The notes below the pieces were generated by a model. It ran no database searches. It saw only the letters and a list, made by a program, of their open reading frames with translations, and had not been told where the DNA came from. Both the position numbers and the translations under genes were made by a program. Shown piece by piece: positions 1 through 62,511 of a stretch of 62,511 nucleotides of DNA; within the stretch, counting starts at the first letter, position 1, and each line of letters starts with the position of its first letter. This DNA comes from a virus. The stretch is taken from IMG/VR virus record IMGVR_UViG_3300047178_000142, positions 1-62,511 of that record. One strand, written 5' to 3'.

Positions 1-832
1 TCCGATGGATCTGATCCGGGGCGAGCTCGCCATCACCGGGCGAGACCTGACCGCAGAACTGATCGACACCAAAACGTCGGCGAAATACACCAACCTGAAG
101 AGCTCGCAGATCGTCACCAAGATCGCTGCCGCGCACGGGCTCACACCCGTGGTCACCGCGACGTCAACGCCGGTCGGACGCTACTACCAGATCGACAAGG
201 TGCGACTGCAGGACGAACGCAGCGAGTGGGACCTACTCACCTGGCTCGCCCGCGAAGAGCAGTTCGACGTCTTCGTAAAAGGCCAGTCCCTGTATTTTCA
301 ACCCCAGGCGTCCACCGATAATCCGTCCCGCACCTTTACCTTCACGCCGCCGACGGTTCCGGGCGCGTCGCCCCGTTTCGACCAGCAGTCCATCAAGCTG
401 AAGCGTAGCCTGACGCTCGCTAAGGACATCACCGTCACCGTCTCCTCGTGGAACAGCAAGAGCAAGCGCAGCTTCTCCAAAAGCGCGACCGCGACGCACA
501 CCAAGAATAAGGTGCTGAAGGACGCTACGTCGCCGACTTACGACAAGCAGACCTACGCTTATTACATCGCGCATCTGACGCCTGATCAGGCCCAGCAGCG
601 CGCCGAGCAAATACTGGCCGATCTGACCAAGCACGAGCGCAAGGTCGAGATCGAGGGGCCTGCCGATAACGACCTCGCCGTCACAGATGTCTTTGCGGTG
701 TCGGGCACGCAGACCTCGTTCGACCAGGCCTACCACCCCGACAGCATCATCCGGTCTTACAGTCTGGAGGATGGCTATCGCTGGTCGATCACGGCGAAGA
801 ACCACCCGGCCGAAAGCGACACGACGCTATGA
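1..832 (+). CDS. Baseplate hub protein, Mu gp44/P2 gpD-like (3' part)
   Basis: This is the 3' part of a gene that starts at 62074 at the other end of the window; codons run in frame from position 2, and the joined product is about 371 aa. It matches the phage late control gene D family, which forms the hub holding the tail spike. Family-like features are the segment around DLLTWLAREEQFDVFVKG, typical of the gpD second domain, and the N-terminal MKVNGVIMPFEDWEVD stretch in the right-hand part. The stop overlaps the next start (ATGA at 829-832). It lies between the LysM/DNA-circularisation gene and the gpV-like spike gene, as in Mu. Confidence 0.85.
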   Translation, partial: PMDLIRGELAITGRDLTAELIDTKTSAKYTNLKSSQIVTKIAAAHGLTPVVTATSTPVGRYYQIDKVRLQDERSEWDLLTWLAREEQFDVFVKGQSLYFQPQASTDNPSRTFTFTPPTVPGASPRFDQQSIKLKRSLTLAKDITVTVSSWNSKSKRSFSKSATATHTKNKVLKDATSPTYDKQTYAYYIAHLTPDQAQQRAEQILADLTKHERKVEIEGPADNDLAVTDVFAVSGTQTSFDQAYHPDSIIRSYSLEDGYRWSITAKNHPAESDTTL

Positions 833-1404
833 GGGCGCATTTCGAGAACGAGATGCGGCGCCAGGCGCAGGAGGCGACGCGCCATATCGCACCTCCCCGC
901 CTCGGCATCGTCTCGAACTACGACCCAAACCAGTACGCGGTGAAGGTTCGGCTTCAGCCCGACGGCACCGAGACCGGCTGGATTCAACTCAAGTCCCAAT
1001 GGGTCGGCGATGAGTGGGGCCTATTTTGCCCGCCGATCAACGGCGCGCAGGTCGAGGTCACCTTCGAGAAGGCCGATGGCGAGGCGGGCCTTTGCGGCTC
1101 CGGCCTGTTCTCCGACGAGGACCGCCCCCTGCCCGTCCCCCAGGGCGAGTTCTGGCTGGTCCATAAGTCCGGCGCCTACGTCAAGCTGACCAACGATCCG
1201 ACCCTGACGCTCGGCGATGGCCAGGGCGCCTCGATCACCATCGCGAACGGCCTGCTCAAGAGCGTCGGCGCCTGGACACACACGGGCAACTTCTCGGCAA
1301 CAGGCGAGGTCACGGCCAAGAGCGACACCTCCCCGGTCGCGCTCAGCCCGCACGTCCACGGCCTTTCGGGCGGACCGGAGACCAGCGTGCCCATACCGGA
1401 GTAG
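829..1404 (+). CDS. Baseplate spike/assembly protein V (Mu gp45-like)
   Basis: The 191-aa protein has the order of a P2 gpV/Mu gp45 spike. An N-terminal OB-fold-like part (residues about 20-90, with GIVSNYDPNQYAVKVRLQPD) is followed by a repetitive beta-helical part (LTLGDGQGASITIANG) and a C-terminal tip. The tip carries HVHG near residue 178, the HxH pattern that binds iron at the membrane-piercing apex in P2-type spikes. The start overlaps the hub stop by ATGA. The function is membrane puncture under the contracting tail; assignment rests on motif and gene order. Confidence 0.85.
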   Translation: MRAHFENEMRRQAQEATRHIAPPRLGIVSNYDPNQYAVKVRLQPDGTETGWIQLKSQWVGDEWGLFCPPINGAQVEVTFEKADGEAGLCGSGLFSDEDRPLPVPQGEFWLVHKSGAYVKLTNDPTLTLGDGQGASITIANGLLKSVGAWTHTGNFSATGEVTAKSDTSPVALSPHVHGLSGGPETSVPIPE

Positions 1405-1407
1405 GCC

Positions 1408-1806
1408 ATGGCCAATCTGACGGACCTCACCGAGCTCGATCAATGGTGGGGCTCGGACCTCAGCGTCACGCTGACCGGCGACCTTGCCGTCGTTGGCGTG
1501 GCCCAAGCGGGCCAAATCCTCAAGTCGCAGCAGCGCGTCACGCGCCGTCTGATGACGAACCCGACCCAGTACCTGTTCGAGCAGGACTATGGCGCAGGCG
1601 TGCCGCAGCAGATCGGCGAAAACCAAGACGACGCGGCCATCCAGTCGCTGATCAGCGGGCAAATGCAGCTCGAGGCGTCGGTCCAGCAAACGCCGCCGCC
1701 AAACGTCGTCGTCGCCAGCATCACAGACGGCGTCGAAGTGTCGGTCGTCTACACCGTCGCGCCTGAGGCCGTCCCCGCAACCCTGTCCTTCACCGCGGAG
1801 GCCTGA
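1408..1806 (+). CDS. Baseplate wedge protein, gp25/W-like (Mu gp46-like)
   Basis: This 132-aa protein follows the spike by 3 nt and overlaps the baseplate J gene by one base. The middle part (LAVVGVAQAGQILKSQQRVTRRLMTNPTQYLFEQDYGAG, in separate short stretches) resembles the GpW/gp25 lysozyme-like wedge family, where the arginine-rich helix and the YxxxxDYG-type segment are conserved. Position between gpV-like and gpJ-like genes supports the call. Similarity is moderate, so family membership is inferred partly from synteny. Confidence 0.7.
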   Translation: MANLTDLTELDQWWGSDLSVTLTGDLAVVGVAQAGQILKSQQRVTRRLMTNPTQYLFEQDYGAGVPQQIGENQDDAAIQSLISGQMQLEASVQQTPPPNVVVASITDGVEVSVVYTVAPEAVPATLSFTAEA

Positions 1807-2915
1807 TGGCTCTCACCACGAAGACCTTGACCGCTTTGGTGCAGAGCCAGGTCACGGCCATGCAGGCGGCTTGCTCGTCGCTGCTCGACTTTGCGGTCGG
1901 AACCGTCCTGCTCGCCTTCACCCAGGCCATGGCTGGCGTGGGGCTGTGGCTGCAGGCGCTGCTGATCCAGGTCGCGGCGCTGACAAGGCTGGCGACCTCC
2001 TACGGAGCCGACGTCGATAGTTTCATCGCCGACTTCGGCATGACGCGCCTGCCTCCGGTCGCGTCCACCGGACCCCTGACTTTCGCCAGGTTCTCGACCA
2101 CAGGCACGGCCGTCGTGCCCGTCGGGACGAGCGCCGAAAGCGCCGACGACAGCCTGTCCTTCATCGTGACATTGGACACGACCAACCCGGCCTATGTCGC
2201 CGGTCAGGGCTACGTGCTGCAGGCGGGGGTCGGCTCCGTCACCGTGCCCGCCATCGCCGTCGTCGCGGGGTCGGCCGGCAATGTCGCGGCTGGCGTCATC
2301 TCGGTGATCAGCGACGCCGTGCCGGGGATCGACACGGTCACGAACGGGGCCTCCTTCACCAGCGGGGCCGATGCGGAAAGCGACGCGGCGGTGAAGCTCC
2401 GCTTTGTGCTGTACATCAACAGCCGGCCCCAAGGGACGGCCGTGGCGGTCGACTACGCGATCGAGAGCATCGCTCAGAACCTGACCTTTGATCTGGTCGA
2501 GAACGAGACGCTCAGCGGGTCATTCCAGGCCGGCTATTTCTATGTGGTCGTCGATGATGGCTCGACCCTTGCGAGCGTGCCTCAGGCGACGCTCCAGGAA
2601 GTCTCGACCGCGGTTAACGGCGCCCGCCCGCTCACGAGCCAGTTCGGCGTCTTTTCGCGCACGCTGGTGACCATCACGATCTCGATGGTGATTTCGGGGG
2701 CCTACGCTGCGGTCGTTCAGGACGCGCTGATCGCCTATGTTCAGTCTTTAGGGCTGGGCGCCACGGTCGAATATAACAAGCTCGCCCAGATCGCGTACAA
2801 CGCCGCCCCTGCCATCAACATCGTCTCAACCTCGCTGAACGGCGGGACATCCGACGTCATTTGCGCGCCCTCGCAGCGCGCCACGCCGGGCGCGATCACA
2901 GTGGCGCTGAGCTGA
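1806..2915 (+). CDS. Baseplate protein J-like (Mu gp47-like)
   Basis: The 369-aa product has the general pattern of the Baseplate_J family. An N-terminal helical segment is followed by beta-rich repeats (AVVPVGTSAESADDSLSF, then AIAVVAGSAGNVAAGVIS) and a DAVPGIDTVTNG-type turn, all typical of gpJ. The C-terminal 120 residues contain the expected alpha/beta domain ending with cysteine-containing strand CAPSQ. It connects the baseplate ring to tail fibres. The stop overlaps the next start (TGATG at 2913-2917). Confidence 0.85.
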   Translation: MALTTKTLTALVQSQVTAMQAACSSLLDFAVGTVLLAFTQAMAGVGLWLQALLIQVAALTRLATSYGADVDSFIADFGMTRLPPVASTGPLTFARFSTTGTAVVPVGTSAESADDSLSFIVTLDTTNPAYVAGQGYVLQAGVGSVTVPAIAVVAGSAGNVAAGVISVISDAVPGIDTVTNGASFTSGADAESDAAVKLRFVLYINSRPQGTAVAVDYAIESIAQNLTFDLVENETLSGSFQAGYFYVVVDDGSTLASVPQATLQEVSTAVNGARPLTSQFGVFSRTLVTITISMVISGAYAAVVQDALIAYVQSLGLGATVEYNKLAQIAYNAAPAINIVSTSLNGGTSDVICAPSQRATPGAITVALS

Positions 2916-3508
2916 TGTCCCTCGTTCCTAATCTGGGCTCCGACGTCCAGGGCGCGTTTGTCGGCCGCCTCAAGATGCTGTTGCCGCCGTGGTTCGGTGA
3001 CGGCGAAACGCCCATCCTGGACGGCGTTCTGGCGGGCCCGGCGGCGGTGCTGACCTTCGTCTATCATTTGCTCCAGTACGTGGTCTTGCAGGTCCGCATC
3101 GCCACCGCGACGGACGGCTTCCTCGACCTCGTATCGGCCGACTTCTTCGGCGGCGCCCTGCCACGTCAGGCCGGCGAGATGGACGCGGCCTTCTCCACCA
3201 GAATCCGCGCGAACTTCTTCGCCAGCCGCAACACCAAACCCGCGCTGATCGCCGCGCTGACCGCCCTGGGCGCCACAGTCCGGGTCTTCGAGCCTTGGAA
3301 TCCGGCCGATATGGGCGCGCTCGGTCAGCCGTCTACGCTCGCCTACAACGTCGCGGGCCTGCGAGGCTCGTACACCATGACGGGCCAGTGCTTCGTCATC
3401 GTCACCCTGCCGGCGGGCTCCACCGTCACCCCATCCCAGGTCTACGCCGCCGTCGAAAGCGTCCGCCCACTCGCCATCAAGGTGTGGACGAAGATCGTCA
3501 GCGCCTGA
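2915..3508 (+). CDS. Baseplate/tail protein (Mu gp48-position)
   Basis: The start at 2915 overlaps the gpJ-like stop; an upstream in-frame ATG at 2861 would lie inside that gene and is less likely. The 197-aa protein contains a helical N-terminus and a segment (residues about 115-165, with ALGATVRVFEPWNPADMG and AYNVAGLRGSY) typical of phage tail proteins found directly downstream of gpJ. It probably caps the baseplate and attaches the fibre encoded next. No enzymatic motif is visible. Confidence 0.7.
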   Translation: MSLVPNLGSDVQGAFVGRLKMLLPPWFGDGETPILDGVLAGPAAVLTFVYHLLQYVVLQVRIATATDGFLDLVSADFFGGALPRQAGEMDAAFSTRIRANFFASRNTKPALIAALTALGATVRVFEPWNPADMGALGQPSTLAYNVAGLRGSYTMTGQCFVIVTLPAGSTVTPSQVYAAVESVRPLAIKVWTKIVSA

Positions 3509-3531
3509 CCCGCGCCCCCAGGAGACACGCC

Positions 3532-4815
3532 TTGGATCGACCAATCGTCTACGGCGGCGCCGTGGTTGCAGACACCGACACGCTGAACCTTGCCCGGTTC
3601 GTGGAGGTCGGCGTCGGCCATCTGCTCAGCGCCATCATCGGAACCGGCCCACTCTTTTTCGGCTTCCCTTGCACCCCAGGGGCGGGTCTGGCCGTCCAGA
3701 TCGGGCCAGGCGACATCTACCAGACCGGTCCGGCCGACACGTCCGGCTACGGCTCCCTGGCGGCCGACACGGCGCAGATCGTCAAGCAGGGCATTCTCGC
3801 CACAGCGGTGTCCCTCGCCTGCCCCGCGCCTACAACGGCCGGCCAGAGCATCACCTACCTCGTGCAGATCGCACAGGAGGACGTCGACAGTCAGCCGATC
3901 GTCCTCGGCTTCTACGACAGTGCGGCGCCGACTGTCCCCTATAGCGGACAGAGCAATAACGGCCAGGCGCTGAACACCGTCCGGGCCAGCGTGGCTTCGG
4001 TGGCGGTCAAGGCCGGGGTCGCGGCGACGACGGGGCAGCAGGTCGCTCCGATTGCAGACGCGGGCTTCGCGCCCGCCTGGCTCGTCACCGTGGCGTTTGG
4101 CCAGACGACCATTGTTGCGGGCAACATAGCCGCTGCGTCGGGCTCGGTCTTCCTGACCGAGACGCTTCCGCAGAAGGCCAGCGTGGCGACGGTTAACGCG
4201 CTGATCGCGACCGCCGTCTCGCCCCTAGCAACTGCGGCTGCGCTGGCTGCGGAGGCCTCGCGTGCCGAGACTGCCGAAAGCGCGCTCACCGGCGAAATAA
4301 CGGCGGAAACAACCCGCGCCGAAGCGGCCGAGGCCAAGCTGGCGCCGCTCGCCGCGCCGGCGCTGGTGCAGGACGCCAACAGCAACTACCCCACCACGCC
4401 GACCGCGCCCCTGGGCGACGCCACCACCAAGATCGCCAACATGGCGGCGCTGGCGGCCGCCATGACCGCCGCCAAGCCGTCGGGCAACATATCAAGCGCG
4501 ACCGGCCCGTGGTGGAGCTGGGACCCCAAGACGGGCAAGGTCGAATGCTGGGGCGTCCTGGCGCAGGCCATTTCCGCCGAAGGCGCGATCACCGTCACCT
4601 TCCCCGTGACGATGGGCACGTTCCAATGGGCCGACGCCGATGTGACAAACAGCTCGGGGTCGAACGTCGGCTCCGCAACGGCGCAGTTTCAGTCAGGCAC
4701 GACCACCACGGCCACCTTCTTCGTCAACGATAGCCAGACCAGCGGCAACGCCTTCGGCACCGGCCTGTCCTGGCAGGCTCGGGGCTACAGCCTCACCGCA
4801 CCCGTCGTGCACTAG
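3532..4815 (+). CDS. Tail fibre protein (first fibre gene)
   Basis: The start is a TTG at 3532, chosen because a strong Shine-Dalgarno (CCAGGAGA) lies 7 nt upstream and the previous gene has just stopped. An ATG at 3295 would lie deep inside that gene. The 427-aa protein has a beta-rich N-terminus (about 230 aa) that probably sits on the baseplate, then an alanine/glutamate-rich stretch with AEASRAETAESAL and TAETTRAEAAEAKL, likely a coiled coil. The C-terminal domain ends WQARGYSLTAPVVH, as in trimeric fibre tips. It is probably involved in receptor binding or fibre attachment. Confidence 0.75.
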   Translation: MDRPIVYGGAVVADTDTLNLARFVEVGVGHLLSAIIGTGPLFFGFPCTPGAGLAVQIGPGDIYQTGPADTSGYGSLAADTAQIVKQGILATAVSLACPAPTTAGQSITYLVQIAQEDVDSQPIVLGFYDSAAPTVPYSGQSNNGQALNTVRASVASVAVKAGVAATTGQQVAPIADAGFAPAWLVTVAFGQTTIVAGNIAAASGSVFLTETLPQKASVATVNALIATAVSPLATAAALAAEASRAETAESALTGEITAETTRAEAAEAKLAPLAAPALVQDANSNYPTTPTAPLGDATTKIANMAALAAAMTAAKPSGNISSATGPWWSWDPKTGKVECWGVLAQAISAEGAITVTFPVTMGTFQWADADVTNSSGSNVGSATAQFQSGTTTTATFFVNDSQTSGNAFGTGLSWQARGYSLTAPVVH

Positions 4816-4827
4816 GGCCAACCGCCA

Positions 4828-7143
4828 ATGCAGTTCGTTCGGTTTTACGCCTGCGACCAGGCGAGCGGCGCCCTGTTGCCCGGCGCCGCCGTCGAGGTGT
4901 TCCTGGCCGGAACGCAGACGCTTGCTGCGCTGTTCGACAGCATGGGCGAGGCCGCCTCCAACCCGGCGACGTCGGGCAACCAGGGCCAGTTCGGTTTCGC
5001 GGCGGCCGACGGCGACTATGACGTCGTGGTCACGGGTGCGGGTGGGTCGGCCCAGCCGAGCCAGCGGATATATCTCTTCGACCCGGCCGACCTGGCCGAG
5101 ACCGTCAGCGCCTCATCGACCAATGCTACGGAGGCTTTGGCGCAGATCGCGGTTGCGCAGCAGCAGATCACCGCGATCCAGGCCTCGGTCGATGGCTATG
5201 AGCAGTCGATACAGCAGGCGACCGACGCCGCGAACGCCGCCGCGCAGGCCATCGATCAGGCCGGCGGCTCTGCGGTTCTGGACGCCGAACAACTTGAGGA
5301 CGCGGCCGAAGCGGCGCTGAACGGCGCGCTGCAGCAGGCCAGCCAGCTCTTCGCCGAGCACGCCGCGAACTTCACGACCGCCGGGCTTCCGATAGGTCCG
5401 TTCCTCGATCAGCAGAAGATCGTGCTGGACGACCAGGTGTCCATCATGTCGGTCCTGGGCGAGGTCACGCCCGACGGCTCTGGCTTCGTCCTGAACAGCG
5501 CCGGCGTCTATTATTCGGCCGGCGTGCTGCTGAGCCAGCAGATCGAGGAGATGACAGCCGCCACGGCGTCGGTCTCGGCGACGCTGACCACCAGCTATCT
5601 CACGGCCACCCAGACCAACCAAGCCATAGCGGCGGCCGAGACGACGCTTCAGGCGTCCATCAACGGCGTGTCGGCCACGCTGACGAACAACTACCTGACC
5701 GAGACGCAGACGAACCAGGCCATTGCCGCCGCCCAATCGGCGCTTCAAGCGTCGATCAACGGCGTCTCGGCGACGCTGACCACCAGCTACATGACCTCCG
5801 TCCAGGTCAACGGCGCCATCACGACCGCGGTCTCTGCGGCGCAGACGATGCTTCAAGCGAGCATCAACACCGTCTCGTCGAACCTCTCGACCAACTATTT
5901 TACGACGGCTCAGACGAACGCAGCGATCACCGCCGCCCAGACCTCGCTTCAGGCCAGCATCAACGGCGTCTCGTCCAACCTGACCTCCAACTACATGACC
6001 TCGGTGCAGGTGAACGGCGCGATCACCACGGCCGTCTCGGCGGCTCAGACCACGCTGCAGAACAGCATCAACGGGGTGAGCTCAAACCTTTCGGCGAACT
6101 ACCTGACCGGGACGCAGGTCAATGGGGCGATCTCAACTGCTGTTTCACAAGCCCAGACCACGCTGCAGACGTCGATCAACAGCGTCTCGTCCAACCTGTC
6201 GAACAACTATCTGACCACTGTCCAGACGAACGGGGCGATCACCACGGCGGTATCGGCCGCCCAACTGACCCTGCAGAACAGCATCAACGGCGTCTCGGCG
6301 ACGCTGACCAACAACTACATGACGACGACGCAGACGACGCAGGCCATCGCCGCGGCGGAGGCGTCTCTGCAGACGTCGATCAATGGCGTATCCGCCACCC
6401 TGACCAATAACTATCTGACCGCGACCCAGACCAACCAGGCCATAGCCTCGATCCAGACGACCCTGCAGGCGTCGATCAACGGCGTGCAATCCACCGTTAC
6501 GGAGCAGGCCGCCACCATCGTCACGCTCCAGGGCCTGACGGAGTCCTACCTCAGTTTCACGGCCGCCTCTGGGACCAGCTCCGCGTCGGTCGAGATCATC
6601 GCTCCCAACGGCTATGCGGGCGAGATCCTGCTGACCGGAAATGTCGTCATCGACGGGAACCTGCTCGTCAATGAAACCGTCCCGACCTCCGCCCTCGCCA
6701 CGGGCGCCATCACAAACCATGCCACGAAGTCGAGCACCTCCAGCGGAGGTCTGGGCGGCGGCACATCGGCCGACCTGGGCGTATCGTGCGAGGTGACGTC
6801 CGAAGGCGGAGTGGTGGACATCACCTGCAACGTCTCTGTCGTCTGCAAGAACAGCACATCGAGCTACATCTACTTCACCTTGAGCGTGCTGCGAGACGGC
6901 GCTGACGTCGGGATGGACCAGCAGGTCGCGGTCCCGCCGGAGGGCGTCTACCAGTCCGGCAGCGGCGGCTCGCTGACCACGGTGACGGTGCCCGGCATCA
7001 CGTCCGGGGTCATGTCCGCAGCCTTCCAGGACAGCCCGGGCGCGGGCAGCCACACCTATGACTTCCACATCACCAATGCCGGCGCGGGCGTCTCCTGGTT
7101 CTCGCCCACCCTTAACGTCGTCGCCTTCCAGGTCGCGGGATAA
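4828..7143 (+). CDS. Large repetitive tail fibre protein
   Basis: This 771-aa protein has an N-terminal attachment domain (residues 1-100, including PSQRIYLFDPADLAET), a helical stretch, a central array of nine repeats (about 244-560) and a C-terminal beta-rich head. The segment EIIAPNGYAGEILLTGNV with VVIDGNLLVNETVPTSALA resembles host-specificity/fibre modules that follow such repeats. The final 100 residues probably contact the receptor. It follows the first fibre gene by 12 nt. Repeat number may vary between relatives. Confidence 0.8.
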   Translation: MQFVRFYACDQASGALLPGAAVEVFLAGTQTLAALFDSMGEAASNPATSGNQGQFGFAAADGDYDVVVTGAGGSAQPSQRIYLFDPADLAETVSASSTNATEALAQIAVAQQQITAIQASVDGYEQSIQQATDAANAAAQAIDQAGGSAVLDAEQLEDAAEAALNGALQQASQLFAEHAANFTTAGLPIGPFLDQQKIVLDDQVSIMSVLGEVTPDGSGFVLNSAGVYYSAGVLLSQQIEEMTAATASVSATLTTSYLTATQTNQAIAAAETTLQASINGVSATLTNNYLTETQTNQAIAAAQSALQASINGVSATLTTSYMTSVQVNGAITTAVSAAQTMLQASINTVSSNLSTNYFTTAQTNAAITAAQTSLQASINGVSSNLTSNYMTSVQVNGAITTAVSAAQTTLQNSINGVSSNLSANYLTGTQVNGAISTAVSQAQTTLQTSINSVSSNLSNNYLTTVQTNGAITTAVSAAQLTLQNSINGVSATLTNNYMTTTQTTQAIAAAEASLQTSINGVSATLTNNYLTATQTNQAIASIQTTLQASINGVQSTVTEQAATIVTLQGLTESYLSFTAASGTSSASVEIIAPNGYAGEILLTGNVVIDGNLLVNETVPTSALATGAITNHATKSSTSSGGLGGGTSADLGVSCEVTSEGGVVDITCNVSVVCKNSTSSYIYFTLSVLRDGADVGMDQQVAVPPEGVYQSGSGGSLTTVTVPGITSGVMSAAFQDSPGAGSHTYDFHITNAGAGVSWFSPTLNVVAFQVAG
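5557..6500 (+). repeat. Nine degenerate 99-111-nt coding repeats in the tail fibre
   Basis: Nine in-frame units share a core S(A/S)(T/N)L(T/S)xxY(L/M/F)T followed by a Q(T/V)NxAI helix and LQxSINxV. Two subtypes occur: a short one with QTNQAIAAAE and one longer by 4 aa with QVNGAITTAVSAAQ. The pattern suggests a trimeric shaft of alternating short helices and beta turns. Identity between units is visible at both DNA and protein levels, so unequal recombination could change shaft length. Confidence 0.85.
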
Positions 7144-7148
7144 TCCGA

Positions 7149-7649
7149 ATGGCAATGCTCAAGCTGAACTATGCGGATGGCCGCCGGCTCGTCATACCGG
7201 CCCAAACGGTCAAGGCGATCCGCGGCGCATCGCCGAAGCTTTTGGAGGCGTTTCCGGATGCGCGGTCCACCATCTTCTACGTGATGTGTGGCCAAGTGCG
7301 CTCGGCCGGCCTTGTGGAGACTTTCTCGACCGTTAAGTCGATGCTCGACAAGGACAAGACCGTCGAGGTCGAGTGGCTGGAGGTCGAGGATCATCTGGCC
7401 CTGCCGTTCTGCCTGCAGGTGCCCGACATCCGGGCGGCCACTGGCATAGATCCTGAAGCCCCGTTGCCCAACGAGCCTGAGTCTCACGGCTGCACGGTCA
7501 AGATCGATTTGGAGTTCTCGCCGGGCGTAGCCTATCCGGTCTACGCCCACGCGGATATGGACGACATCATCGACGCGCTTGAGCCGCCAAGCGCCAGGCG
7601 ACGTCCAGCGCCGGCTGCTGTGCCTAAGCCGAGGCGCACAGCCAAGTAG
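7149..7649 (+). CDS. Hypothetical protein downstream of fibre
   Basis: The 166-aa product is not recognised. It starts 5 nt after the fibre stop, is acidic in its middle part, and ends in a basic proline/arginine-rich tail (PSARRRPAPAAVPKPRRTAK). No signal peptide or membrane segment is visible. Its place directly after the large fibre is compatible with a fibre assembly chaperone, but no family evidence supports this. Confidence 0.6.
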   Translation: MAMLKLNYADGRRLVIPAQTVKAIRGASPKLLEAFPDARSTIFYVMCGQVRSAGLVETFSTVKSMLDKDKTVEVEWLEVEDHLALPFCLQVPDIRAATGIDPEAPLPNEPESHGCTVKIDLEFSPGVAYPVYAHADMDDIIDALEPPSARRRPAPAAVPKPRRTAK

Positions 7650-7651
7650 GT

Positions 7652-7918
7652 TCACCCGCCGCGCATATGCGCCGGCAGGTACGCCAGCAAGCCCTTTAGC
7701 GGCGATGCGGGCGCCAAGACGGCGCCCATTAACGAAACGGTCCGCAGCGCGGCGCCTTCGAACTCCATGATGACGCCGCCGAGGCTGCACCCCTGAATCT
7801 TGGGCGGCTCGCCGCCGCCATAGACCAGCACACAGTTGCGCAAGTCGCAGTCAACGTAGGTATTCCCGTCCGTGTAGACGCGCTGACCGGTGAAGGTCTG
7901 GGCAACGTACTCCGCCAT
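7652..7918 (-). CDS. Small pentapeptide-like protein on opposite strand
   Basis: This 88-aa protein is the only leftward gene in the fibre block. The sequence (FTGQRVYTDGNTYVDCDLRN, then CVLVYGGG and GVIMEFEGAALRTV) resembles a widespread family of short pentapeptide-like beta-helix proteins with alternating small/aromatic residues and paired cysteines. A GGAG lies 8 nt upstream of the start. Function is unknown. Opposite orientation between convergent and divergent fibre genes suggests a moron. Confidence 0.6.
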   Translation of the reverse strand: MAEYVAQTFTGQRVYTDGNTYVDCDLRNCVLVYGGGEPPKIQGCSLGGVIMEFEGAALRTVSLMGAVLAPASPLKGLLAYLPAHMRGG

Positions 7919-7968
7919 GGCGCGGCTCCATCAGCAATTCCCAAAAATCTTACAGCAAGGAGACGCCT

Positions 7969-8247
7969 ATGTCCGATGCAATCGTCAGCTTGGCCGACCT
8001 CAAGGCCCAACGCGCCGCGGCCGAAAAAGCCTTGGCCGCGCCCCGCGCCGCCATGCTGCGCGCCGTCCTCACCAAGGTTCAGGCTGCGAACCTCGCCGAG
8101 ATCGCCGCCGACCTGACGGGCGTGCTCGACGCCGCGACGAGCGACAAGGACCTCATGGTTTTCAAACTCCATGCCGACGTGATCGGCAGCACGGAGCAGA
8201 TGCTGACCGACGCGATCGCGGCCGCCGACAAGATCGCCGCGGCCTGA
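7969..8247 (+). CDS. Small helical protein of fibre cassette
   Basis: The 92-aa protein is preceded by a clear AAGGAG. It is almost entirely helical by composition (SLADLKAQRAAAEKALAAPR and AEIAADLTGVLDAATSDKDL), with no cysteine. The stop is followed after one base by the next start, so the pair is translationally coupled. It may be a fibre chaperone or adaptor; the family is not recognised. Confidence 0.6.
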   Translation: MSDAIVSLADLKAQRAAAEKALAAPRAAMLRAVLTKVQAANLAEIAADLTGVLDAATSDKDLMVFKLHADVIGSTEQMLTDAIAAADKIAAA

Positions 8248-8248
8248 A

Positions 8249-9079
8249 ATGATCGACAACGCCACGTTCGCGGCCGAGCTCGCGCCACTGATCGAGGCGT
8301 TGGCCGGCGTCGCGGCGAACACCTCCAGCGAGAACGCCTTCGCGACCGCCCTGACGGCGGCCCTCAATGCCTGGAACGTGCAGGTCAGCACCGGGGCGCT
8401 CTCGAGCAACGTCACAGCCCTGATCACCCAGGTCCAGTCGCTGATCAATCAGTTCCTGGCCATCGGCGTGAAGGGCACGGTCGATACGGTGGCCGACCTG
8501 CCGCCTGGCGCCCCCAACGGGTCCGCCTACATCGTCGAAACCGGCGCGTCGGCGGGTCACGGCTTCGCGCGGATCAACGGCAACTGGATCGACATCGGTT
8601 CGCTGCAGGGCCAACCGGGCGTGGACGGCGAAGCGGCCACCGTGGGCGTCGGGACTGTCACGTCGGGCGCGCCGGGATCAGCCGCGAGCGTGACCAATGT
8701 CGGGTCGCCGAGCGCGGCCGTCTTCGATTTCATCATCCCGCAGGGCGCCCAGGGCGCGACGCTTTGGACCCCGATCAAGGCCAATGCGACGCTCGCCATC
8801 AACTCGAAGAACGCGATCGACGTCCGCACCGCGGCGGTCACCCTGACCCTGCCAGCCCTGTCCACCATGACGCCAGGGCAGAGCGTCGTCGTCGCCGACG
8901 CATTTGGCGCCTCCGCCACAAACGCCATCAGCGTCCAGGCCGCCGGATCGGACACCCTGTCCCCCGGCGGCTTCCCCTTCACGCTTTCGACCCAGAACGG
9001 AACCGTGTCGTTCATCGCCTGGCTCGATCCGGGCTCGACCGGCACGGCGACGGGCTGGGTTGCGGTCAACGGAGCCTAG
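8249..9079 (+). CDS. Accessory tail fibre with collagen-like segment
   Basis: The 276-aa protein has a helical N-terminus (residues 1-70) and then the fibre-type motif TVADLPPGAPNGSAYIVETG. A short Gly-x-x stretch around LQGQPGVDGEAA follows, and then a beta-rich C-terminus. The ADLP..A..G.AYIV motif is common in short phage fibres and collar fibres. It lies in an accessory adsorption cassette with 7969-8247. Confidence 0.65.
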   Translation: MIDNATFAAELAPLIEALAGVAANTSSENAFATALTAALNAWNVQVSTGALSSNVTALITQVQSLINQFLAIGVKGTVDTVADLPPGAPNGSAYIVETGASAGHGFARINGNWIDIGSLQGQPGVDGEAATVGVGTVTSGAPGSAASVTNVGSPSAAVFDFIIPQGAQGATLWTPIKANATLAINSKNAIDVRTAAVTLTLPALSTMTPGQSVVVADAFGASATNAISVQAAGSDTLSPGGFPFTLSTQNGTVSFIAWLDPGSTGTATGWVAVNGA

Positions 9080-9082
9080 CAA

Positions 9083-9946
9083 ATGACCAGATTGTTCATC
9101 CTCATTGCGGCGCTGCTGGCGCTCTGCGGCGCACCCGCTTTCGCCCAGACGCAGTTTGGTCCGGTCACGCCGACCTCGGCCGCGGGCTTGCCGCGGACGG
9201 ACAAGGTCAGCACGATGCAGGGCTGCCCGACCTGCACGCACATCGGCGTGGATCAGGGCGCGCAGGCTGGCACCGGCACGGCGGCGACCGGTTGGTGGTA
9301 TCAGGGGATCGAAACCGCCGGCTCGGCTGTGACCGGCGGCGGCGTTCGGGTCATGGGATCCGACGGCGTCTACGCCAGAGACCTTCTGACCGACACGGCC
9401 GGACGCATCCTGTCCAGCGGGTATTGTGCGGCGGCTTCAACCGCCCCGTCCTATACGGCCGGCGCGAACCCGTGCTCCATGGATCTAGCCGGCGACATGC
9501 GCGTGGTCGGCGCCAATGACGGCGCGCCCGCGACAGGCGTGTCTCAGCCGAGCGGCGGGGCGGGCGCCCTGGGTTGGTTGTCGGGCATCTACAAGGCTGT
9601 GACAGGAACCTTGACGGTCATCGGGTCGGTCACCGGCAATGTGCCTTACATCGAGAGCACGACGCCATTGGGCGCCAACGCAAGCTTCAGCGGCGGCGCT
9701 CACGCTGTGCCATCCTGGGCGTCCTATTTTACCTGCAGATCCACAGCTTCGGGTGGTGGCGGCTCGCTCGCCATATCAAGTCAAGGCAACCCGATCACCA
9801 ACGACGTTTCGGTCAGTACAACGGGATCCGTCACGTCAACTATGTCGGAGCGCGTAAGTGGTACAGCGAATGTTTACTGCGTATATTTCAATGGCACGAC
9901 CGCCCAAACTTCTTTTTACCTTACCTCAAGCTTTACGGCGAACTGA
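9083..9946 (+). CDS. Secreted beta-rich protein with Sec signal peptide
   Basis: The 287-aa product begins with a textbook signal peptide: MTR, a hydrophobic core (LFILIAALLALCGAP) and a probable AFA cleavage site before QTQ. The mature part is rich in G, T, S and A with several cysteines (QGCPTCTHIG). It starts 3 nt after the accessory fibre gene. A Sec signal is unexpected in a virion component, so the protein may act in the periplasm. The 3' third is visibly less GC-rich than its surroundings, which suggests recent exchange. Confidence 0.65.
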   Translation: MTRLFILIAALLALCGAPAFAQTQFGPVTPTSAAGLPRTDKVSTMQGCPTCTHIGVDQGAQAGTGTAATGWWYQGIETAGSAVTGGGVRVMGSDGVYARDLLTDTAGRILSSGYCAAASTAPSYTAGANPCSMDLAGDMRVVGANDGAPATGVSQPSGGAGALGWLSGIYKAVTGTLTVIGSVTGNVPYIESTTPLGANASFSGGAHAVPSWASYFTCRSTASGGGGSLAISSQGNPITNDVSVSTTGSVTSTMSERVSGTANVYCVYFNGTTAQTSFYLTSSFTAN

Positions 9947-9948
9947 TC

Positions 9949-10488
9949 ATGACGAAAACTATAATCATAGCGGCCGCATTCATGATGTCGTTCGGTTGGG
10001 CGCAAGCGCAGCAAGCTAATCCGATCGGCTACGACCCTGCGCTTGCGCACCTTATTGCGCCTGACGGCACAAACATTCAGGTTCTCGACAGTACTGGTGC
10101 GTTCGACGGCGCCGCGACGGCGAGCGCCTATGCGGCTTATGTCGCCGCCAATCCACAGCCGACAAGGCCGGGACCGTCGCTGGTCACTAAGCTCGGATTC
10201 ATCCGCCTTATGACGGCGACGGAACGGGCGGCCTTCATTGTGGCGCAGGATCAGGCGACGGCCCTGACGGCGGCGCAGGAGTCCTTGTCGCCGCTGCCGG
10301 CCCAGACCCAGGCGCTCATTGGCCTAAAGGTCTTCCTGGCTGAGTATAACGCGCTTCAGCCCGGCGACACGATCAACCTGACCGATCCATCAACCGCGTC
10401 GGCCGTCAACCTGTTCCTCGCGCTCGGCATTGTGACCAGCCAGGCCCGCGTGACCGCGATCCTGGCGGGGCAGGCGCCTTCGCCATGA
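9949..10488 (+). CDS. Second secreted protein with signal peptide
   Basis: The start at 9949 is chosen because it begins a signal peptide (MTKTIIIAAAFMMSFGWAQA before QQANP) just after the preceding stop; the open frame reaches further upstream but through another gene. The mature 160-aa protein is alanine-rich and helical, with no recognised domain. It may work with the preceding secreted protein. Its stop overlaps the next start by four bases. Confidence 0.6.
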   Translation: MTKTIIIAAAFMMSFGWAQAQQANPIGYDPALAHLIAPDGTNIQVLDSTGAFDGAATASAYAAYVAANPQPTRPGPSLVTKLGFIRLMTATERAAFIVAQDQATALTAAQESLSPLPAQTQALIGLKVFLAEYNALQPGDTINLTDPSTASAVNLFLALGIVTSQARVTAILAGQAPSP

Positions 10489-10760
10489 CCCGGCCCAAGT
10501 CCGTCGCCCAATACCTGCTGAATATCGCTGTCGGCATCGACCAGCTCGGCAACGCCCTTCTTTTCGGCGACCCGCACAGTACGATCAGCGCCCGAGCCTA
10601 TGTGGCCAGCCTCAAGGGCGAGCGCTGGGGCTGCGTCCTCTGCGGTCTGCTGTCCCGCATCCAGAAAAACCACTGCGCCCTGTCCTACGCCAACCAGCTC
10701 GCCGCAGACCAAGCCGCCGTGCAAGCCGAGAGCGGCGAGATCGGGAATGCAGCGCCTTAG
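10485..10760 (+). CDS. Conserved small phage protein of lysis region
   Basis: This 91-aa protein contains the pattern GIDQLGNALLFGDPHSTISA followed by RAYVASLKG and a cysteine pair. The G-D-P-x-x-T-I-S-x-R-A pattern recurs in small proteins encoded near phage lysis genes. The biochemical role is unknown. It overlaps the preceding gene (ATGA) and precedes the holin candidate by about 48 nt. Confidence 0.65.
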   Translation: MTRPKSVAQYLLNIAVGIDQLGNALLFGDPHSTISARAYVASLKGERWGCVLCGLLSRIQKNHCALSYANQLAADQAAVQAESGEIGNAAP

Positions 10761-10808
10761 GCGATTGGCGCGCGACCTTCTTCAGTTCAGCCTTCATAGG
10801 AGCACGCC

Positions 10809-11012
10809 ATGCGCGCCTTCTTGACACCGCGCGCATTCTTGGCGTGCTCCATCGTATTTTATGTCGGTGCAACTGAGGCCGCGATTCTGGCGCTCCATAT
10901 TCCCGACGGTGTTCGCGACATCTTGCAGGTGATCGTCGGCGTCTTGATCGCCAAGTTCGGAACGGTCTACGATTATTACTTCGGCAGCTCCAAGGCGGAG
11001 GCGGTCTCTTGA
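10809..11012 (+). CDS. Putative holin (two transmembrane segments)
   Basis: The 67-aa protein has two hydrophobic segments (residues about 10-29 and 35-54) and a short polar tail with YYFGSSKAEA. The FGSS ending after the second helix is typical of small phage holins that release the endolysin. It is preceded by AGGAG and sits in a lysis cluster with 11009-11428 and the endolysin at 12038. The assignment rests on topology and context. Confidence 0.65.
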   Translation: MRAFLTPRAFLACSIVFYVGATEAAILALHIPDGVRDILQVIVGVLIAKFGTVYDYYFGSSKAEAVS

Positions 11013-11428
11013 TCCCGGTCGCAGCTGCGGCTGGCGGGGCGGCGCCCTGGTGGATGGAATATGTGAAAGGCCTGGGAGTAGCGACCGTTACCGCCGCCGG
11101 CACCGTGGCGGCCGGCTGGATCAGCAAGAGGGCGCATCCAAGAATCGTCCAGGCTGAGACGTCGGAGCGCATCGCCAATGCTTTCGACGGCCTCGTCGAT
11201 CGGCTGCAGGCGGACAACAAGCGCCTGAGCGATCGGCTCACGGAGGCGGAAACCAAATTCCAGTCGATCCGCAAGGACCTGCAAGAGCGAAACGACTTCA
11301 TCGACGCGATGCGGGCATATGGGCGGGCCACGCTGAATTATGCCGCCGATCTTGAGACGCTCGTGCTTCGACTGGGTGGCGTGTTGCCCGAGCGTCCCAA
11401 GCTTCCGGACCTGCCGGAGCCGGTTTAG
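11009..11428 (+). CDS. Membrane-anchored coiled-coil protein, spanin candidate
   Basis: The start is TTG at 11009, overlapping the holin stop (TTGA). The 139-aa product has one N-terminal hydrophobic helix (GLGVATVTAAGTVAAGWIS, residues about 20-38) followed by a long helical region with coiled-coil character (residues 50-110). Single N-terminal TM plus coiled coil in a lysis cassette fits an inner-membrane spanin, but no outer-membrane partner lipoprotein was identified next to it. Confidence 0.5.
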   Translation: MIPVAAAAGGAAPWWMEYVKGLGVATVTAAGTVAAGWISKRAHPRIVQAETSERIANAFDGLVDRLQADNKRLSDRLTEAETKFQSIRKDLQERNDFIDAMRAYGRATLNYAADLETLVLRLGGVLPERPKLPDLPEPV

Positions 11429-11946
11429 GCCGTCTTGCGGCGGGGCGTGGACGTGGTCGTCGCCGCCGCCGCAGCCTTTGAGCCAAGCCCTTGCTGCCGA
11501 GCGCGATCAGCCCGCAGCGCCGAATAGTTGGCGGCCACCATCGGGTAGTCCGAAGGCAGCGACCACTTGCGACGGTAGTCTTCCGGCGTCATGCCCAGGC
11601 TCGACAGGTGACGCTTGAGCGACTTGTACTTCTGCCCGTTCTCGAGGCTGATCAGCGCGTCGGGCGTGATCGACTTCTTGATCGGTACAGCGGGCACAAG
11701 GTCGATCTGAGGCGCCTCGTCTTCACCGGCGGCTGTCGCTTGTCCGTTGAGCGCATTGACCAGATCACCGACGAGCTTCGGCGCGTTCTCGACCGTGAGC
11801 CCGCCATTCGGGGATCCGGCGAGCGCGACGACGATAGACGCCACGCCCGTGAAGAGCAGGCCGCGATCCGCGACTGACCCGCTGATGTCAGTGAAGCCGG
11901 CCGTGGCGCCGACGGTGTTCGCTGGGATGTTTGTCTGACCGTCCAT
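11425..11946 (-). CDS. MucR/Ros-family regulator lacking zinc-finger cysteines
   Basis: Residues about 88-155 match the MucR/Ros DNA-binding domain: VPIKKSITPDALISLENGQK is followed by SLKRHLSSLGMTPEDYRRKW and LPSDYPMVAANYS. MucR proteins regulate transcription and, in Caulobacter, cell-cycle genes. In this copy the cysteine-containing CLxxG(K) segment reads SLENGQ, so the first zinc ligands are missing and only the KRHL histidine remains. The N-terminal 60 residues are unrelated in look. It is leftward in a rightward lysis block and converges on the spanin candidate with a 4-nt overlap. Zinc-independent folding or lost function are both possible. Confidence 0.8.
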   Translation of the reverse strand: MDGQTNIPANTVGATAGFTDISGSVADRGLLFTGVASIVVALAGSPNGGLTVENAPKLVGDLVNALNGQATAAGEDEAPQIDLVPAVPIKKSITPDALISLENGQKYKSLKRHLSSLGMTPEDYRRKWSLPSDYPMVAANYSALRADRARQQGLGSKAAAAATTTSTPRRKTA

Positions 11947-12037
11947 GATTTGCTGTCCATTGGAGCCCGCTTCTGGAGCGGTCTTCTAAATTACCAGCCC
12001 TGCTAGTTCAGGCTCAAGCCTCTTTGAAGGGTTTCCC

Positions 12038-12535
12038 GTGACACCTACAGGATTTATCCATTTACAGGCTGATGAGGGTTGCAACCTCAAGGCTTATCCG
12101 GACCCAGATAGCCCGCTTGCAAAACAGTTACGACTTCCAGTCAGTGAGCGAGTTGCTGGCTGGACTGCGCTCTCAGGTGCGCCCTGGACTTGCGGTTGGG
12201 GCTGTACTGGCGAAGATATCGGCCCAAATACTGTTTGGACATTGGCGACTGCGCAGGCCGAGTTAGCGAAGCGTGTTCAGCAGACGGAAGCGTCTCTGCA
12301 GTCCGCCCTGCCCTGGTTCACGAAGCTGTCGCCGGTGCGCCAGGACGTGCTCGTCGATATGGCCTTCAATTTGGGCGTTCACGGCCTGCTACAGTGGAAG
12401 ATCACCCTCGGCGCCGTCGAGCGCGGCGACTATGCGGCGGCGAAGGCCGACATCTTGAGCGACCAGTTGTGGAGACGCCAAGTCGGGGCCCGCGAACTTC
12501 GTTGCGCCAACGCTATGGGATCCGGCGTCTGGTGA
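12038..12535 (+). CDS. Endolysin, GH24 T4-type lysozyme
   Basis: The GTG start at 12038 follows a GAAGG. The 165-aa enzyme carries the muramidase pattern: Glu13, Asp22 eight residues later (DEGCNLKAYPDPD), and a Thr in WTCGWGCTG (Thr51), giving the E..D..T triad with an insertion of about 20 residues before the threonine. The helical C-terminal lobe contains VRQDVLVDMAFNLGVHGL, typical of the family. No signal peptide is present, so export depends on the holin. It hydrolyses peptidoglycan at the end of infection. Confidence 0.9.
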   Translation: MTPTGFIHLQADEGCNLKAYPDPDSPLAKQLRLPVSERVAGWTALSGAPWTCGWGCTGEDIGPNTVWTLATAQAELAKRVQQTEASLQSALPWFTKLSPVRQDVLVDMAFNLGVHGLLQWKITLGAVERGDYAAAKADILSDQLWRRQVGARELRCANAMGSGVW

Positions 12536-12806
12536 CGTCTTCCAACATCGCTGGAATACACAGCCCCGGCTGGTCCTGACGGATCGGCTGGGGTTTTTCT
12601 TTGGAAGAAGCGGAGCCTCCGCTTCGTAGCCGCTTGTTCTCGGCCAGCGCGGCGCGCACGTCAGCCAACTGCGCCTCGTAATCTTGTGGACGTGCAGTGG
12701 GCGATGCGATCCACGCGGCCCGCCTATGCGCCAGGTCAAGGCGCTCCCGCAAAGCCCTCACCTCGGCCTCAGCGGCGAGGAGGGCGGGGGAAGGGGATTG
12801 GGTCAT
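12513..12806 (-). CDS. Small coiled-coil protein, last gene of leftward operon
   Basis: The 97-aa protein is mostly a charged helix (LLAAEAEVRALRERLDLAHR and QLADVRAALAENKRLRSGG). It overlaps the upstream nuclease-like gene by ATGA and runs convergently over the endolysin 3' end. No family is recognised. The overlap with both the late terminator and the endolysin suggests a late addition to the operon end. Confidence 0.55.
   Translation of the reverse strand: MTQSPSPALLAAEAEVRALRERLDLAHRRAAWIASPTARPQDYEAQLADVRAALAENKRLRSGGSASSKEKPQPIRQDQPGLCIPAMLEDVTRRRIP
12564..12598 (+). terminator. Rho-independent terminator of the late operon
   Basis: A 13-bp stem (three G-T pairs) with a TGAC loop spans 12564-12593 and is followed directly by TTTTT. 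It lies 28 nt after the endolysin stop and marks the end of the rightward late transcript. The same bases encode the C-terminus of the leftward gene at 12513-12806. Confidence 0.85.
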
Positions 12807-13495
12807 GCAGCTTGCTCCTGATCGGCGCGGACAAAAGTGCGAGATCTAAGCGCAGCGCAGACGGCGCGTCTTATATCGCGGCCAGATAGCGCTTCGGTGA
12901 TGGCGCGGATGCTATCAAATCTGTTGGAGCGCGGGCCAATCCCAAGCGGAGAGGCTATGGTGCGCAACTCTTCAGCCCAAAGCATCTCAAGCCGGTCGGC
13001 GGGATTGAGCAACGCCGGTTGAAGCCGGGCGCGGGCGTTGTAGCCGCCCGTTTCGGACGCCCATGTATAGGTCGTGTCAAAGCCGTCCTCAGTCTCGGCG
13101 ATGACCTCCAGCCCCACAAGGCCGGGGAGGTGCTTGGGGTTCGGCACTGGCCCCCTACACCCAGGCTGGCGCGGAATATCCCGCCACTCTCCAGGTATGT
13201 GCGGGTCCTGAAGGAGGCTTACCTTCCTCGCCATGACGGGCGCGGCGCAAAGGGCATACAAATCGCAGACCCTGCGAGCGTGCGCGAATTGGCGCTCCAG
13301 CCGACCCAAAACGTCCCGCTCGGATTTGACCTCAATCCCGATCAGCATGTCCGGCGTGACGCAGGCCACGTCAATCACGCTCGGACCATACGAGCCGGTG
13401 CCGAGCTCGTGGATAACACGCCCAGATGGCCAGAGCCGGCGCAGCATGGTCTCGGCCTTGGCTCGGATTCGTTCTTCGGCTTCGGAACCAGCCAT
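12803..13495 (-). CDS. PD-(D/E)XK nuclease-like protein
   Basis: In the N-terminal 75 residues, YGPSVIDVACVTPDMLIGIE is followed by VKSERDVLGRLERQ. This gives the Asp...Glu-x-Lys arrangement (VIDVA, then IEVKSE) of restriction-endonuclease-fold proteins such as small phage nucleases and Holliday-junction-resolvase relatives. The C-terminal 150 residues are unassigned. It lies in an operon of small accessory genes with ATGA overlaps on the downstream side. Substrate and role (recombination or host DNA breakdown) are unknown. Confidence 0.65.
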   Translation of the reverse strand: MAGSEAEERIRAKAETMLRRLWPSGRVIHELGTGSYGPSVIDVACVTPDMLIGIEVKSERDVLGRLERQFAHARRVCDLYALCAAPVMARKVSLLQDPHIPGEWRDIPRQPGCRGPVPNPKHLPGLVGLEVIAETEDGFDTTYTWASETGGYNARARLQPALLNPADRLEMLWAEELRTIASPLGIGPRSNRFDSIRAITEALSGRDIRRAVCAALRSRTFVRADQEQAA

Positions 13496-13728
13496 CAGCT
13501 CACCTCCGCTTCGCCGCGTTCGGCGATGAGACGATTCCTGTCGTCAATGCGCTTGGCGACACGTCGCGCGTGAGCGGCTAGGTGGCGAAGACTGTCAGGT
13601 GTCAGGTCAATGGATCGATCAAAGCCCCCTTCAAAAATTGTCAGCCGGCCCGCTTTTTCATACTCAAAAATCAAGACATGCTTTCCGGGCGATAACACGC
13701 CTAAGACCTCCCGAACCTGATTAATCAT
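13495..13728 (-). CDS. Hypothetical early protein (77 aa)
   Basis: A short open frame with operon-type overlaps on both sides. The sequence has a beta-like N-terminal half (KHVLIFEYEKAGRLTIFEGG) and a basic helix (RHLAAHARRVAKRIDDRNRL). It is not recognised. Tight packing between two supported genes is the main support. Confidence 0.55.
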   Translation of the reverse strand: MINQVREVLGVLSPGKHVLIFEYEKAGRLTIFEGGFDRSIDLTPDSLRHLAAHARRVAKRIDDRNRLIAERGEAEVS

Positions 13729-14000
13729 GACGCGCTCCCTTCTGGCGGGGCGGGAACGGGCATCCAGTGGGTGGGGCTGACAATCTCAGGGCTGTGAAGC
13801 GTGGTCGCTTGGCCGTCGATTGTGTAGCCTTCCGCCATAACAATTTGGCGGCATGACGTAATCCAAGCGTCAAACTCTGATTGCCACCACGCTCTTTCGA
13901 GAAAGCCGGATCTGCCGAACTTGGCCGCTATAATTGGCGTCCCGTCCTTGGGTGCGCTCTCAATCGGCCTCCACTCCCTGCCCTGCCCCGCCTCGCTCAT
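13725..14000 (-). CDS. DUF551-like phage protein
   Basis: The 91-aa protein begins WRPIESAPKDGTPIIAAKFG and ends THWMPVPAPPEGSAS, the two hallmarks of the DUF551-type small phage proteins (the W-x-P-I-x-x-A-P-x-D-G start and the H-W-M-P-x-P end). Function is unknown; such proteins are common in early accessory operons. Its stop and start overlap its neighbours. Confidence 0.75.
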   Translation of the reverse strand: MSEAGQGREWRPIESAPKDGTPIIAAKFGRSGFLERAWWQSEFDAWITSCRQIVMAEGYTIDGQATTLHSPEIVSPTHWMPVPAPPEGSAS

Positions 14001-14581
14001 CGGTCGCTCCCATTGGTCGGGGCGGGGAGGGGCTTGAATCGGCCATCGTTGAACTCGTGGTCAACGCGTGCCCACAGCTTGCCGTCCTCGCCGCGGTAGA
14101 TAACGAGCTCGTCGCCCTCGGTCGGATCAACGGGACAGGCCGACTGCAGTTCGGCGTGGCCGATCACCTCGTAATCGGTCCCGCGATTGACGTGACGGTG
14201 TGTCGGATTGAACCCGCCGGTAGCGCCGCTCGTCAGAGCGAGGATGGCGTCGGCCAGATCGTAACACTGCTGCTGAACGAGGGACGGAACGCATTCGAGG
14301 ATGCGCTTTTCCCATTCGTCCTGCTTCCACTTGCCCGTAGGCTCTCGTGGTTCGCCGTTAATGGTTCCAAGCCCCGCCAGCGCCGCTAGTCGCGCCACCG
14401 CCTCCCGCAGCTCGTCTCGGCCCTTGGACGCGGGGAGAGTGGTAAGGCCGATGTAGCGCCGCACAGCGGCTTCGGCGAGGTCAGCATAAAATTCGGCCGT
14501 GGGTCCCGGCAATGTAAGGGCGAATGCCTTTTCCCTCACTTCAGCTAGCGCCGCCTCGTCCAACCCCTGCTCAGCGGTCAT
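13997..14581 (-). CDS. Protein with C-terminal DUF1653-like domain
   Basis: The 194-aa product has a helical N-terminus (LDEAALAEVREKAFAL). A C-terminal domain (about 125-190) follows, with HRHVNRGTDYEVIGHAELQS, GDELVIYRGEDGKLWARVDHEF and a closing FKPL. This matches the DUF1653 pattern: H-x-Y/V-K/R-G...YxV...H, then L-V-x-Y...LWxR...F. The biochemical role is unknown. It overlaps the upstream Ea22-like gene by 11 nt. Confidence 0.7.
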   Translation of the reverse strand: MTAEQGLDEAALAEVREKAFALTLPGPTAEFYADLAEAAVRRYIGLTTLPASKGRDELREAVARLAALAGLGTINGEPREPTGKWKQDEWEKRILECVPSLVQQQCYDLADAILALTSGATGGFNPTHRHVNRGTDYEVIGHAELQSACPVDPTEGDELVIYRGEDGKLWARVDHEFNDGRFKPLPAPTNGSDR

Positions 14582-15128
14582 CTTGCGTCTCCTTGTTGGT
14601 GGTTAGGGCGGCGAGGGCGCGGTAATGCTTCACCTGCACGATGGCCGGACGCCAAATAGACAGGTCGGCGTCGTCAGGACGGATGGTTTTGGCGGCTTCG
14701 ATGAACGGCTTAGCAGCCGCCTTCAGCGCATCCCTCTGCGCCTCTGCGGCTTCAGCGCGCTCTCGCCAGCCGTCCACGATCCCGGCGGCTTCGGACATCG
14801 CTAGGCGCACACTAGCTTCGCCTGCCTCACGCGCCCATTTGGACATTTCCACGATTGCGACGCGCGCCTTTTCCTCTGCGGCTTCGACGCGGGCGAGGAG
14901 TGCGAGGACGGTCTGGGGGTTGAAAGCGGCGATGAACGCGCCGTCCTCCAGCACCCTATCGGGCACGTCGTCGCTTCCGCGCCTAGCTTCGGCGTGAGTG
15001 TGGAACATCTCGGTGCCGATCCAAACAGCATCGTTCAGGTCGCGGTTGTCGTAGGCGTTCCAAGGTCCCGGCGTCGCCGCTTCCGCAATCGCGCGCAGAT
15101 CTGCGTCCGTCATTGTCACGTCCGTCAT
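14571..15128 (-). CDS. Ead/Ea22-like protein
   Basis: The protein opens with MTDADLRAIAEAATPGPWNA and has an AAFIAAFNPQTVLALLARVE segment. These features define the Ead/Ea22-like small phage proteins encoded in early leftward operons of lambdoid and other temperate phages. The rest is helical. The function in the family is not established. Confidence 0.75.
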   Translation of the reverse strand: MTDVTMTDADLRAIAEAATPGPWNAYDNRDLNDAVWIGTEMFHTHAEARRGSDDVPDRVLEDGAFIAAFNPQTVLALLARVEAAEEKARVAIVEMSKWAREAGEASVRLAMSEAAGIVDGWRERAEAAEAQRDALKAAAKPFIEAAKTIRPDDADLSIWRPAIVQVKHYRALAALTTNKETQDDR

Positions 15129-16351
15129 TGTCCTGCCTCCTGGGTTAGGGCGGCGCGAAGCATGTCATCAGCCAACCGAAACTCGGCCGTCCGCGGGTCG
15201 TCGTGCTTTGGCGTCTTCTTCACCCTGCCGTGGCAATCGGTGTAGTATCTGCCGACGGCAGTCATGTACCGCTCGGCCCGCCCTCGTAACGCATCCCGTT
15301 CGGCCGTAAGCCCCTTGATCCGCTCGTCTTGGGCGTTCAAGATGTGGTGTACGATGCGCGCTTGTTCAGCTTTTAGCGGCCTAACACCAGCGCGGTCGCA
15401 CGCGACGTCAATAACTTCTATCCCGGAAACCCAATCTGGGATTTGCCCGTCCTCCTCCCCGGCGACAGTCACGGGTTGTGAATCAGCCGCCGCAACCAGA
15501 GCCTCTAAGCTCATAGACCGGCGATCCTCCGCATCGACGTCGATGTAGTCTTCCTCTCCCTGCGCGCCATTGGTCGCGGGAAGAGACCGGCGATCTGCAA
15601 AGGCGGTGGGAGGCGTAAGAGCTTTCTGCACTCTCGACCGAAGTGAACTGCTAGCGCCCGCGCTGGATTGAGTGGAGACCGATCCTCCTGCTGCTCCGAC
15701 AGGCACGTCGGCCGACGTGTTGGCGGATCGGTCTCCTTGCTCGGCGGAGGGCAACCCGGATTGTCTCACCGGCTCCGTTTCGCAACTCTTTTCGGTGTCG
15801 CGCCTCACTTTATCGGCGGCGGGTTGGGCGGACGCACAGGACGCCTTAACGCCAGCGATTAGGCGCGCGACCTCCCGCACGGTAAGGCTGACGCCGTAGC
15901 CCTTGCTGAGGTGCTCCTGCGCCCATTCGGATAGCGCTGCACCCGCAAGCTCCAAATCCTCCACACATAAGCGCTCAGCATGATTGGCCGCACTGATCGG
16001 GGTTGGAGACCAGCCGGCGGGGATCGGCTTGCGCGCTTCCGTATGCAGGGCATTAAGCAAACCCCGCACAATTTCGCGACCGTGGTGAGCAAAGGACAGA
16101 TAGTGCTCTGCGTCGGCGACGACTTTAGCGACAGGTTCACCGTTCTCCCCTCCCGTGGGGGCGCGGCGGTTCCAGTCGGCGAGGGCGAACCCCGCAAGCG
16201 ATTCAATGTCAGAGCGCAAAGTTGACCCAGTTTCCTCGTTCGGGTCGTCAAGCATGTCTGGATTAGCGTCTAGCCATTGCTGCACGCCAATTGCGGTATC
16301 CCGCAAATCTTCCCCGGCCTGCGGTTGGTTGGGTTCGGGTTGGGTGGTCAT
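15125..16351 (-). CDS. Mosaic accessory early protein (408 aa)
   Basis: No single domain is recognised. The N-terminal third is helical with conserved-looking stretches (NHAERLCVEDLELAGAALSE). The middle (residues about 180-250) is low-complexity and Ser/Ala-rich, and the C-terminal part has a coiled-coil segment (AERDALRGRAERYMTAVGRY). The composition suggests fusion of an Ea22-like head and a separate C-terminal domain through a linker. Both ends overlap their neighbours by ATGA. Confidence 0.6.
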   Translation of the reverse strand: MTTQPEPNQPQAGEDLRDTAIGVQQWLDANPDMLDDPNEETGSTLRSDIESLAGFALADWNRRAPTGGENGEPVAKVVADAEHYLSFAHHGREIVRGLLNALHTEARKPIPAGWSPTPISAANHAERLCVEDLELAGAALSEWAQEHLSKGYGVSLTVREVARLIAGVKASCASAQPAADKVRRDTEKSCETEPVRQSGLPSAEQGDRSANTSADVPVGAAGGSVSTQSSAGASSSLRSRVQKALTPPTAFADRRSLPATNGAQGEEDYIDVDAEDRRSMSLEALVAAADSQPVTVAGEEDGQIPDWVSGIEVIDVACDRAGVRPLKAEQARIVHHILNAQDERIKGLTAERDALRGRAERYMTAVGRYYTDCHGRVKKTPKHDDPRTAEFRLADDMLRAALTQEAGQ

Positions 16352-16761
16352 GACGAGGGCTCCTTTTTCAAATTAGCGACAGCCCAAGCGCGCATCCGCG
16401 TCCAGCGCTGCTCGGGTGTCTCGCCGCTGTACGGGCCGCCTTCGTCGTTCTCCCATTCGATCTCTCGAACGAGCGGAACCGCTATGCCAAAAGTGGCCGC
16501 CACTGTGTCGTAATCGTCGGGATCAAGCCTCCCCATTTCGACGCCACGCTTGACGCCTACCGCGCCGATTGCACAGACAGCCCCGTCTTGATGAAGCGCG
16601 CCATCTACGAGCCGCTTGTCGGGCATGGCGTCCAAGGCGTCGATCAGCTCGCGCAGGAACGCTTGGCCGCGCTTGCCGCGAATGGTGCTGGCGACCGTTC
16701 CGCGCCAACGGATCATCATCCAATTGTCTTCGCAAACGTCGCTATATCCGGCTCGGCTCAT
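16348..16761 (-). CDS. Conserved phage protein, MSRAGYS-type
   Basis: The 137-aa sequence has a recognisable, widely distributed pattern: MSRAGYSDVCEDNW, IRWRGTVASTIRGKRGQAFL, VCAIGAVG, then EWENDE and TPEQRWTRMRAWV-type ending. Similar proteins are common in prophages of alpha- and betaproteobacteria; their role is unknown. It overlaps genes on both sides. Confidence 0.75.
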   Translation of the reverse strand: MSRAGYSDVCEDNWMMIRWRGTVASTIRGKRGQAFLRELIDALDAMPDKRLVDGALHQDGAVCAIGAVGVKRGVEMGRLDPDDYDTVAATFGIAVPLVREIEWENDEGGPYSGETPEQRWTRMRAWAVANLKKEPSS

Positions 16762-17153
16762 CCATCCCTCCCGCTTTCCGCAGTGGCAAGGGAGAGGGCG
16801 GTGCGGCAGAACGTTTCAATCGCCCGAAACTCGTTATTGATGCCGTTCGGCGCGGTCCATGCTGACCTGCGCGCTTGTTCGGCAACAGACGTTAACGCCT
16901 CGAACATCGCAGGGGCGGCGGCGATCAGGCGGCCATTTGCGGCAGTTTCCGCGAAGAACGCCTGAACCTCGGGGTAAGCCGCCTCCGATGCCGATGGCGA
17001 AACGTAAGCGAGGTTGCAAATCAACCTGCCGTGACGCGCTACAACTGGCCAGCCGACGACCGACGAAGGCTTGGCTGCGCACATCCACGGCCCCGGCGTC
17101 CAAGGCCGCCCTTCCGCCGTCGCGCCGCCTTGCGTGGTGGGTGGGGTTGTCAT
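16758..17153 (-). CDS. Small phage accessory protein (ANGRLIAAAP type)
   Basis: The protein combines WTPGPWMCAAKPSSVVGWPV at the N-terminus with ANGRLIAAAPAMFEALTSVA further on. This arrangement is found in many short phage proteins related to the Ea22 group. The C-terminus is a helix ending in a short polar tail. Function is unknown. Confidence 0.7.
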   Translation of the reverse strand: MTTPPTTQGGATAEGRPWTPGPWMCAAKPSSVVGWPVVARHGRLICNLAYVSPSASEAAYPEVQAFFAETAANGRLIAAAPAMFEALTSVAEQARRSAWTAPNGINNEFRAIETFCRTALSLATAESGRDG

Positions 17154-17584
17154 TGCGGCTGGTCCTCGGCTTGTGAAATCAGGGCGTCGAAGAGTCGCGG
17201 CTGCTCCTCGGCTTGTGAGATCAGGGCGTCGAAGAGTCGGCGCAGTACGTCACGCGCGAGATCAGACACTGTGGCGTCGGGATTGGACGGGACCATTGCG
17301 CCGGCCAAAGCATAAGCTGGACGGCCTCCTAAGCTTTCCACAAGGCTTAGGGCAACGTCTAGGGATGCGGTATAGTTTGGTGCGTAAGAGCAGACCGCTC
17401 GAAAACCCAAGCCGCTCGGCATATGGTCTCCAAGAGGTTTCGGAAGGCCCATTGCCGCATTCCAGTAGATGCGTTCGGCCGATCCGCGCTTAAGAAGCCA
17501 GAAGGTTTCCCCGTCCAGCTCCCGATCCGGCCCCGTCGCCGTCGCAATCCGATCCCGCACGCGCTTAAGGTTCTCTCGGTTCAT
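17150..17584 (-). CDS. Phage protein with duplicated C-terminal 14-mer
   Basis: The 144-aa protein includes FRAVCSYAPNYTASLDVALS and VESLGGRPAYALAGA, features of a common phage protein in which a short pattern (Y-T-x-S-x-D-x-A-x-x-L) is conserved. The last 28 residues are two copies of RLFDALISQAE(E/D)QP, produced by a 42-bp tandem duplication. Its start overlaps (ATGA at 17581-17584) the stop of a reading frame that is now only a remnant (see 17598-18194). Confidence 0.65.
   Translation of the reverse strand: MNRENLKRVRDRIATATGPDRELDGETFWLLKRGSAERIYWNAAMGLPKPLGDHMPSGLGFRAVCSYAPNYTASLDVALSLVESLGGRPAYALAGAMVPSNPDATVSDLARDVLRRLFDALISQAEEQPRLFDALISQAEDQPQ
17157..17240 (-). repeat. 42-bp tandem duplication, two copies
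   Basis: Copy one is 17157-17198 and copy two 17199-17240, with three mismatches. The period is a multiple of three, so the frame of the host gene is kept. It adds 14 residues to the C-terminus. Confidence 0.9.
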
Positions 17585-17597
17585 CGCGTCGTCTCCC

Positions 17598-18194
17598 TTA
17601 GTCTTGCACCGCCCGGAATGAACTCCACCCCCGCCTGCTCCATTCGGGAGCGCCAGCTCGCCACGTCGCGGGCGGGCCGGACAGGAGTGCGCCCTTGGGC
17701 ATCTTCATGCCGTAGGCTTCGTAAAGCGCCTTGTGCTTGACCGGCGCCTGGATCGCATCTCGCAGCGTGCTGAGCGCATCGTCGTTGCCCACGATGTCGG
17801 CGAAGGTCTGCTCGGGAACCGGCTTGAGATATGCCTGAACGGCTTTGCGAGCCTCGATGTAGGACGGCGGTGGCTCGCGCTTTGGGTCTCCGCGTTCGGG
17901 GGCTGAGTGGTCAAATGGCATCATAAACTCGGCTGTGGAGCCGAGGACGGATTCGAATATTATGCGCCTCATTTCATTTAAGGTGACGTTCCGGACCTCG
18001 TCGGCTCTGGCTCGTCCGTCAGATGACGAGCTAACTCTGCCCGTATGCAGATTGCAGCTGACGCAGTTCGGATCGCCGCACGCTCGCAGCTCGGCCCGGT
18101 CGGTTTCCGCGGGCTCCTTCGGCAGCTCCGCCTTGCCGCGGCCCGAGAACATCGGATCATAAGATGACCGGAAACGGTCGTCGCGATTGCCCAT
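17598..18194 (-). pseudogene. Truncated AAA+ ATPase (FtsH/VCP-type), cut at Walker A
   Basis: The 198-aa frame has a novel N-terminal half with CGDPNCVSC, then an AAA+ start: TFADIVGNDDALSTLRDAIQ followed by YGMKMPKGALLSGPP. The family continues with GTGKT, but here the match stops at GPP and the frame runs into unrelated sequence. In another frame the joined DNA (17673-17581) encodes RDVASWRSRMEQAGVEFIPG and ends in a stop that overlaps the next start by ATGA. That tail probably belonged to the original upstream neighbour. The gene therefore looks like a deletion fusion. A GGAG precedes its start, so a peptide may still be made. Confidence 0.75.
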
Positions 18195-18207
18195 GGCAAA
18201 CTCCTTT

Positions 18208-18248
18208 TGCGAACTTTTCGAGGATGTAAGACGCTGAAAATGTTCGCA
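18208..18248. other. Imperfect inverted repeat beside serine recombinase, attP candidate
   Basis: TGCGAACTTTTC (18208-18219) is mirrored by GAAAATGTTCGCA (18236-18248), with one inserted base and a 16-bp centre. The 41-bp element lies directly after the recombinase stop codon. attP sites of large serine integrases are typically 40-50 bp, imperfectly symmetric and next to the integrase gene. A simple hairpin with another role is also possible. Confidence 0.5.
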
Positions 18249-18249
18249 T

Positions 18250-19899
18250 TCAGGATGCCCGCAGCGGGTATCGCACGACCATGCGAACGCTGGGTTGGGG
18301 GCGTGTGTAGCTCGCTCCAGCTACCAGCGCCCCCAACCGAGATTTCCGGTGCGCTGGTTCGTCGTCCAAGAACGCCGCCAGCTTGCCGTGAAGGATGATG
18401 TCGATAGGCGTGCCGCGCTCTTGGGATGTCGGCGCGATGACGATCTTGTCGATCAGGCCCCTGACCGCGTCGATTAACTCTCGTTTAGCCGGTGTCGCGC
18501 CATCCGCTGACTGCGCGAGCACCCGCTGCAGCTCGCCGACCATGGCGCCGTAGAGCTTCGGCGTTTCGGGGTGCAGCTGGATCGGCGGCTCATCGACCAG
18601 CATGAATTGGAGCTCGGCTTCAATCTTTCGACGCTCCACGTCCCGTTCCATCATCCGCGCTTCCATGGCAGCTGTCGCCGTGCCGCGTTCGATCGCGTCG
18701 ATTGTGCGTGCTTCCGACCTGATGATTTCGGCAAGTCGCTTCTCCAGCGGCTCCCGCCTCGAAAGCTGCTGCTGGCGGCGCTGATGCGCGGCGTGATGGT
18801 GCTCTCGCACCGCGTCGGCAATGACTTCAGGCTGAAGGATCCTGGCGCGAAGACCCTCCAGGACGCGCGACTGGATTTCCTCGCGGTTGGGCGTGCGTCG
18901 GTTCGCGCAAACGGACGGACCCTTTTCGCGATAGGCGGCGCAGACCAGTTTACCCGACGTGTAAACCGTATAGGAGGCGCCGCAGACGCATTTGACTAAG
19001 CCGCTGAACAGCCAGGCCGGACGTGGCGACTTTTCATGCGGCTTGGCCGCGCCCTCCGCCTGTTTTTGCACCCTCGCCCGCGCCCAGGTCTCGTCGTCGA
19101 CGATGCGCAGATGTGGCGCCGGCGTGCGCTTCCACTCCGATTCAGGCTTCATCCTCGGCGTGCGCTTGCCCGTCGTCGGGTGCTTTCGCACCTCCATGCG
19201 GTTCCAAACCTTCACGCCGGCATAGATTTCAGTGTGGAGGATGCCGTTCCCGCGCTGTCGAGAGCCGCACACGGTCGAATGCGCCCACCCCTGGCCCCGC
19301 GGTCCGGGATGCCCCTCGCGGTTCAGGTCGTTGGCGATCTCACGCGGCGACCGGCCGGCTAAATAGTCGGCGAAGATGCGCCGAATTACATCCGCCTCGG
19401 CCTCGACAATTTCCATCGCCCCGCCGGGGCTGGAGCGATAGCCAAAAAGGCGTGATCCGGTCGCGGCGCCGCGTTCGGCATTCGCTCGCATACCGCGCCG
19501 TGTTTTGGCGCCAAGCGTCTTTAGAAACTCCTGCGCCTGCATGCCCTTCCAGGCGACGTGCATGCCCTGCACCTCGTCTGTGGACAGCGTCGCGATGGTG
19601 ACGTCCACATAGGCCATTCGATTGGCGACATGGGCCAAGTGCTCAGTGTTGCGCGCGATCCGGTCCTCGTCCTCGCAGAGCAGGATATCGAATTCTCCCC
19701 GCTCGGCCGACGCGAGCGCATCGAGCATGCCGGGCCGATTGGCCAGGGCGGCGCCGGATATCGCTGCGTCGGAGAATATGCGGACCAGCGACCAGCCGCG
19801 CTGTTCGGCGTGACGACTGCACACGGCCACCTGGTCGCCGATGGACCGCTCGTTCTGGCGGTCCGAGGAGTAGCGCGCATAGATGGCCACCGTCGGCAT
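18250..19899 (-). CDS. Large serine recombinase (phage integrase type)
   Basis: The start at 19899 gives the canonical resolvase opening MPTVAIYARYSSDRQNERSI with the nucleophilic serine at 11. Translation from further upstream would cross the small gene at 19901-20062. The 549-aa protein has a resolvase domain (1-150, with DEDRIARNTEHL), a recombinase domain (about 165-270) and a zinc ribbon (KCVCGASYT ... CAAY ... CANRR). A coiled-coil region and C-terminal tail follow. Serine integrases recombine attP with attB without a DNA bend. It sits at the middle of the leftward early operon rather than at an operon edge. Confidence 0.95.
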   Translation of the reverse strand: MPTVAIYARYSSDRQNERSIGDQVAVCSRHAEQRGWSLVRIFSDAAISGAALANRPGMLDALASAERGEFDILLCEDEDRIARNTEHLAHVANRMAYVDVTIATLSTDEVQGMHVAWKGMQAQEFLKTLGAKTRRGMRANAERGAATGSRLFGYRSSPGGAMEIVEAEADVIRRIFADYLAGRSPREIANDLNREGHPGPRGQGWAHSTVCGSRQRGNGILHTEIYAGVKVWNRMEVRKHPTTGKRTPRMKPESEWKRTPAPHLRIVDDETWARARVQKQAEGAAKPHEKSPRPAWLFSGLVKCVCGASYTVYTSGKLVCAAYREKGPSVCANRRTPNREEIQSRVLEGLRARILQPEVIADAVREHHHAAHQRRQQQLSRREPLEKRLAEIIRSEARTIDAIERGTATAAMEARMMERDVERRKIEAELQFMLVDEPPIQLHPETPKLYGAMVGELQRVLAQSADGATPAKRELIDAVRGLIDKIVIAPTSQERGTPIDIILHGKLAAFLDDEPAHRKSRLGALVAGASYTRPQPSVRMVVRYPLRAS

Positions 19900-19900
19900 G

Positions 19901-20062
19901 TCAGACCCCACGTTTCGGGGCCGGTTTGGCCGCCATGGTCTGACTATGCTGTTCTTCTTCCAGAACCCGTGCAAGCGCCCGGGCCACACGCGCGATGGCG
20001 GGGTCGATCCCTGGCGGGATCGGCCTCGTCTCGGCAGATGTGCGGGAGGCGCGCGCGGACAT
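19901..20062 (-). CDS. Small protein upstream of serine recombinase (53 aa)
   Basis: A short frame starts MSARASRTSAETRPIPPGID and continues with a helix (PAIARVARALARVLEEEQHS). Its stop lies one base before the recombinase start and its start lies 3 nt after the exonuclease stop, so it fills the gap exactly. Short ORFs with a PPGIDP...ALAR helix often precede recombinase genes in prophages. Role unknown; a recombination directionality factor is conceivable but unproven. Confidence 0.6.
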   Translation of the reverse strand: MSARASRTSAETRPIPPGIDPAIARVARALARVLEEEQHSQTMAAKPAPKRGV

Positions 20063-20064
20063 GG

Positions 20065-20853
20065 CTACAGCGGGGCGCTAGCGGCGAGCGCGGCGGCTTC
20101 TGCCTGGCGTTCCCGCTCCCGGTTGGCCCGCCACTCGTCACGCCGACGGTTGATCTCGCGATCCGCGCTGGCCGCGATGCTGGGCGCCATACCAGGCTTG
20201 CTGAGAATCCACTGGATGAAGCTCAGATCGACGTCAGCCCATTTCGTGCCGCGCCACACGCCAATGGGGCAGGTGGGCAGCATGGCGGGCTCGTCGGTCC
20301 ATGCGATCATCTCTTCGAGCGTGGCGCGCTTCAGCAGGGCGCCGAGTAGATGAGCCGTGACATAGGCGTCCGGGCCGGCGCGGTGGGCGGGCTGGCACGT
20401 CTCGGGGCAAGGGTGGGTGAGGCCTTCGTCCTCCAGCCAATACCGCAGGCAGCCGTTGCCGTGACCCGGCGCCTCCGGCCAGACCCTGAGCGCCGCCTTA
20501 TAGGTGCAGAGCAGCGGCACGCCGCGCCTCACCTCCTCCGTCAGCCATTGGCCTTCCATGCCCGTGTTGTGGGCCGCGAAAGCGTCCCATGGGCCATCGG
20601 CGTGGACGAGTTGAGCCAAGCGCTCCGGTGAACAAAGAGGGCGCCCAATCAAATCGCTGGCCACGATGTGATGCACGGCGCGCGTTTGCGGCGGAATAGG
20701 GCCGGCGCAGGCGAACAGGTGCGAGGCGTAGCTGCCGCTGGGCTCTGCGCCTATGACGGCGCTAAGTCCCACCTCGATAATCTCGGCCTCGGGCGGCGTG
20801 AAGCCGGTCGTCTCGAAGTCGATGACGAGGACGCGAGGATGTTCAATAGGCAT
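20065..20853 (-). CDS. DEDD-family 3'-5' exonuclease (ExoX/DnaQ-like)
   Basis: The 262-aa protein has the Exo I motif VLVIDFETTGFT (Asp12, Glu14). An Exo II-like AAHNTGMEGQWL follows, with Glu in the usual Asp position, and then an Exo III-type HRAGPDAYVTAHLL (His and Asp). This gives the DEDDh arrangement of ExoX and DnaQ epsilon-type exonucleases. The C-terminal 90 residues contain the KWADVDLSFIQW-type extension seen in ExoX-like phage proteins and a basic tail. It lies next to the YqaJ exonuclease, which suggests a role in recombination or DNA end processing. Confidence 0.85.
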   Translation of the reverse strand: MPIEHPRVLVIDFETTGFTPPEAEIIEVGLSAVIGAEPSGSYASHLFACAGPIPPQTRAVHHIVASDLIGRPLCSPERLAQLVHADGPWDAFAAHNTGMEGQWLTEEVRRGVPLLCTYKAALRVWPEAPGHGNGCLRYWLEDEGLTHPCPETCQPAHRAGPDAYVTAHLLGALLKRATLEEMIAWTDEPAMLPTCPIGVWRGTKWADVDLSFIQWILSKPGMAPSIAASADREINRRRDEWRANRERERQAEAAALAASAPL

Positions 20854-21514
20854 CGGCTTCCTCCATCTGCGGCTGGGTCGCGGCGAAGGCGGCGTTCAGC
20901 TCGAGCAGCAGGCCTTCTGGGTCGATGCGGTCAGCATCGGCGCGAAGCCCCTTCATCGGGCCGTTCCACGCCTTCAGCGCCGCCGCGGGCGTCATCTCGG
21001 CGAGTGCCTTCTTGGCGTTGGCGACGCGCTCGGCGAGCGTCGGCTGCGGCTTCTGGTCCACCCCATCCGCCCGACCGTTATTGGCGGTCGGGCGGCCCTG
21101 GGCTGCGGAAGGTTGCGTCTTGGTGAGTGGCTTGAACGTGAACTGTTTCTTGGATCGGTTGCTGGCGTTCAGCGCCAGGGTGACCTCTCTGTCTATGTCG
21201 GACAGATGGCTGACACGGATGCCGCCCACCTTGATGCCGCCGAAGTAGACGTCCGGGTCACGGAAGAGGGTCATGGACTTGCCGACGTAGCCGTGACCGT
21301 CCTTGCCCCAAAGCTGAACAAGAACACGCCTCACCGTCTTGCAAGGCTTGTACGGCTTGCCCCCATCGCCCTCGAAAGAAAGAGAGATAGGCTGCTCCGG
21401 CGACCCAGGATTTGCTGCGATGCCGGTGATCCGAATAGTGCGCGGACCGCCCAAAAGGTCGTCTGCATTTAGCTGATCGCTCTTGGCGGCTATGGTTGTG
21501 CTGACATCGACCAT
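20843..21514 (-). CDS. Recombination-module protein, possible DNA-binding partner
   Basis: The start at 21514 overlaps the exonuclease stop (TAATG). The 223-aa protein has a conserved-looking core: DLLGGPRTIRITGIAANPGS, KPYKPCKTVRRVLVQLWGKD and LFRDPDVYFGGIKVGGIRVS. Such proteins are found beside YqaJ-type exonucleases in phages of Proteobacteria, which suggests ssDNA binding or annealing, but I cannot assign it to RecT, Erf or Red-beta. The C-terminal third is low-complexity and helical. Confidence 0.6.
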   Translation of the reverse strand: MVDVSTTIAAKSDQLNADDLLGGPRTIRITGIAANPGSPEQPISLSFEGDGGKPYKPCKTVRRVLVQLWGKDGHGYVGKSMTLFRDPDVYFGGIKVGGIRVSHLSDIDREVTLALNASNRSKKQFTFKPLTKTQPSAAQGRPTANNGRADGVDQKPQPTLAERVANAKKALAEMTPAAALKAWNGPMKGLRADADRIDPEGLLLELNAAFAATQPQMEEADAY

Positions 21515-22209
21515 TAGATCACGACCTCCATTTCTTGCCGGCGCTCGGTAGGCACCATGCGCATCGTCTTGTTGTGGTGGGCCGCCTCCCACTGGCGGCG
21601 AGCTTCGGCCAGCCTCTTCTCGAAGGCGCCGGCCGCGGTGAGGATGGCGACCTGGATGGCGGGGTCGGGGAAGACCCGCGTCGTCACCATGGGCAGGCCC
21701 GCGCTAAAGCTGACGAAGTCGATCCACTTCCGTTCGGAGACCAACAGGCCCGTCTGACACTGGAACAGGAAGTCGGGGTCGATCTGGTGGTTCAGCGCGT
21801 ATTCGACGACGGTTTGGATCTGGTACTTCTGGCGCCGACCCTTGCATTCGATCGCGCCGTCGGAGCCGACAAGCCCGTCCGGCGAATAGCCGAGCGTGAA
21901 GCCCCACTTGTCATTGGTGATGAATCCGACCTGTTCTACGGGCTCATAGTGGCGAGCGTAGTATTCGCGCGCCTCGATCTCGTCCTCTTGGCCGCGCAGC
22001 ATGTCGTCGCTGATGTAGCGCATCTCGACATGGCCGCTGATCCGCTGGGCCAGCAGCTCGTAGAGGTGCGTCCGCTCTTTCTCGTTGCTCGCGATCTTGA
22101 GCGTCGGCGTCAGAATCAGCTTCATCTCGCTGGCCGTGAGCAGGCCGCAGCGCGCGGCGATCCATTCGTCGGTGCCTTGGATGAGGTTCTGGTGGACCTT
22201 TATGCCCAT
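21514..22209 (-). CDS. YqaJ/lambda-exonuclease family recombination nuclease
   Basis: The 231-aa enzyme opens with IQGTDEWIAARCGLLTASEM, the typical Q-G-x-x-x-W-x-x-x-R-x-G-x-x-T-A-S start. The catalytic core has GYSPDGLVGSDG followed by AIECKGRRQK, giving Asp and Glu-x-Lys of the PD-(D/E)XK fold. It then has the FQCQTGLLVSERKWIDFVS segment common to lambda exonuclease relatives. It degrades duplex ends 5' to 3' and works with a ssDNA-annealing partner, here probably 20843-21514. Confidence 0.9.
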   Translation of the reverse strand: MGIKVHQNLIQGTDEWIAARCGLLTASEMKLILTPTLKIASNEKERTHLYELLAQRISGHVEMRYISDDMLRGQEDEIEAREYYARHYEPVEQVGFITNDKWGFTLGYSPDGLVGSDGAIECKGRRQKYQIQTVVEYALNHQIDPDFLFQCQTGLLVSERKWIDFVSFSAGLPMVTTRVFPDPAIQVAILTAAGAFEKRLAEARRQWEAAHHNKTMRMVPTERRQEMEVVI

Positions 22210-22211
22210 GG

Positions 22212-23393
22212 TCAGAACTCCAGCCGGACGTGCGGGACATTGCCGCCGGTGATCGCCAGCACGACCGCTTTGGCCAGGTCCTCGTCGGCGCCGGTGTGCT
22301 CCATGATGGCCTCCTTCGCGGCCTTCATGATCCGGCCGCGGTGTGCGCGGTCCTCTTCCCGGCGGCGCTGTTCGGCGGCCAAGCGCTCCTGCTCCGCGAC
22401 ACGCTCCCGCTCGGCGTCTTCGTGCCGCTGGCGCTCAGCCGCAGCCTCGCTCTCCAGCCGCGCTATCTCCGCAGCGGCCTGCTCTTGCGCCTCCTGCCTC
22501 GCGCGCTCCGATGCGGCGAGCGCGTCTTGGAACTCCCGCTCCAGCCGGGCCGTCTCCGCCTGGCGCGCCTGTTCAGCCCTTTCCGCCGCCTCCCGTGCGG
22601 CGCGCTCTTCCGCCGCCGCGATCTCGGCTTGACGCTCCTGCTCAGCCTGGGCGCCCCGCTCGGCCTCCAGCTGGGCGCGCTCGCGCTCTTCGTTCTCCGC
22701 CGCCAAGCGCGCCTGCTCCTGGCGCTCGGCTTGCGCGCGCTCCTCCTCTAGCCGGGCGCGTTCGGCCGCCTGGGCGCGCAGCTGCTCCAGCTCGGCGCGA
22801 TCAGCCTCCTCCTGGCGCACACGCTCCAGTCCGGCCCGAAGCGCATCTAGCGCGGTTTCGCGGGCATAGATCGCGGCGCCGGCCATCTCCTGGAACTCGT
22901 CGTCGGTGATGGCCACCGCCTCAAGCTCGCCGATCCGCTGGGCGATGGCCTCGCTCGTCTCGCCGTGCTGGATCGCCCCGGATGACTGCAGCTTGGTCAG
23001 CAGGACCTGGACGCGTTCGATCCGGGCCTCTTCCGCCGCCTCCCATTCGGTCAGCGGCTTGCGGACCTCGGCGGCCAGGCCGTCGAGCTCTTCCTTGATC
23101 GTCCGCAGCGACGCGTTGACCGCATTCACGGTCTTCTGCGCGTCCTCCTTCAGCTTGGCGCCTTCAGCCACCAGCGCCGTCTTGCTCTTGACGACGTTAA
23201 AGGACATGGACCGGATCGCGTCCCTGCCCTTCTTCGTGCTGACATCGGCCTGCAGCTTGTCCGTCTCGGCTTTGACGCGCTGATAGAACTCGCTGAACCT
23301 GGATGCGTCCGTGAACACCTCCAGCGCGGTCGCCGGGGTGATGAGAGCCAAAGCGCCCTGAGCCGGCGCTTCCATGATTTCGACGCTCGTCAT
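22212..23393 (-). CDS. Long coiled-coil protein of recombination operon (DUF1351-like)
   Basis: The start at 23393 has GGAG upstream and overlaps the previous stop (ATGA). An upstream extension lies inside the preceding gene. The 393-aa protein has a globular N-terminus (about 1-150, with ASRFSEFYQRVKAETDKLQA and FNVVKSKTALVAEGAKLKED) resembling phage DUF1351-type proteins. A long Ala/Glu/Arg coiled coil (about 190-360) follows, ending in IRKAAKEAIMEHTG-like sequence and VPHVRLEF. Position before the exonuclease suggests a recombination accessory role. Confidence 0.7.
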   Translation of the reverse strand: MTSVEIMEAPAQGALALITPATALEVFTDASRFSEFYQRVKAETDKLQADVSTKKGRDAIRSMSFNVVKSKTALVAEGAKLKEDAQKTVNAVNASLRTIKEELDGLAAEVRKPLTEWEAAEEARIERVQVLLTKLQSSGAIQHGETSEAIAQRIGELEAVAITDDEFQEMAGAAIYARETALDALRAGLERVRQEEADRAELEQLRAQAAERARLEEERAQAERQEQARLAAENEERERAQLEAERGAQAEQERQAEIAAAEERAAREAAERAEQARQAETARLEREFQDALAASERARQEAQEQAAAEIARLESEAAAERQRHEDAERERVAEQERLAAEQRRREEDRAHRGRIMKAAKEAIMEHTGADEDLAKAVVLAITGGNVPHVRLEF

Positions 23394-23581
23394 GCCGCAT
23401 CTCCTGTCGGTGTTGCGATGGGTGGCCAGTCGGGCTTCGTGCACATCGGCCGGCGCAGGCAGTAGGCGCGGGCCACGTCCACCAGGGCTCCGCGCACATA
23501 GGCCGCAGGCAATAGGAATCGGTTCGGGCACGGGTTGGGGTCCCGGGCCAGCGCTCCCTGATCGTAGGGACAGCCGCTCAT
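23390..23581 (-). CDS. Cysteine-rich small protein (63 aa)
   Basis: Both ends overlap neighbours by ATGA, which strongly supports a real gene. It contains four cysteines (SGCPYD, NPCPNR, AYCLRRPMC) and a YVRGALVDVARAY helix. A small zinc-binding fold is possible. No family is recognised. Confidence 0.6.
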   Translation of the reverse strand: MSGCPYDQGALARDPNPCPNRFLLPAAYVRGALVDVARAYCLRRPMCTKPDWPPIATPTGDAA

Positions 23582-23943
23582 CGCAGCCGCTCCATCATCA
23601 GATCGTCGCGGCGCAGATCGGCGAAGTGCTCAAGCGCGCGATCGGCTTCGGCGTCCGCATCGGCGATGGCGCTTTGCAGCATTGCGTCGATGTCAGCGGC
23701 ATCGACCAGCATCTCGACCAGCTCGCGCTCGTCGTGGTGCGCCCATCCGAACGGGCCGGGCTTGCCGTCGATCAGAAGCACCGAGATGCCCTCCACGACG
23801 TCGCCGGCGCCGGGGTCATAGTTTTCCGGCGGCCCGAACCGACCGGATTCCGGCGAGCCCCAGGCGACGGTGAAGCTGTAAGTGACCTCGCGCTCGGAGC
23901 CGTCGAGATCAAAGGTTTGCGTGAAGCGGTACGACTGACCCAC
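23578..23943 (-). CDS. Hypothetical early protein (121 aa)
   Basis: The protein has a beta-rich N-terminus (YRFTQTFDLDGSEREVTYSF) and an acidic helical C-terminus (AIADADAEADRALEHFADLR). It overlaps the next gene by ATGA and follows the HTH gene by 8 nt. Not recognised. Confidence 0.6.
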   Translation of the reverse strand: MGQSYRFTQTFDLDGSEREVTYSFTVAWGSPESGRFGPPENYDPGAGDVVEGISVLLIDGKPGPFGWAHHDERELVEMLVDAADIDAMLQSAIADADAEADRALEHFADLRRDDLMMERLR

Positions 23944-23951
23944 GATCGCAC

Positions 23952-24398
23952 CTATTCAGGATCGGCGCCGGCCAGCGTGCGCGCCAGCTGGAGCAGGATG
24001 CGGCGGAAGCGGTTCGACTTAATGCGCGAGTAGCAGTCCACGAGCTCGTCGGCGCCGCGGGCGCTGGTCATCACAGCCATGATGTCGGGCGATTGGACGC
24101 CGGGATCGCCCTCCTCCGGCAGGAGCGAGGCGGGCGGAACGCCCAAGGTGCGCGCCGATTTGACCAGCATCGAGGCCGAGATACGGTTGACGCCGCGCTC
24201 GTATTTCTGGATTTGCTGGAAGGTGATCCCGAGCGACTTGCCCAGCTCTTCCTGAGACATGTTCTTCGACTTGCGGAGCGTCCGCAGGCGAAGGCCGACA
24301 TTGACGTCGATCGGGTCGGGGCCGTGGGCTTCAGTATCGAAGGGCATTGGAGGTCTCGCGTTTTCTGGAGGTGGAGGATTGACGGCGGGCGGACTCAT
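23952..24398 (-). CDS. XRE-family HTH regulator (second regulator)
   Basis: The HTH domain is clear: [40 protein letters not shown] and [20 protein letters not shown]. This closely follows the pattern of alphaproteobacterial XRE regulators of the HipB/Cro type. I chose the 24398 start because it overlaps the preceding stop (ATGA); 24347 is an alternative closer to the HTH. A C-terminal helical part ([20 protein letters not shown]) is typical of the same group. It lies within the early operon and may tune early transcription. Confidence 0.85.
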
Positions 24399-24574
24399 CG
24401 ACCGCCGACGGCGACGTAGAAGACGATGGTCGTGACCCAGACCGCGCCGAAAGCCGCGGCCGTCAGCACGAGGGCGGCGGCGTTGAGCGCGGCTTCGGCG
24501 AATAGGCGGCGAAGGGGTATGGGCTGAGGGGGCGGGCAATAGGCGCCGCAATCTGGAGCGACCAGCCGCTTCAT
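24395..24574 (-). CDS. Small membrane protein (59 aa)
   Basis: The start at 24574 overlaps the upstream stop (ATGA). The N-terminus is short and basic with [10 protein letters not shown], and one or two hydrophobic helices span [20 protein letters not shown] and [11 protein letters not shown] single-pass inner-membrane peptide is likely. No family is recognised. Confidence 0.6.
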
Positions 24575-24861
24575 TGCGCCGGACTCCCGGCCATCACGAC
24601 GGAACAAGGCTGCGCTCCGGCAGGCGGTTCGACAGCAGCGTCGAGCGTAGCTTGCCAAGCGTCAAGGTAAGCGCTCGCGGCGTGATGGCCGAAATCTAGG
24701 TCATACAGCTTCTCAATTTGAGCCAGATGCGGCTGCGGGATGTGAAGCCAGACCCGATCCAGGCGCGCACCGATCTTCTTCAGCGCGTCTGAGATTTCGT
24801 AAAGCTCTTCGATGACCTCGGTTTCGCGGGGCGGGCTGCTGAAGGGGCGCATGTGGCTCAT
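24571..24861 (-). CDS. Hypothetical helical protein (96 aa)
   Basis: A helix-rich protein with [20 protein letters not shown] followed by [20 protein letters not shown]. It overlaps both neighbours by ATGA. Not recognised; the amphipathic helices suggest a protein-binding role. Confidence 0.6.
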
Positions 24862-25511
24862 GACGCCACCTCAACCAAGTGACCGCTACGAGCGAGGTAC
24901 CAAGTGTTGGGTTTGATCCCATCTCGACCCACGATTCCGCTGGCGATACTTAGGATGTCATAGTTTTCACTTCGCTCGATTGCGAAGAGGGCGTTCCCAT
25001 TCGCGCCGCGAACTCGGCCTTCATAGCCGCACGCTAGGGCCGCGCCCTGGTAGCCCGTCGCGCTGGCCGCGCCCCGGGTGCCCGTCGCGCTGGCCGCGCC
25101 CCGGGTGCCCGTCGCGCTGGCCGCGCCCTGATCGCCCGTCGCGCTGGCCGCGCCCTGGTCGCCCGTCGCGGTTTCGCTTTCAGGCTTGGCGCGCGCCATC
25201 GCCCAATCGACAGCCTCTTGGGTCAATTCGGCGAAGCCAATCTCCGACGCAACGGTGAGGATTTCAGCGGCGGTTTTGATGCTGTCGTCGGAGTCTAAAG
25301 TCCCGGAAATTGTGACCCGGCAAAAGCGCGATCCGGCCGGCGGGTAGTAATCGAAGACGGCAAGCGGGTGGGCAGTGATGCAGTGGAAGCCGCCCTTGCA
25401 GGCTTTCACTAGACCATCGTGCTTGTAAGTCTGACCGATTTCAAATTTGTAGCCGCGGCACGAAAGGTCTTTGTCGAAACCCTTGATCGCGAAGTTTAAT
25501 TCACTGCTCAC
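24858..25511 (-). CDS. Protein with tandem GAASATG repeats
   Basis: The N-terminal 70 residues (GFDKDLSCRGYKFEIGQTYK, GGFHCITAHPLAVFDYYPPA) form a domain found in many phage proteins next to this repeat type. Residues about 113-160 are 9-aa repeats (GDQGAASAT, GTRGAASAT, GYQGAALAC), which could form a left-handed beta helix or glycine-rich fibre. The C-terminus (GIVGRDGIKPNTWYLARSGH) is globular. Function unknown. Confidence 0.75.
   Translation of the reverse strand: MSSELNFAIKGFDKDLSCRGYKFEIGQTYKHDGLVKACKGGFHCITAHPLAVFDYYPPAGSRFCRVTISGTLDSDDSIKTAAEILTVASEIGFAELTQEAVDWAMARAKPESETATGDQGAASATGDQGAASATGTRGAASATGTRGAASATGYQGAALACGYEGRVRGANGNALFAIERSENYDILSIASGIVGRDGIKPNTWYLARSGHLVEVAS
25026..25160 (-). 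repeat. 27-bp tandem coding repeat, five units
   Basis: Units start at 25026 (diverged), 25053, 25080, 25107 and 25134, with a partial sixth after 25160. Units 25053-25079 and 25080-25106 are identical. They encode the GAASATG repeats in frame. Confidence 0.9.
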
Positions 25512-26134
25512 GACATCTTCTCCCGTTGATCTTGTTGGCGCTGAGCGGGGCCAAAGGCGCTGAGCAGAGCCGCGCTGGACACGCTGAGCAGCCCGCCAGT
25601 CGGCTCCAGGCCGTCCTCAATCTCGTCGGCCTCGGCGCGCAGCTTGGCGGCCTTGGCGGTGTAGCCGTCGCGGAGGCGGACCTGCATGTTGGCCGTCGCT
25701 TGGTTGGCATCGGCTTCGTCCAGACGTCCTTGCTCACGCTGGCGGTCTGCGGCGCCCTGGCGGTAGATCGCCTCGTCGTCGCAGCGGGTGGCGTCACGCT
25801 CGGCTTGGATCGCTTCCCGGCGGAGGCGGTCGGCTTTGATCTGCGGATCGGCGGCTTCGGCTTGTGCGGCCAGAAGGTGCGCCAGAACGGTGGGGACACG
25901 GGGGTCGGCGCCGCTATGGTAAGCCCAGCTCCAAGCCCTGTTCAGGTCGCCGCCGACCATGTGCAGCGCAGACGCGGCCGTGCGGGTGACGCTCTCCGCG
26001 GGCATAACCAGGCCTGCGCTGCGGATGGTCGCCAGCAGGTCGGTGTGGATGGCCGAGACCTTTGCATCGTAGGCGACCATGCGGGGGTCGGCGATGGCGC
26101 CGAGATGAAGCGGGGAGTTTGCGGGGAAGGCCAT
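25508..26134 (-). CDS. First gene of leftward early operon, helical protein
   Basis: I chose the start at 26134 (MAFPANSPLHLGAIADPRMV) because a GGGACAG lies at a suitable distance; the longer frame to 26188 starts inside a putative operator and lacks a ribosome site. The 208-aa protein has an N-terminal part with VTRTAASALHMVGGDLNRAW and a long charged helix (DRLRREAIQAERDATRCDDE). Function unknown. It is the promoter-proximal gene, so it is probably expressed first. Confidence 0.6.
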   Translation of the reverse strand: MAFPANSPLHLGAIADPRMVAYDAKVSAIHTDLLATIRSAGLVMPAESVTRTAASALHMVGGDLNRAWSWAYHSGADPRVPTVLAHLLAAQAEAADPQIKADRLRREAIQAERDATRCDDEAIYRQGAADRQREQGRLDEADANQATANMQVRLRDGYTAKAAKLRAEADEIEDGLEPTGGLLSVSSAALLSAFGPAQRQQDQREKMS

Positions 26135-26171
26135 CTGAACTGTCCCGGTGGGGCGTTGCTGATGGAGACAT

Positions 26172-26220
26172 GTAACCATGAGTGACATTCGCGCGCAAGC
26201 AAAAAGTCACTATCAGTGAC
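26172..26220. promoter_or_regulatory. Operator candidates between leftward operon and 26298 gene
   Basis: GTCACTATCAGTGAC at 26206-26220 is a perfect 6-bp inverted repeat with a 3-bp centre. A related but imperfect site, GTAACCATGAGTGAC, lies at 26172-26186, 34 bp away. The same GTYAC-N5-GTRAC form recurs at 27581-27645 between the repressor and Cro-like genes. This fits binding of one repressor at both divergent control regions. Confidence 0.6.
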
Positions 26221-26297
26221 ACGCGAGCCTGCGACCGAATCCGACGTAGGCGTGTGACAGTGATTCTCTTGCTCAGAACGAGCTGTTTGGAGGCAGA

Positions 26298-26570
26298 ATG
26301 TCGGTTGTAGCGTTCAAGGTGGCGCAGGATGATTACCCGGTCCTGACCACGATCTTTTGCGTGCGCTCATATTGGAGCGATCGGACCAAATTGGTGGAGG
26401 GAAAGCTGGAGCAGTTCGGCTCCGTGGAAATGGCGCTTCGCGCAGGCAAGATCGCGGCTAGACGATCTCCGTTTGTCAGGGTCTATCGTGTGCGCGGGGA
26501 TGTCGAGGCGGACTATTGGGAGGAGCCCATGACGCTGGCCAGTTTCGGATCCCTGGCCGCCCCTCCATAA
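26298..26570 (+). CDS. Hypothetical protein (90 aa), rightward
   Basis: It has a strong ribosome site (TTGGAGG) and the sequence MSVVAFKVAQDDYPVLTTIF with a basic middle (RAGKIAARRSPFVRVYRVRG). It is transcribed away from the leftward operon and towards the lipoprotein gene, which it meets tail to tail. Possibly under control of the 26.2-kb operators. Function unknown. Confidence 0.6.
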   Translation: MSVVAFKVAQDDYPVLTTIFCVRSYWSDRTKLVEGKLEQFGSVEMALRAGKIAARRSPFVRVYRVRGDVEADYWEEPMTLASFGSLAAPP

Positions 26571-26592
26571 CCGGGCCGCGCCCTACTCGGCG

Positions 26593-27195
26593 CTAGCCGG
26601 CGGCGCCGTGGATCTCGGCGAGATCGACGCTGCTAGTCGGCACCCAGTAGGATTTCCGCTCCTTCTCGTCGATCACCCAGAGTGATGACCGACCCTGAAC
26701 ATAGTTCAGCACCTTCAAGCGACGCTTGAACTTACCGAACGCACAGTGGGAGCCGGCCTCGTCGAAGCTCTCTACACTCGCCTTGCCCCGCAGATCGTCG
26801 AGCATGTCTTTCGTTGTGCCCTGGTAAGCGGGCTCGCCCGTTTGGGGGTCTAAGTTCGCTGGCGGGGCTCCAATCGCCTTGCCCATAGCGACCAAGCCGA
26901 GGACGAAATTTGTGTAGTCGGAAAGCTCTGAGGTTTCACACGCGAAGAACGGTCCTTCTTTTTTAGAAGCCGTGACCACTGAGGATCCCGCAGGACACGC
27001 CGATATGCTGCATGCCTGTCCCACGACCATCTGTAGTGGGTTTTTCGGGCTCGCATCTTTCTTGGGTGACAACGTTTCAACGGCGGAATTGCTTGCGACC
27101 TTCGCGGGATCGCCGGCGTCGCATGCGGTCAAACAAAGCGCCGCGCCAAGCAAAAGCGCGCCGATGCCGCACCTCGATGCTACGCGGATCATCAC
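26593..27195 (-). CDS. Lipoprotein cotranscribed with repressor
   Basis: The 200-aa product starts with a lipoprotein signal: MMIRVASRC, hydrophobic core GIGALLLGAALC and lipobox LTAC before Asp-Ala-Gly. The mature part has several cysteines (CSISACPAG, FFACE, SHCAFG) suggesting disulphides. The start overlaps the repressor stop by ATGA (27192-27195), so it is expressed whenever the repressor is, in lysogens. An Asp at +2 would favour inner-membrane retention by the usual rule. A role in superinfection exclusion or lysogenic conversion is inferred. Confidence 0.8.
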   Translation of the reverse strand: MMIRVASRCGIGALLLGAALCLTACDAGDPAKVASNSAVETLSPKKDASPKNPLQMVVGQACSISACPAGSSVVTASKKEGPFFACETSELSDYTNFVLGLVAMGKAIGAPPANLDPQTGEPAYQGTTKDMLDDLRGKASVESFDEAGSHCAFGKFKRRLKVLNYVQGRSSLWVIDEKERKSYWVPTSSVDLAEIHGAAG

Positions 27196-27572
27196 GCCGT
27201 TCTGCGGAGTAGTGTTTTGATGGCCGCTACGATCTCGGCGCGATCCCCTTCGGGGGCGCTGTCAACCAGCTCGGCCACACTTTCAGCCTCTGAACTGAAC
27301 TTCTTGATGTCTTCGCGCCAAGGATTCCCTTTGCCGTCCATCAGCCATCCCCAGCTGATCTTTAGTTTCCGAGCCCATGGCGAGGCCTTCTCGAACGTCA
27401 ACGGCGTCTCGTCAGCCTCGTATTTGCGATAGCCGCCACGGCCGACCCCGAGGCTTTTGCCGGCGGCATCTGCAAATCCTTCTTGCGTGTAGCCGCTTGC
27501 TCGCCGCGCCCAGCGCAGACGCTCCCCAGGCGTCTTCGCGAGTGTCCAGCCGGTGTCCTCTCTCAGGCTCAT
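27192..27572 (-). CDS. XRE-family prophage repressor (C1-like)
   Basis: The 126-aa protein carries an HTH: GERLRWARRASGYTQEGFAD, AAGKSLGVGRGGYRKYEADE, followed by ISWGWLMDGKGNPW, which is the usual W-L-(L/M)-x-G-x-G-x-P-W signature of short phage repressors. No LexA-type peptidase domain is present, so induction would not be by RecA self-cleavage. It is divergent from the Cro-like gene across an intergenic region with operator candidates and is the first gene of the repressor-lipoprotein operon. Confidence 0.85.
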   Translation of the reverse strand: MSLREDTGWTLAKTPGERLRWARRASGYTQEGFADAAGKSLGVGRGGYRKYEADETPLTFEKASPWARKLKISWGWLMDGKGNPWREDIKKFSSEAESVAELVDSAPEGDRAEIVAAIKTLLRRTA

Positions 27573-27580
27573 TGCGCGAT

Positions 27581-27645
27581 GTTACAACGCGTGACGGCAC
27601 TGCGGGTGACATTGTGCTTGCGTCGGCAATGTCACTGGTGGTAAC
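27581..27645. promoter_or_regulatory. Immunity operators between repressor and Cro-like genes
   Basis: GTTACAACGCGTGAC (27581-27595) and GTCACTGGTGGTAAC (27631-27645) are near-palindromes with 5-bp spacers. GTGACATTG (27606-27614) is mirrored exactly by CAATGTCAC (27627-27635) across 12 bp. GTGAC half-sites thus recur across the 81-bp divergent region. No confident -10/-35 pair was assigned. Confidence 0.65.
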
Positions 27646-27653
27646 AGGCGAGA

Positions 27654-27917
27654 ATGAGCACGAAGCCGTCGTCCCCCGCAGCGCAGCTTATCGACGAAAA
27701 GGGCGGTCCCGCCGTCTTCGCCGCAGCGATTGGAAAAGAGCCGGGCGCTGTGCGGATGATGAAGCATCGCGGTTCATTACCGCGATCGGTTTGGCCTGAA
27801 ATCCAGCGCGCTTTTCCAGATGTCACGCTTGAGGTGCTGCTTAAGACTGAAGAGGGGCGCGATCCCACTGGAGGAGACCGCCCTAGCAATCTTAAGCGTA
27901 GCGAGATGTCCGCATGA
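27654..27917 (+). CDS. Cro/YdaS-like DNA-binding protein
   Basis: The 87-aa protein has a short HTH-like segment (AAQLIDEKGGPAVFAAAIGK, EPGAVRMMKHRGSLPRSVWP, EIQRAFPDVTLE), the layout of Cro/YdaS-type antirepressors in which the motif W-P-E/x-I follows the recognition helix. It is the first gene rightward from the immunity region, facing the repressor, and should start the lytic early operon. Confidence 0.75.
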   Translation: MSTKPSSPAAQLIDEKGGPAVFAAAIGKEPGAVRMMKHRGSLPRSVWPEIQRAFPDVTLEVLLKTEEGRDPTGGDRPSNLKRSEMSA

Positions 27918-28165
27918 GGGGCATCGTTACTCGCCAAGTCGGCCTTGTCCGCACCTTCTGCGCAGCCGCCCGCGCGCGCTTCGCCCTGCACCTGGCGCTG
28001 GTCGCCGTCACGGCCTTCCTTTGGGTCAACGCCACCCTGTTCGCGCTGCGCTACCCGCTTGGCCTCTGGCTGCCGGGCGATGGTCCTTACTTCGTCGGCG
28101 CCGTCGCACTGGCGCTCGTCTTCACCGCAGCGACCCATGCGGTCGCGCCTCGTAAGGGAGCGTGA
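27914..28165 (+). CDS. Small membrane protein (83 aa, two TM)
   Basis: It overlaps the Cro-like stop by ATGA. Two hydrophobic segments (FALHLALVAVTAFLWVNATL and YFVGAVALALVFTAATHAVA) are joined by a short loop with a basic N-terminus and tail. It is not recognised and might be an early inner-membrane effector. Confidence 0.6.
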   Translation: MRGIVTRQVGLVRTFCAAARARFALHLALVAVTAFLWVNATLFALRYPLGLWLPGDGPYFVGAVALALVFTAATHAVAPRKGA

Positions 28166-28168
28166 CGG

Positions 28169-28336
28169 ATGAAGCCCGTGTTCACCCCCCTCTGTGGTCA
28201 AGCGATGCTGATGGTTGCCAATGCTGCGCTCGCTTTCGCCAACATTTCCGCAGGGCGCTACGCCTTGTTCTGCGTCAATGTGTTGGCGTTTGCGGTGAAT
28301 GTAGCGACCGCAATCCTGATTTTGCGGGGCGCCTGA
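28169..28336 (+). CDS. Small membrane protein (55 aa)
   Basis: A good AAGGGAG precedes the ATG at 28169. The protein has two hydrophobic stretches (QAMLMVANAALAFANISAGR and LFCVNVLAFAVNVATAILIL). It follows the previous membrane gene by 3 nt and may form a pair with it. Not recognised. Confidence 0.55.
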   Translation: MKPVFTPLCGQAMLMVANAALAFANISAGRYALFCVNVLAFAVNVATAILILRGA

Positions 28337-28421
28337 GAGATGCCGCGCGCGCAATCCCAACTCGCCCGGTCGGCCGGAACCGGAACAAGCGAACAACTCG
28401 GCGCCCAACTGGAGAATGCTC

Positions 28422-28652
28422 ATGTCGGAAGCTACGCAGACAATCCGAAGCCTCGGCTTTGGCTCTACCCTCGACGCGATCGAAGCGGCAGAAAAAGCCA
28501 TTGCTGGAGTTCCCTCAAATCCAGGCTCCATCGGCACGGCGATCATGTCTGTCGCCACGGCTTATGCAGCCGTCCAAATGAGCTACTCGGCAGTCACGCC
28601 CCTGTTCACTGCGCTGGAGGGCATGTTCAAGCCGGCCGAGCCAACCTCCTAA
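28422..28652 (+). CDS. Hypothetical early protein (76 aa)
   Basis: The start at 28422 (MSEATQTIRSLGFGSTLDAI) is preferred because GGAG lies 9 nt upstream; another ATG at 28416 is too close. Helical and small-residue-rich, with a weakly hydrophobic middle (GTAIMSVATAYAAVQMSYSA). Followed by a terminator-like hairpin. Confidence 0.55.
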   Translation: MSEATQTIRSLGFGSTLDAIEAAEKAIAGVPSNPGSIGTAIMSVATAYAAVQMSYSAVTPLFTALEGMFKPAEPTS

Positions 28653-28681
28653 CTTCGCCGCCCTCCCCGGCGAACACCTGC

Positions 28682-28713
28682 GCCGGTCACTTCGGTGGCC
28701 GGCGGCTTTCTTC
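28682..28713 (+). terminator. Terminator-like hairpin with UUCG loop
   Basis: GCCGGTCAC (28682-28690), a TTCG loop and GTGGCCGGC (28695-28703) form a 9-bp stem with one G-T or C-A mispair, followed by GGCTTTCTT. The U-run is short, so it may only attenuate early rightward transcription before the HTH gene at 28915. Confidence 0.6.
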
Positions 28714-28876
28714 ATCGTTGAAATCGGGCCGGCGCGCCAACGCCTTTGGCCCGTTCCAAGTAGCTGCGCGCCAGCCGTGCAAGGCGTGTCGCGGTCAACA
28801 GATCATCCAAACCAAGTGCCGTCCTGAGCAGCCCGAGAGCTGCCGCCGCGTGCTGTCGTTTCGCCTCCTTTGTCAT
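28712..28876 (-). CDS. Possible small leftward protein (54 aa)
   Basis: The frame starts MTKEAKRQHAAAALGLLRTA and continues with DLLTATRLARLARSYLERAK, a plausible basic helical protein. It fills a 262-bp gap and is divergent from the HTH gene at 28915. No convincing ribosome site is present, so support is limited to composition and placement. Confidence 0.35.
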   Translation of the reverse strand: MTKEAKRQHAAAALGLLRTALGLDDLLTATRLARLARSYLERAKGVGAPARFQR

Positions 28877-28914
28877 CTGCCGCGCTCGCTCGCTGCTTCG
28901 GTGAGGTCTTCATC

Positions 28915-29310
28915 ATGACCGAGGCGCAGATGCATTTCACGGATGACGATCTCACCCAAATGTTCAGCTCGTTGCTGCGTAAGCGCACGAGTTCGGCCAA
29001 GGATCTTGCGAAGCGGGTCGATTGCGATCCTCGCGCCGCTGAGCATTACCGGGCGGCCCGTCACCTTCCCCCACTGCCAACATTCGTCCGAATTGTCCGC
29101 GCGCTTGGTGACGATCTCGCACAGGCCGTGTTGTATCCAGACGCCGCAGCTTTGCGGCTCCAGCGAGAGGTTGAAGAACTTGAACGCCAACTCGCCGAAA
29201 CGCGGGCGGCTCTACGTGATGTGGCAGGCGCTTCGTCTGTCCTTCCGCAAGGCGTGGCTCGTCATGAAGACGGGGCCGCCGAATTAGCCCGCTCTCCTTA
29301 CCGACCTTGA
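28915..29310 (+). CDS. Putative HTH regulator with coiled coil
   Basis: The start at 28915 (MTEAQMHFTDDDLTQMFSSL) has GAGG upstream. The segment RTSSAKDLAKRVDCDPRAAE followed by HYRAARHLPPLPTFVRIVRA and LGDDLAQAVL looks like an XRE-type helix-turn-helix in which the protein selects genes in the early operon. A C-terminal coiled coil (LQREVEELERQLAETRAALR) follows. A CII-like or delayed-early regulator role is possible by position. Confidence 0.6.
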   Translation: MTEAQMHFTDDDLTQMFSSLLRKRTSSAKDLAKRVDCDPRAAEHYRAARHLPPLPTFVRIVRALGDDLAQAVLYPDAAALRLQREVEELERQLAETRAALRDVAGASSVLPQGVARHEDGAAELARSPYRP

Positions 29311-29364
29311 GCCTACCGGGATCGACCGCCCCGGTAAGCGCGGTCGGATTGGGAGCACAGACAG

Positions 29365-29919
29365 ATGGCCCGCAACAAGCCAGCGATCAACGAAGAACCG
29401 CAACTCATTCGCCACCCGGCCGGGCTCGGCGAGGTGCGCAGTTTAGACGACATCCAGGCCGACACCTTAGCCGGCGACGTGCGCGATCTCATCCTTCAGG
29501 AGATGCGCAACGAGAAGAAGCTGCCCTGGACCGAGCGGCCGCAGCGTGACCAGGAAGACCTGATCGCCCGGGTCACGACCTTCGCGCAGAACATCGTCTC
29601 CAGGGTGTTGACGACCGTCAATACCGAGGGGAACGAGCATATCCGCGTCATGACCGACGGTTTCCAGGTCAAGGACGGGACCCTCAAGATCGGCCTGAAG
29701 TCGCCGGCCATGCGTGACTCGATCATGCTGGTGGCCAACGCGCCGGAACACGTCCTCTATCTCGTGTTCACGCCGTCGGGCGCTTTCGGCGGCGAGCGGT
29801 CGGCGATCCGCGCGGTTCCTGACCAGGGCTCGCTCGTTTACGGCGGCGCCGACGATGGCCAGGCCGACGACAAGCCTGTGTTCGACCGATCGCGCACCGG
29901 CGAGCGCGTGGACGCCTAG
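29365..29919 (+). CDS. Conserved hypothetical early protein (184 aa)
   Basis: The protein has an N-terminal acidic part, a helical segment (DQEDLIARVTTFAQNIVSRV) and a beta-rich domain (IRVMTDGFQVKDGTLKIGLK, DSIMLVANAPEHVLYLVFTP). No known family is recognised. It precedes the GcrA-like gene by 2 nt and is probably coregulated with it. Confidence 0.6.
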   Translation: MARNKPAINEEPQLIRHPAGLGEVRSLDDIQADTLAGDVRDLILQEMRNEKKLPWTERPQRDQEDLIARVTTFAQNIVSRVLTTVNTEGNEHIRVMTDGFQVKDGTLKIGLKSPAMRDSIMLVANAPEHVLYLVFTPSGAFGGERSAIRAVPDQGSLVYGGADDGQADDKPVFDRSRTGERVDA

Positions 29920-29921
29920 CC

Positions 29922-30233
29922 ATGGCCGATTGCAGTTCAGCGTTGGAAGTCGTGCCCGCCGCTGCGCAGGGAGCCGCCACCGTGCGGCTCCCGTTACGCG
30001 ATCTCGAAAAGAGCATGTGCCATTGGCCGACCAACAATCCAGGTCGCGGCGACGGGGACCGAATGCTGTTCTGCGCCGAAGAGTGCGCCCCCGGTGATCA
30101 CTATTGCCCGACACATCGAGCGCTTTCGGGCGACGGCCGCTCCGTAGCCAAGCGCAAGGCTGACACCGATCGCGCCGCGAAGATGCGCGCCGGTAAGCGG
30201 CCAGGCCAACCCTATATCGCGGGCGCCTACTGA
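29922..30233 (+). CDS. GcrA C-terminal-domain-like protein without HTH
   Basis: Residues 29-70 (LEKSMCHWPTNNPGRGDGDR, MLFCAEECAPGDHYCPTHRA) match the C-terminal cysteine-rich domain of the alphaproteobacterial cell-cycle regulator GcrA (pattern C-x-W-P...F/R-F-C-G/A...Y-C-x-x-H). In Caulobacter GcrA this domain binds sigma-70. The N-terminal HTH that recognises methylated GANTC in GcrA is absent, and the first 28 residues are unrelated. The protein could therefore bind host RNA polymerase sigma factor without its own DNA contact. The start overlaps neither neighbour upstream; its stop overlaps the DUF1064 start. Confidence 0.8.
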   Translation: MADCSSALEVVPAAAQGAATVRLPLRDLEKSMCHWPTNNPGRGDGDRMLFCAEECAPGDHYCPTHRALSGDGRSVAKRKADTDRAAKMRAGKRPGQPYIAGAY

Positions 30234-30619
30234 TGGCCGCCGCGCAAAGTCAGACGCCCGCTCAGGCATACGCCGCTGCGATGCGCCGTCCACAGGGAAC
30301 GGGCCGATCCAAATTCGGCAACCGCAAGACGAAGGTTGATGGCCAGACTTTCGACAGCGCCAAAGAGGCTGCTCGGTTCTTCGCCCTCTCGATGCTTGAG
30401 CGCGCTGGCGAAATCCATTCGCTGATCTGTCAACCCAAGTTCGAGTTCGTCGTCAACGGCGTGCGCATCGGCAGTTTTCGGCCGGATTTTTCGTATGTCC
30501 GCGACGGCAAGCGCATCATCGAAGACGTCAAAGGCGGCGCCGCGACGAAGACGGAGGCTTATGGCCTGCGTAAAAAGCTGCTGCTGGCGCTCCACGGCCT
30601 TGAGGTCGTCGAGACATGA
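30233..30619 (+). CDS. DUF1064 nuclease-like protein
   Basis: The 128-aa protein has SKFGNRKTKVDGQTFDSAKE, AARFFALSMLERAGEIHSL and FRPDFSYVRDGKRIIEDVKG. This is the DUF1064 signature, with Asp (RPDF) and Glu-Asp-x-Lys of a PD-(D/E)XK-like nuclease core. Such proteins are common in phage replication regions and may act as Holliday-junction or structure-specific endonucleases. Confidence 0.85.
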   Translation: MAAAQSQTPAQAYAAAMRRPQGTGRSKFGNRKTKVDGQTFDSAKEAARFFALSMLERAGEIHSLICQPKFEFVVNGVRIGSFRPDFSYVRDGKRIIEDVKGGAATKTEAYGLRKKLLLALHGLEVVET

Positions 30620-30819
30620 GTGCGGGCTTGTTCAGCGATCTTCCGCCGGCGACGCGCCCGATGGTCAGGGCTCAGGCCAAGCCGATCCCCTGCCCTCGCC
30701 GCTGGTCCGGCCCGCCTCAGCATCGCTGCGCCGTGGGCGGTGGGGACGCGGCCTACAGCATCGACTCCGGGAAGACCTGGCTCTGTCGAACCCACGCGGG
30801 AAGAGGAAGCGCTTCGTGA
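30616..30819 (+). CDS. Small protein upstream of C5-methyltransferase
   Basis: The 67-aa frame overlaps DUF1064 (ATGA) and the methyltransferase start (GTGA), a compact arrangement that argues for translation. It contains two cysteines and a GGGDAAYSIDSGKTWLCRTH segment. Not recognised. Confidence 0.6.
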   Translation: MSAGLFSDLPPATRPMVRAQAKPIPCPRRWSGPPQHRCAVGGGDAAYSIDSGKTWLCRTHAGRGSAS

Positions 30820-32975
30820 CTTGCGACCTGATCATTGACCTTTTCGCCGGCGGTGGCGGCGCGTCCGAAGCGATCCTGCGAACCTACGGCCGCCACCCCG
30901 ACATCGCGGTGAACCACGATAAGGAGGCGATCGCACTTCACGAGGCGAACCACCCATCGACGCTTCACCTGTGCGACGACATTCGCCAGGTGGATGTGGC
31001 CGCGGTTCTCGCACGGCCTGAATTTCGCGGTCGTCGCGTCGGGCTGCTCTGGGCCTCGCCTGACTGTAAGGATCACAGCAAGGCCAAGGGCGGTCGGCCA
31101 AAAGACAAGAATATACGGGGCCTTGCCTGGGAGGTGCTGCGCTGGTCGGCGGCGATCAAGCGCGCGACGGGCTCGCTGCCTCGCCAGGTCGCCCTCGAAA
31201 ACGTCGAAGAGTTCGCGGATTGGGGTCCGATCCACGCGAAGGGCCCGAACGCAGGCCGGGTGATGAAGCACCGGCGCGGCGAGACCTTCCGTCTCTGGAA
31301 GGAGCAGCTGCGCTCCATCGGCTTCCACGCGATCGAGCATCGCGAGCTGGTGGCCGCCGACTACGGCGCGCCCACGACCCGCAAGCGCCTGTTCCTGATC
31401 GCACGAAGCGATGGTCAAGCCATAGCTTGGCCCAAGCCCACCCATGCGCCCAAATCGAAGGTGACAAAGCAGGGCGATCTGTTCAGCGCCGCGTCCGCGC
31501 ATGCGCTGACGCCTTATAGATCGGCCGCCAGCTTCATCGACTGGAACCGGCCGATACCCTCGATCTTCGGTCGCCGACGCGCCCTGCAGCCGAAGACCCA
31601 GGCGCGCATCGCCAAGGGCATCAAGCGCTACGTCATCGAGGCGGCGCGCCCTTTCATCGTCAAGGTCACCCATACGACCGGAACCGACGCGGCGTCGGCG
31701 GCGGACGATCCGTTGCAGACCGTCACTACAGCCAAGGGCGGGGAGTTTGCGGTCTCGGCGCCAACTATTATGCCGCTGACGCACGGCGGGGCTATAGACC
31801 GCTCATACGATCCGCAAGAGCCCATCCGCACCATCACAGCCGCGCACCGCGGCGAGCTAAGCGTCGTCGCCCCGGCGCTTGTGCCGCGCTACGGTGAGCG
31901 GCCTGGTCAGGAGCCCCGGGCCCGGTCTGTTGAGGATCCTTACCCGACCGTCGTGCCGGATGGGAACGGCGGCCAGCTGGTCGCTGCGAACGTCATCCGC
32001 ACGGATATGCAGTCGGCCGCGCTGCGTAATGGCGTTCACTCCGCCGAAGATCCTCTGCGGACCATCACGACCTCGGGCGGCTTCGCGGCAGCCGCCGTGC
32101 ACCTCACAAAGTTCAGCGAGAACAGCATCGGCACCAAGCCCGATGAGCCGCTGCACCCGGCGATGGCCGGCGCGCCTGGTCATGGCGTCGTGGCCGCCTA
32201 TCTTGGCCGCCAGTTCGGCACGACGGTCAGCGGGCGGGACCTAGCCGAGCCCCATCCGGCCGTGATGTCAGATGGCGGAGGCGGCAAGAGCCAGCTGGTC
32301 TCCGCACACCTCAGCCGCATGGCGAAGGGCTCGGTCGGCTCCGCAGCGGACGAGCCGGTTCTGACAAGTGCGACCCATGCCAAGGACGCGCTGATCGCCC
32401 CCGTGATCGACAAATACTACGGCTCCGGCGTCGCTGCCGACCCCGCCGAGCCGCTGGACACCGCGACCGCCAAGGCGCGCTTTGGACTGGGAGCGGCGTT
32501 TCTGGAGCAAGCGAACACGGGCTTGGTCGGCCATTCCGTCGAGGACGCGCTGTCAACGATCGTCGGCTCGGGCTCACATCAACGCCTGATCGACGCCCAT
32601 CTCGGTGATGAGAGCGCACCGCATCGACGCCAGGTGCTGGAATTTCTCTGGCGGCATTTCGGCGCTCCGACTGAGGCGGAGTGCGCCGACCCGCTCGCGA
32701 CCGCTCTTGGCCGCCTCCGCTTCGGCCTGGTCGTGATCGACGACGTTTGTTGGTCCATCGTGGACGTGGGCATGCGGATGCTAACGCCGCGCGAGCTCTA
32801 CTCCGCCCAGGGCTTTGGGCCCGAGTACCAGATCGAGATCACCTTCGCCGGCAAGCCGCTGACCAAGACGGCGCAGACGCGGATGGCGGGGAACAGCGTC
32901 AGTCCGCCGCCGGCCGCGGCGTTGTTGAAGGCGAATATGATTGGCGCCCTCCAGATTGTGGAGCGGGTGTCGTGA
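30816..32975 (+). CDS. DNA (cytosine-5)-methyltransferase with repeat-rich recognition domain
   Basis: The GTG start at 30816 overlaps the previous stop and leads directly into motif I, LIIDLFAGGGGASEAI (residues 6-20). Motif IV is WASPDCKDHSKAKGG (Cys84, in the S-P-D-C form of phage enzymes), motif VI is ALENVEEF (128-129) and motif VIII is TRKRLFLIAR. The C-terminal NSVSPPPAAALLKA is motif X-like. Between them lies a 400-residue region with about ten copies of a (D/E)-P-x-x-T-(V/I)-T-type repeat (for example DDPLQTVTTAKGG, QEPIRTITAAHRG). The 719-aa length is about twice that of a minimal Dcm. It probably protects phage DNA from host restriction. No cognate nuclease is seen. Confidence 0.9.
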   Translation: MTCDLIIDLFAGGGGASEAILRTYGRHPDIAVNHDKEAIALHEANHPSTLHLCDDIRQVDVAAVLARPEFRGRRVGLLWASPDCKDHSKAKGGRPKDKNIRGLAWEVLRWSAAIKRATGSLPRQVALENVEEFADWGPIHAKGPNAGRVMKHRRGETFRLWKEQLRSIGFHAIEHRELVAADYGAPTTRKRLFLIARSDGQAIAWPKPTHAPKSKVTKQGDLFSAASAHALTPYRSAASFIDWNRPIPSIFGRRRALQPKTQARIAKGIKRYVIEAARPFIVKVTHTTGTDAASAADDPLQTVTTAKGGEFAVSAPTIMPLTHGGAIDRSYDPQEPIRTITAAHRGELSVVAPALVPRYGERPGQEPRARSVEDPYPTVVPDGNGGQLVAANVIRTDMQSAALRNGVHSAEDPLRTITTSGGFAAAAVHLTKFSENSIGTKPDEPLHPAMAGAPGHGVVAAYLGRQFGTTVSGRDLAEPHPAVMSDGGGGKSQLVSAHLSRMAKGSVGSAADEPVLTSATHAKDALIAPVIDKYYGSGVAADPAEPLDTATAKARFGLGAAFLEQANTGLVGHSVEDALSTIVGSGSHQRLIDAHLGDESAPHRRQVLEFLWRHFGAPTEAECADPLATALGRLRFGLVVIDDVCWSIVDVGMRMLTPRELYSAQGFGPEYQIEITFAGKPLTKTAQTRMAGNSVSPPPAAALLKANMIGALQIVERVS

Positions 32976-32980
32976 GGCCG

Positions 32981-33559
32981 TTACGGCAAATTCTCGTTCA
33001 ACAGCCGCTCCTCTTGCGGCGTGGAGTTGACGGCGCTGAGCCAATCCTGTCGACGGCCTATGAGCCGTGGATGCGGGCTAGTCAATATCTCGATCCTAAA
33101 GCGCCCATCGACCAGATCATGCCCTTTGCTGTTGGCAAATGCATTGAAGACGCATTCGAGGCGTCCTGTGTTAATCATATGCATCCGGCTAGTAACTGTC
33201 TGAACAGCATCACGACCAATGGCGCCCATAACATCGACAAGGGCGCCGTCCTTTGGTTCCAAGAGGGTGATCCTGCAGTCGATGGCTTGGTGAAGCCTGG
33301 CCGGCTTGTAAGTGACGCGTATCTCCATCGTTTTGGTTTGAAGTCGGCTGCAGACGATCTGAATCCTCTCGTCTGCTTCGGCCTTCCACTTCAAATAACG
33401 ATCAATGGCGGGCACGCTGGCCGCAATCAAACCAGAAACTGGTATAGCCGCCGCGCTCAGTATGGCTTGCCACCATGCGGGGTTTTGCCACCAGTGCGGC
33501 GCAGCCGTCCCGCGGGCCCATGTCGCCACGGTGTGAACGTGCGTAACCCAGTTGGTCAT
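32981..33559 (-). CDS. Leftward membrane-anchored protein (192 aa)
   Basis: A strong GGAGGGG precedes the start at 33559. The protein has an aromatic N-terminal segment and one hydrophobic helix (QAILSAAAIPVSGLIAASVP, residues about 30-49), then a soluble C-terminal domain. It is the only leftward gene within the early rightward operon and probably has its own promoter. Moron with a lysogen or exclusion role is a possibility; no family is recognised. Confidence 0.65.
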   Translation of the reverse strand: MTNWVTHVHTVATWARGTAAPHWWQNPAWWQAILSAAAIPVSGLIAASVPAIDRYLKWKAEADERIQIVCSRLQTKTMEIRVTYKPARLHQAIDCRITLLEPKDGALVDVMGAIGRDAVQTVTSRMHMINTGRLECVFNAFANSKGHDLVDGRFRIEILTSPHPRLIGRRQDWLSAVNSTPQEERLLNENLP

Positions 33560-33588
33560 CGATTCCCCTCCACCTCTGCGAGGGTAGC

Positions 33589-33765
33589 ATGATCCGCGTA
33601 AACGCCACCCGCTATGCGCGCGTCGCCTGCTCCATTCCGCTGATCCGGCGCGGCGCTAAGCGCTTCAGGCACTTGGCGGAAATCGTCGAGAAGCACGATC
33701 GACGGGCTGAAAAGGGCAAGCTGTCAAAACCAGAGGGGCGGCCATCGCGGCGGCTGCGCACATGA
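33589..33765 (+). CDS. Small basic protein (58 aa)
   Basis: The ATG at 33589 follows GAGGGT and the stop overlaps the helicase-methyltransferase start (ATGA). The product is strongly basic (RRGAKRFRHLAEIVEKHDRR, PEGRPSRRLRT), so nucleic-acid binding is plausible. Not recognised. Confidence 0.6.
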   Translation: MIRVNATRYARVACSIPLIRRGAKRFRHLAEIVEKHDRRAEKGKLSKPEGRPSRRLRT

Positions 33766-36263
33766 CGAAGACCTATCACGACTTCCTACAATCCAAAGCC
33801 ATCGCGGCGCCCACGACGGGCTTTGAGGTCGAGCCCGGCGAGCTGCACCCCTGGCTTAAGGACTTCACGCGCGCCATCGTGCAGTGGGGCCTGGCGGGCG
33901 GGTGCCGCGCCTACTTCATGGCCTATGGCCTGCACAAGACCGTCACCCAGCTGGAGAGCCTGCGCCAGATCGTGAAGCTGACCGGCCGGCCGGCCCTGCA
34001 AGTCGCGCCCCTGGGCGTGCGGCAGGAGTTCTTCGACGACGCCGCCAAGCTAGGCATGGACCTGCCTTTCATCCGCTCGGAGAGCGAGATCCGCGACGCC
34101 ACGGTCAACCTCGTCAATTACGAGACAATCCGTGACGGCAAGATCGACCCCGCCCTGTTCGTAGCCACGAGCCTAGACGAGGCGGATGTCCTGCGCAGCT
34201 ATGGCTCCAAGACCTTCCAGGAGTTCCTGCCGGCCTTCGAGGCCGTGCCCTACAAGTTCGTGGCGACGGCAACGCCGAGCCCCAATCGCTACAAAGAGAT
34301 CATCCATTATGCCGGCTTCCTAGGCGTCATGGACACAGGCCAGGCCCTGACCCGCTTCTTCCAGCGCAACAGCGAGAAGGCCAACGACCTCACGCTCTAC
34401 CCCCATAAGGAGGAGGAGTTCTGGCTCTGGGTGTCCACCTGGGCGGTGTTCGTGCAGAAGCCGTCAGACCTTGGCTTCAGCGATGAGGGCTACGCCCTGC
34501 CGGACCTCGATGTGCGGTGGCACGAGGTGCAGAGCGATCTCGGCACGCCCGAGACCGACAGCCGGGGCCAGTACCAGATGCTCCGTAACGCCGCGGTCGG
34601 CGTGCAGCAGGCGGCGCGCGAGAAGCGCGACAGCCTGCCGGCGCGCATCGCCAAGCTGAAGGCGCTGCGCGAGGCCGAGCCGGAAAACCACTTCATCCTC
34701 TGGCACGACCTGGAGGACGAACGCCGCGCGATCGAGGCGGCTCTGCCGGCCGCGGCCGCCGTCTACGGGACGCAGGATATCGAAGCGCGCGAAGAGATCA
34801 TCCGGGGGTTCAAGAACGGCCAGGTCACCGACCTTGCGGCCAAGCCGGTCATGCTCGGCGCCGGCGGCAACCTGCAACGCCATTGCCATAGAGCCATTTT
34901 CGCCGGCATCGGCCACAAGTTCCGCGACTTCGCCCAGGCCATCCATCGCATCCAGCGCTTCGGCCAGACGCAGAAGGTCGTCATCGACCTGATCTATTCG
35001 GAGGCCGAGCGCGAAATCCGGCGCGACCTTGAGGCCAAATGGGAGCGCGACCGGCAGTTGCGCGAGCGCATGTCCGAACTGATCCGTCGCTATGGCCTAA
35101 ACCGCACCTCGCCTCTTGAGGCGATGAGACGCTCAATCGGGATCAACCCGGTGCTCGAGGCGGGCGAGGGGTGGACGGCCGTCAACAACGACTGCGTCGA
35201 CGAGACCCGGCGTATGGCGTCGGACAGCGTCGGCCTGGTGGTCACATCGGTGCCGTTCGGGACGCAGTACGAGTACTGCGAGAGCTATAACGACTTCGGC
35301 CACAACGACGACAACGCCGCCTTCTTCCGGCAGATGGACTTCCTGACGCCGGAGTTGTTCCGGATCTTGCAGCCGGGCCGGTTCCTGGCCGTGCACGTCA
35401 AGGACAGGATCCTGTTCGGCACGGTCACCGGCCTAGGCTTCCCTACCGTCGAACCGTTCCACGCCGACTGCATCGCCCACTACCGCCAACACGGCTTCGC
35501 CTTCATGGCCATGCGACCGATCGAGACGGACGTGGTGCGGGAGAACAACCAGACCTATCGGCTGGGCTATTCCGAAATGCGCAAGGACGCGACCAAGATG
35601 GGGTCGGGCTGTCCTGAATACATGCTCTTCTTCCGCAAGCCCCAAAGCGACAGAAGCCGCGGCTATGCCGACGTGCCGGTCGTCAAGGCGGAGGCGGATT
35701 ACAGCCTGGCGCGATGGCAGGTGGACGCAGCGGCCTATTGGCGGTCGAGCGGCGATCGCCCGCTGACGACGGCGGAGCTCGCGGCGCTCCCGCCCGACGT
35801 CCTGTCGCGGGCCTTCCGCAAGCAGTCGGCGCGCACCGTCTACGATCACGAGGCGCACGTTGCGCTGGCCCAAGCCCTGGCCGAGCGCGGGGCCCTGCCC
35901 AAGACCTTTTCGGCGCTGAGCTTGGAGACGGCCGTCGGCGATGTCTGGACCGATATCGTGCGGATGCGGACATTGAACAACGACCAGAGCCTAGGCGGGC
36001 GCGAGAAGCACGTCTGCCCCCTGCAGATCGACGTGGTTGATCGCGTCATCCGGCTCTACTCCAATCCGGGGGATCTCGTCTTCGATCCCTTCGCCGGCCT
36101 CTTCACGGTGCCGGTCCGCGCACTTCACCTGCGGCGGCGCGGCTACGGGTCGGAACTGCATAGCCAATACTTCGAAGATGGGGTCCGCTATCTTCGCGCC
36201 GCCGAACGCGAGGTGGGCCAGCCTACCTTGTTCGACCTGCTAGGCGGGGAGCAGGCGGCATGA
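33762..36263 (+). CDS. SNF2-like helicase fused to N6/N4 DNA methyltransferase
   Basis: The 833-aa protein has an N-terminal helicase part. Its Walker A region reads GGCRAYFMAYGLHKT rather than GLGKT, the DEAD-type box reads VATSLDEADVLRSYGSKTFQ, and the C-lobe has HRIQRFGQTQKVVIDLIYSE. The methyltransferase (about 455-833) has motif IV as VVTSVPFGTQYEYCESYNDF and motif I late, as VFDPFAGLFTVP, so it is circularly ordered (beta class). The TS(I/V)PF form recurs in related phage enzymes, so it is probably active. The His in place of the Walker A Gly raises doubt about ATPase activity. It probably modifies phage DNA while tracking on it. Confidence 0.85.
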   Translation: MTKTYHDFLQSKAIAAPTTGFEVEPGELHPWLKDFTRAIVQWGLAGGCRAYFMAYGLHKTVTQLESLRQIVKLTGRPALQVAPLGVRQEFFDDAAKLGMDLPFIRSESEIRDATVNLVNYETIRDGKIDPALFVATSLDEADVLRSYGSKTFQEFLPAFEAVPYKFVATATPSPNRYKEIIHYAGFLGVMDTGQALTRFFQRNSEKANDLTLYPHKEEEFWLWVSTWAVFVQKPSDLGFSDEGYALPDLDVRWHEVQSDLGTPETDSRGQYQMLRNAAVGVQQAAREKRDSLPARIAKLKALREAEPENHFILWHDLEDERRAIEAALPAAAAVYGTQDIEAREEIIRGFKNGQVTDLAAKPVMLGAGGNLQRHCHRAIFAGIGHKFRDFAQAIHRIQRFGQTQKVVIDLIYSEAEREIRRDLEAKWERDRQLRERMSELIRRYGLNRTSPLEAMRRSIGINPVLEAGEGWTAVNNDCVDETRRMASDSVGLVVTSVPFGTQYEYCESYNDFGHNDDNAAFFRQMDFLTPELFRILQPGRFLAVHVKDRILFGTVTGLGFPTVEPFHADCIAHYRQHGFAFMAMRPIETDVVRENNQTYRLGYSEMRKDATKMGSGCPEYMLFFRKPQSDRSRGYADVPVVKAEADYSLARWQVDAAAYWRSSGDRPLTTAELAALPPDVLSRAFRKQSARTVYDHEAHVALAQALAERGALPKTFSALSLETAVGDVWTDIVRMRTLNNDQSLGGREKHVCPLQIDVVDRVIRLYSNPGDLVFDPFAGLFTVPVRALHLRRRGYGSELHSQYFEDGVRYLRAAEREVGQPTLFDLLGGEQAA

Positions 36264-36967
36264 ACCGTCCCACAGGAGGCCGCTCCGTCGTCGAGCAGCG
36301 CGCGCCGCGCGAGGTCGAGCGCGATGACGATCAGACCAAGCTTTGGCGCAACCTCGACTTCTTTCCTACGCCGCCTTGGGCGGCGCGCGCGGGGGCCGAG
36401 CTTGTCGCTCACCTGGACCCGGTCGCACGCCGGTTCTGCGATCCTGCTTGCGGGGAAGGCCACATCGCGGGGCCTGCTGGCGAACTTCTCCCGCGCATGA
36501 CCGCCTTCGACGTGCACGATTACGGCAAGGGATTCCCGGTTCGGGACTGGCTCGATGACGAGGCGTGGTCCAGCGATGATGAGCCTATCGACTGGATATT
36601 CACAAATCCGCCGTTCGCGCTGGCCGCCAATTTCGTCGATGTCGGACTTGTTCGCGCCAGGCGGGGTGTCGCGCTGCTCCTGCGCAATAGCTTTGTGGAG
36701 TCGGCGGGGAGGTATCGACTGTTCGCCGGCGCCCAGCCGTTGACCCTGCTCGCGCCGTTTTCCGAACGGGTTTCAATGCGCCTGGGGAGATGGGTTCCGA
36801 ACGGCAACTACATGACCGCCTATACTTGGTTCTTCTGGATGAAGGGCCAGGCGCCACGGCCGCCGCATTGGATCGGACCGGGCACGAAGGCGCGCCTTAC
36901 CCGTCCCTATGACGCCGACCGTTACGGCTGGCGCGAGCCGGTTTCGCTGCTGGAGCCTTTGGAATGA
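36260..36967 (+). CDS. DNA N6-adenine methyltransferase
   Basis: The 235-aa enzyme has the DFFPTPPWAARAGAELVAHL start of phage adenine methyltransferases, motif I as CDPACGEGHIAGP and catalytic motif IV as IFTNPPFALA. It overlaps the helicase-methyltransferase by ATGA. No restriction enzyme partner is encoded nearby. It is the third methyltransferase in 6 kb. Confidence 0.85.
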   Translation: MNRPTGGRSVVEQRAPREVERDDDQTKLWRNLDFFPTPPWAARAGAELVAHLDPVARRFCDPACGEGHIAGPAGELLPRMTAFDVHDYGKGFPVRDWLDDEAWSSDDEPIDWIFTNPPFALAANFVDVGLVRARRGVALLLRNSFVESAGRYRLFAGAQPLTLLAPFSERVSMRLGRWVPNGNYMTAYTWFFWMKGQAPRPPHWIGPGTKARLTRPYDADRYGWREPVSLLEPLE

Positions 36968-37287
36968 GCGCGCTCGCCATCCCAAAAGCAGACGCCACTT
37001 GCCTGCGCGTCACGGCCATGGAGATCGCGCCGCGCCTCGGCGTCACGGTCCAGGAAGCCGCCTGCCTACTCCTCCTGGCCTTCGCGCATCCGCACCCGCT
37101 GACGACGGCGCAATTGGACGAGCGACTACCGCTCCTACACGCGCCCGAGCGGTGCGATCTCGGCGTGATTGTCGCGATCATCTACCGGCTACGAAAGCGC
37201 CTCGGGCCCGGTCGCGTGCTTGGCGGGCGGGGCGGATACTGGCTTTCCGTCGATCTGCGGACGCGGGTTTTGGGGGCGCTCTCGTGA
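36964..37287 (+). CDS. Stand-alone OmpR-type winged-helix protein
   Basis: The 107-aa protein ends in a segment, RCDLGVIVAIIYRLRKRLGP then GRVLGGRGGYWLSVD, that matches the recognition helix and wing of OmpR/PhoB-type DNA-binding domains. A receiver domain is missing. It overlaps the methyltransferase and the DUF1376 gene on either side and may regulate or mark replication. Confidence 0.7.
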   Translation: MSALAIPKADATCLRVTAMEIAPRLGVTVQEAACLLLLAFAHPHPLTTAQLDERLPLLHAPERCDLGVIVAIIYRLRKRLGPGRVLGGRGGYWLSVDLRTRVLGALS

Positions 37288-38390
37288 CCGAACCTCTGAC
37301 GCCGCGGGACTGTGACCTCCGCGACTTTCCCTTCATGCCACTAGACATCCAGCGCCTGCGGGACAGTGATCTTGCGGCAGAGTCCACGCCCGAAGAGTGC
37401 TGGGCCGCCCTGCTTCTCTGGGGCGCTGCATGGCAGCAGGTCCCTGCGGCCAGTTTGCCGGACAATGACCGGGTATTGGCCAATCTTGCCGGTTACGGAC
37501 GGGTGGTAGAGGCCTGGTTGAAGGTGCGCGCCGGAGCATTGCGCAATTTCATCCTCTGCAGTGACGGGCGCCTTTATCACCCTGTCGTCGCGGAGAAGGC
37601 CTTAACCGCTTGGACGGGCAAGCTGACGCAGAGGTGGAGAACCGAATGCGCCAGGATCAAGAAGGACAACGAGCGTAACGGCCGCTCTAATCCAATGCCT
37701 TCGCTCGATCAGTTCCTTTTTGAGCGCGGCCTTACACCGACCTCTGGGTCGTCCGAAGTGACATGTCCCCCGCGACAACTGATTTTGTCCCTCGGGACAC
37801 CCCCCACCTGTCCCGAGGGACATGACATCCAAGAGAAAGGGAAAGGGAAAGGGAAAGGGAAAGGGAGACCAATTACCCCCCCAACCCCCCTTTCGGGGGA
37901 TGACGACCTGTTTGACGAAGGGTTGGCCGCCTATCCCGAGACCGGGCGAGCGCGGACCAACCCCGACAAAGCCCGCGCCCTATGGGCCGAACATGCGATC
38001 CTGGCCGGTGGACAGCCCACCCTGCTCCAGGCGCTGAAGGCTTATTCGACGAGCGATTCCGCCCGCCTACAAGCCGGCCGCCAAGTACCCTCGCTGCAGA
38101 AGTGGCTAGGAGAGGGCCGATACCGTGCATGGGCCAGCGGAGCCGTTCTCCAAGTCCGGATGTGGACAGGACCGCCCGACATCTGGGCCGCCGCTGTCGC
38201 ATGGAGAGGCGAGGATTGGGCGCGATCATGGCTGTTGCCGTGCCGATGGCGCGACCTGCCGCAACCGCCAACGATCATCGCGCCGCGCCAGCTGACGCGA
38301 GATCGGCTGGTCGATGGTCTGCGCGAGCTGCTGAAAGAGCGCGGCATCTCGGTGGAGTTGGAATCCGATCAAACGCGAGGTGCAGCATGA
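37284..38390 (+). CDS. DUF1376/YdaU-like replication protein
   Basis: The GTG start at 37284 overlaps the wHTH stop (GTGA). The N-terminal 100 residues (DCDLRDFPFMPLDIQRLRDS, ECWAALLLWGAAWQQVPAAS, LPDNDRVLANLAG) match DUF1376, found in phage replication initiators. A low-complexity linker (EKGKGKGKGKGRP) precedes a C-terminal domain that ends in a helix. DNA repeats in the middle may serve as the replication origin, as in lambda O. No polymerase or replicative helicase is encoded, so host machinery is probably recruited. Confidence 0.8.
   Translation: MTEPLTPRDCDLRDFPFMPLDIQRLRDSDLAAESTPEECWAALLLWGAAWQQVPAASLPDNDRVLANLAGYGRVVEAWLKVRAGALRNFILCSDGRLYHPVVAEKALTAWTGKLTQRWRTECARIKKDNERNGRSNPMPSLDQFLFERGLTPTSGSSEVTCPPRQLILSLGTPPTCPEGHDIQEKGKGKGKGKGRPITPPTPLSGDDDLFDEGLAAYPETGRARTNPDKARALWAEHAILAGGQPTLLQALKAYSTSDSARLQAGRQVPSLQKWLGEGRYRAWASGAVLQVRMWTGPPDIWAAAVAWRGEDWARSWLLPCRWRDLPQPPTIIAPRQLTRDRLVDGLRELLKERGISVELESDQTRGAA
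37758..37868 (+). other. Candidate replication origin: inverted repeats plus GAAAGG tract
   Basis: TGTCCCTCGGGACA (37786-37799) is followed by its exact reverse complement (37809-37822). GTGACATGTCCC (37758-37769) and GGGACATGACAT (37817-37828) flank them as a diverged pair. Five tandem GAAAGG units follow at 37835-37864. The cluster lies inside the DUF1376 gene, as lambda ori lies inside O. Confidence 0.5.
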
Positions 38391-38479
38391 CGGCCCATCA
38401 AATCGCCAATCTCTGCTTTTTGATCGGGTCCGCGCTTTTTCTGATCGGGAATGTGATCAATTGGATCGTCCGTCCATGA
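38387..38479 (+). CDS. 30-aa membrane peptide
   Basis: MTAHQIANLCFLIGSALFLI continues GNVINWIVRP. It has ATGA overlaps with the DUF1376 gene upstream and with 38476 downstream, and GAGGT upstream. The single hydrophobic helix would span the membrane. Too short for homology; the overlapping architecture is the support. Confidence 0.55.
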   Translation: MTAHQIANLCFLIGSALFLIGNVINWIVRP

Positions 38480-38679
38480 TCGCCCGCTGCGGCGAGTGTG
38501 TCTGCCTGAACGCTCAGCCAGGAAACGAGACGTGCGCGCCGCACGGCCGGCGCTCGCCCGACCAGACACCATGCGCCAACGGCTTCGCGTTCTCCATGGA
38601 TCAGCTGCGAGCCTCACTCTACGGCGCCAAGGCGAAGGCGCCGCGATCGCCCGAGCCGCAGCGGGATCTCTTCGGGTGA
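38476..38679 (+). CDS. Cysteine-rich small protein (67 aa)
   Basis: The frame begins MIARCGECVCLNAQPGNETC and has further cysteines (SPDQTPCANG), suggesting a small zinc-binding fold. It overlaps both neighbours. The C-terminus ends in a basic/aromatic RSPEPQRDLFG. Not recognised. Confidence 0.6.
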   Translation: MIARCGECVCLNAQPGNETCAPHGRRSPDQTPCANGFAFSMDQLRASLYGAKAKAPRSPEPQRDLFG

Positions 38680-38900
38680 AGTGTCGCTCCTGCCGCTTCG
38701 CTGGCCTTGAGCCCGCCAGCGAGCTCGACATCCACCTGGACGGCCCAATGCGCGGAACCTGCGTAGTCCAGTCAAACGGCCGCTGGCGTAAGGGCGGCTG
38801 CGCGGCATATCTGAAAGATGATCCGCGCGGAACGGAAGCGACCTGCCCCACCAAAGCGGAGGTGGATTCGGCTCGGTATGCGATAACGGCGCGCGCTTGA
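38676..38900 (+). CDS. Cysteine-rich small protein (74 aa)
   Basis: The GTG start at 38676 overlaps the upstream stop (GTGA). CRSCRFAGLEP, GTCVV, GGCAAYL and ATCPTKA give four cysteine positions, consistent with zinc binding. It follows a similar protein and may be related by function. Family not recognised. Confidence 0.55.
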   Translation: MKCRSCRFAGLEPASELDIHLDGPMRGTCVVQSNGRWRKGGCAAYLKDDPRGTEATCPTKAEVDSARYAITARA

Positions 38901-38931
38901 CTCTCAACGCAGGTTCTAATTTCGTCCAGCG

Positions 38932-39234
38932 ATGCGCGCAGACCCTGGCGTCCCCCTCGCCCACTACCTCGACACCTATCCCGGCGTGGATGTCCAAATC
39001 ATCTGCGAGCCGTGCGCTCACCGGGAGACACTGGCGATGGCGGGCGTTGTGCGTCGCCTCACCGAGCGGGGCGAAGATGCACGAGCGTTCGGGATTTGCG
39101 CCGTCGCGGACCTCGTGACCAAGGCCTGCCCTTCATGCGGCGCTCGGAAATGGTCGAGCCGGCCGGATTGGGACGGCTGGGAGTGGAGCAAGCCAGAGCG
39201 GGCGGTTCAGGCCGCGCCACCCATTCCGCGGTAG
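38932..39234 (+). CDS. Small zinc-finger-like protein (100 aa)
   Basis: It has two CxxC pairs (CEPCAH and CPSCGAR) separated by a helical segment (LAMAGVVRRLTERGEDARAF), a common layout for small structural zinc proteins. No strong ribosome site is seen. It is the last gene of the rightward early operon. About 100 bp after its stop hold no clear gene. Confidence 0.55.
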   Translation: MRADPGVPLAHYLDTYPGVDVQIICEPCAHRETLAMAGVVRRLTERGEDARAFGICAVADLVTKACPSCGARKWSSRPDWDGWEWSKPERAVQAAPPIPR

Positions 39235-39338
39235 AAGGTCGGCGCCTTATATTACAGCAGGGCTGCGAAAGCGGTCCGGGGCCGGCTGATGTCGGCGGTT
39301 AGGCGGGGCGGCCGGCGGGCTTAGGCTCTCCGGTCGCT

Positions 39339-39557
39339 TCATCCCCGACCACGATCAATATGCGCCGGCCGAAACCCTGTCAGAAACGCCTCTACCGCGA
39401 CTGCGACAGGCCCGCTGATCTCCTTCGCCCCGCTCTCCATCTCCCGCACCCGCTGACCACCCTTCTCCGACGATCCACCCAGGCGGAGTGCATCTGCCAT
39501 CTCGTAGACGCTCCAGCCGAGTTGCTGGCGGGCGGCGTGGAGCTCGTGAGATGTCAT
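39339..39557 (-). CDS. XRE-like HTH protein (72 aa)
   Basis: The sequence MTSHELHAARQQLGWSVYEM, ADALRLGG then RVREMESGAKEISGPVAVAV follows the pattern of short phage XRE-like proteins (A-R-x-x-L-G-W-S...A-x-A-L-R-L-G...R-x-x-E...G...I-x-G-P). It is the last gene of the leftward island and may regulate it. Confidence 0.75.
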   Translation of the reverse strand: MTSHELHAARQQLGWSVYEMADALRLGGSSEKGGQRVREMESGAKEISGPVAVAVEAFLTGFRPAHIDRGRG

Positions 39558-39595
39558 GGCTTACTCTGGCGAAAGGTGAGTGTTGGGGTAGAGAC

Positions 39596-40627
39596 TCACC
39601 GTGCATGCACGATTGGTCGTTCATCGTGGATCACGCCGTCAAGGGTCCGACCGGCGGCCTTCTTGCCGACCCGTTGCATGGGCCATCCGCCCGAGCCGCG
39701 CGTGCCGTCCACTTCAAGGCGGATGAAGTTGCCCTCGTTGATCGGCCAATGCCCGTCATCGTTTTGGCAGGCCGCCCATTCGCCATTCTGCTTATGATGA
39801 TAAGGGACGCCAGCCGCCGCGCACTGATCGCGAAGTCCCCTAAACCAGTCAGGATGCGACGGACGGGCTTTGTGCGCTCCCTGGTCGGTCTCGCCGCCGG
39901 TGATAATCCAGTCGAGCTGGCCAGGCGGGATTGAAGGTGGCGGGAGGTTGATGTCCCAATCACCGAGGTAAGGCTGGCCGCTCTCCACATATTGCCCCTT
40001 CAAAGCATTGATGTGGATGCCGGCCCGCGTCGACCCAGCGCGCTTGGGCTGTAGGCAAATGCTGGTTAGGCCCACCGGACCTAGCAGCGGCTCCATGCTC
40101 AAGAAGGCGAACGCCGGCTTAAGCGCCGCCTTGGCCGCTAGCAGTTTCGGGATATCCCGATCTGCCTCCGCCTGGGTGACGACTGTGCAGCCGATGGCGG
40201 CGTTCGGCGGCAGGCCACCGGCCGCCACTGCTAGCTTGACGATGTTCCCCGGTCGCTTCGTCAGCAGGAGCCAAATGAGGTGCGGTGTACGCCGGATCTT
40301 ATCAAAGAGGGCGGCCCGCCACTCCGCAGGCACGTCGCTGTCGAACACGTCGGAAAGCGAGCTGCAAAATACGAACGGCCGCGTCCCGTCCTTCGCCGCC
40401 TTACGATCCCAGGTAAAGGGCTTGCGCCGGTTGGCCTCGCTCGTCAGCGACCGGGTGCCGACGCCCTTGCCGGGTCCGCCGAACTCGACACGGCTGAAGC
40501 GCGTCTCCATCAGGTTGCATGCGTAGCAGCCCTCGCAGGCGCCCAGAGGGCCGTTGCTGACTTTCGTGCAGCCGACCCATTCGTTGTGGGTCATGTCGGC
40601 CCATGAGATGTGCGTTTGATCAGCCAT
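39596..40627 (-). CDS. DUF5131 (phage Gp37/Gp68 family) protein
   Basis: I chose the start at 40627 (MADQTHISWADMTHNEWVGC) with GGGAGGG upstream. The 343-aa protein carries the family's Cys cluster: C20, C31, C34 and C37 in GCTKVSNGPLG then ACEGCYAC. It also has FVFCSSLSDVFDSDVPAEWR, RTPHLIWLLLTKRPGNI and the LDWIITGGETD-type end. These proteins are radical-SAM-like by pattern and found in phages and genomic islands; their chemistry is unknown. The Cys spacing here (CX10CX2CX2C) is longer than the usual family form. Confidence 0.85.
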   Translation of the reverse strand: MADQTHISWADMTHNEWVGCTKVSNGPLGACEGCYACNLMETRFSRVEFGGPGKGVGTRSLTSEANRRKPFTWDRKAAKDGTRPFVFCSSLSDVFDSDVPAEWRAALFDKIRRTPHLIWLLLTKRPGNIVKLAVAAGGLPPNAAIGCTVVTQAEADRDIPKLLAAKAALKPAFAFLSMEPLLGPVGLTSICLQPKRAGSTRAGIHINALKGQYVESGQPYLGDWDINLPPPSIPPGQLDWIITGGETDQGAHKARPSHPDWFRGLRDQCAAAGVPYHHKQNGEWAACQNDDGHWPINEGNFIRLEVDGTRGSGGWPMQRVGKKAAGRTLDGVIHDERPIVHAR

Positions 40628-40629
40628 GA

Positions 40630-41031
40630 TCAGCCCTCCCCCGTAAGGTCGGATACGACGGGCCACGGAACGGATTTCAGCGAGGCGCCGTGATAGATCG
40701 CGACCACGGCGCGCTGCGGCTCCTCGACGCCATCCATCGAGACGAGCGACACACCTTCGTCGCTGCCGCCGTCATCGAAATCGCAGACCATGATCTCGAT
40801 CCCGGTCGCGTCGGTCGCGGTACTCACGTCCTGGAGAACGCCGCCCGAAACCGTAATCACGATGCGCGAACGTTCAAACTTGGCGTCGCTTGCAGCGATG
40901 GCGGCTTTCATTTCAGTGCGCCAGCTCGTGAAGAACTCTGCAACGGCGAAGTAATCGACTATGTCATCCTCAAAATTCTCAGCCTGATGCGCCAGAGCTT
41001 CGTAAATAAGGGATGCGACTTTGCTATCCAT
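40630..41031 (-). CDS. Hypothetical protein of DUF5131 island
   Basis: The start at 41031 gives an 8-nt spacing from GGAGGT; upstream ATGs are too close. The 133-aa protein has a helical N-terminus (KVASLIYEALAHQAENFEDD) and a beta-rich C-terminus (ATGIEIMVCDFDDGGSDEGV). It lies 2 nt before the DUF5131 gene and is cotranscribed. Not recognised. Confidence 0.6.
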   Translation of the reverse strand: MDSKVASLIYEALAHQAENFEDDIVDYFAVAEFFTSWRTEMKAAIAASDAKFERSRIVITVSGGVLQDVSTATDATGIEIMVCDFDDGGSDEGVSLVSMDGVEEPQRAVVAIYHGASLKSVPWPVVSDLTGEG

Positions 41032-41067
41032 GTTCATTACCTCCACATTTCGCCTTTAACGCTTTGG

Positions 41068-41334
41068 CTAAACTGAACCGGATGCTTGGCTGTCGGAGCC
41101 GGACCAGCGCTTGGCCGCGTAGACAAGGCCGCTGGTGAAGGCGTCGCCGACCAGCTTGGACTCGCGGCGCTTACGCTCGACCAGTCGGCGCATGCGCAGC
41201 TCTTCGCGAAGGATTCGATCAGCGCCAATCGGCTTGAATTGATCAGAGATCGACCAAGATAGGTTGAGCCGTCCGATCTTCAGGAAACGCATCCCGCCAA
41301 CCTTCCGATAATCGATGTTTATGAGGTTGATCAT
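41068..41334 (-). CDS. Small basic protein, first gene of leftward island
   Basis: The 88-aa protein begins MINLINIDYRKVGGMRFLKI and has a basic helix (ILREELRMRRLVERKRRESK). It is the promoter-proximal gene of the leftward unit. No family is recognised; nucleic-acid binding is possible. Confidence 0.5.
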   Translation of the reverse strand: MINLINIDYRKVGGMRFLKIGRLNLSWSISDQFKPIGADRILREELRMRRLVERKRRESKLVGDAFTSGLVYAAKRWSGSDSQASGSV

Positions 41335-41632
41335 TTTCTAAAGTCCCGTTTTGGGCGCCCCGTTGGGGCCGATGCTTGTAATTTAACATCGATGCTATCT
41401 CTGTACACAGAAAAATGTATTCAAGAGCGCATCAAATGTATTTTTTCTTTGACGATCAGGGCTTCCGAAGAAGCGGCTGTCGATTTTGCGCGTCGCGTAC
41501 CGTCTACACTTCGCAACGCCTTTGGGTGCGACATCTTGTCCGTAGGATTTGCATGGTTCGTCCCACATATGGGAAAAGCCGAGCTGCCCCCTTCGACTTG
41601 CCTCCGTCACGCTTTGAGTGAGGAGGACCATC
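41335..41632. promoter_or_regulatory. AT-richer divergent control region
   Basis: This 298-bp gap separates the leftward island from the rightward 41633 gene. It is visibly AT-richer than the genome. It holds two AAATGTATT direct repeats (41413-41421 and 41434-41442, 21 bp apart, two helical turns) and a TGTACA palindrome (41402-41407). I see no convincing gene in it; an open frame at 41392-41658 overlaps the next start and lacks support. Confidence 0.5.
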
Positions 41633-42247
41633 ATGAGCGCTTCAACCAGTCGCAATAAGCGAAAGGGGCCAGGCGTCGCCCCCCTGCGCGCCGTTGGCGA
41701 GCCTGCCGCTGACCCCGCGCCGCGCCCCGAGCCCGATAGCAAGGTCGTACAGCACAAGACCGGCCTTCGCTGGTGCTTCGACAAGGGGTCGATCACATCG
41801 GCGATGTATGAGGCGGGCGAGCGGTACGGGCGCGATCACCGCGACGCAGAGATGGGCGACGCCTGCACGATCAAATCGTCGCTGGCGAGCCTGGAAACGG
41901 GCGGCTGCGGCGGGGGGAGCGGAAAGCCGATAGCTCCGGCCGGCGGGATCGATTTTCTTATGCAGATCCAGATCCTGCACGCGCGCCAGGAGCGCGATGC
42001 GGTGCACGCTCACTTCGACTATGACACCGGCGCTCTGTCTGTGCTCTCGGCGATCTGCGGCCGACAGATGACGCCCATGGAGGCAGCCCGCGGATCGTAT
42101 CAGGATACGGAGTCGATGGTTCGCGAGCGGTCTAAGGAGATAACGGCCGTCCTTCGGGCCATCCTGACTATGCTCTCGACCTTCTACCGAAAGCGCGACA
42201 AGGCCGAAGCGCAGGCGGAAAACGTACAATCTGGGAGGCGGGCTTGA
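41633..42247 (+). CDS. DUF6456-like regulatory protein
   Basis: A very strong GAGGAGG precedes the ATG at 41633. The 204-aa protein has TGLRWCFDKGSITSAMYEAG then ERYGRDHR, and a C-terminal part with ARQERDAVHAHFDYDTGALS and LSAICGRQMTPMEAARG. The Y-x-A-G-E-R-x-x-x-D...A-x-x-x...L-x-x-V/I-C layout resembles the alphaproteobacterial DUF6456 family. Possible late-gene regulator by position before the packaging block. Similarity is modest. Confidence 0.55.
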   Translation: MSASTSRNKRKGPGVAPLRAVGEPAADPAPRPEPDSKVVQHKTGLRWCFDKGSITSAMYEAGERYGRDHRDAEMGDACTIKSSLASLETGGCGGGSGKPIAPAGGIDFLMQIQILHARQERDAVHAHFDYDTGALSVLSAICGRQMTPMEAARGSYQDTESMVRERSKEITAVLRAILTMLSTFYRKRDKAEAQAENVQSGRRA

Positions 42248-42306
42248 TCCGTCACGATCTTTCGTGGCATATAGGCGTCATCGGAGTTGCGGTTGCAGCC
42301 CGACCG

Positions 42307-42337
42307 AGCCCCCGAGCGACATCCGCCGGGGCTTTTT
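42307..42337 (+). terminator. Rho-independent terminator after 41633 gene
   Basis: AGCCCC (42307-42312) pairs with GGGGCT (42328-42333) across a 15-nt loop and is followed by TTTTT. It lies 60 nt after the stop of the DUF6456-like gene. Confidence 0.75.
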
Positions 42338-42355
42338 CGTATCTGGGACATCGCG

Positions 42356-42481
42356 ATGCTGTCTGAGAACACCCTTAACGCGGTGCGGTCTTCGCTCGCG
42401 CGCGGCATGGTGAACACGCCACCGAAGGCGCCCTCGGACACCAAGGAGCAGGGCGCCAAGCCCGCCCAGACCAAGCACTAA
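42356..42481 (+). CDS. Small protein (41 aa)
   Basis: MLSENTLNAVRSSLARGMVN continues TPPKAPSDTKEQGAKPAQTK. A GGGACA lies upstream. The basic, disordered tail and position just before the dif-like region are the only clues. No homology call is possible. Confidence 0.4.
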   Translation: MLSENTLNAVRSSLARGMVNTPPKAPSDTKEQGAKPAQTKH

Positions 42482-42487
42482 AGCGCA

Positions 42488-42587
42488 ACAATAAGTCTGC
42501 GCCCGCCGACACAATAAGTCGGGCCTTCGGGGGTCGGTTTGCAACATAAGTCGTCCAGGGCGTCTCATAATGTTTGTTATGTGACGT
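42488..42587. other. dif-like core plus ATAAGTC repeats, attP candidate
   Basis: CATAATGTTTGTTATG at 42566-42581 is an inverted repeat (CATAA, 6-bp centre, TTATG). With 11-bp arms it fills 42560-42587 and has the XerC-arm, 6-bp centre, XerD-arm plan of dif. I count 19 of 28 matches to E. coli dif. Upstream lie three direct ATAAGTC copies (42491-42497, 42514-42520, 42546-42552). The recombinase gene starts 21 bp downstream. Confidence 0.6.
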
Positions 42588-42608
42588 ATTTGGAGACCTG
42601 GAGGCCGG

Positions 42609-43469
42609 ATGAATACTGTTCCGGCTCAAGGGCTTAGCATCTTGTCGGCAGGCGACCGCCAAATCGTGCGCCATTGGCTGCACGGGAAACAGCCCAATAC
42701 GGCGTCTGCCTACCAGGCCGATGCGACCCGATTTCTGGCCTTCGCGGGCAAGCCGATTGCAGACGTTCAGCTGACCGATTTGCAAGCCTATTCCGACAGC
42801 ATGCCGGAAGTTTCGACGGCCACGCGCGCCCGGCGCTTGTCCGCGATCAAGTCGCTTCTGACCTTCGCGGTTAAGGGCGATTTCATCACGAGCAACCCCG
42901 GCGCCGCGCTGCAGGTCGGCAAGGCGCAGATCACCAGCGCCGACCACCTGCTGAGCGAAACGGACGTTCGCCGTATGATCGGCTGCGAACCCGACCCCCG
43001 ACGTCGCGCAGTTTTGCGGCTTCTCTACGTTTGCGGCCTCCGCGCTTCCGAGGCTTGCGGTCTTCGCTGGCGCGACATGACAGGAACCGACCGAAAGGGC
43101 GGTGAAGCGAAGATCCTGGGTAAGGGTGGCAAGCTGCGCACCGTGGTCGTGCCGGCGGACCTCTGGCGCGAGCTGGCGGCGCTGACCCCTGCCCTCAATC
43201 ATGACAGCCCGGTTCTGCCGGGCGCCCGCGGCGCAGCGTTGCGACGCGAGGCCATCCACCGGATCGTCAAGCGCGCGGCCAAACGGGCGGGCGTTACCGA
43301 AGCGGCGTCGGCCCACTGGCTGCGCCATTCCCACGCGAGCCATGCGCTCGACAACGGCTGCAAGGTCCACGTCCTGGCGGAAAGCCTGGGCCACGCCTCG
43401 CTCGCCACCACTTCACGCTACGCGCATGCCCGGGCTGGCGAACGCTCGGCCGCCTTCATCAAGGGCTAA
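42609..43469 (+). CDS. Xer-type tyrosine recombinase
   Basis: The 286-aa protein has the length and two-domain plan of XerC/XerD: a SAM-like N-terminal domain (1-100) and a catalytic domain. Catalytic residues fit the family: Arg145 (CGLRASEACGLRW), Lys in GKGGKLRTVVVP, His236 and Arg239 (HWLRHSHASHAL), His262 and Tyr271 (LGHASLATTSRYAH). GGAGG-type ribosome site upstream. It is encoded directly beside a dif-like inverted repeat, so it probably acts there, either for integration at host dif or for monomer resolution. Confidence 0.9.
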   Translation: MNTVPAQGLSILSAGDRQIVRHWLHGKQPNTASAYQADATRFLAFAGKPIADVQLTDLQAYSDSMPEVSTATRARRLSAIKSLLTFAVKGDFITSNPGAALQVGKAQITSADHLLSETDVRRMIGCEPDPRRRAVLRLLYVCGLRASEACGLRWRDMTGTDRKGGEAKILGKGGKLRTVVVPADLWRELAALTPALNHDSPVLPGARGAALRREAIHRIVKRAAKRAGVTEAASAHWLRHSHASHALDNGCKVHVLAESLGHASLATTSRYAHARAGERSAAFIKG

Positions 43470-43471
43470 GA

Positions 43472-43708
43472 ATGGCCGTCACCGCCGAACGCATCCGCGA
43501 AATCTACAACGAGACCAAGCCCAACATGCCGTCGGGCGCGAAACTGGTCATCGAGGTGGAGCGGCGCCTCAAACAGCGCCAGGCGATCGGCGCGGTTTCC
43601 GGACGCACGCGCGACGAGGTGATGCAGGCTGTGTGTGAGGATATGGCCCGCGAAGCCTGTCCGAAGGCCCGCGCCGAGCAGCTGTTCGCCGGTGGACAAC
43701 TCGTCTGA
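43472..43708 (+). CDS. Small helical protein downstream of recombinase (78 aa)
   Basis: It follows the recombinase by 2 nt: MAVTAERIREIYNETKPNMP, then KLVIEVERRLKQRQAIGAVS and RDEVMQAVCEDMAREACPKA. Charged helices and no membrane segment. Possibly an excisionase-like or accessory protein by position, without family evidence. Confidence 0.55.
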   Translation: MAVTAERIREIYNETKPNMPSGAKLVIEVERRLKQRQAIGAVSGRTRDEVMQAVCEDMAREACPKARAEQLFAGGQLV

Positions 43709-43878
43709 TGTCACCCCACGAGCGCGCGGCGAAGATGCCCTGCCCCTGCAATATGCAAAGCGAGGGCGACGGCGGACCCTGCCGATTGATTGATCGCCAG
43801 GAGACCGACCGGGTCGAGCGCGAGCATCTGGAATGCGTGTGCGGCGTCACGTTCTGCAGGGTGTGGATCAAGGACTGA
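43708..43878 (+). CDS. Cysteine-rich mini-protein (56 aa)
   Basis: The stop/start overlaps are TGATG on both sides. Cysteines occur as CPC near residue 12, a single C, then LECVCGVTFC. Two CxC pairs suggest a zinc knuckle. Not recognised. Confidence 0.55.
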   Translation: MSPHERAAKMPCPCNMQSEGDGGPCRLIDRQETDRVEREHLECVCGVTFCRVWIKD

Positions 43879-44057
43879 TGGCGCCGGAGATCGTCCGGAT
43901 GGCCGATTGCTTCCGGCCCCTCAGGGCGGGTCAGATTTGGCCCGGCAGCCACGATGCGGATGCGGTCGAGGTGATCGTAGCGCACCGGTTGGTCACCTGG
44001 CGCTGGACTGAGCCATGCCCCGCCGGCGCGACCCATTGGCGGCCCATCGCCGCCTGA
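43878..44057 (+). CDS. Small protein (59 aa)
   Basis: MAPEIVRMADCFRPLRAGQI, then VEVIVAHRLVTWRWTEPCPA and THWRPIAA. Overlaps the previous gene. Beta-rich with aromatic residues. Not recognised. Confidence 0.55.
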   Translation: MAPEIVRMADCFRPLRAGQIWPGSHDADAVEVIVAHRLVTWRWTEPCPAGATHWRPIAA

Positions 44058-44062
44058 GCCTT

Positions 44063-44095
44063 CGGCCTCGCCTGGCCGAAACCATCACGAGGCCG
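44063..44095. other. Intergenic hairpin after 44057
   Basis: CGGCCTCG (44063-44070) is mirrored by CGAGGCCG (44088-44095) with a 17-nt loop. There is no U-run, so it is not a standard terminator. The 132-bp gap 44058-44189 otherwise shows nothing I can assign. Confidence 0.4.
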
Positions 44096-44189
44096 ACCCG
44101 ACTGGAGAACGGCGGGTGCGGAGGAACGTCGGCGATGTGGCCGTGAAGGCCAACCCCCGAACGGCCTGGATAACCCGGGAGCCCGATCG

Positions 44190-44462
44190 ATGCAGAACAT
44201 CACCGCCTATACCGAGGTGGACCCTCCACGCTCGTGCGTCGTCGAATTCGTCATCATCAACGCGCACGCCGCCGGTGTTGGCGTCTTCGTCCGCAACCGC
44301 GCTGGCGAGATGATCGAGGTCGTCGTCCCGACGGCGGAATGGTCGCGCATGGCGCGCGCCATCTTCGCCCATGCCGCCATCGCCGAGTCCCGCGCCACGG
44401 TCGCGCCCGAACTCCCCCTCTCCGCCACGTCGTTGGCCTCATACAAACCCCCGGAGGCCTGA
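44190..44462 (+). CDS. Hypothetical protein (90 aa)
   Basis: MQNITAYTEVDPPRSCVVEF then VIINAHAAGVGVFVRNRAGE and VVVPTAEWSRMARAIFAHAA. An alpha/beta-like pattern without recognised family. Its stop overlaps the next start (TGATG). Confidence 0.55.
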   Translation: MQNITAYTEVDPPRSCVVEFVIINAHAAGVGVFVRNRAGEMIEVVVPTAEWSRMARAIFAHAAIAESRATVAPELPLSATSLASYKPPEA

Positions 44463-44620
44463 TGCACGAAATCATCGAGATGCGGGTCGGCTTCACCCAT
44501 CAAGGCGACTGGTTCGTCTTCGACGGCGAAACCGGGGCGACCCTGAACCGCGGATTTCGCACGAAGATGCAGGCGACCAACTGGATCGGCCGCAAACTTC
44601 GCGAGACCGCATGCCGCTGA
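44462..44620 (+). CDS. Small protein (52 aa)
   Basis: MHEIIEMRVGFTHQGDWFVF then DGETGATLNRGFRTKMQATN. Translationally coupled to the previous gene and overlapping the next. Not recognised. Confidence 0.5.
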   Translation: MHEIIEMRVGFTHQGDWFVFDGETGATLNRGFRTKMQATNWIGRKLRETACR

Positions 44621-44811
44621 CCCCACAAGAGCTTTACGAGCTGCGCTCGGCGATGCTGGACGCGGCCCTCGACACGATGGCGCCGGGCGACCCGTTCGAC
44701 CAGATCATCGCGCGGGCCCAAGCCTATGAGGCATACGTGTTGCAGCCCCTCGTCGCACCTGAGCTGACATTGGCCATAATCGAGCGCGCCGCGGGAAAGA
44801 CTGTCCATTGA
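44611..44811 (+). CDS. Small protein (66 aa)
   Basis: MPLTPQELYELRSAMLDAAL then FDQIIARAQAYEAYVLQPLV. Helical; starts within the previous gene (10-nt overlap). The 109 bp that follow (44812-44920) hold no assigned feature. Confidence 0.5.
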   Translation: MPLTPQELYELRSAMLDAALDTMAPGDPFDQIIARAQAYEAYVLQPLVAPELTLAIIERAAGKTVH

Positions 44812-44920
44812 CGACGTTGGCGGCGGCCACCTTGGCGGCTGTTCGGGCCGGAGCGCGGGCGATGATACATTGCAGACCCGTTCCGCCCGTTCCCGTCGCC
44901 GCCCCTGCCAAGGCCCGCCC

Positions 44921-45109
44921 ATGACGCCCGAACAGCTTGAGAGCATCAGCGATCTCGCCAGCCGCGTCGAGCGGCTTGGGCCTGACCGCCGCAATCCCGA
45001 GCGCTTCCACGAGGAGAAGTCGGAGATCGCGTCCGGCCTTCGCCAGCTTCTGGAGAGTGGCGATGGCCAACGACCTCGCACCCATCGGCGAGCCGCCCTT
45101 CCTCGCTAG
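44921..45109 (+). CDS. Small protein (62 aa)
   Basis: MTPEQLESISDLASRVERLG then RFHEEKSEIASGLRQLLESG. The C-terminal 15 residues are Arg-rich and overlap the next gene by 47 nt, so the true end of the functional part may be earlier. Helical, charged, not recognised. Confidence 0.5.
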   Translation: MTPEQLESISDLASRVERLGPDRRNPERFHEEKSEIASGLRQLLESGDGQRPRTHRRAALPR

Positions 45110-45272
45110 GTTCGGCGACCGCGTGCGCATCCTGGGACGAAGAGAGTTTCACCTCGTCGTCGAGCTTCATGGCGAACGCGACGGGGTGACGATCGCGCAT
45201 GATATGATCGAGCGCTTCATACCCGCGTGCGAGATGAAACAGCTGAGGCTGGTGGCCCGCGCGACGCGCTGA
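45063..45272 (+). CDS. Small beta-rich protein (69 aa)
   Basis: GGAG precedes the ATG at 45063. The sequence (ARFGDRVRILGRREFHLVVE, GVTIAHDMIERFIPACEMKQ) suggests a small beta-barrel-like fold. Not recognised. It precedes the metallopeptidase-like gene by 35 nt. Confidence 0.5.
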   Translation: MANDLAPIGEPPFLARFGDRVRILGRREFHLVVELHGERDGVTIAHDMIERFIPACEMKQLRLVARATR

Positions 45273-45307
45273 CCATTCGTCGATAGATTGGCGAGGCGTG
45301 TTGACGG

Positions 45308-45919
45308 ATGGATCGTCCCCAGCCGCCAGACAGTCTGTTCGACGCGCCGGACGGCATCTTCGTCCCCGCGCCCGAACTTATCGCATGGGCGACAGACACC
45401 TTCATTCTTCCCGGCGCGCCCCTCTGGAACGAGGAGCACGCCCATCTCCAATTCGCGGACCTCGGCGCCCTTTGGACCAACGTCGGGAACGGCCGTCATG
45501 GGAATCGCATTGTCGGCCAGTGCGAGGTGGGCCGTCCCCAGGCGATGGGGAAATGGGCCAAGGTGCGAGCCGAGATGCAGGTGCGGTCATGGTTTGGCTG
45601 CATCCCCGATTTCATCATCACCATCGACGCCGCATATGCCCGTGAGTGTGAGGACGCCACCTTCTGTTCGCTGACTGAGCATGAGCTTCTCCATGCGGGG
45701 CAGGAAAAGGACGGTTTCGGCGCCCCGAAGTTTCGCCGGGACGGCTCGCCCGCCTTCGCGATCCGGGGGCACGACGTCGAGGAGTTCGTCAGCATCGTCG
45801 ATCGCTACGGCGTCGGCGCGGCGGCTGGTCGAACCGCCGACCTGGTGGCCGCCGCAGCGCGTGACCCATGTGTCGCGCCCGCCAACATCGCCCATGCCTG
45901 CGGCACCTGCCGCGCCTGA
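45308..45919 (+). CDS. Putative phage metallopeptidase (HExxH)
   Basis: The 203-aa protein has LTEHELLHAGQEKDGFGAPK with His125-Glu126 and His129 as the zinc site. A further His (GHDVEEFVSIVDRYG) may be the third ligand. This matches a small phage metallopeptidase-like family found next to terminase genes. Target unknown. It is the first gene of the packaging block. Confidence 0.8.
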   Translation: MDRPQPPDSLFDAPDGIFVPAPELIAWATDTFILPGAPLWNEEHAHLQFADLGALWTNVGNGRHGNRIVGQCEVGRPQAMGKWAKVRAEMQVRSWFGCIPDFIITIDAAYARECEDATFCSLTEHELLHAGQEKDGFGAPKFRRDGSPAFAIRGHDVEEFVSIVDRYGVGAAAGRTADLVAAAARDPCVAPANIAHACGTCRA

Positions 45920-45945
45920 ACCAACCCTAGACTGGAACGGCGCGC

Positions 45946-46395
45946 ATGTCGGTGCTTACAGACGATCAGAAAACCTTTATCGTTCAGAGACTTGCTTGCT
46001 ACGATAGCCCGCAGGTTGTGGCCGACGCCTTCAAGGAGGAGTTCGGCGAGCCGATCGCGCGGGCGAAGGTCTACAACTACGATCCGACGCGCAGCGGCTT
46101 TGACCAAGCGGAGAAGTGGCGCGAAATCTTCGACGCGACGCGCAAGCTTTTCCTGGAAAGCGCCACCGAAGCCGGCATCGCCCACAAGTCGGTGCGGCTG
46201 CGACGACTTGAGGACATGTGCCAACGGGCCATGGGGATGCGGAATTTCGCTCTCGCCGCGCAACTCATGGAACAGGCGGCGCGAGAGGTCGGCAACGCCT
46301 TCACCAATCGGCGCGAACTGACGGGGAAGGATGGCTCAGCCGTTTCGGTCGATGCCACGGTGATCTACGCCCTGCCGGACAATGGCCGAGAGTGA
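45946..46395 (+). CDS. Terminase small subunit (DUF2280-type)
   Basis: The 149-aa protein starts with VLTDDQKTFIVQRLACYDSP then QVVADAFKEEFGEPIARAKV, the DUF2280 pattern, with helical HTH-like elements for pac recognition and a coiled C-terminal segment. It overlaps the large subunit by 14 nt. The pac or cos site is expected nearby but could not be defined. Confidence 0.85.
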   Translation: MSVLTDDQKTFIVQRLACYDSPQVVADAFKEEFGEPIARAKVYNYDPTRSGFDQAEKWREIFDATRKLFLESATEAGIAHKSVRLRRLEDMCQRAMGMRNFALAAQLMEQAAREVGNAFTNRRELTGKDGSAVSVDATVIYALPDNGRE

Positions 46396-47782
46396 GCGCG
46401 CGAGGCCTGAACCCCGCCGCATAGGCCCCCAGCCGGGCGCGCAAGAGCGGTTCCTTTCAAGCCCGGCTGATATCGCCATCTACGGTGGCGGCGCAGGTGG
46501 CGGCAAAACGTGGGCGCTCCTGATGGAGCCGCTTCGTCATATCGGAAACCCAGACTTCGGCGCGGTCTTCTTTCGTCGCACGACCGTGCAGATCCGCAAT
46601 GTGGGCGGCCTATGGGACGAGAGCCTGCGTCTGTACCCAGATGCGAAGGGCGATGCGCGCCAGCACGACCTGACCTGGAAGTTCCCCAAGGGCTCGACGG
46701 TCAAGTTCGCGCACTTGGAGCACGAGAAGAACATTCATGATTGGCAGGGATCTCAAATCCCGCTGATCTGCTTCGACGAACTCACGCACTTCAGCGCGAA
46801 ACAGTTCTGGTATCTACTCAGCCGCAACCGCTCTATGTGCGGCGTTCGGCCCTATGTTCGGGCGACCTGCAATCCCGATGCCGACAGCTGGGTCGCCAAG
46901 TTCATCGCGTGGTGGATCGACCAGGAGACCGGCCTTCCCATCCCGTCTCGTTCCGGCGTGCTGCGCTGGTTCGTCCGCTTGGGCGACGAAATCAAGTGGG
47001 GCGACAGTCCGGCTGAGCTTGCGCATTACAAGAAGAAGAACGGCGAGCCGATCCCGGCCAAGTCGGTCACCTTCGTGCCCGCCACCCTCAGCGACAACCG
47101 CGCCCTCATGGACGCGGACCCGGGCTATGAAGCTAGCCTTCTCGCTCTGCCGACAGTGGAGCGTGAGCGGCTTCTTGGAGGCAACTGGAAAATCCGCCCC
47201 GCGGCGGGCCTGCTGTTCCAGCGCCGATGGGTCAATGTCATCGACGTCCTACCCGCCGGCCTGAAGTTTATCCGCGGCTGGGACTTGGCCGGCACGCCCA
47301 AGACCGAGGGCAACGAGCCCGACTGGACCTGCGGGACGAAGGTTGGCCGCGACGCCCAAGGCCGCTTCTACGTCTGCGACCACGTCCGCATCCGCGACAC
47401 GCCCTTCGAGGTCGAGCGGCTGATCAAGAACACGGCGTCGCAAGACGGGCGTATCACCGAGATCAGCTTGCCTCAGGATCCGGGGCAGGCCGGCAAATCC
47501 CAGGTGCTGGCGCTCATCTCCGCGCTCGCGGGCTACACCGCGCGCGCCACGCCTGAGACCGGCGACAAGACCACTCGCTTCGGCCCGTTCAGCGCCCAGG
47601 CGCAGGCGGGCAATGTGTCGGTTCTGCGCGGGGCTTGGAACGATCTCTGGTTCGACCAGCTCGAAGGCTTCCCTGAAGCGCTCCATGACGACGACGCCGA
47701 TTCCACGTCGCGCGCCTTCAACGCCTTCCTGACGGTCGCCAAGGCGAGCCGTTCCGCCCATGTCCCGATGATGGGGAGGTGA
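46382..47782 (+). CDS. Terminase large subunit
   Basis: The 466-aa motor has Walker A GGGAGGGKT (35-43), Walker B LICFDELTHF (Asp132-Glu133) and a nuclease domain with RGWDLAGTPKTEGNEPDWTC as the first acidic motif. Length and layout fit the phage terminase family of contractile and other alphaproteobacterial phages. The enzyme cuts and pumps DNA into the prohead. It starts within the small subunit gene. Confidence 0.92.
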   Translation: MAESERARPEPRRIGPQPGAQERFLSSPADIAIYGGGAGGGKTWALLMEPLRHIGNPDFGAVFFRRTTVQIRNVGGLWDESLRLYPDAKGDARQHDLTWKFPKGSTVKFAHLEHEKNIHDWQGSQIPLICFDELTHFSAKQFWYLLSRNRSMCGVRPYVRATCNPDADSWVAKFIAWWIDQETGLPIPSRSGVLRWFVRLGDEIKWGDSPAELAHYKKKNGEPIPAKSVTFVPATLSDNRALMDADPGYEASLLALPTVERERLLGGNWKIRPAAGLLFQRRWVNVIDVLPAGLKFIRGWDLAGTPKTEGNEPDWTCGTKVGRDAQGRFYVCDHVRIRDTPFEVERLIKNTASQDGRITEISLPQDPGQAGKSQVLALISALAGYTARATPETGDKTTRFGPFSAQAQAGNVSVLRGAWNDLWFDQLEGFPEALHDDDADSTSRAFNAFLTVAKASRSAHVPMMGR

Positions 47783-47785
47783 TGT

Positions 47786-49357
47786 TTGTTCCGCTCCATC
47801 GTCGAGAAGCTCCCGACCGACAAGGATTTGCCCGCGCGCGTTTTCACCGTGGACGTGAACCGGCGCGTCCTCGAGGGCGCGCTTTACGAGCACATGAAGT
47901 ACGGGTTTCACCAGGAGCAGACCGACAGCGGCGAATATATCCCTCTGCGCGACCGTCGGCCGAGCGTCCGCTACAACCTCTGCCGCCTGGTCGTCGATGA
48001 CAGCGTGAGCCTGCTGTTCAGCGAGGGGCACTTCCCCATCCCGCAGAGCGATGACAAGGCGGTCAAGGATGCGTTGATCGCCCTGATCAAGGACGCCAAG
48101 CTCAACGCCGTCATGCTGGAGGCGGCCACGCAGGGATCGGTCGGTTCGGTCGCGGTACAGTTGGCGATCTATGAGCAGAAGGCGACTCAGGGCCAGCCCA
48201 AGGCGCACCGGGCGTTCTATCGCCCCCACTGCACCGAGTACCTAACGCCGACTTTCGACCCCTTCAATCCCGACGTTCTGATCGGCCTGCGCGAGCAGTA
48301 CAAGATCAAGGGCGCCGCCGTTAAGGCGATGGGCTTTCCGGTCATCGACGAGGATATGGGCGTCGATTTTTGGTTTCTGCGCACCTGGGATGATCAAGCT
48401 GAGACTTGGTTTCAGCCCTTCAAGGTTTCGGAATCTAAGGATGCGGAGACGGCTGGTAAGCCGTTCGTTCCGACCGTCGATGAAAAGCGCACCGTCACCC
48501 ACGGCCTGGGCTTCGTGCCGTGGGTCTGGATCCGCAACCTGCCGGGCAAGCTTCGTCTGATCGGGAACGGCCAGGCGCTGACCTATAGCGATATCGACGG
48601 CGCCTGCACCTTCTCGGCAGCCGTCGATACGATGGTGGAGATCGAGTACCAGCTGTCTCAAGGCGGCCGGGGCCTGAAGTATTCCATGGACCCCACCCTG
48701 GTCCTGAAAGAGCCCGCTATGCCCTCCGTCGAGGATGGCACGGGCACGATCGTCAAGAGCCCGACCAACGCCCTCGTCGTCGATGGCCAGTCTGGCGACG
48801 CCAAGCTGCTCGAACTCGGCGGCTCGGCTTTCCAGGTCGTGCTGGAGTGGGTGCGGGCCCTGCGCGAACTGGCCATGGAGAGCGCTCACGGCAACCGCGC
48901 CGAGGCGTCCAAACTCAGCACCGCTCAGTCCGGCCGGGCCATGGAGCTGATGAACCAGTCGCTGATCTGGCTGGCCGACAAGCTGCGCGTCTCCTACGGC
49001 GAAGGCGCCCTGTTACAGCTGCTGCGGATGACCCTGGCGGCGCACGCGAAGTTCCCGCTCACCGTCGCGGGCAACCTGCTTCCGGCCCTCAATACCGACG
49101 CATCGCTCAGCCTGAACTGGCCCAAGTGGCAGGCGCCGACCACGACCGATCTGAAGGACCAGGCCGGGACGCTGAACACCCTGGTCGAAGGCGGCCTGCT
49201 GTCCAAGCCGACGGCCATCGGTCAGCTGGCCAACGATTACGACATCGAGGACGTCGCGGCCGAACAGGCCCTGATCCTCGCAGACGAAGCGGCCGCATCC
49301 GCACGCGCCATCGCTGAGGCGGCGCAGATCAAAGCGGCCCAGACGGTCGAGTCCTAA
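47786..49357 (+). CDS. Portal protein (SPP1 gp6-like)
   Basis: The TTG start at 47786 lies at a proper distance from GGGGAGG. The 523-aa protein carries the pattern of the SPP1 gp6/Gp6 portal family, with YNLCRLVVDDSVSLLFSEGH near residue 62 and FRPHC-type YRPHCTEYLTPTF. A C-terminal clip/crown part with ALNTDASLSLNWPKW follows, as does an Ala-rich end. It forms the dodecameric channel for DNA. Confidence 0.88.
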   Translation: MFRSIVEKLPTDKDLPARVFTVDVNRRVLEGALYEHMKYGFHQEQTDSGEYIPLRDRRPSVRYNLCRLVVDDSVSLLFSEGHFPIPQSDDKAVKDALIALIKDAKLNAVMLEAATQGSVGSVAVQLAIYEQKATQGQPKAHRAFYRPHCTEYLTPTFDPFNPDVLIGLREQYKIKGAAVKAMGFPVIDEDMGVDFWFLRTWDDQAETWFQPFKVSESKDAETAGKPFVPTVDEKRTVTHGLGFVPWVWIRNLPGKLRLIGNGQALTYSDIDGACTFSAAVDTMVEIEYQLSQGGRGLKYSMDPTLVLKEPAMPSVEDGTGTIVKSPTNALVVDGQSGDAKLLELGGSAFQVVLEWVRALRELAMESAHGNRAEASKLSTAQSGRAMELMNQSLIWLADKLRVSYGEGALLQLLRMTLAAHAKFPLTVAGNLLPALNTDASLSLNWPKWQAPTTTDLKDQAGTLNTLVEGGLLSKPTAIGQLANDYDIEDVAAEQALILADEAAASARAIAEAAQIKAAQTVES

Positions 49358-49448
49358 CCGACCGCCGACCCCTTTCCCGCGACCAACCGGCTGAAGCCCG
49401 GTCGCTGGCCCCTGCCGCCGATGCGGCTTCCTGCCCCCAAGAGGACCG

Positions 49449-50036
49449 ATGTCCGAAGAAAACCCCCAGACGCCTCCCGAAGCCAAGACGTTCTCGCTCG
49501 AGTACGTCCGCGAGCTTCGAGAGGAGAACAAGGGCCTGCGCTTGGCCAAGACAAATGCCGAGCGCGCAGCCGAAGACGCGAAGGCCGAAGCCGTCAAGGC
49601 CAAGACCGACGCCGAAGCCGCTGTCGCCGCCGCCAAGGCCGATGCCGAGGCGAAGGTGAAGGAAGCCGACACCCGCGTGAGCGATGGCGTCGCAGCCGCC
49701 CAGAAGGCGGCCGATGATCGCGTGATCAGCGCCGAACTGCGCACGGCGGCCACGGCCGCCGGCATGAAGGATCTCGACGGGCTGAAGCTCGCCGACCTCT
49801 CCAGCGTGAAGCTGAACGCCGAGGGCAAGGTCGAGGGCGCCGATGCGCTGCTGACCAGCCTGAAGGAAGCCAAGCCGTACCTTTTCGGAGAGCCGGCTCG
49901 GACCACCACGACCCAGACTGCCCCGCCGCCCGCGCCCAACGCGCTCACTGGCAAAAAGGCCGGCGACTGGACGCCTGAGCAGATGAAGCAAGCCGAACTG
50001 GCCCTCGCCGCCGGCAGGCCCATCCCGAACTTCTAA
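49449..50036 (+). CDS. Capsid scaffolding protein
   Basis: The 195-aa protein has FSLEYVRELREENKGLRLAK followed by a long Ala/Lys/Glu/Asp coiled coil (residues 30-95). A compact C-terminus (TPEQMKQAELALAAGRPIPN) follows. This is the usual layout of phage scaffold proteins between portal and major capsid. An imperfect hairpin (GCGACC ... GGTCGC, 49378-49404) lies in the leader. Confidence 0.85.
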   Translation: MSEENPQTPPEAKTFSLEYVRELREENKGLRLAKTNAERAAEDAKAEAVKAKTDAEAAVAAAKADAEAKVKEADTRVSDGVAAAQKAADDRVISAELRTAATAAGMKDLDGLKLADLSSVKLNAEGKVEGADALLTSLKEAKPYLFGEPARTTTTQTAPPPAPNALTGKKAGDWTPEQMKQAELALAAGRPIPNF

Positions 50037-50044
50037 GGCCCGAG

Positions 50045-50131
50045 CGGGCCTCCTACGGGCTTAGCGCCCGCTCCTGCCCACCGGGACCTGACGTCCAGGG
50101 GCCACCCCCACACCCACGACTTCAGGTCCCG
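50045..50131. promoter_or_regulatory. Structured leader upstream of major capsid gene
   Basis: GAGCGGGC (50042-50049) mirrors GCCCGCTC (50065-50072), and CGGGACCTGA (50082-50091) is an exact inverted copy of TCAGGTCCCG (50122-50131). The second hairpin ends 11 nt before the capsid start, with GAAAGGA ribosome site directly after. It may stabilise the mRNA or regulate high-level capsid translation. Confidence 0.6.
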
Positions 50132-50142
50132 AAAGGACAACC

Positions 50143-51561
50143 ATGTCCATCGACAATCTTCCCGCCTCCATTCAGTCGGTCATCCAAACCGGCATGCTGA
50201 AGCGCAAGTTCGAGACGTCGCTCCAGGCGAAACTCGGCTTCCGCGCCATCGCCGACAAAGAGCCCTTCTCCGCCGGCATCGGTGAGACGATCACCAAGAC
50301 CCGCACCGGTCTGCTGCCCGCCATCACGACCCCGATCGCTGCGGCCAGCAACACCGACATCACGTCCGGCCTGACCCCCAAGAACTTTGCCGTCGAGCAG
50401 TTCACCATGGGGCTCAACCAGTATGCCGACACGATGAACCTGAACGTGGTGACCGCCAAGGTCGCCATCGCCAGCCTCTATCTGCGCAATGTTTACACCC
50501 AGGGCGAGCAAGCCTCGCGCTCGGTGGATACTCTGGCCAGAAACGCCCTCTTCTACTCCTATGCGGGCGGCAACACCTTCGTCACCAACACCCTGGGCGC
50601 CGCCGGCACCACGGTTCAGGTGGATGACATCCGCGGCTTCATGCAGACGCTGAACACCTCCGGCCAGCCGGTCGCGATCTCGGCCCTGAACCCGGTGATC
50701 GTGACGGTCAACGGCAACGCCTATACCCTCGTCGGCGCAGTCGCCGATGGCGTCGCGCCCGCCGCTGGCCTGAACTCCTGGGAGCAGTTCCTGACCTTCT
50801 CGGGCGTGGGGAACAACACCTCCCTCACCCCGGGCGGCCGGTCCGGTTCGCTTCTGTTCAGCGCCAATGTCGCGACCGCCGATGCGACCAGCCATAACTC
50901 GGTCGTCTCCTCGGTCGCGCCTCTGATCATGCGCCCGGCGCCCGTCGCGTCGCCAACGATCGAGCACACCAACACGACGCAGATCAGCTCGGCGAACGAC
51001 ATCAACTCCGGTCGCCTGACCATGCAGATGATTCTGCAGGCCAAAGCCGCGATGTCCTCGAACAACGTGCCCCCGGCCGATTCGACGGGCCTCTACCACC
51101 TGTACGCCGACCCGACCCACCTGACCGGCCTCTATCAGGATCCGGCCTTCCAGCAATTCTTCCGCGGCGAGCGCAAGTCGGACGAATATAAGAAGGGCGT
51201 CATCTCCGAGATGCTCGGCGTTCGGATGGAAGAGACCAACCAGAACCCGGTCCAGAACCTGGCCGGCGTCGGTCTGGTCCGTCGCGCCATCCTGTGCGGC
51301 CAGGGCGCCATCGTCGAATCCGACTTCACCGGCAATTACGCCGCTGCGAACGAAGTCGATGACGGCAACCTGACCACGGTCGTGGACGGCATCGCGCACA
51401 TCACGCGCGAGCCCATCGACGCCCTGAAGCAGGTGGTCACCACGACCTGGTCCTATATTGGCGGCTTCGTCTGCCCGACGGACACCACGGCCAATCCGAC
51501 CGTCCTGCCCACGGCCACCAACAGCGCCTACAAGCGCGCGGTGATGCTCGAGTCGCTCTAA
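50143..51561 (+). CDS. Major capsid protein
   Basis: The 472-aa protein directly follows the scaffold gene and a structured leader. It has the N-arm and beta-rich core of HK97-fold capsids (TMGLNQYADTMNLNVVTAKV, AILCGQGAIVESDFTGN), and a C-terminal P-domain end. No separate capsid protease precedes it. A terminator-like hairpin follows. Sequence similarity by eye is to N4/P22-unrelated MCPs of myoviruses; placement makes the call secure. Confidence 0.85.
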   Translation: MSIDNLPASIQSVIQTGMLKRKFETSLQAKLGFRAIADKEPFSAGIGETITKTRTGLLPAITTPIAAASNTDITSGLTPKNFAVEQFTMGLNQYADTMNLNVVTAKVAIASLYLRNVYTQGEQASRSVDTLARNALFYSYAGGNTFVTNTLGAAGTTVQVDDIRGFMQTLNTSGQPVAISALNPVIVTVNGNAYTLVGAVADGVAPAAGLNSWEQFLTFSGVGNNTSLTPGGRSGSLLFSANVATADATSHNSVVSSVAPLIMRPAPVASPTIEHTNTTQISSANDINSGRLTMQMILQAKAAMSSNNVPPADSTGLYHLYADPTHLTGLYQDPAFQQFFRGERKSDEYKKGVISEMLGVRMEETNQNPVQNLAGVGLVRRAILCGQGAIVESDFTGNYAAANEVDDGNLTTVVDGIAHITREPIDALKQVVTTTWSYIGGFVCPTDTTANPTVLPTATNSAYKRAVMLESL

Positions 51562-51584
51562 GCGCCTTGATTTGACCAGTCACC

Positions 51585-51608
51585 CGGGCCCCTGGAAACG
51601 GGGGCCCG
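51585..51608 (+). terminator. Hairpin after capsid gene
   Basis: CGGGCCCC (51585-51592), loop TGGAAACG, GGGGCCCG (51601-51608): an 8-bp GC stem without a long U-run. It may limit read-through and favour capsid over downstream expression. The remaining 51609-51782 shows no gene. Confidence 0.6.
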
Positions 51609-51782
51609 TTCGGTCAGCTTCATGCGGCTATGTTCATTTCCGACACCTCATTTGAGGCGGCGAAAATTAGCATGGCTCCATTGACCTGACCGACCCTTCG
51701 GCGACCGCACCACCCCACAATCCCCACCGCATGGACGACGACGGCGCCTGCCGCTGCGCGATCCCGATCACAAGGACTGACC

Positions 51783-52064
51783 ATGCCCGAAGCCGCCACG
51801 ACCGCCGCCGCACCTCCTGCCGATCCCGCGAAGCCCGCCCCCGAAGCCACACCGGCTGATGTGATCGCCGCCGCCGATAAGGCCGCCGCCCGTGTCGCCG
51901 CCAAGAGCGATCTTCCGGCCAAGATCAGGCTGATGGCGCCCCATGGCTTCGTGGACGACGACGGCCGCAACCGGTTCTGGCTCGCCGGCACGGTCGTGTG
52001 CGACCCCGCCGAAATCGCGCTCCTCGTCGAGCGCCGCGCGCCCATGACCGCCGTCGTTGACTGA
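51783..52064 (+). CDS. Small head protein (93 aa)
   Basis: The N-terminal half is Ala/Pro-rich and probably disordered. The C-terminal half (AKIRLMAPHGFVDDDGRNRF, LAGTVVCDPAEIALLVERRA) is compact. It lies between capsid and connector genes, as head-tail joining or decoration proteins do. Not recognised. Confidence 0.6.
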   Translation: MPEAATTAAAPPADPAKPAPEATPADVIAAADKAAARVAAKSDLPAKIRLMAPHGFVDDDGRNRFWLAGTVVCDPAEIALLVERRAPMTAVVD

Positions 52065-52494
52065 TCAAGTCGGCTTCGACGGCGCGGCGACGCTCGATGC
52101 CTATGTCTTCGCCGACGCCGATCTGGTCGATATCCGCCGGTTCGCGGGCTATCCGGCGCGCGGCACCGGCATCGTCGTTTTCCCGTTCCCCTGGTGGTTC
52201 AAGTATTACCAGGCGCTTGAGGTCCGGCTTCAGAACCTGACGGCGAGCGAAGCCGCGATCATCCAGCAGTATCTGACCCAGCTGCGCACGCTTGAGGCGG
52301 CCATCCCTGGCTCCGGCGCGAACCTGGACACCGATCAAGCGGCGGTATGGACCCACAACAAGAACGAGGTCCGGGACCGGACGCGCCTCTACATGCAGTG
52401 GCGTCGCCAGTTCTGCGAGTTGCTCGGCGTACCCTACGGCTCTGGCGCCCAGCCGGGCGGTGGATGCGGCGGCGGCGTGACCATGGTGATCTGA
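52057..52494 (+). CDS. Head-tail connector protein (145 aa)
   Basis: The TTG start at 52057 overlaps the previous gene by 8 nt. The protein includes LDAYVFADADLVDIRRFAGY and FKYYQALEVRLQNLTASEAA and ends in a Gly-rich tail. By position it is a neck/adaptor protein. The first 30 residues before VFADADLV could be a start ambiguity. Confidence 0.6.
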   Translation: MTDQVGFDGAATLDAYVFADADLVDIRRFAGYPARGTGIVVFPFPWWFKYYQALEVRLQNLTASEAAIIQQYLTQLRTLEAAIPGSGANLDTDQAAVWTHNKNEVRDRTRLYMQWRRQFCELLGVPYGSGAQPGGGCGGGVTMVI

Positions 52495-52496
52495 CC

Positions 52497-52679
52497 ATGA
52501 CCACCATCGACATCGTCACGTCGCGCGGGTCCGTGCTCGTCTATGCCGAAAGCAAGACGCGGCTGAGGGTACGGGTCAACGAGCTGGTCGGCCGGCGATA
52601 TGTCGTAGGCATGGCCACGGTCGGCCGGCGGAGCGACGACCTGTTGCGGCTGATGGCCGCCCTGGCGGGTGTCGGATGA
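52497..52679 (+). CDS. Small protein (60 aa) between connectors
   Basis: MTTIDIVTSRGSVLVYAESK then VRVNELVGRRYVVGMATVGR. A compact beta-like protein starting 2 nt after the connector. It overlaps the protease-like gene (ATGA). Not recognised. Confidence 0.55.
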   Translation: MTTIDIVTSRGSVLVYAESKTRLRVRVNELVGRRYVVGMATVGRRSDDLLRLMAALAGVG

Positions 52680-53104
52680 CGACGATCGCGTATGCCAACG
52701 GCGTTTTGGCGTCCGACAGTCAAATGACCAGCTGCGATGGGCTCTTCGCCGGGTCTATGCGTAAGATCGGCAAACGCGGCGCGGTGATGTACGGTGCGAC
52801 TGGCACAACGTCATGGATTCACACATTTCTGGCCTGGGCCGACCACGGCTTTTGCGGAGAGCCGCCTCGATCCGAGAAGGATGAGGACAAGGCTTCCGGT
52901 TTCGCCATCGTCGGCGACATGGTGCACGAGTGGTTCCCTGACGGGCGCTTCACGCGCACCAAGATCGACACCTTCGCGGACGGGTCCGGGGCAAAGATCG
53001 CCTATGGCGCCATGGCCGCCGGCGCATCTCCCGCCGAGGCCGTCGCCGCAGCCATCAAGTTCGACATCTACTCAGGCGGTGAAATCATGGTGCTACACCG
53101 CTAA
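52676..53104 (+). CDS. HslV-like Ntn-hydrolase (proteasome-fold protein)
   Basis: The sequence MTTIAYANGVLASDSQMTSC places a Thr directly after Met, the nucleophile in HslV-type enzymes. It continues with GKRGAVMYGATGTTSWIHTF and a C-terminal AYGAMAAGASPAEAVAAAIK, which is the I-A-x-G-A-x-A-A-G-A-s-x-x-x-A-V repeat of the proteasome-like phage family. At 142 aa it is shorter than bacterial HslV (about 175). It is encoded in the neck gene cluster, so it may process or chaperone virion proteins. Activity is unproven. Confidence 0.7.
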   Translation: MTTIAYANGVLASDSQMTSCDGLFAGSMRKIGKRGAVMYGATGTTSWIHTFLAWADHGFCGEPPRSEKDEDKASGFAIVGDMVHEWFPDGRFTRTKIDTFADGSGAKIAYGAMAAGASPAEAVAAAIKFDIYSGGEIMVLHR

Positions 53105-53760
53105 TGGACGCCGCCACGATCGCCGCAAAAATCTACTACGGCTACGCCAAATCGGCGCAATACATTGGCCTGCCCTTCCGCCAGTTCCGTCCGACCGGCG
53201 TCTCAAACCCGACCGCCGGCGCGGCGCTCGCCACCCTGAACGCGGTGGCGACCGTTGGCACGACCGGCTTCAGCTTCACCAAGTCGCCCGCCCACAAGGA
53301 CGCTCTCTTCACCATGCTGGTGGACGGGACCCAGGTGCGGGTCGGCGACTACATGGTCGGCGCTACGGACACCTATTTCATCGCGGCCATGCAGCCGCTC
53401 CTGCCGATCCTGGCGGTTCGCTGCAACGCCGTGCTGAACATCGTCGGCGCCGGGCCCAGTCCGCAGCCGATCGGGCCGACGTCGGCTTACGGCGGCACGA
53501 CGGCGGCGGACGAAGGCGCGATCCTCACCGGATGGCCCGCTAGCCTGCTCTACGACGCGCGCGGGCGGCAAACCGAGGTTGGCCTGCCCACCGACCTGCC
53601 GAGCCCGTTCTACGACATCCTGCTGCCCATCACACCCGAGGGCATCGACCTGCGCACGACCGAGTTCGCCGATGACGCCCTGGGTCGGCGCTACACCATC
53701 TCGTCCAGCGAGCTGACCCAGTTCGGCTGGCGGTTGACGGCACAGATCGCGATCACCTGA
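53104..53760 (+). CDS. Head-tail neck protein (218 aa)
   Basis: The protein starts with MDAATIAAKIYYGYAKSAQY and contains LGRRYTISSSELTQFGWRLT at the end. Arrangement after the protease-like gene (TAATG overlap) and before the tail terminator-type gene supports a neck function. Beta-rich, no membrane segment. Family recognition is weak. Confidence 0.6.
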   Translation: MDAATIAAKIYYGYAKSAQYIGLPFRQFRPTGVSNPTAGAALATLNAVATVGTTGFSFTKSPAHKDALFTMLVDGTQVRVGDYMVGATDTYFIAAMQPLLPILAVRCNAVLNIVGAGPSPQPIGPTSAYGGTTAADEGAILTGWPASLLYDARGRQTEVGLPTDLPSPFYDILLPITPEGIDLRTTEFADDALGRRYTISSSELTQFGWRLTAQIAIT

Positions 53761-53776
53761 TCAAAGGAGCGCGCCC

Positions 53777-54607
53777 TTGGCGGACCAGTCGGACGTCGAG
53801 CAAGCGCTGGTCGATATGATCGGCGCCGTGCTCTACCCCAACGGCGTGAGCACCCAGCTTCCCCCGGCGCCTTCCATCGTCGGCGCACCGGCGCGCATCT
53901 TTCGCGGCTGGCCCAACGGACTTCAGCTCGACAAGGATCTTGCCGCCGGGACGCTCAACGTCTCGGTCTACACGCCGAACGGCTTCGACCGGAACACAAG
54001 CCGCTATCCCAATGACTGGCAGGTCTCCGCACCGCCCGCGCCGACGCTTACGGCGACCGTCGAAGGTATCACGGTGATAGTCGGGGGCGCGGTGTCGCCG
54101 CCTCAGAACATCGCGGTGAAGATCGGTCGGAAGGCTTATCCCTACGCGGTCCAGACCGGCGATACGCTGGCCTCCATCGCCAGCGCCCTTGCCGCCCTGA
54201 TCGCCGTCGATTGGCCAGGCGCCGCAGCCATCGGGCCGGTCATCACGCTGGTCAACCCGGCCGGCAAGGTGACCGCGGCCGTTGGAGGGTACGCCACGGG
54301 CTGGCGCGAGCTGCGGCGCCAGCAGAAGCGCTTCCAGATCGTTTTCTGGACACCGACGCCCGAGCTGCGTGATCAGGCCGTCAGCTTGATCGACGCCTAC
54401 CTGGCCGGGGTCGAGCGCTTCACCCTGCCGGACAACTCTGTCGCCCGGTTGATCTACGCCGCCTCGACCCAGAACGACGCGCCAGAGAAGGAGCGGCTGT
54501 TCCGCCGCGATCTCCTCTGCACGATCGAATATCCGACCACGCAAATCGCGCCCTTCGCGCAGATCGTCGCTTTCGAGACGACCCTCACCAGTTCGCCGCC
54601 AACCTGA
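53777..54607 (+). CDS. Tail terminator/completion-type protein (276 aa)
   Basis: The TTG start at 53777 has AAGGAG upstream. The protein contains DVEQALVDMIGAVLYPNGVS and an Ala-rich LysM-like stretch (QTGDTLASIASALAALIAVD), ending in FRRDLLCTIEYPTTQ. It precedes the small DUF2635-type protein and the sheath, where a tail-terminator normally lies. The LysM-like element is unusual for such a protein. Confidence 0.55.
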   Translation: MADQSDVEQALVDMIGAVLYPNGVSTQLPPAPSIVGAPARIFRGWPNGLQLDKDLAAGTLNVSVYTPNGFDRNTSRYPNDWQVSAPPAPTLTATVEGITVIVGGAVSPPQNIAVKIGRKAYPYAVQTGDTLASIASALAALIAVDWPGAAAIGPVITLVNPAGKVTAAVGGYATGWRELRRQQKRFQIVFWTPTPELRDQAVSLIDAYLAGVERFTLPDNSVARLIYAASTQNDAPEKERLFRRDLLCTIEYPTTQIAPFAQIVAFETTLTSSPPT

Positions 54608-54648
54608 GGCGATTCCGCCCCACCCGCATCAACTCCAAGGAGGTCGCC

Positions 54649-54867
54649 ATGCCCGACCAGCCTGAAATCGAACTCGTCGTCATCCAGCCTTTCGCCGGCC
54701 GCGCGAAGGGCGAGGTCATCACCGACCCCGCCGAGATGACAGCCGCGCCCGCGCACTGTGTGGTTCGGCGCGCCAAGGCCCCCGCGCCCCCCCCCCCTGC
54801 GCCCGCCGCCGCATCCGCCCCGCCCACACCACCTGCAACGCCTGCAGAGACCCTGCCCGCCAAGTAG
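54649..54867 (+). CDS. DUF2635-like small tail protein
   Basis: The 72-aa product has EIELVVIQPFAGRAKGEVIT and a Pro/Ala-rich C-terminus. DUF2635 proteins are encoded directly before the sheath gene in Mu-like phages, as here. A run of ten C (54787-54799 region) inside the proline stretch may be slippage-prone. AAGGAGG upstream. Confidence 0.55.
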   Translation: MPDQPEIELVVIQPFAGRAKGEVITDPAEMTAAPAHCVVRRAKAPAPPPPAPAAASAPPTPPATPAETLPAK

Positions 54868-54894
54868 CGGCGCGCCTTCAATCCCCACGTCGTC

Positions 54895-54916
54895 GCCCGC
54901 TTCAAGCGGGCTTTTT
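54895..54916 (+). terminator. Rho-independent terminator before sheath gene
   Basis: GCCCGC (54895-54900), loop TTCAA, GCGGGC (54906-54911), followed by TTTTT. It lies 20 nt before the sheath start and separates head/neck from tail transcription. Confidence 0.8.
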
Positions 54917-54936
54917 AATGCCCGGAGCAAGCCCGC

Positions 54937-56442
54937 ATGCCCGTCTATAACCAGGGCAACGCGCCCCTGTCCGCGCTGTCCGTCCCCGATGTTTATGAGA
55001 ACGTCCTCGCCCCGCCCGCAGCCGCGGCGTCGGGTGTGGCGTCGAACATTCTGGGGATCGTCGGCACCGCCAGTTGGGGCCCGGTCAACTCCGCGGTCTC
55101 GGCCGCAAGTTACGCCCAGGCTTCGCAGAGCTTCGGGCCCATCCAGGCGCGCGCGCATGACCTGGGCACGGCCGTCACGATCGCTCAGCAGCAGGGCGCC
55201 AACGCCTTCTCGCTCGTCCGGGTGACCGACGGCACGGACACCGCGGCGACCGCGATGATCCAGACCAACGGCGGGACCGCGACGGCCAAATACACCGGCT
55301 CGCTCGGCGCATCGGTCGCCCTGACCATCGCTCAGGGATCGGCTCTGAACACCTTCAAGGTAACGATCAGCCTGCCGGGCGGCATCCCTGAGACCTTCGA
55401 CAATATCCCCGGCACGGGGGCCGCAGCGTGGACCAACATCGCCAGCGCCATCAATAACGGCAACGCGGTTCGCCGGGCGTCGAACATCATCGTCTTCGCC
55501 GCCGGCGCCTCCACGGTGACGCCGATCTTCGGTTCCTACGCGCTGGGGGGCGGCTCGGATGGCGCCTCGGGCATCACCTCCGTTCAGCTGATCGGCGTCG
55601 ACGGCGCGGCCCGCACGGGCATGTACGCCCTGCGCGGCTCCGGCTCGGCCATCGCCCTGCTCGCCGATTGCGCCACGCCCACGACCTGGTCGGTACAGCT
55701 GGCCTATGGTCTGTCGGAAAGCACCCAGCTCGTCGACGCCAATGCGGCGGGCGATACGCCGACGACCTTCGCCGCAGCGATGACCACGGCCGGGGTCGAT
55801 AATCCCTGGTTCAAGGCGATGCTCGGCGATTGGTGCTACTGGACCGACACGGTCAACGGCGTCACCCGCCTGGTCAGCCCCGCCGCGTTTTACGCCGGCT
55901 GGAAGGCCAGCAACCCGCCGAACCAGAGCGCGCTCAACAAGCCGCTGAACGGCATCGTCGGCACCCAGCGGTCGATGGCCAACCAGACTTACAGTTCGAC
56001 CGATCTGGCGACCATCGCGGCGGCCCGTGGCGACGTCATCTGCAATCCCTGCCCCGGCGGCGGCTATTTCGGCTGTCGCTTCGGCCGAAATTCGTCCTCT
56101 GACCCGACGCGGCATCAAGACGCCTACACCACGATGACCAACTTCCTCGCTGTGTCTCTGGACCTGTGGGGCGGGACATTCGTCGGCCAGGTGATGACGC
56201 CGACGGAGCAGCAGGAGGCGCAGGACTCCATCGGCTCCTTCCTGGCTGGACTGCAAAGCCCCACGGGGTCCGCGCCGCTCATCTCCGCGTATTCGGTGGC
56301 GGTGACCAGCAACAACGCCACCGGAACGCAAGTCGCGGTCGTCATGGCGACTTACTTCGGCATTGTCGAATACTTCATCATAGACCTGACCGGCGGCCAA
56401 AGCGTCGTCGTGCAGTCGACCAACCCCCTCACCAACGCTTAA
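54937..56442 (+). CDS. Contractile tail sheath protein
   Basis: The 501-aa protein has an N-terminus with SVPDVYENVLAPPAA, a variable middle domain and a conserved C-terminal part (GCRFGRNSSSDPTRHQDAYT, EQQEAQDSIGSFLAGLQSPT) typical of Mu/P2 sheath (gpL/FI) proteins. The sheath contracts to drive the tube through the envelope. It is followed by the tube gene. Confidence 0.88.
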   Translation: MPVYNQGNAPLSALSVPDVYENVLAPPAAAASGVASNILGIVGTASWGPVNSAVSAASYAQASQSFGPIQARAHDLGTAVTIAQQQGANAFSLVRVTDGTDTAATAMIQTNGGTATAKYTGSLGASVALTIAQGSALNTFKVTISLPGGIPETFDNIPGTGAAAWTNIASAINNGNAVRRASNIIVFAAGASTVTPIFGSYALGGGSDGASGITSVQLIGVDGAARTGMYALRGSGSAIALLADCATPTTWSVQLAYGLSESTQLVDANAAGDTPTTFAAAMTTAGVDNPWFKAMLGDWCYWTDTVNGVTRLVSPAAFYAGWKASNPPNQSALNKPLNGIVGTQRSMANQTYSSTDLATIAAARGDVICNPCPGGGYFGCRFGRNSSSDPTRHQDAYTTMTNFLAVSLDLWGGTFVGQVMTPTEQQEAQDSIGSFLAGLQSPTGSAPLISAYSVAVTSNNATGTQVAVVMATYFGIVEYFIIDLTGGQSVVVQSTNPLTNA

Positions 56443-56454
56443 GGAGCGCCCCTC

Positions 56455-56892
56455 ATGCCCATGAACGGCTATTCGGTCGGGCGCGACGTCGCGCTCACCT
56501 TGAACGACCCTATCCTTGGCGTCCTCCGCTTCGCGATCCGCACCGGGTTCAGCGCGAAGCAGGAGACCAACGACATCAAGGTCAAGCGCCTGGATGGCAT
56601 TGTCGATCATCTCGTCTTGCCCGACGGATGGACCGGGACCTTCGACTTCGAGCGTCGCAACGGCTCGCTCGACGATTACATCGCAGCCCGCGAGGCCGAC
56701 TACTATCAGGGCGTCAATAGTCAGACGCTCAAGCTGACCGAAACGATCACGAATTCCGACGGAACGATAAGCCAGTACCGCTACACGGGCTTGGTCCTCA
56801 AATATGAGGACGCCGGAAGCTGGACCGGCGACCAGACCGTCAAACAGAAGGTGTCCTGGATGGCCAGCCGCAGGCTGAAGGTGACCGGCTAA
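56455..56892 (+). CDS. Tail tube protein
   Basis: The 145-aa protein (SVGRDVALTLNDPILGVLRF, FSAKQETNDIKVKRLDGIVD, WTGTFDFERRNGSLDDYIAA) has the alternating strands and one helix of Mu gpM/P2 FII tubes. AAGGAG upstream; located directly after the sheath. One-base overlap with the chaperone gene. Confidence 0.85.
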   Translation: MPMNGYSVGRDVALTLNDPILGVLRFAIRTGFSAKQETNDIKVKRLDGIVDHLVLPDGWTGTFDFERRNGSLDDYIAAREADYYQGVNSQTLKLTETITNSDGTISQYRYTGLVLKYEDAGSWTGDQTVKQKVSWMASRRLKVTG

Positions 56893-57311
56893 TGGCGGCG
56901 CGCATCTCCAAGATCACCACGGCCGCGTCTTCCGTTTCGCAGAATGTCGCGCCCGCCGCCTCTGCCGCGACCAGTCCCGTGCCGGAGCTTCCCGCTGGCG
57001 TCGGCGTGGACGGGCGCAGCCGACGAATCCGCGTGCGAAAGCTCGACGCTCTTGCACGAATCGATTTTGCCGACGTCCTTGGCCCCGAGCGGATACAGAA
57101 TCCCTCGGTCTCGGGGCCAGCTGCTGTTGCCTTTTCGGTGATAGAAATAGCCGGTGAAGCGGTTGATCAGCCGAACTCATGGTCTGAAATGCGGATGCTC
57201 ATTAAGCGCCTAGACGATGACGGTATCGCTTGCGCCGCGTCCACACTCGTGCGCTCGGGCTATATTGAGTTGCCGCCGGAAGAAGGCTCCGATCCCACGG
57301 GGGAGCGCTAG
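56892..57311 (+). CDS. Tail assembly chaperone (frame 0 product)
   Basis: The 139-aa protein lies between tube and tape measure genes, the position of the gpG-type chaperone. N-terminus is low-complexity, with a helical core (VRKLDALARIDFADVLGPER, WSEMRMLIKRLDDDG). It ends four codons after a run of five G (57299-57303), at which the -1 frame is open. Confidence 0.75.
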   Translation: MAARISKITTAASSVSQNVAPAASAATSPVPELPAGVGVDGRSRRIRVRKLDALARIDFADVLGPERIQNPSVSGPAAVAFSVIEIAGEAVDQPNSWSEMRMLIKRLDDDGIACAASTLVRSGYIELPPEEGSDPTGER

Positions 57312-57508
57312 CCGATCAGGCCCGCATCCGCGCAATGGCGCAAAGTGCTGATCTTCAGCAACCCCTGTTTTTGATCAGCAAGGGGGTCAGCGAGGAAACG
57401 GCCTTTGGGTTGTCACCTCGCAAGCGCCTTGCTTGGTGCATAGCCGCAGGGATCAACGACGGCGGCGAGTGGGACTGGTCGGCTATGAAGTGGCGCGAGA
57501 AGTCATGA
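56892..57508 (+). CDS. Putative -1 frameshift tail chaperone fusion
   Basis: In the -1 frame the reading continues from the G5 run at 57299-57303 (last codons ACG GGG GAG) through GALADQARIRAMAQSADLQQ and FGLSPRKRLAWCIAAGINDG to TGA at 57506-57508. The P-site tRNA can move from GGG to GGG. A stop in the -1 frame just before the overlap limits slippage to about 57272-57303. The stop overlaps the next ATG (57505). The gpG/gpGT pair regulates tape measure binding in lambda-like and Mu-like tails. Confidence 0.6.
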
Positions 57509-58008
57509 GCGGCGAGTTTTCAATCCTGGGCTTCGTCCAGCACCTGGGCGTGATGGGCGCCGAAATGGCGATCGCCGAGCATGAAGCGTTGGAGCGGGCA
57601 GCGCAGATCGTCGAAAAGGAGGCGAAGGCTTCAGTCGGCGAGTATCAGGGCCAAGCGGGTCCGTTTGTGGCCTGGGCTGAGCTGGCTCCTGCCACGAAGT
57701 TTGATCGCGCGGGAAAGGGTTTTCCGGAAAACGAGCCAGAATTGAGAACTGGCGAGATGCGCGACAGTATCGAGCACACGATCATCGGTCGCGAGGCTCA
57801 TATCGGATCGAACTCTGACGTGCTTTATTGGCAGGAAGTCGGCACGAAGAACATGCCGCCCCGGTCGATCCTTGGGGGCGCGGCAGTTCGCAAGACCGAC
57901 GAAGTGCTCGCCGATATTAGTTCTGAGGTCATCACGGCGCTATCGGGCGTCGAAATCGGTCGCAACCGCTTCAGCCGCTCCATTCCGGGCCCGATCGGGA
58001 TCAACTGA
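57505..58008 (+). CDS. Tail completion/HK97 gp10-like protein
   Basis: The start at 57505 overlaps the frameshift ORF stop. The 167-aa protein includes LERAAQIVEKEAKASVGEYQ and YWQEVGTKNMPPRSILGGAA with PPRSILG, the hallmark of gp10/virion-morphogenesis proteins. Usually it lies before the tube; here it follows the chaperone, an unusual order. Confidence 0.75.
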   Translation: MSGEFSILGFVQHLGVMGAEMAIAEHEALERAAQIVEKEAKASVGEYQGQAGPFVAWAELAPATKFDRAGKGFPENEPELRTGEMRDSIEHTIIGREAHIGSNSDVLYWQEVGTKNMPPRSILGGAAVRKTDEVLADISSEVITALSGVEIGRNRFSRSIPGPIGIN

Positions 58009-58309
58009 CCAGCGTAGAGAGAATGATCGCCGCAATTACGCCCACGCCAGTTCCGACCATGGCGCAGACGCTCCAAAGCCAGGCCAGCCAAACCTTTTCC
58101 ATCCGAGGCTGCTTGTCCCACCACTTTTCGGCGCGCGTTTGACATAATGGCTTGGCCCTGGTTGGCGCCACGGACCAGTAGCTGTGCGAACCTACGTCTA
58201 TAAATTCGGCTTCCGTCTCGACCACGATTCCATCACCATGGAGATCGGCCAGTTCGCGCTCGAAGCGGCTAAGATGTGGCCCAACAACGGCGCGCTCAGC
58301 CATTGTCAT
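58001..58309 (-). CDS. Antisense membrane protein A (102 aa)
   Basis: The start at 58309 is preferred for AAGG spacing; 58303 is possible. One C-terminal helix (VWLAWLWSVCAMVGTGVGVI) marks a tail-anchored protein. Overlaps the 58296 gene and the gp10-like 3' end. It is leftward within the rightward tail operon. Not recognised. Confidence 0.6.
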   Translation of the reverse strand: MTMAERAVVGPHLSRFERELADLHGDGIVVETEAEFIDVGSHSYWSVAPTRAKPLCQTRAEKWWDKQPRMEKVWLAWLWSVCAMVGTGVGVIAAIILSTLVS

Positions 58310-58970
58310 CGTCTGCCTTCTGTCTACCCGACACCTGTAGACGTCCACTAAACGCATCCTCGAATGCCAACGCAATGACGGTGCCGTCGGTAAATTCAGT
58401 GCGTTTTATGACCTGCCCATCGACCACAGTCTTGACGTATTGGCAGGGATTTTCACATGTCATACGCAACGACGGGTGATCGGCCGAAGCCAACGTGTAG
58501 GTACCGTTTCGCTCTCCCAAGTATCTAAGCATTAATATATCTCCAGCACCGATACCCGCTTTTTTGTCGTCATCAGAAACAACAGTTGTATAGCCGTACG
58601 ATGAACCCTCTTTTATTTGGTAGTTATGGTCCGGCACCTGTTGGGGCTCGGCGGTCGCCTCTGTATTCGCCACCGTCGGCTCTGCGGCAGCGGCCTGAGG
58701 CGCGCGTCCTTGCGGCACGGTCGTCGGCGTTGCGGACGGAATCGCAGCTGCCGACATGATAAAGGCAATCACACCAACAAAAAAACGCGACCAGATTGGT
58801 GTGCCGCTTAGTTGACGAATTCTCCACGTGTAGGGGCAAAGGGCTGTGGCGACAATCAGGCCAAGAAAACCTGCCAGTCGCGCTTGCCCCGCGATCTCAG
58901 AGATCGCCACAATCAGAACAAGCGCTGATAGGACGACGCCGAGGAAGAACCAAGCTCTCTGCTTTGTCAT
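58296..58970 (-). CDS. Antisense membrane protein B (224 aa)
   Basis: Three N-terminal hydrophobic segments (FFLGVVLSALVLIVAISEIA, GFLGLIVATALCPYTW, FFVGVIAFIMSAAAIPSATP), then a probable extracytoplasmic C-terminal domain with two cysteines (MTCENPCQYV). It is the first gene of the leftward two-gene unit, and local GC is lower than in the tail genes. A phage exclusion or conversion role is inferred. Confidence 0.65.
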   Translation of the reverse strand: MTKQRAWFFLGVVLSALVLIVAISEIAGQARLAGFLGLIVATALCPYTWRIRQLSGTPIWSRFFVGVIAFIMSAAAIPSATPTTVPQGRAPQAAAAEPTVANTEATAEPQQVPDHNYQIKEGSSYGYTTVVSDDDKKAGIGAGDILMLRYLGERNGTYTLASADHPSLRMTCENPCQYVKTVVDGQVIKRTEFTDGTVIALAFEDAFSGRLQVSGRQKADDDNG

Positions 58971-59058
58971 TCAGGCCGCCCCGTCATACCAAAATCCGCC
59001 CTCACGCCTGATTTTGCACCAACTCGATTGCAAGTCGAGGTGAACGGGAGCCGAACGA

Positions 59059-60948
59059 ATGTCCGACGTCTATCGTATCGGCGTCAGCATCGCCATGCAC
59101 AACGGGGTCAGCTCCGTTCTCGGCATCATCGCTAAAGATTTGCTTGGTGTTCAAAACAATGTCGGAAAGCTTGAAAAGGGCTTTTCGCGACTGAAGCTGG
59201 CCATCGGTGGGATCGTCGCCATAGCAGCGGGCGCCGCTTTGATAGGCGGCGTCGTCAAGGTAGCCGAAGCCGCCGAAGAGTTGAGCCGGGTTCAAGGGTC
59301 CATGGCGGCGGCCGGCATTCAGAACCGCGACATCGCCCGTGCAACAGCTAGCGCGTGGACCACCGCGTCCACTGTTATGGGAACAAAGGTCGCGGACAAC
59401 CTGACAGCCATTGCACACCTGCGCGCCTCGTTTGGCAGCCTGGATGAGGCAATCGCGGTGGGCCCAGCCTACATGCGAAACGCCGTGGCCCTCGGCGCAA
59501 TCACTAAGAAGGATGGCGAGAGCGAGGCATTCAAACTCGCACAGGCCATCCACTTGAGTGGCGCCGCCAACGATCCGACGACAAAGAGGCTCAATCCGGA
59601 ACTCTTCGCCAAGGAGATGCACCTTTATACCTCTATGATTGCGGCGGGTCAGGGCAAGATCACGGCCGGCGACCTCCTGGCCTTTCAAAAGCAGGCCGGT
59701 TCCTATGGCGGCAACCTCACTGATGAGGGTCGCATGGGGATGATTGGTTACATCCAAGCGATGGGCGGGCAGAAGGCTGGCACGTCGCTTGCGACCACGA
59801 ACCGGGCGCTTAAGGATGGAATGCTGCAGAAGGCGTCTTTGGCGACGCTAGAGAGCGTTGGGCTGATTGACCCCAGCAAAGTCATTGGGGGCGGCCAGCA
59901 TCGCCGCGGTCGCGCTGCATGGCACGAGGTCGGCGGGAAATGGGACTACGGGCGCAGCAACGCCGAAGTCGGCAACGGAGCATCGCCGGGGGGCGGTGTC
60001 CAATTTAGACCCGGAGCGCTCAAGAACGAAAAAGACTTCCTGCACACACCCATGCAGTGGGTCTACAATACCGTTTTGCCGGCACTTCAAGCGCGCGGCC
60101 TGAAGACGACCGAAGACCAGATAAACTGGGTTCAGCACGCTAAATTGACAACGAATGTCACTAGATTGCTTGCTGAGGGTATTCGAAATCAGGGCGTAGA
60201 TACGCAAGAAGCTAGTAACGTTCGCCAAGCAACGAAAAGCGATCAATACAAGTCTGTTCAGGGCCGAGACCTCGGCCAGAACATCAAAAACCTTAGTAAT
60301 GCGTGGCACAATTTCATGACCGCCCTCGGCGCCCCGCTCATTCCTATAGCCATCCGAGGCCTGAAGGCCGCCACGGCGGGTATTCAGGCCATGACAAAGT
60401 GGGCGGTCGCAAACCCCAAAGCTGTCGTGATGGTTGCCAAGGCCGCTGTAATACTTGGCGCAGCGCTGGTAGGATTCGGGGTTGTGGCGGTCGGGATAGC
60501 CGCCTTTGCCGCGGTGGCGGCCGGAGGGGAAATCGCTTTGGTCATCGCGGGCGTGACCGCGATCCTTTCGGCTCTGACTGCATTCGTTGCTTTTGAATGG
60601 GGGTCCGTCGCCAAAGATTTTGATATCCTCAAAAATGCGGTCGGCGGGTTCTTTGGGTGGCTGATCCATGGCGATGGCCACCCTGGAAAGCGCTCCCAAC
60701 AAGCGGGTGACGTATTTAGCGCTAATATGTCGGCGACTGGCGCCGGATTACTGGGCTCAATAGGGTTTAAGCCGCCACCCAAGGACCAGACCGGCAGCAA
60801 GACCGGCGACGTCTACATGGATGGACGCAAGGTCGGAAAGATCGTGGCCAGCCATCTTGTGCCCGGCAGCGCGGGCCAGGCGGGCAACTCAACACATGAT
60901 GCGTCCATGAGCCCGATGCATGTCGGGCAGGCCTATGTGGGGCGCTGA
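59059..60948 (+). CDS. Tape measure protein
   Basis: The 629-aa protein follows the chaperones and has the expected hydrophobic stretches (KLAIGGIVAIAAGAALIGGV near residue 50; AAVILGAALVGFGVVAVGIA and GEIALVIAGVTAILSALTAF near 470-520) and long helices. It sets tail length, and at 629 aa predicts a moderately short tail. Overlaps the next gene by one base. Confidence 0.85.
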   Translation: MSDVYRIGVSIAMHNGVSSVLGIIAKDLLGVQNNVGKLEKGFSRLKLAIGGIVAIAAGAALIGGVVKVAEAAEELSRVQGSMAAAGIQNRDIARATASAWTTASTVMGTKVADNLTAIAHLRASFGSLDEAIAVGPAYMRNAVALGAITKKDGESEAFKLAQAIHLSGAANDPTTKRLNPELFAKEMHLYTSMIAAGQGKITAGDLLAFQKQAGSYGGNLTDEGRMGMIGYIQAMGGQKAGTSLATTNRALKDGMLQKASLATLESVGLIDPSKVIGGGQHRRGRAAWHEVGGKWDYGRSNAEVGNGASPGGGVQFRPGALKNEKDFLHTPMQWVYNTVLPALQARGLKTTEDQINWVQHAKLTTNVTRLLAEGIRNQGVDTQEASNVRQATKSDQYKSVQGRDLGQNIKNLSNAWHNFMTALGAPLIPIAIRGLKAATAGIQAMTKWAVANPKAVVMVAKAAVILGAALVGFGVVAVGIAAFAAVAAGGEIALVIAGVTAILSALTAFVAFEWGSVAKDFDILKNAVGGFFGWLIHGDGHPGKRSQQAGDVFSANMSATGAGLLGSIGFKPPPKDQTGSKTGDVYMDGRKVGKIVASHLVPGSAGQAGNSTHDASMSPMHVGQAYVGR

Positions 60949-61904
60949 TGGCTGACACGACGGTCCAGCTCGGCGACTTCACCTTCACGTCGTTCGAGGT
61001 GCCTGAGGTCATCCCGTTCGGCGGCGAGCAGGAGCTTGCGATTCACAAGCTGCCCGGCGGCGCGAAGGTTGTCGACGCCATGGGCTGGTTTCCCAAGGCG
61101 CTGAAATGGGGCGGGCGTTTCCAGGGAGAGAACGCGAAGGCGCGCGCCCTTTATGTCCAGGGCCTGTTTCAGATCGGCCAGGCGCTCACCCTCACCTGGG
61201 ACAGCTTTCGCTACCAGGTCGTGCCGCGCATCTTCGATTGCGATTTCGAGCGCTTCTATCAGCTGCCGTACACACTGGAGTTGGAGGTCGTTCAGGACCT
61301 GACGTCGCCGGTCACGACGGCGCCGACGGTCACGATTGATGATCAGGTCGCCAGCGACATGGCCAGCGCCACCGCTTCGGCGACCGCTGTCGGCGACACG
61401 ACTTTGACGGGCAACCTGACCTCCGTGCAAACGGCGATCTCCGCGGTTCCGACGTTTGAGGGCGCCACACAGGCGCAACTCACTTCGGTGCTAGGCCCGA
61501 TCGCGACGGCTCAAACCTATGTCGCCTCGCTCGTGGCTTCCAACACCGCGACGGCGAACGCCGGAGGCACTTTCTGCGGCATGGAGGGTGGTGCAGCGCC
61601 AGCGGCGCTCGCCGCCAGCCTGACGGGCTACCAGACGGCCATGACGACGCTGGCGAACCTCCAGGATGTCTCGAACTACCTTGAGCGCATCGCGGTCAAC
61701 CTTGAGGCCGACGGCGCGTCCGGTCCCACCCTCACTACGGCCGGCGGAAATCTCTACGCGGTCGCGGCTTCTGCTTACGGCGATCCCTCCGAATGGACGA
61801 CGCTCGCCGAAGCCAATGGGCTGACCGATCCGGTGCTGACCGGGCTGAACCAAATCCGCGTGCCCGCGCAGCCGGATGGCGACGGCGGCATCTGGCAGAA
61901 CTGA
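60948..61904 (+). CDS. Tail/DNA-circularisation protein with C-terminal LysM-like domain
   Basis: The 318-aa protein has an N-terminal half like Mu gp43 (DNA circulation protein N-terminus, GGEQELAIHKLPGGAKVVDA, YQLPYTLELEVVQDLTSPV) and a C-terminal LysM-like segment (NLYAVAASAYGDPSEWTTLA, EANGLTDPVLTGLNQIRVPA). It is fused where P2-like phages carry a separate gpX. The order before the hub protein is as in Mu. Confidence 0.78.
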   Translation: MADTTVQLGDFTFTSFEVPEVIPFGGEQELAIHKLPGGAKVVDAMGWFPKALKWGGRFQGENAKARALYVQGLFQIGQALTLTWDSFRYQVVPRIFDCDFERFYQLPYTLELEVVQDLTSPVTTAPTVTIDDQVASDMASATASATAVGDTTLTGNLTSVQTAISAVPTFEGATQAQLTSVLGPIATAQTYVASLVASNTATANAGGTFCGMEGGAAPAALAASLTGYQTAMTTLANLQDVSNYLERIAVNLEADGASGPTLTTAGGNLYAVAASAYGDPSEWTTLAEANGLTDPVLTGLNQIRVPAQPDGDGGIWQN

Positions 61905-61913
61905 AAAAGCGAC

Positions 61914-61940
61914 GGGCCGGCCTCTTAAGAGCACCGGCCC
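61914..61940. terminator. Hairpin after LysM-like gene
   Basis: GGGCCGG (61914-61920) and CCGGCCC (61934-61940) form a 7-bp stem with a 13-nt loop, without U-run. The rest of 61941-62073 holds no supported gene. Confidence 0.5.
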
Positions 61941-62073
61941 GCGCCTCGCTGAGCTTCCGACGCGCCACCCTCAAAAGCAGTGACCGCCATCCCAGCATCG
62001 CCTGGGTTTGAGGTTGTGGCGCACCGTCTGCCGGCTCCTGTCCGCCGTCAATCTGCATCGACAGGGAATTTGC

Positions 62074-62511
62074 ATGCCGACGCCGTCCGCCGCGCGGCAA
62101 CCGCGCTCGATCATGAAGGTCAACGGCGTGATCATGCCGTTCGAGGATTGGGAGGTGGACAACAACACCCACTACCAGGCCGACACCTTCCGGGCGAAAC
62201 TAGCAATCGACGCTCTGCCCGCCGGCTATGGTCCAGCCTATTGGAGCGATGCGCCCACGCTGGCGGTCGAGATATTCGTCGGCTTTCCGACGAACCCGCT
62301 CCAGTTCAGCGCATCTGACCTGACGAGCATCTTCTACGGCAAGGCCGACGACCTAGATCCGATGGATCTGATCCGGGGCGAGCTCGCCATCACCGGGCGA
62401 GACCTGACCGCAGAACTGATCGACACCAAAACGTCGGCGAAATACACCAACCTGAAGAGCTCGCAGATCGTCACCAAGATCGCGGTCGCGCACGGGCTCG
62501 CACCCGTGGTC
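62074..62511 (+). CDS. Baseplate hub protein, Mu gp44/P2 gpD-like (5' part)
   Basis: The ATG at 62074 is preceded by AGGGAA and opens the frame that continues at positions 2-832. The N-terminus has IMKVNGVIMPFEDWEVDNNT and a beta-rich body (AVEIFVGFPTNPLQFSASDL). An internal ATG at 62113 is an alternative start. The last 154 bases duplicate the left end with three substitutions, two of which change residues (Ala to Val and Thr to Ala). Confidence 0.85.
   Translation, partial: MPTPSAARQPRSIMKVNGVIMPFEDWEVDNNTHYQADTFRAKLAIDALPAGYGPAYWSDAPTLAVEIFVGFPTNPLQFSASDLTSIFYGKADDLDPMDLIRGELAITGRDLTAELIDTKTSAKYTNLKSSQIVTKIAVAHGLAPVV
62358..62511 (+). repeat. Terminal redundancy with positions 1-154
   Basis: The right end repeats the left end over 154 bp with 151 matches; the three mismatches fall in the last 30 bp. 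This shows a circular assembly or a circularly permuted/terminally redundant genome, with sequence variants near the junction. Confidence 0.9.

What the first reader, a model, noticed from the sequence alone, without database searches (positions are those of the whole stretch)
42488..43469. Xer-type recombinase beside a dif-like site
CATAATGTTTGTTATG plus flanking arms at 42560-42587 has the 11-6-11 plan of dif and matches E. coli dif at 19 of 28 positions by my count. A 286-aa recombinase with Xer length and all catalytic residues starts 21 bp later. Known Xer-using elements such as CTXphi are mostly filamentous and use host XerCD; a contractile-tailed phage carrying its own Xer-like enzyme and a dif-like site would be unusual. 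It might integrate at host dif or resolve multimers of an episomal prophage.
Basis: partly seen in the sequence, partly recalled or inferred. Interest (0 to 1): 0.78.

Follow-up and report, generated by a model that had tools for sequence, protein, structure and literature searches.

The report
Phage's second recombinase with composite site
A family of temperate bacterial viruses carries, besides the enzyme that inserts them into the host chromosome, a second small recombinase packed together with its own five-part DNA target; it most likely keeps the viral DNA in single-genome circles and does not insert the virus at the host's dif site, as had been suggested.

Summary
42560-42587 is an 11-6-11 inverted repeat, 19/28 to E. 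coli dif, ending 21 bp before a 286-aa Xer-sized tyrosine recombinase with all catalytic residues. It is part of something larger: a ~105-bp composite site with three more half-sites, whose ATAA boxes lie exactly 76, 53 and 21 bp upstream of the core's. Eleven loci share this plan and 52 related phage loci share a sister plan (-76/-65/-32, shifted by 1 bp in the phiKM1 subgroup). Recombinase and site travel as one cassette.

The dif-integration reading fails. Acetic-acid-bacterial prophages hold the site once, internally, often carry a separate integrase at the prophage end, and their sites differ from host dif in arms and central hexamer. The window phage has a large serine integrase of its own. 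The dif resemblance is the shared Xer half-site motif.

The closest non-phage relatives sit on plasmids, several beside ParA, Rep or toxin-antitoxin genes. The anatomy (core plus extra copies of the half-site, next to the gene) is that of TnpI/IRS of Tn4430. Best explanation: a self-regulated, resolution-type recombinase that keeps phage circles monomeric, as P1 Cre/lox does. Recombination at the core is very likely (~0.9); multimer resolution as its purpose is likely but unshown (~0.6). New variant of a known kind.

The parts
42484..42494 (+). accessory half-site 1 (CGCAACAATAA), ATAA 76 bp upstream of the core ATAA
   Evidence: same offset (within 1 bp) in 11 window-type loci and, with the sister plan, in 52 more
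42507..42517 (+). accessory half-site 2 (CGACACAATAA), -53
   Evidence: fixed offset (within 1 bp) in window-type loci; an inverted half-site at -65 takes its place in the sister type
42539..42549 (+). accessory half-site 3 (TTGCAACATAA), -21
   Evidence: sister type has it at -32, 11 bp (about one helical turn) further out
42560..42570 (+). left arm of the recombination core (GCGTCTCATAA)
42571..42576 (+). asymmetric 6-bp central region TGTTTG (predicted strand-exchange region; ends in G in all composite-site relatives)
   Evidence: role inferred from the Xer/Cre mechanism
42577..42587 (-). right arm of the core (reverse complement ACGTCACATAA, followed by C)
   Evidence: ATAAC in 100% of right arms, ATAAT in 65% of left arms
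42609..43469 (+). Xer-like tyrosine recombinase, 286 aa, SAM-like core-binding plus catalytic domain, no arm-binding domain
18250..19989 (-). large serine recombinase, 579 aa: the phage's probable integrase (context; argues against the tyrosine recombinase being the integrase)
   Evidence: Resolvase, Recombinase and zinc-ribbon domains; no second tyrosine recombinase in the window

Best explanation
The unit at 42484-43469 is a self-contained site-specific recombination cassette: an Xer-like tyrosine recombinase plus a composite resolution site of five half-sites (a core of two inverted 11-mers around 6 bp, and three upstream copies of the half-site). Four recombinase molecules would synapse two cores and exchange strands in the 6-bp centre. 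Further molecules on the upstream half-sites would act as a topological filter, so that only directly repeated sites on one molecule recombine. A monomeric phage genome holds one site, so the substrates are head-to-tail multimers (dimer circles from replication or recombination, tandem copies), which would be reduced to monomers. The site lies where the gene's promoter is expected, so the enzyme may also regulate itself. Shown by computation: the cassette, its fixed geometry, intact catalytic residues, one site per genome, a separate integrase. Inferred: recombination at the core, binding of the accessory half-sites by the same enzyme, resolution selectivity, the biological purpose.
For: Composite site with fixed offsets in 63 of 86 loci, covering nearly all members sampled from the two main phage subclades. 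All six catalytic residues invariant in 27 proteins. Outer bases of the -32 half-site follow the core arms of the same phage (5.8 of 7 matches against 4.5 in shuffles, none of 5,000 as high; relatedness not removed), pointing to one protein binding both. One good core per phage genome. In eight lysogen genomes the core is found in the prophage; a second perfect copy in one belongs to a second family member. Homology between related phages breaks at -83 to -99, the upstream edge of the site, never at the core: gene and site move together. A separate integrase in phiAP1, phiKM1 and many prophage records and a serine recombinase in the window. Closest non-phage relatives are on plasmids, several near ParA, Rep or RelE-type genes, some with a palindrome just before the gene. 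Anatomy matches irs of Tn4430: IR1-IR2 core plus DR1, DR2, upstream of tnpI (PMC7157771). Asymmetric centre gives the site a direction.
Against: No recombination product was seen. Tailed phages with cos packaging need concatemers, and relatives carry lambda-type (GpA) and HK97-type terminases, so a resolvase acting late would hurt; it would have to act early or in lysogeny. Integrated prophages do not obviously need monomerisation. Plasmid relatives examined lack the accessory half-sites, so their presence on plasmids supports resolution only indirectly. The split of this family from XerC/XerD has only moderate support (84/57).
Confidence: 0.6

Rival explanations
1. P1-like cyclisation: the site lies near the packaging start so that terminally redundant virion DNA has two copies, and the recombinase circularises it after injection.
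For: Site is 3.4-3.8 kb upstream of the DUF2280 gene (possible small terminase) and the large terminase gene in the window and 3-4 kb upstream of the terminase genes in phiAP1 and phiKM1; P1 Cre/lox is a phage-borne precedent.
Against: The cassette occurs with three unrelated terminase types: lambda GpA, HK97-type with an HNH gene next to it, and Terminase_6. The first two are usually cos types without terminal redundancy (established knowledge). Accessory half-sites are not needed for cyclisation; lox has none.
Confidence: 0.12
2. Integration system: the core is attP and the phage integrates at host dif or another chromosomal copy.
For: 19/28 match to E. coli dif; simple tyrosine recombinases integrate some phages (Brujita, PMC8138268); XerCD-using phages exist.
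Against: Site found once per lysogen, inside the prophage; separate integrases; phiAP1 attP is beside the other integrase, at position 1 and 42787 of its record (PMC8566455); host dif candidates differ. Not tested in the window's own host, which is unknown.
Confidence: 0.04
3. Transcriptional regulator: a recombinase fold that binds the half-sites and controls an operon, like the tyrosine-recombinase-fold regulators of SPbeta-group phages.
For: Sites lie directly before the gene; no sigma-70-type promoter was found there, so a regulated, non-consensus promoter is possible; Phi3T SroF appears among fold matches.
Against: All six catalytic residues are invariant in 27 proteins, and the core keeps strict 11-6-11 geometry with an asymmetric centre. 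Autoregulation together with recombination remains compatible with the best explanation.
Confidence: 0.12
4. Module exchange: the site recombines co-infecting phages at the border between early genes and the packaging/structural block, producing mosaics.
For: The cassette sits at that border in phiAP1 and phiKM1 and is joined to unrelated terminases.
Against: Homology breaks lie at the upstream edge of the site, none at the core; central hexamers differ between lineages, which would block exchange.
Confidence: 0.06

Closest known systems
TnpI/IRS (irs) of Tn4430 and Tn5401
   Same: Tyrosine recombinase with its site directly upstream of the gene; core of two inverted motifs plus extra direct copies of the binding motif (PMC7157771). 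Self-imposed selectivity: Vanhooff et al. 2006, cited there.
   Different: Here three accessory half-sites instead of two, in tailed phages, no Tn3-family transposase seen; protein homology to TnpI was not tested.
Phage P1 Cre/loxP
   Same: Phage-borne tyrosine recombinase beside its site; Cre keeps P1 monomeric (PMC2409434).
   Different: P1 is a plasmid prophage with a single 34-bp site and no accessory half-sites; here the phages integrate with another enzyme; Cre is a very distant protein.
XerC/XerD-dif, XerS/difSL, XerH/difH
   Same: 11-6-11 plan and ATAA/TTAT inner arms (dif), Xer-sized protein; XerS and XerH also sit next to their site (PMC5357621).
   Different: Scores 140 and 137 bits against XerC/XerD cut-offs of 335 and 330; sites vary by phage lineage and are not host dif; accessory half-sites; not chromosomal.
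ColE1 cer / pSC101 psi
   Same: Core plus upstream accessory sequence imposing resolution selectivity (PMC2409434, PMC5357621).
   Different: Accessory DNA there binds host proteins such as PepA and ArgR, and the recombinases are host XerCD; here the accessory elements look like recombinase half-sites.
Integron IntI/attI1
   Same: attI1 has L/R core boxes plus DR1 and DR2 (PMC9892861).
   Different: 83.8 bits against a 265-bit IntI cut-off; no cassette array or attC was noticed near the site (not systematically searched).
Plasmid tyrosine recombinases of Methylobacterium, cyanobacteria, Bacillus safensis
   Same: 40-46% identity, Xer size, several near ParA/Rep/TA genes.
   Different: Those examined lack the phased accessory half-sites; none is characterised, to my knowledge.

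Membership tests
XerC / XerD | passes NCBIfam equivalog cut-off | tested here: not met
   139.9 and 137.2 bits against 335.15 and 329.6
XerC / XerD | groups with host XerC/XerD in a tree | tested here: not met
   falls with phage and plasmid relatives, away from host and E. coli XerC/D; support of the split only 84/57
chromosomal dif / integrative element using dif | site matches host dif and is found at prophage borders | tested here: not met
   relatives: single internal copy, dif candidates differ; window host unknown
simple tyrosine recombinase superfamily | core-binding plus catalytic domain, R-K-H-R-H-Y residues, no arm-binding domain | tested here: met
phage integrase acting at attP | att site at the enzyme's locus joins phage to host | tested here: not met
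   other integrases hold that role in relatives (PMC8566455)
TnpI/IRS-type resolution system | inverted core plus extra copies of the enzyme's motif, upstream of the gene | tested here: met
TnpI/IRS-type resolution system | accessory motifs bound by the recombinase itself | tested here: inconclusive
   covariation of half-site and core arms; no binding data
TnpI/IRS-type resolution system | carried by a Tn3-family transposon with TnpA; protein homology to TnpI | not tested
   no transposase noticed; TnpI sequence not fetched
Cre/lox-type phage multimer resolution | recombinase keeps the phage replicon monomeric | not testable with these tools
   needs an experiment
integron integrase | passes IntI model cut-off | tested here: not met
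   83.8 against 265 bits
integron integrase | attC cassettes near the site | not tested
   no systematic attC search was made

The most novel reading that the evidence does not exclude
Integrating tailed phages carry a dedicated, self-regulated monomerisation system (Xer-like enzyme plus five-half-site resolution locus) that controls whether phage DNA exists as monomer circles or multimers, and so whether it integrates singly or in tandem or is packaged. It would be a control point in the life cycle of cos phages that, to my knowledge, has not been described.
Probability: 0.4. Interest if true: 0.72.

Novelty: new variant of a known kind. Interest (0 to 1): 0.55.

Why it matters
It shows that a gene usually labelled 'integrase' in these phages is probably not the integrase, which matters for prophage annotation and for building integration vectors. 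It offers a large natural series of recombinase-site pairs (arms, central hexamers and accessory geometry all varying) for studying how simple tyrosine recombinases acquire site specificity and resolution selectivity, and a possible source of new orthogonal recombinases. It raises a testable question: why would an integrating, cos-packaged phage keep a multimer-resolution system?

Tried and rejected
Single-sequence search of viral contigs found nothing; alignments worked. A sample of 385 genomes of the class gave one hit, the centre genome itself. No tRNA in the window and no Rfam family near the site. No sigma-70-like promoter found at the site. Integration at dif rejected. Two sites inside one genome (inversion or deletion switch) rejected: only one good core per phage; phiAP1 has a second ATAA-N6-TTAT at 29112 with poor arms inside a tail-region gene. 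Crossovers at the core between relatives looked for and not found. Integron integrase considered because attI also has DR1/DR2; rejected on model scores. Literature searches found no description of this phage cassette; the library lacks most subscription journals.

Full report
What was checked. The window is a 62,511-base IMG/VR virus record. It is an 11-6-11 inverted repeat with 9 of 11 arm pairs, ending 21 bp before the recombinase ATG. The 286-aa ORF matches PF00589 and PF02899, and its catalytic residues are all present. The phage has a contractile-tail sheath gene.

The site is larger than described. Three further ATAA half-sites lie 76, 53 and 21 bp upstream of the core ATAA, at 42491, 42514 and 42546. 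The same three offsets (within 1 bp) occur in ten other loci (L006, L007, L008, L057-L062, L075). Fifty-two loci, from acetic acid bacteria where a host is named, have a sister plan: half-sites at -76 (+), -65 (-) and -32 (+), shifted by 1 bp in the phiKM1 subgroup. Both plans have five half-sites. The palindrome alone is only mildly unusual (139 of 2,000 shuffles do as well), but the core with three phased half-sites was never seen in 20,000 shuffles, and its repetition in dozens of sequences is the real evidence.

One enzyme probably binds all half-sites. Arms change between lineages (GCAAG, GTCAG, GGGAG, GGGAC before ATAA), and the -32 half-site changes with them: 5.8 of 7 outer bases match the same phage's core arm, against a mean of 4.5 and a maximum of 5.1 in 5,000 shuffles. 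Related sequences inflate such a test, so it is support, not proof. The right arm is always ATAAC and the left mostly ATAAT, and the 6-bp centre always ends in G and is asymmetric, so the core has a direction.

It is not the integration system. phiAP1 and phiKM1, the nearest isolated phages (49 and 51% identity), each encode a second, longer integrase. Published work shows phiAP1 integrates at tRNA-Ser with a 24-bp attP (PMC8566455); I located that attP beside PhiAP1_010, about 12 kb from the Xer-like gene. Many of the prophage records surveyed carry a further tyrosine recombinase near an end. The window has no second tyrosine recombinase but a 579-aa large serine recombinase. In eight lysogen genomes the core occurs in the prophage and not as a pair of att sites; a second perfect copy in A. 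pasteurianus LMG 1262 belongs to a second family member with its own recombinase. Dif candidates conserved across four acetic-acid-bacterial genomes read ATAAGATATATTATGCCA or close variants, unlike the phage sites. The window's closest relatives are less dif-like: L006, L008 and L057 score 9-15 of 28 against the dif sites tried (dif sequences from PMC2731167). The resemblance is therefore best read as the general Xer half-site motif. The host of the window phage is unknown, so this was tested in relatives only.

What it most resembles. The enzyme scores 140 bits for XerC, far below the 335-bit cut-off, and similar values for XerD and XerA. In a tree it falls with phage and plasmid relatives, away from host XerC and XerD; the deep split is only moderately supported. 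The AlphaFold2 model (mean pLDDT 80.6, pTM 0.59, low confidence around the C-terminal tyrosine region) is closest to XerA, Brujita integrase and XerD. Non-phage relatives at 40-46% identity are on plasmids of Methylobacterium, cyanobacteria, Bacillus safensis and others, several next to ParA, Rep or toxin-antitoxin genes. Those plasmids lack the phased half-sites, although pCMU02 has a clear 11-6-11 palindrome 14 bp before the gene. The composite-site phages group together in the tree. The anatomy is that of irs of Tn4430: core IR1-IR2 plus DR1 and DR2, upstream of the tyrosine resolvase tnpI (PMC7157771).

Mechanism. I consider recombination at the core by this enzyme very likely (about 0.9): catalytic residues, core geometry and co-inheritance of gene and site all point to it. 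With one core per genome, only multimers or other molecules can be partners, and accessory elements are the usual way to restrict such reactions to directly repeated sites on one molecule (cer: PMC2409434; irs: PMC7157771). Hence multimer resolution (about 0.6). Packaging is no simple explanation: the cassette is found with lambda-type, HK97-type and Terminase_6 large terminases, so P1-like cyclisation of redundant ends is unlikely to hold for all. Why cos phages would want monomers is open; single-copy lysogeny or early decatenation are guesses.

A cassette. Between near-identical phages, homology breaks at -83 to -99, just outside the -76 half-site, in several pairs (few independent events) and never at the core. 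DUF3164 follows the gene in most relatives but was not found in the window.

Limits. No experiment; no junction reads; collections sampled, not exhausted; the literature library lacks most subscription journals, so an earlier description of this cassette cannot be excluded.

Noticed in passing
window 18250-19989 (-): Large serine recombinase of 579 aa (Resolvase, Recombinase, zinc ribbon): the probable integrase of this phage, not mentioned in the finding.
   Followed up: partly
window 30495-32975 and 33762-36263 (+): Two very long methyltransferase ORFs: 826 aa with a C5-cytosine methylase domain and 833 aa with an N6/N4 methylase domain.
   Followed up: no
L004:13283-13915, L005:16402-17007 and most relatives: A DUF3164 gene follows the Xer-like recombinase in most composite-site phages checked, but was not found in the window.
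   Followed up: partly
L042 (A. pasteurianus LMG 1262, contig C80) and L035: One genome carries two members of the family with different arms and central hexamers, apparently two orthogonal systems side by side.
   Followed up: partly
window 45308-45919 (+): PHROG 513 calls this family 'transposase' while Pfam calls it a phage metallopeptidase (PF18894); the PHROG label looks doubtful.
   Followed up: no
L118 (pNYY1_7, M. radiotolerans): A 17.7-kb plasmid with ParA, a related recombinase and an HK97-type prohead protease gene: possibly a phage-derived plasmid.
   Followed up: no
L027 and L114: More distant relatives (37%) with a core ATGCAGAATAAGACGAATTATCTTGCGT (one base differs in L114) but without the phased accessory half-sites.
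   Followed up: no
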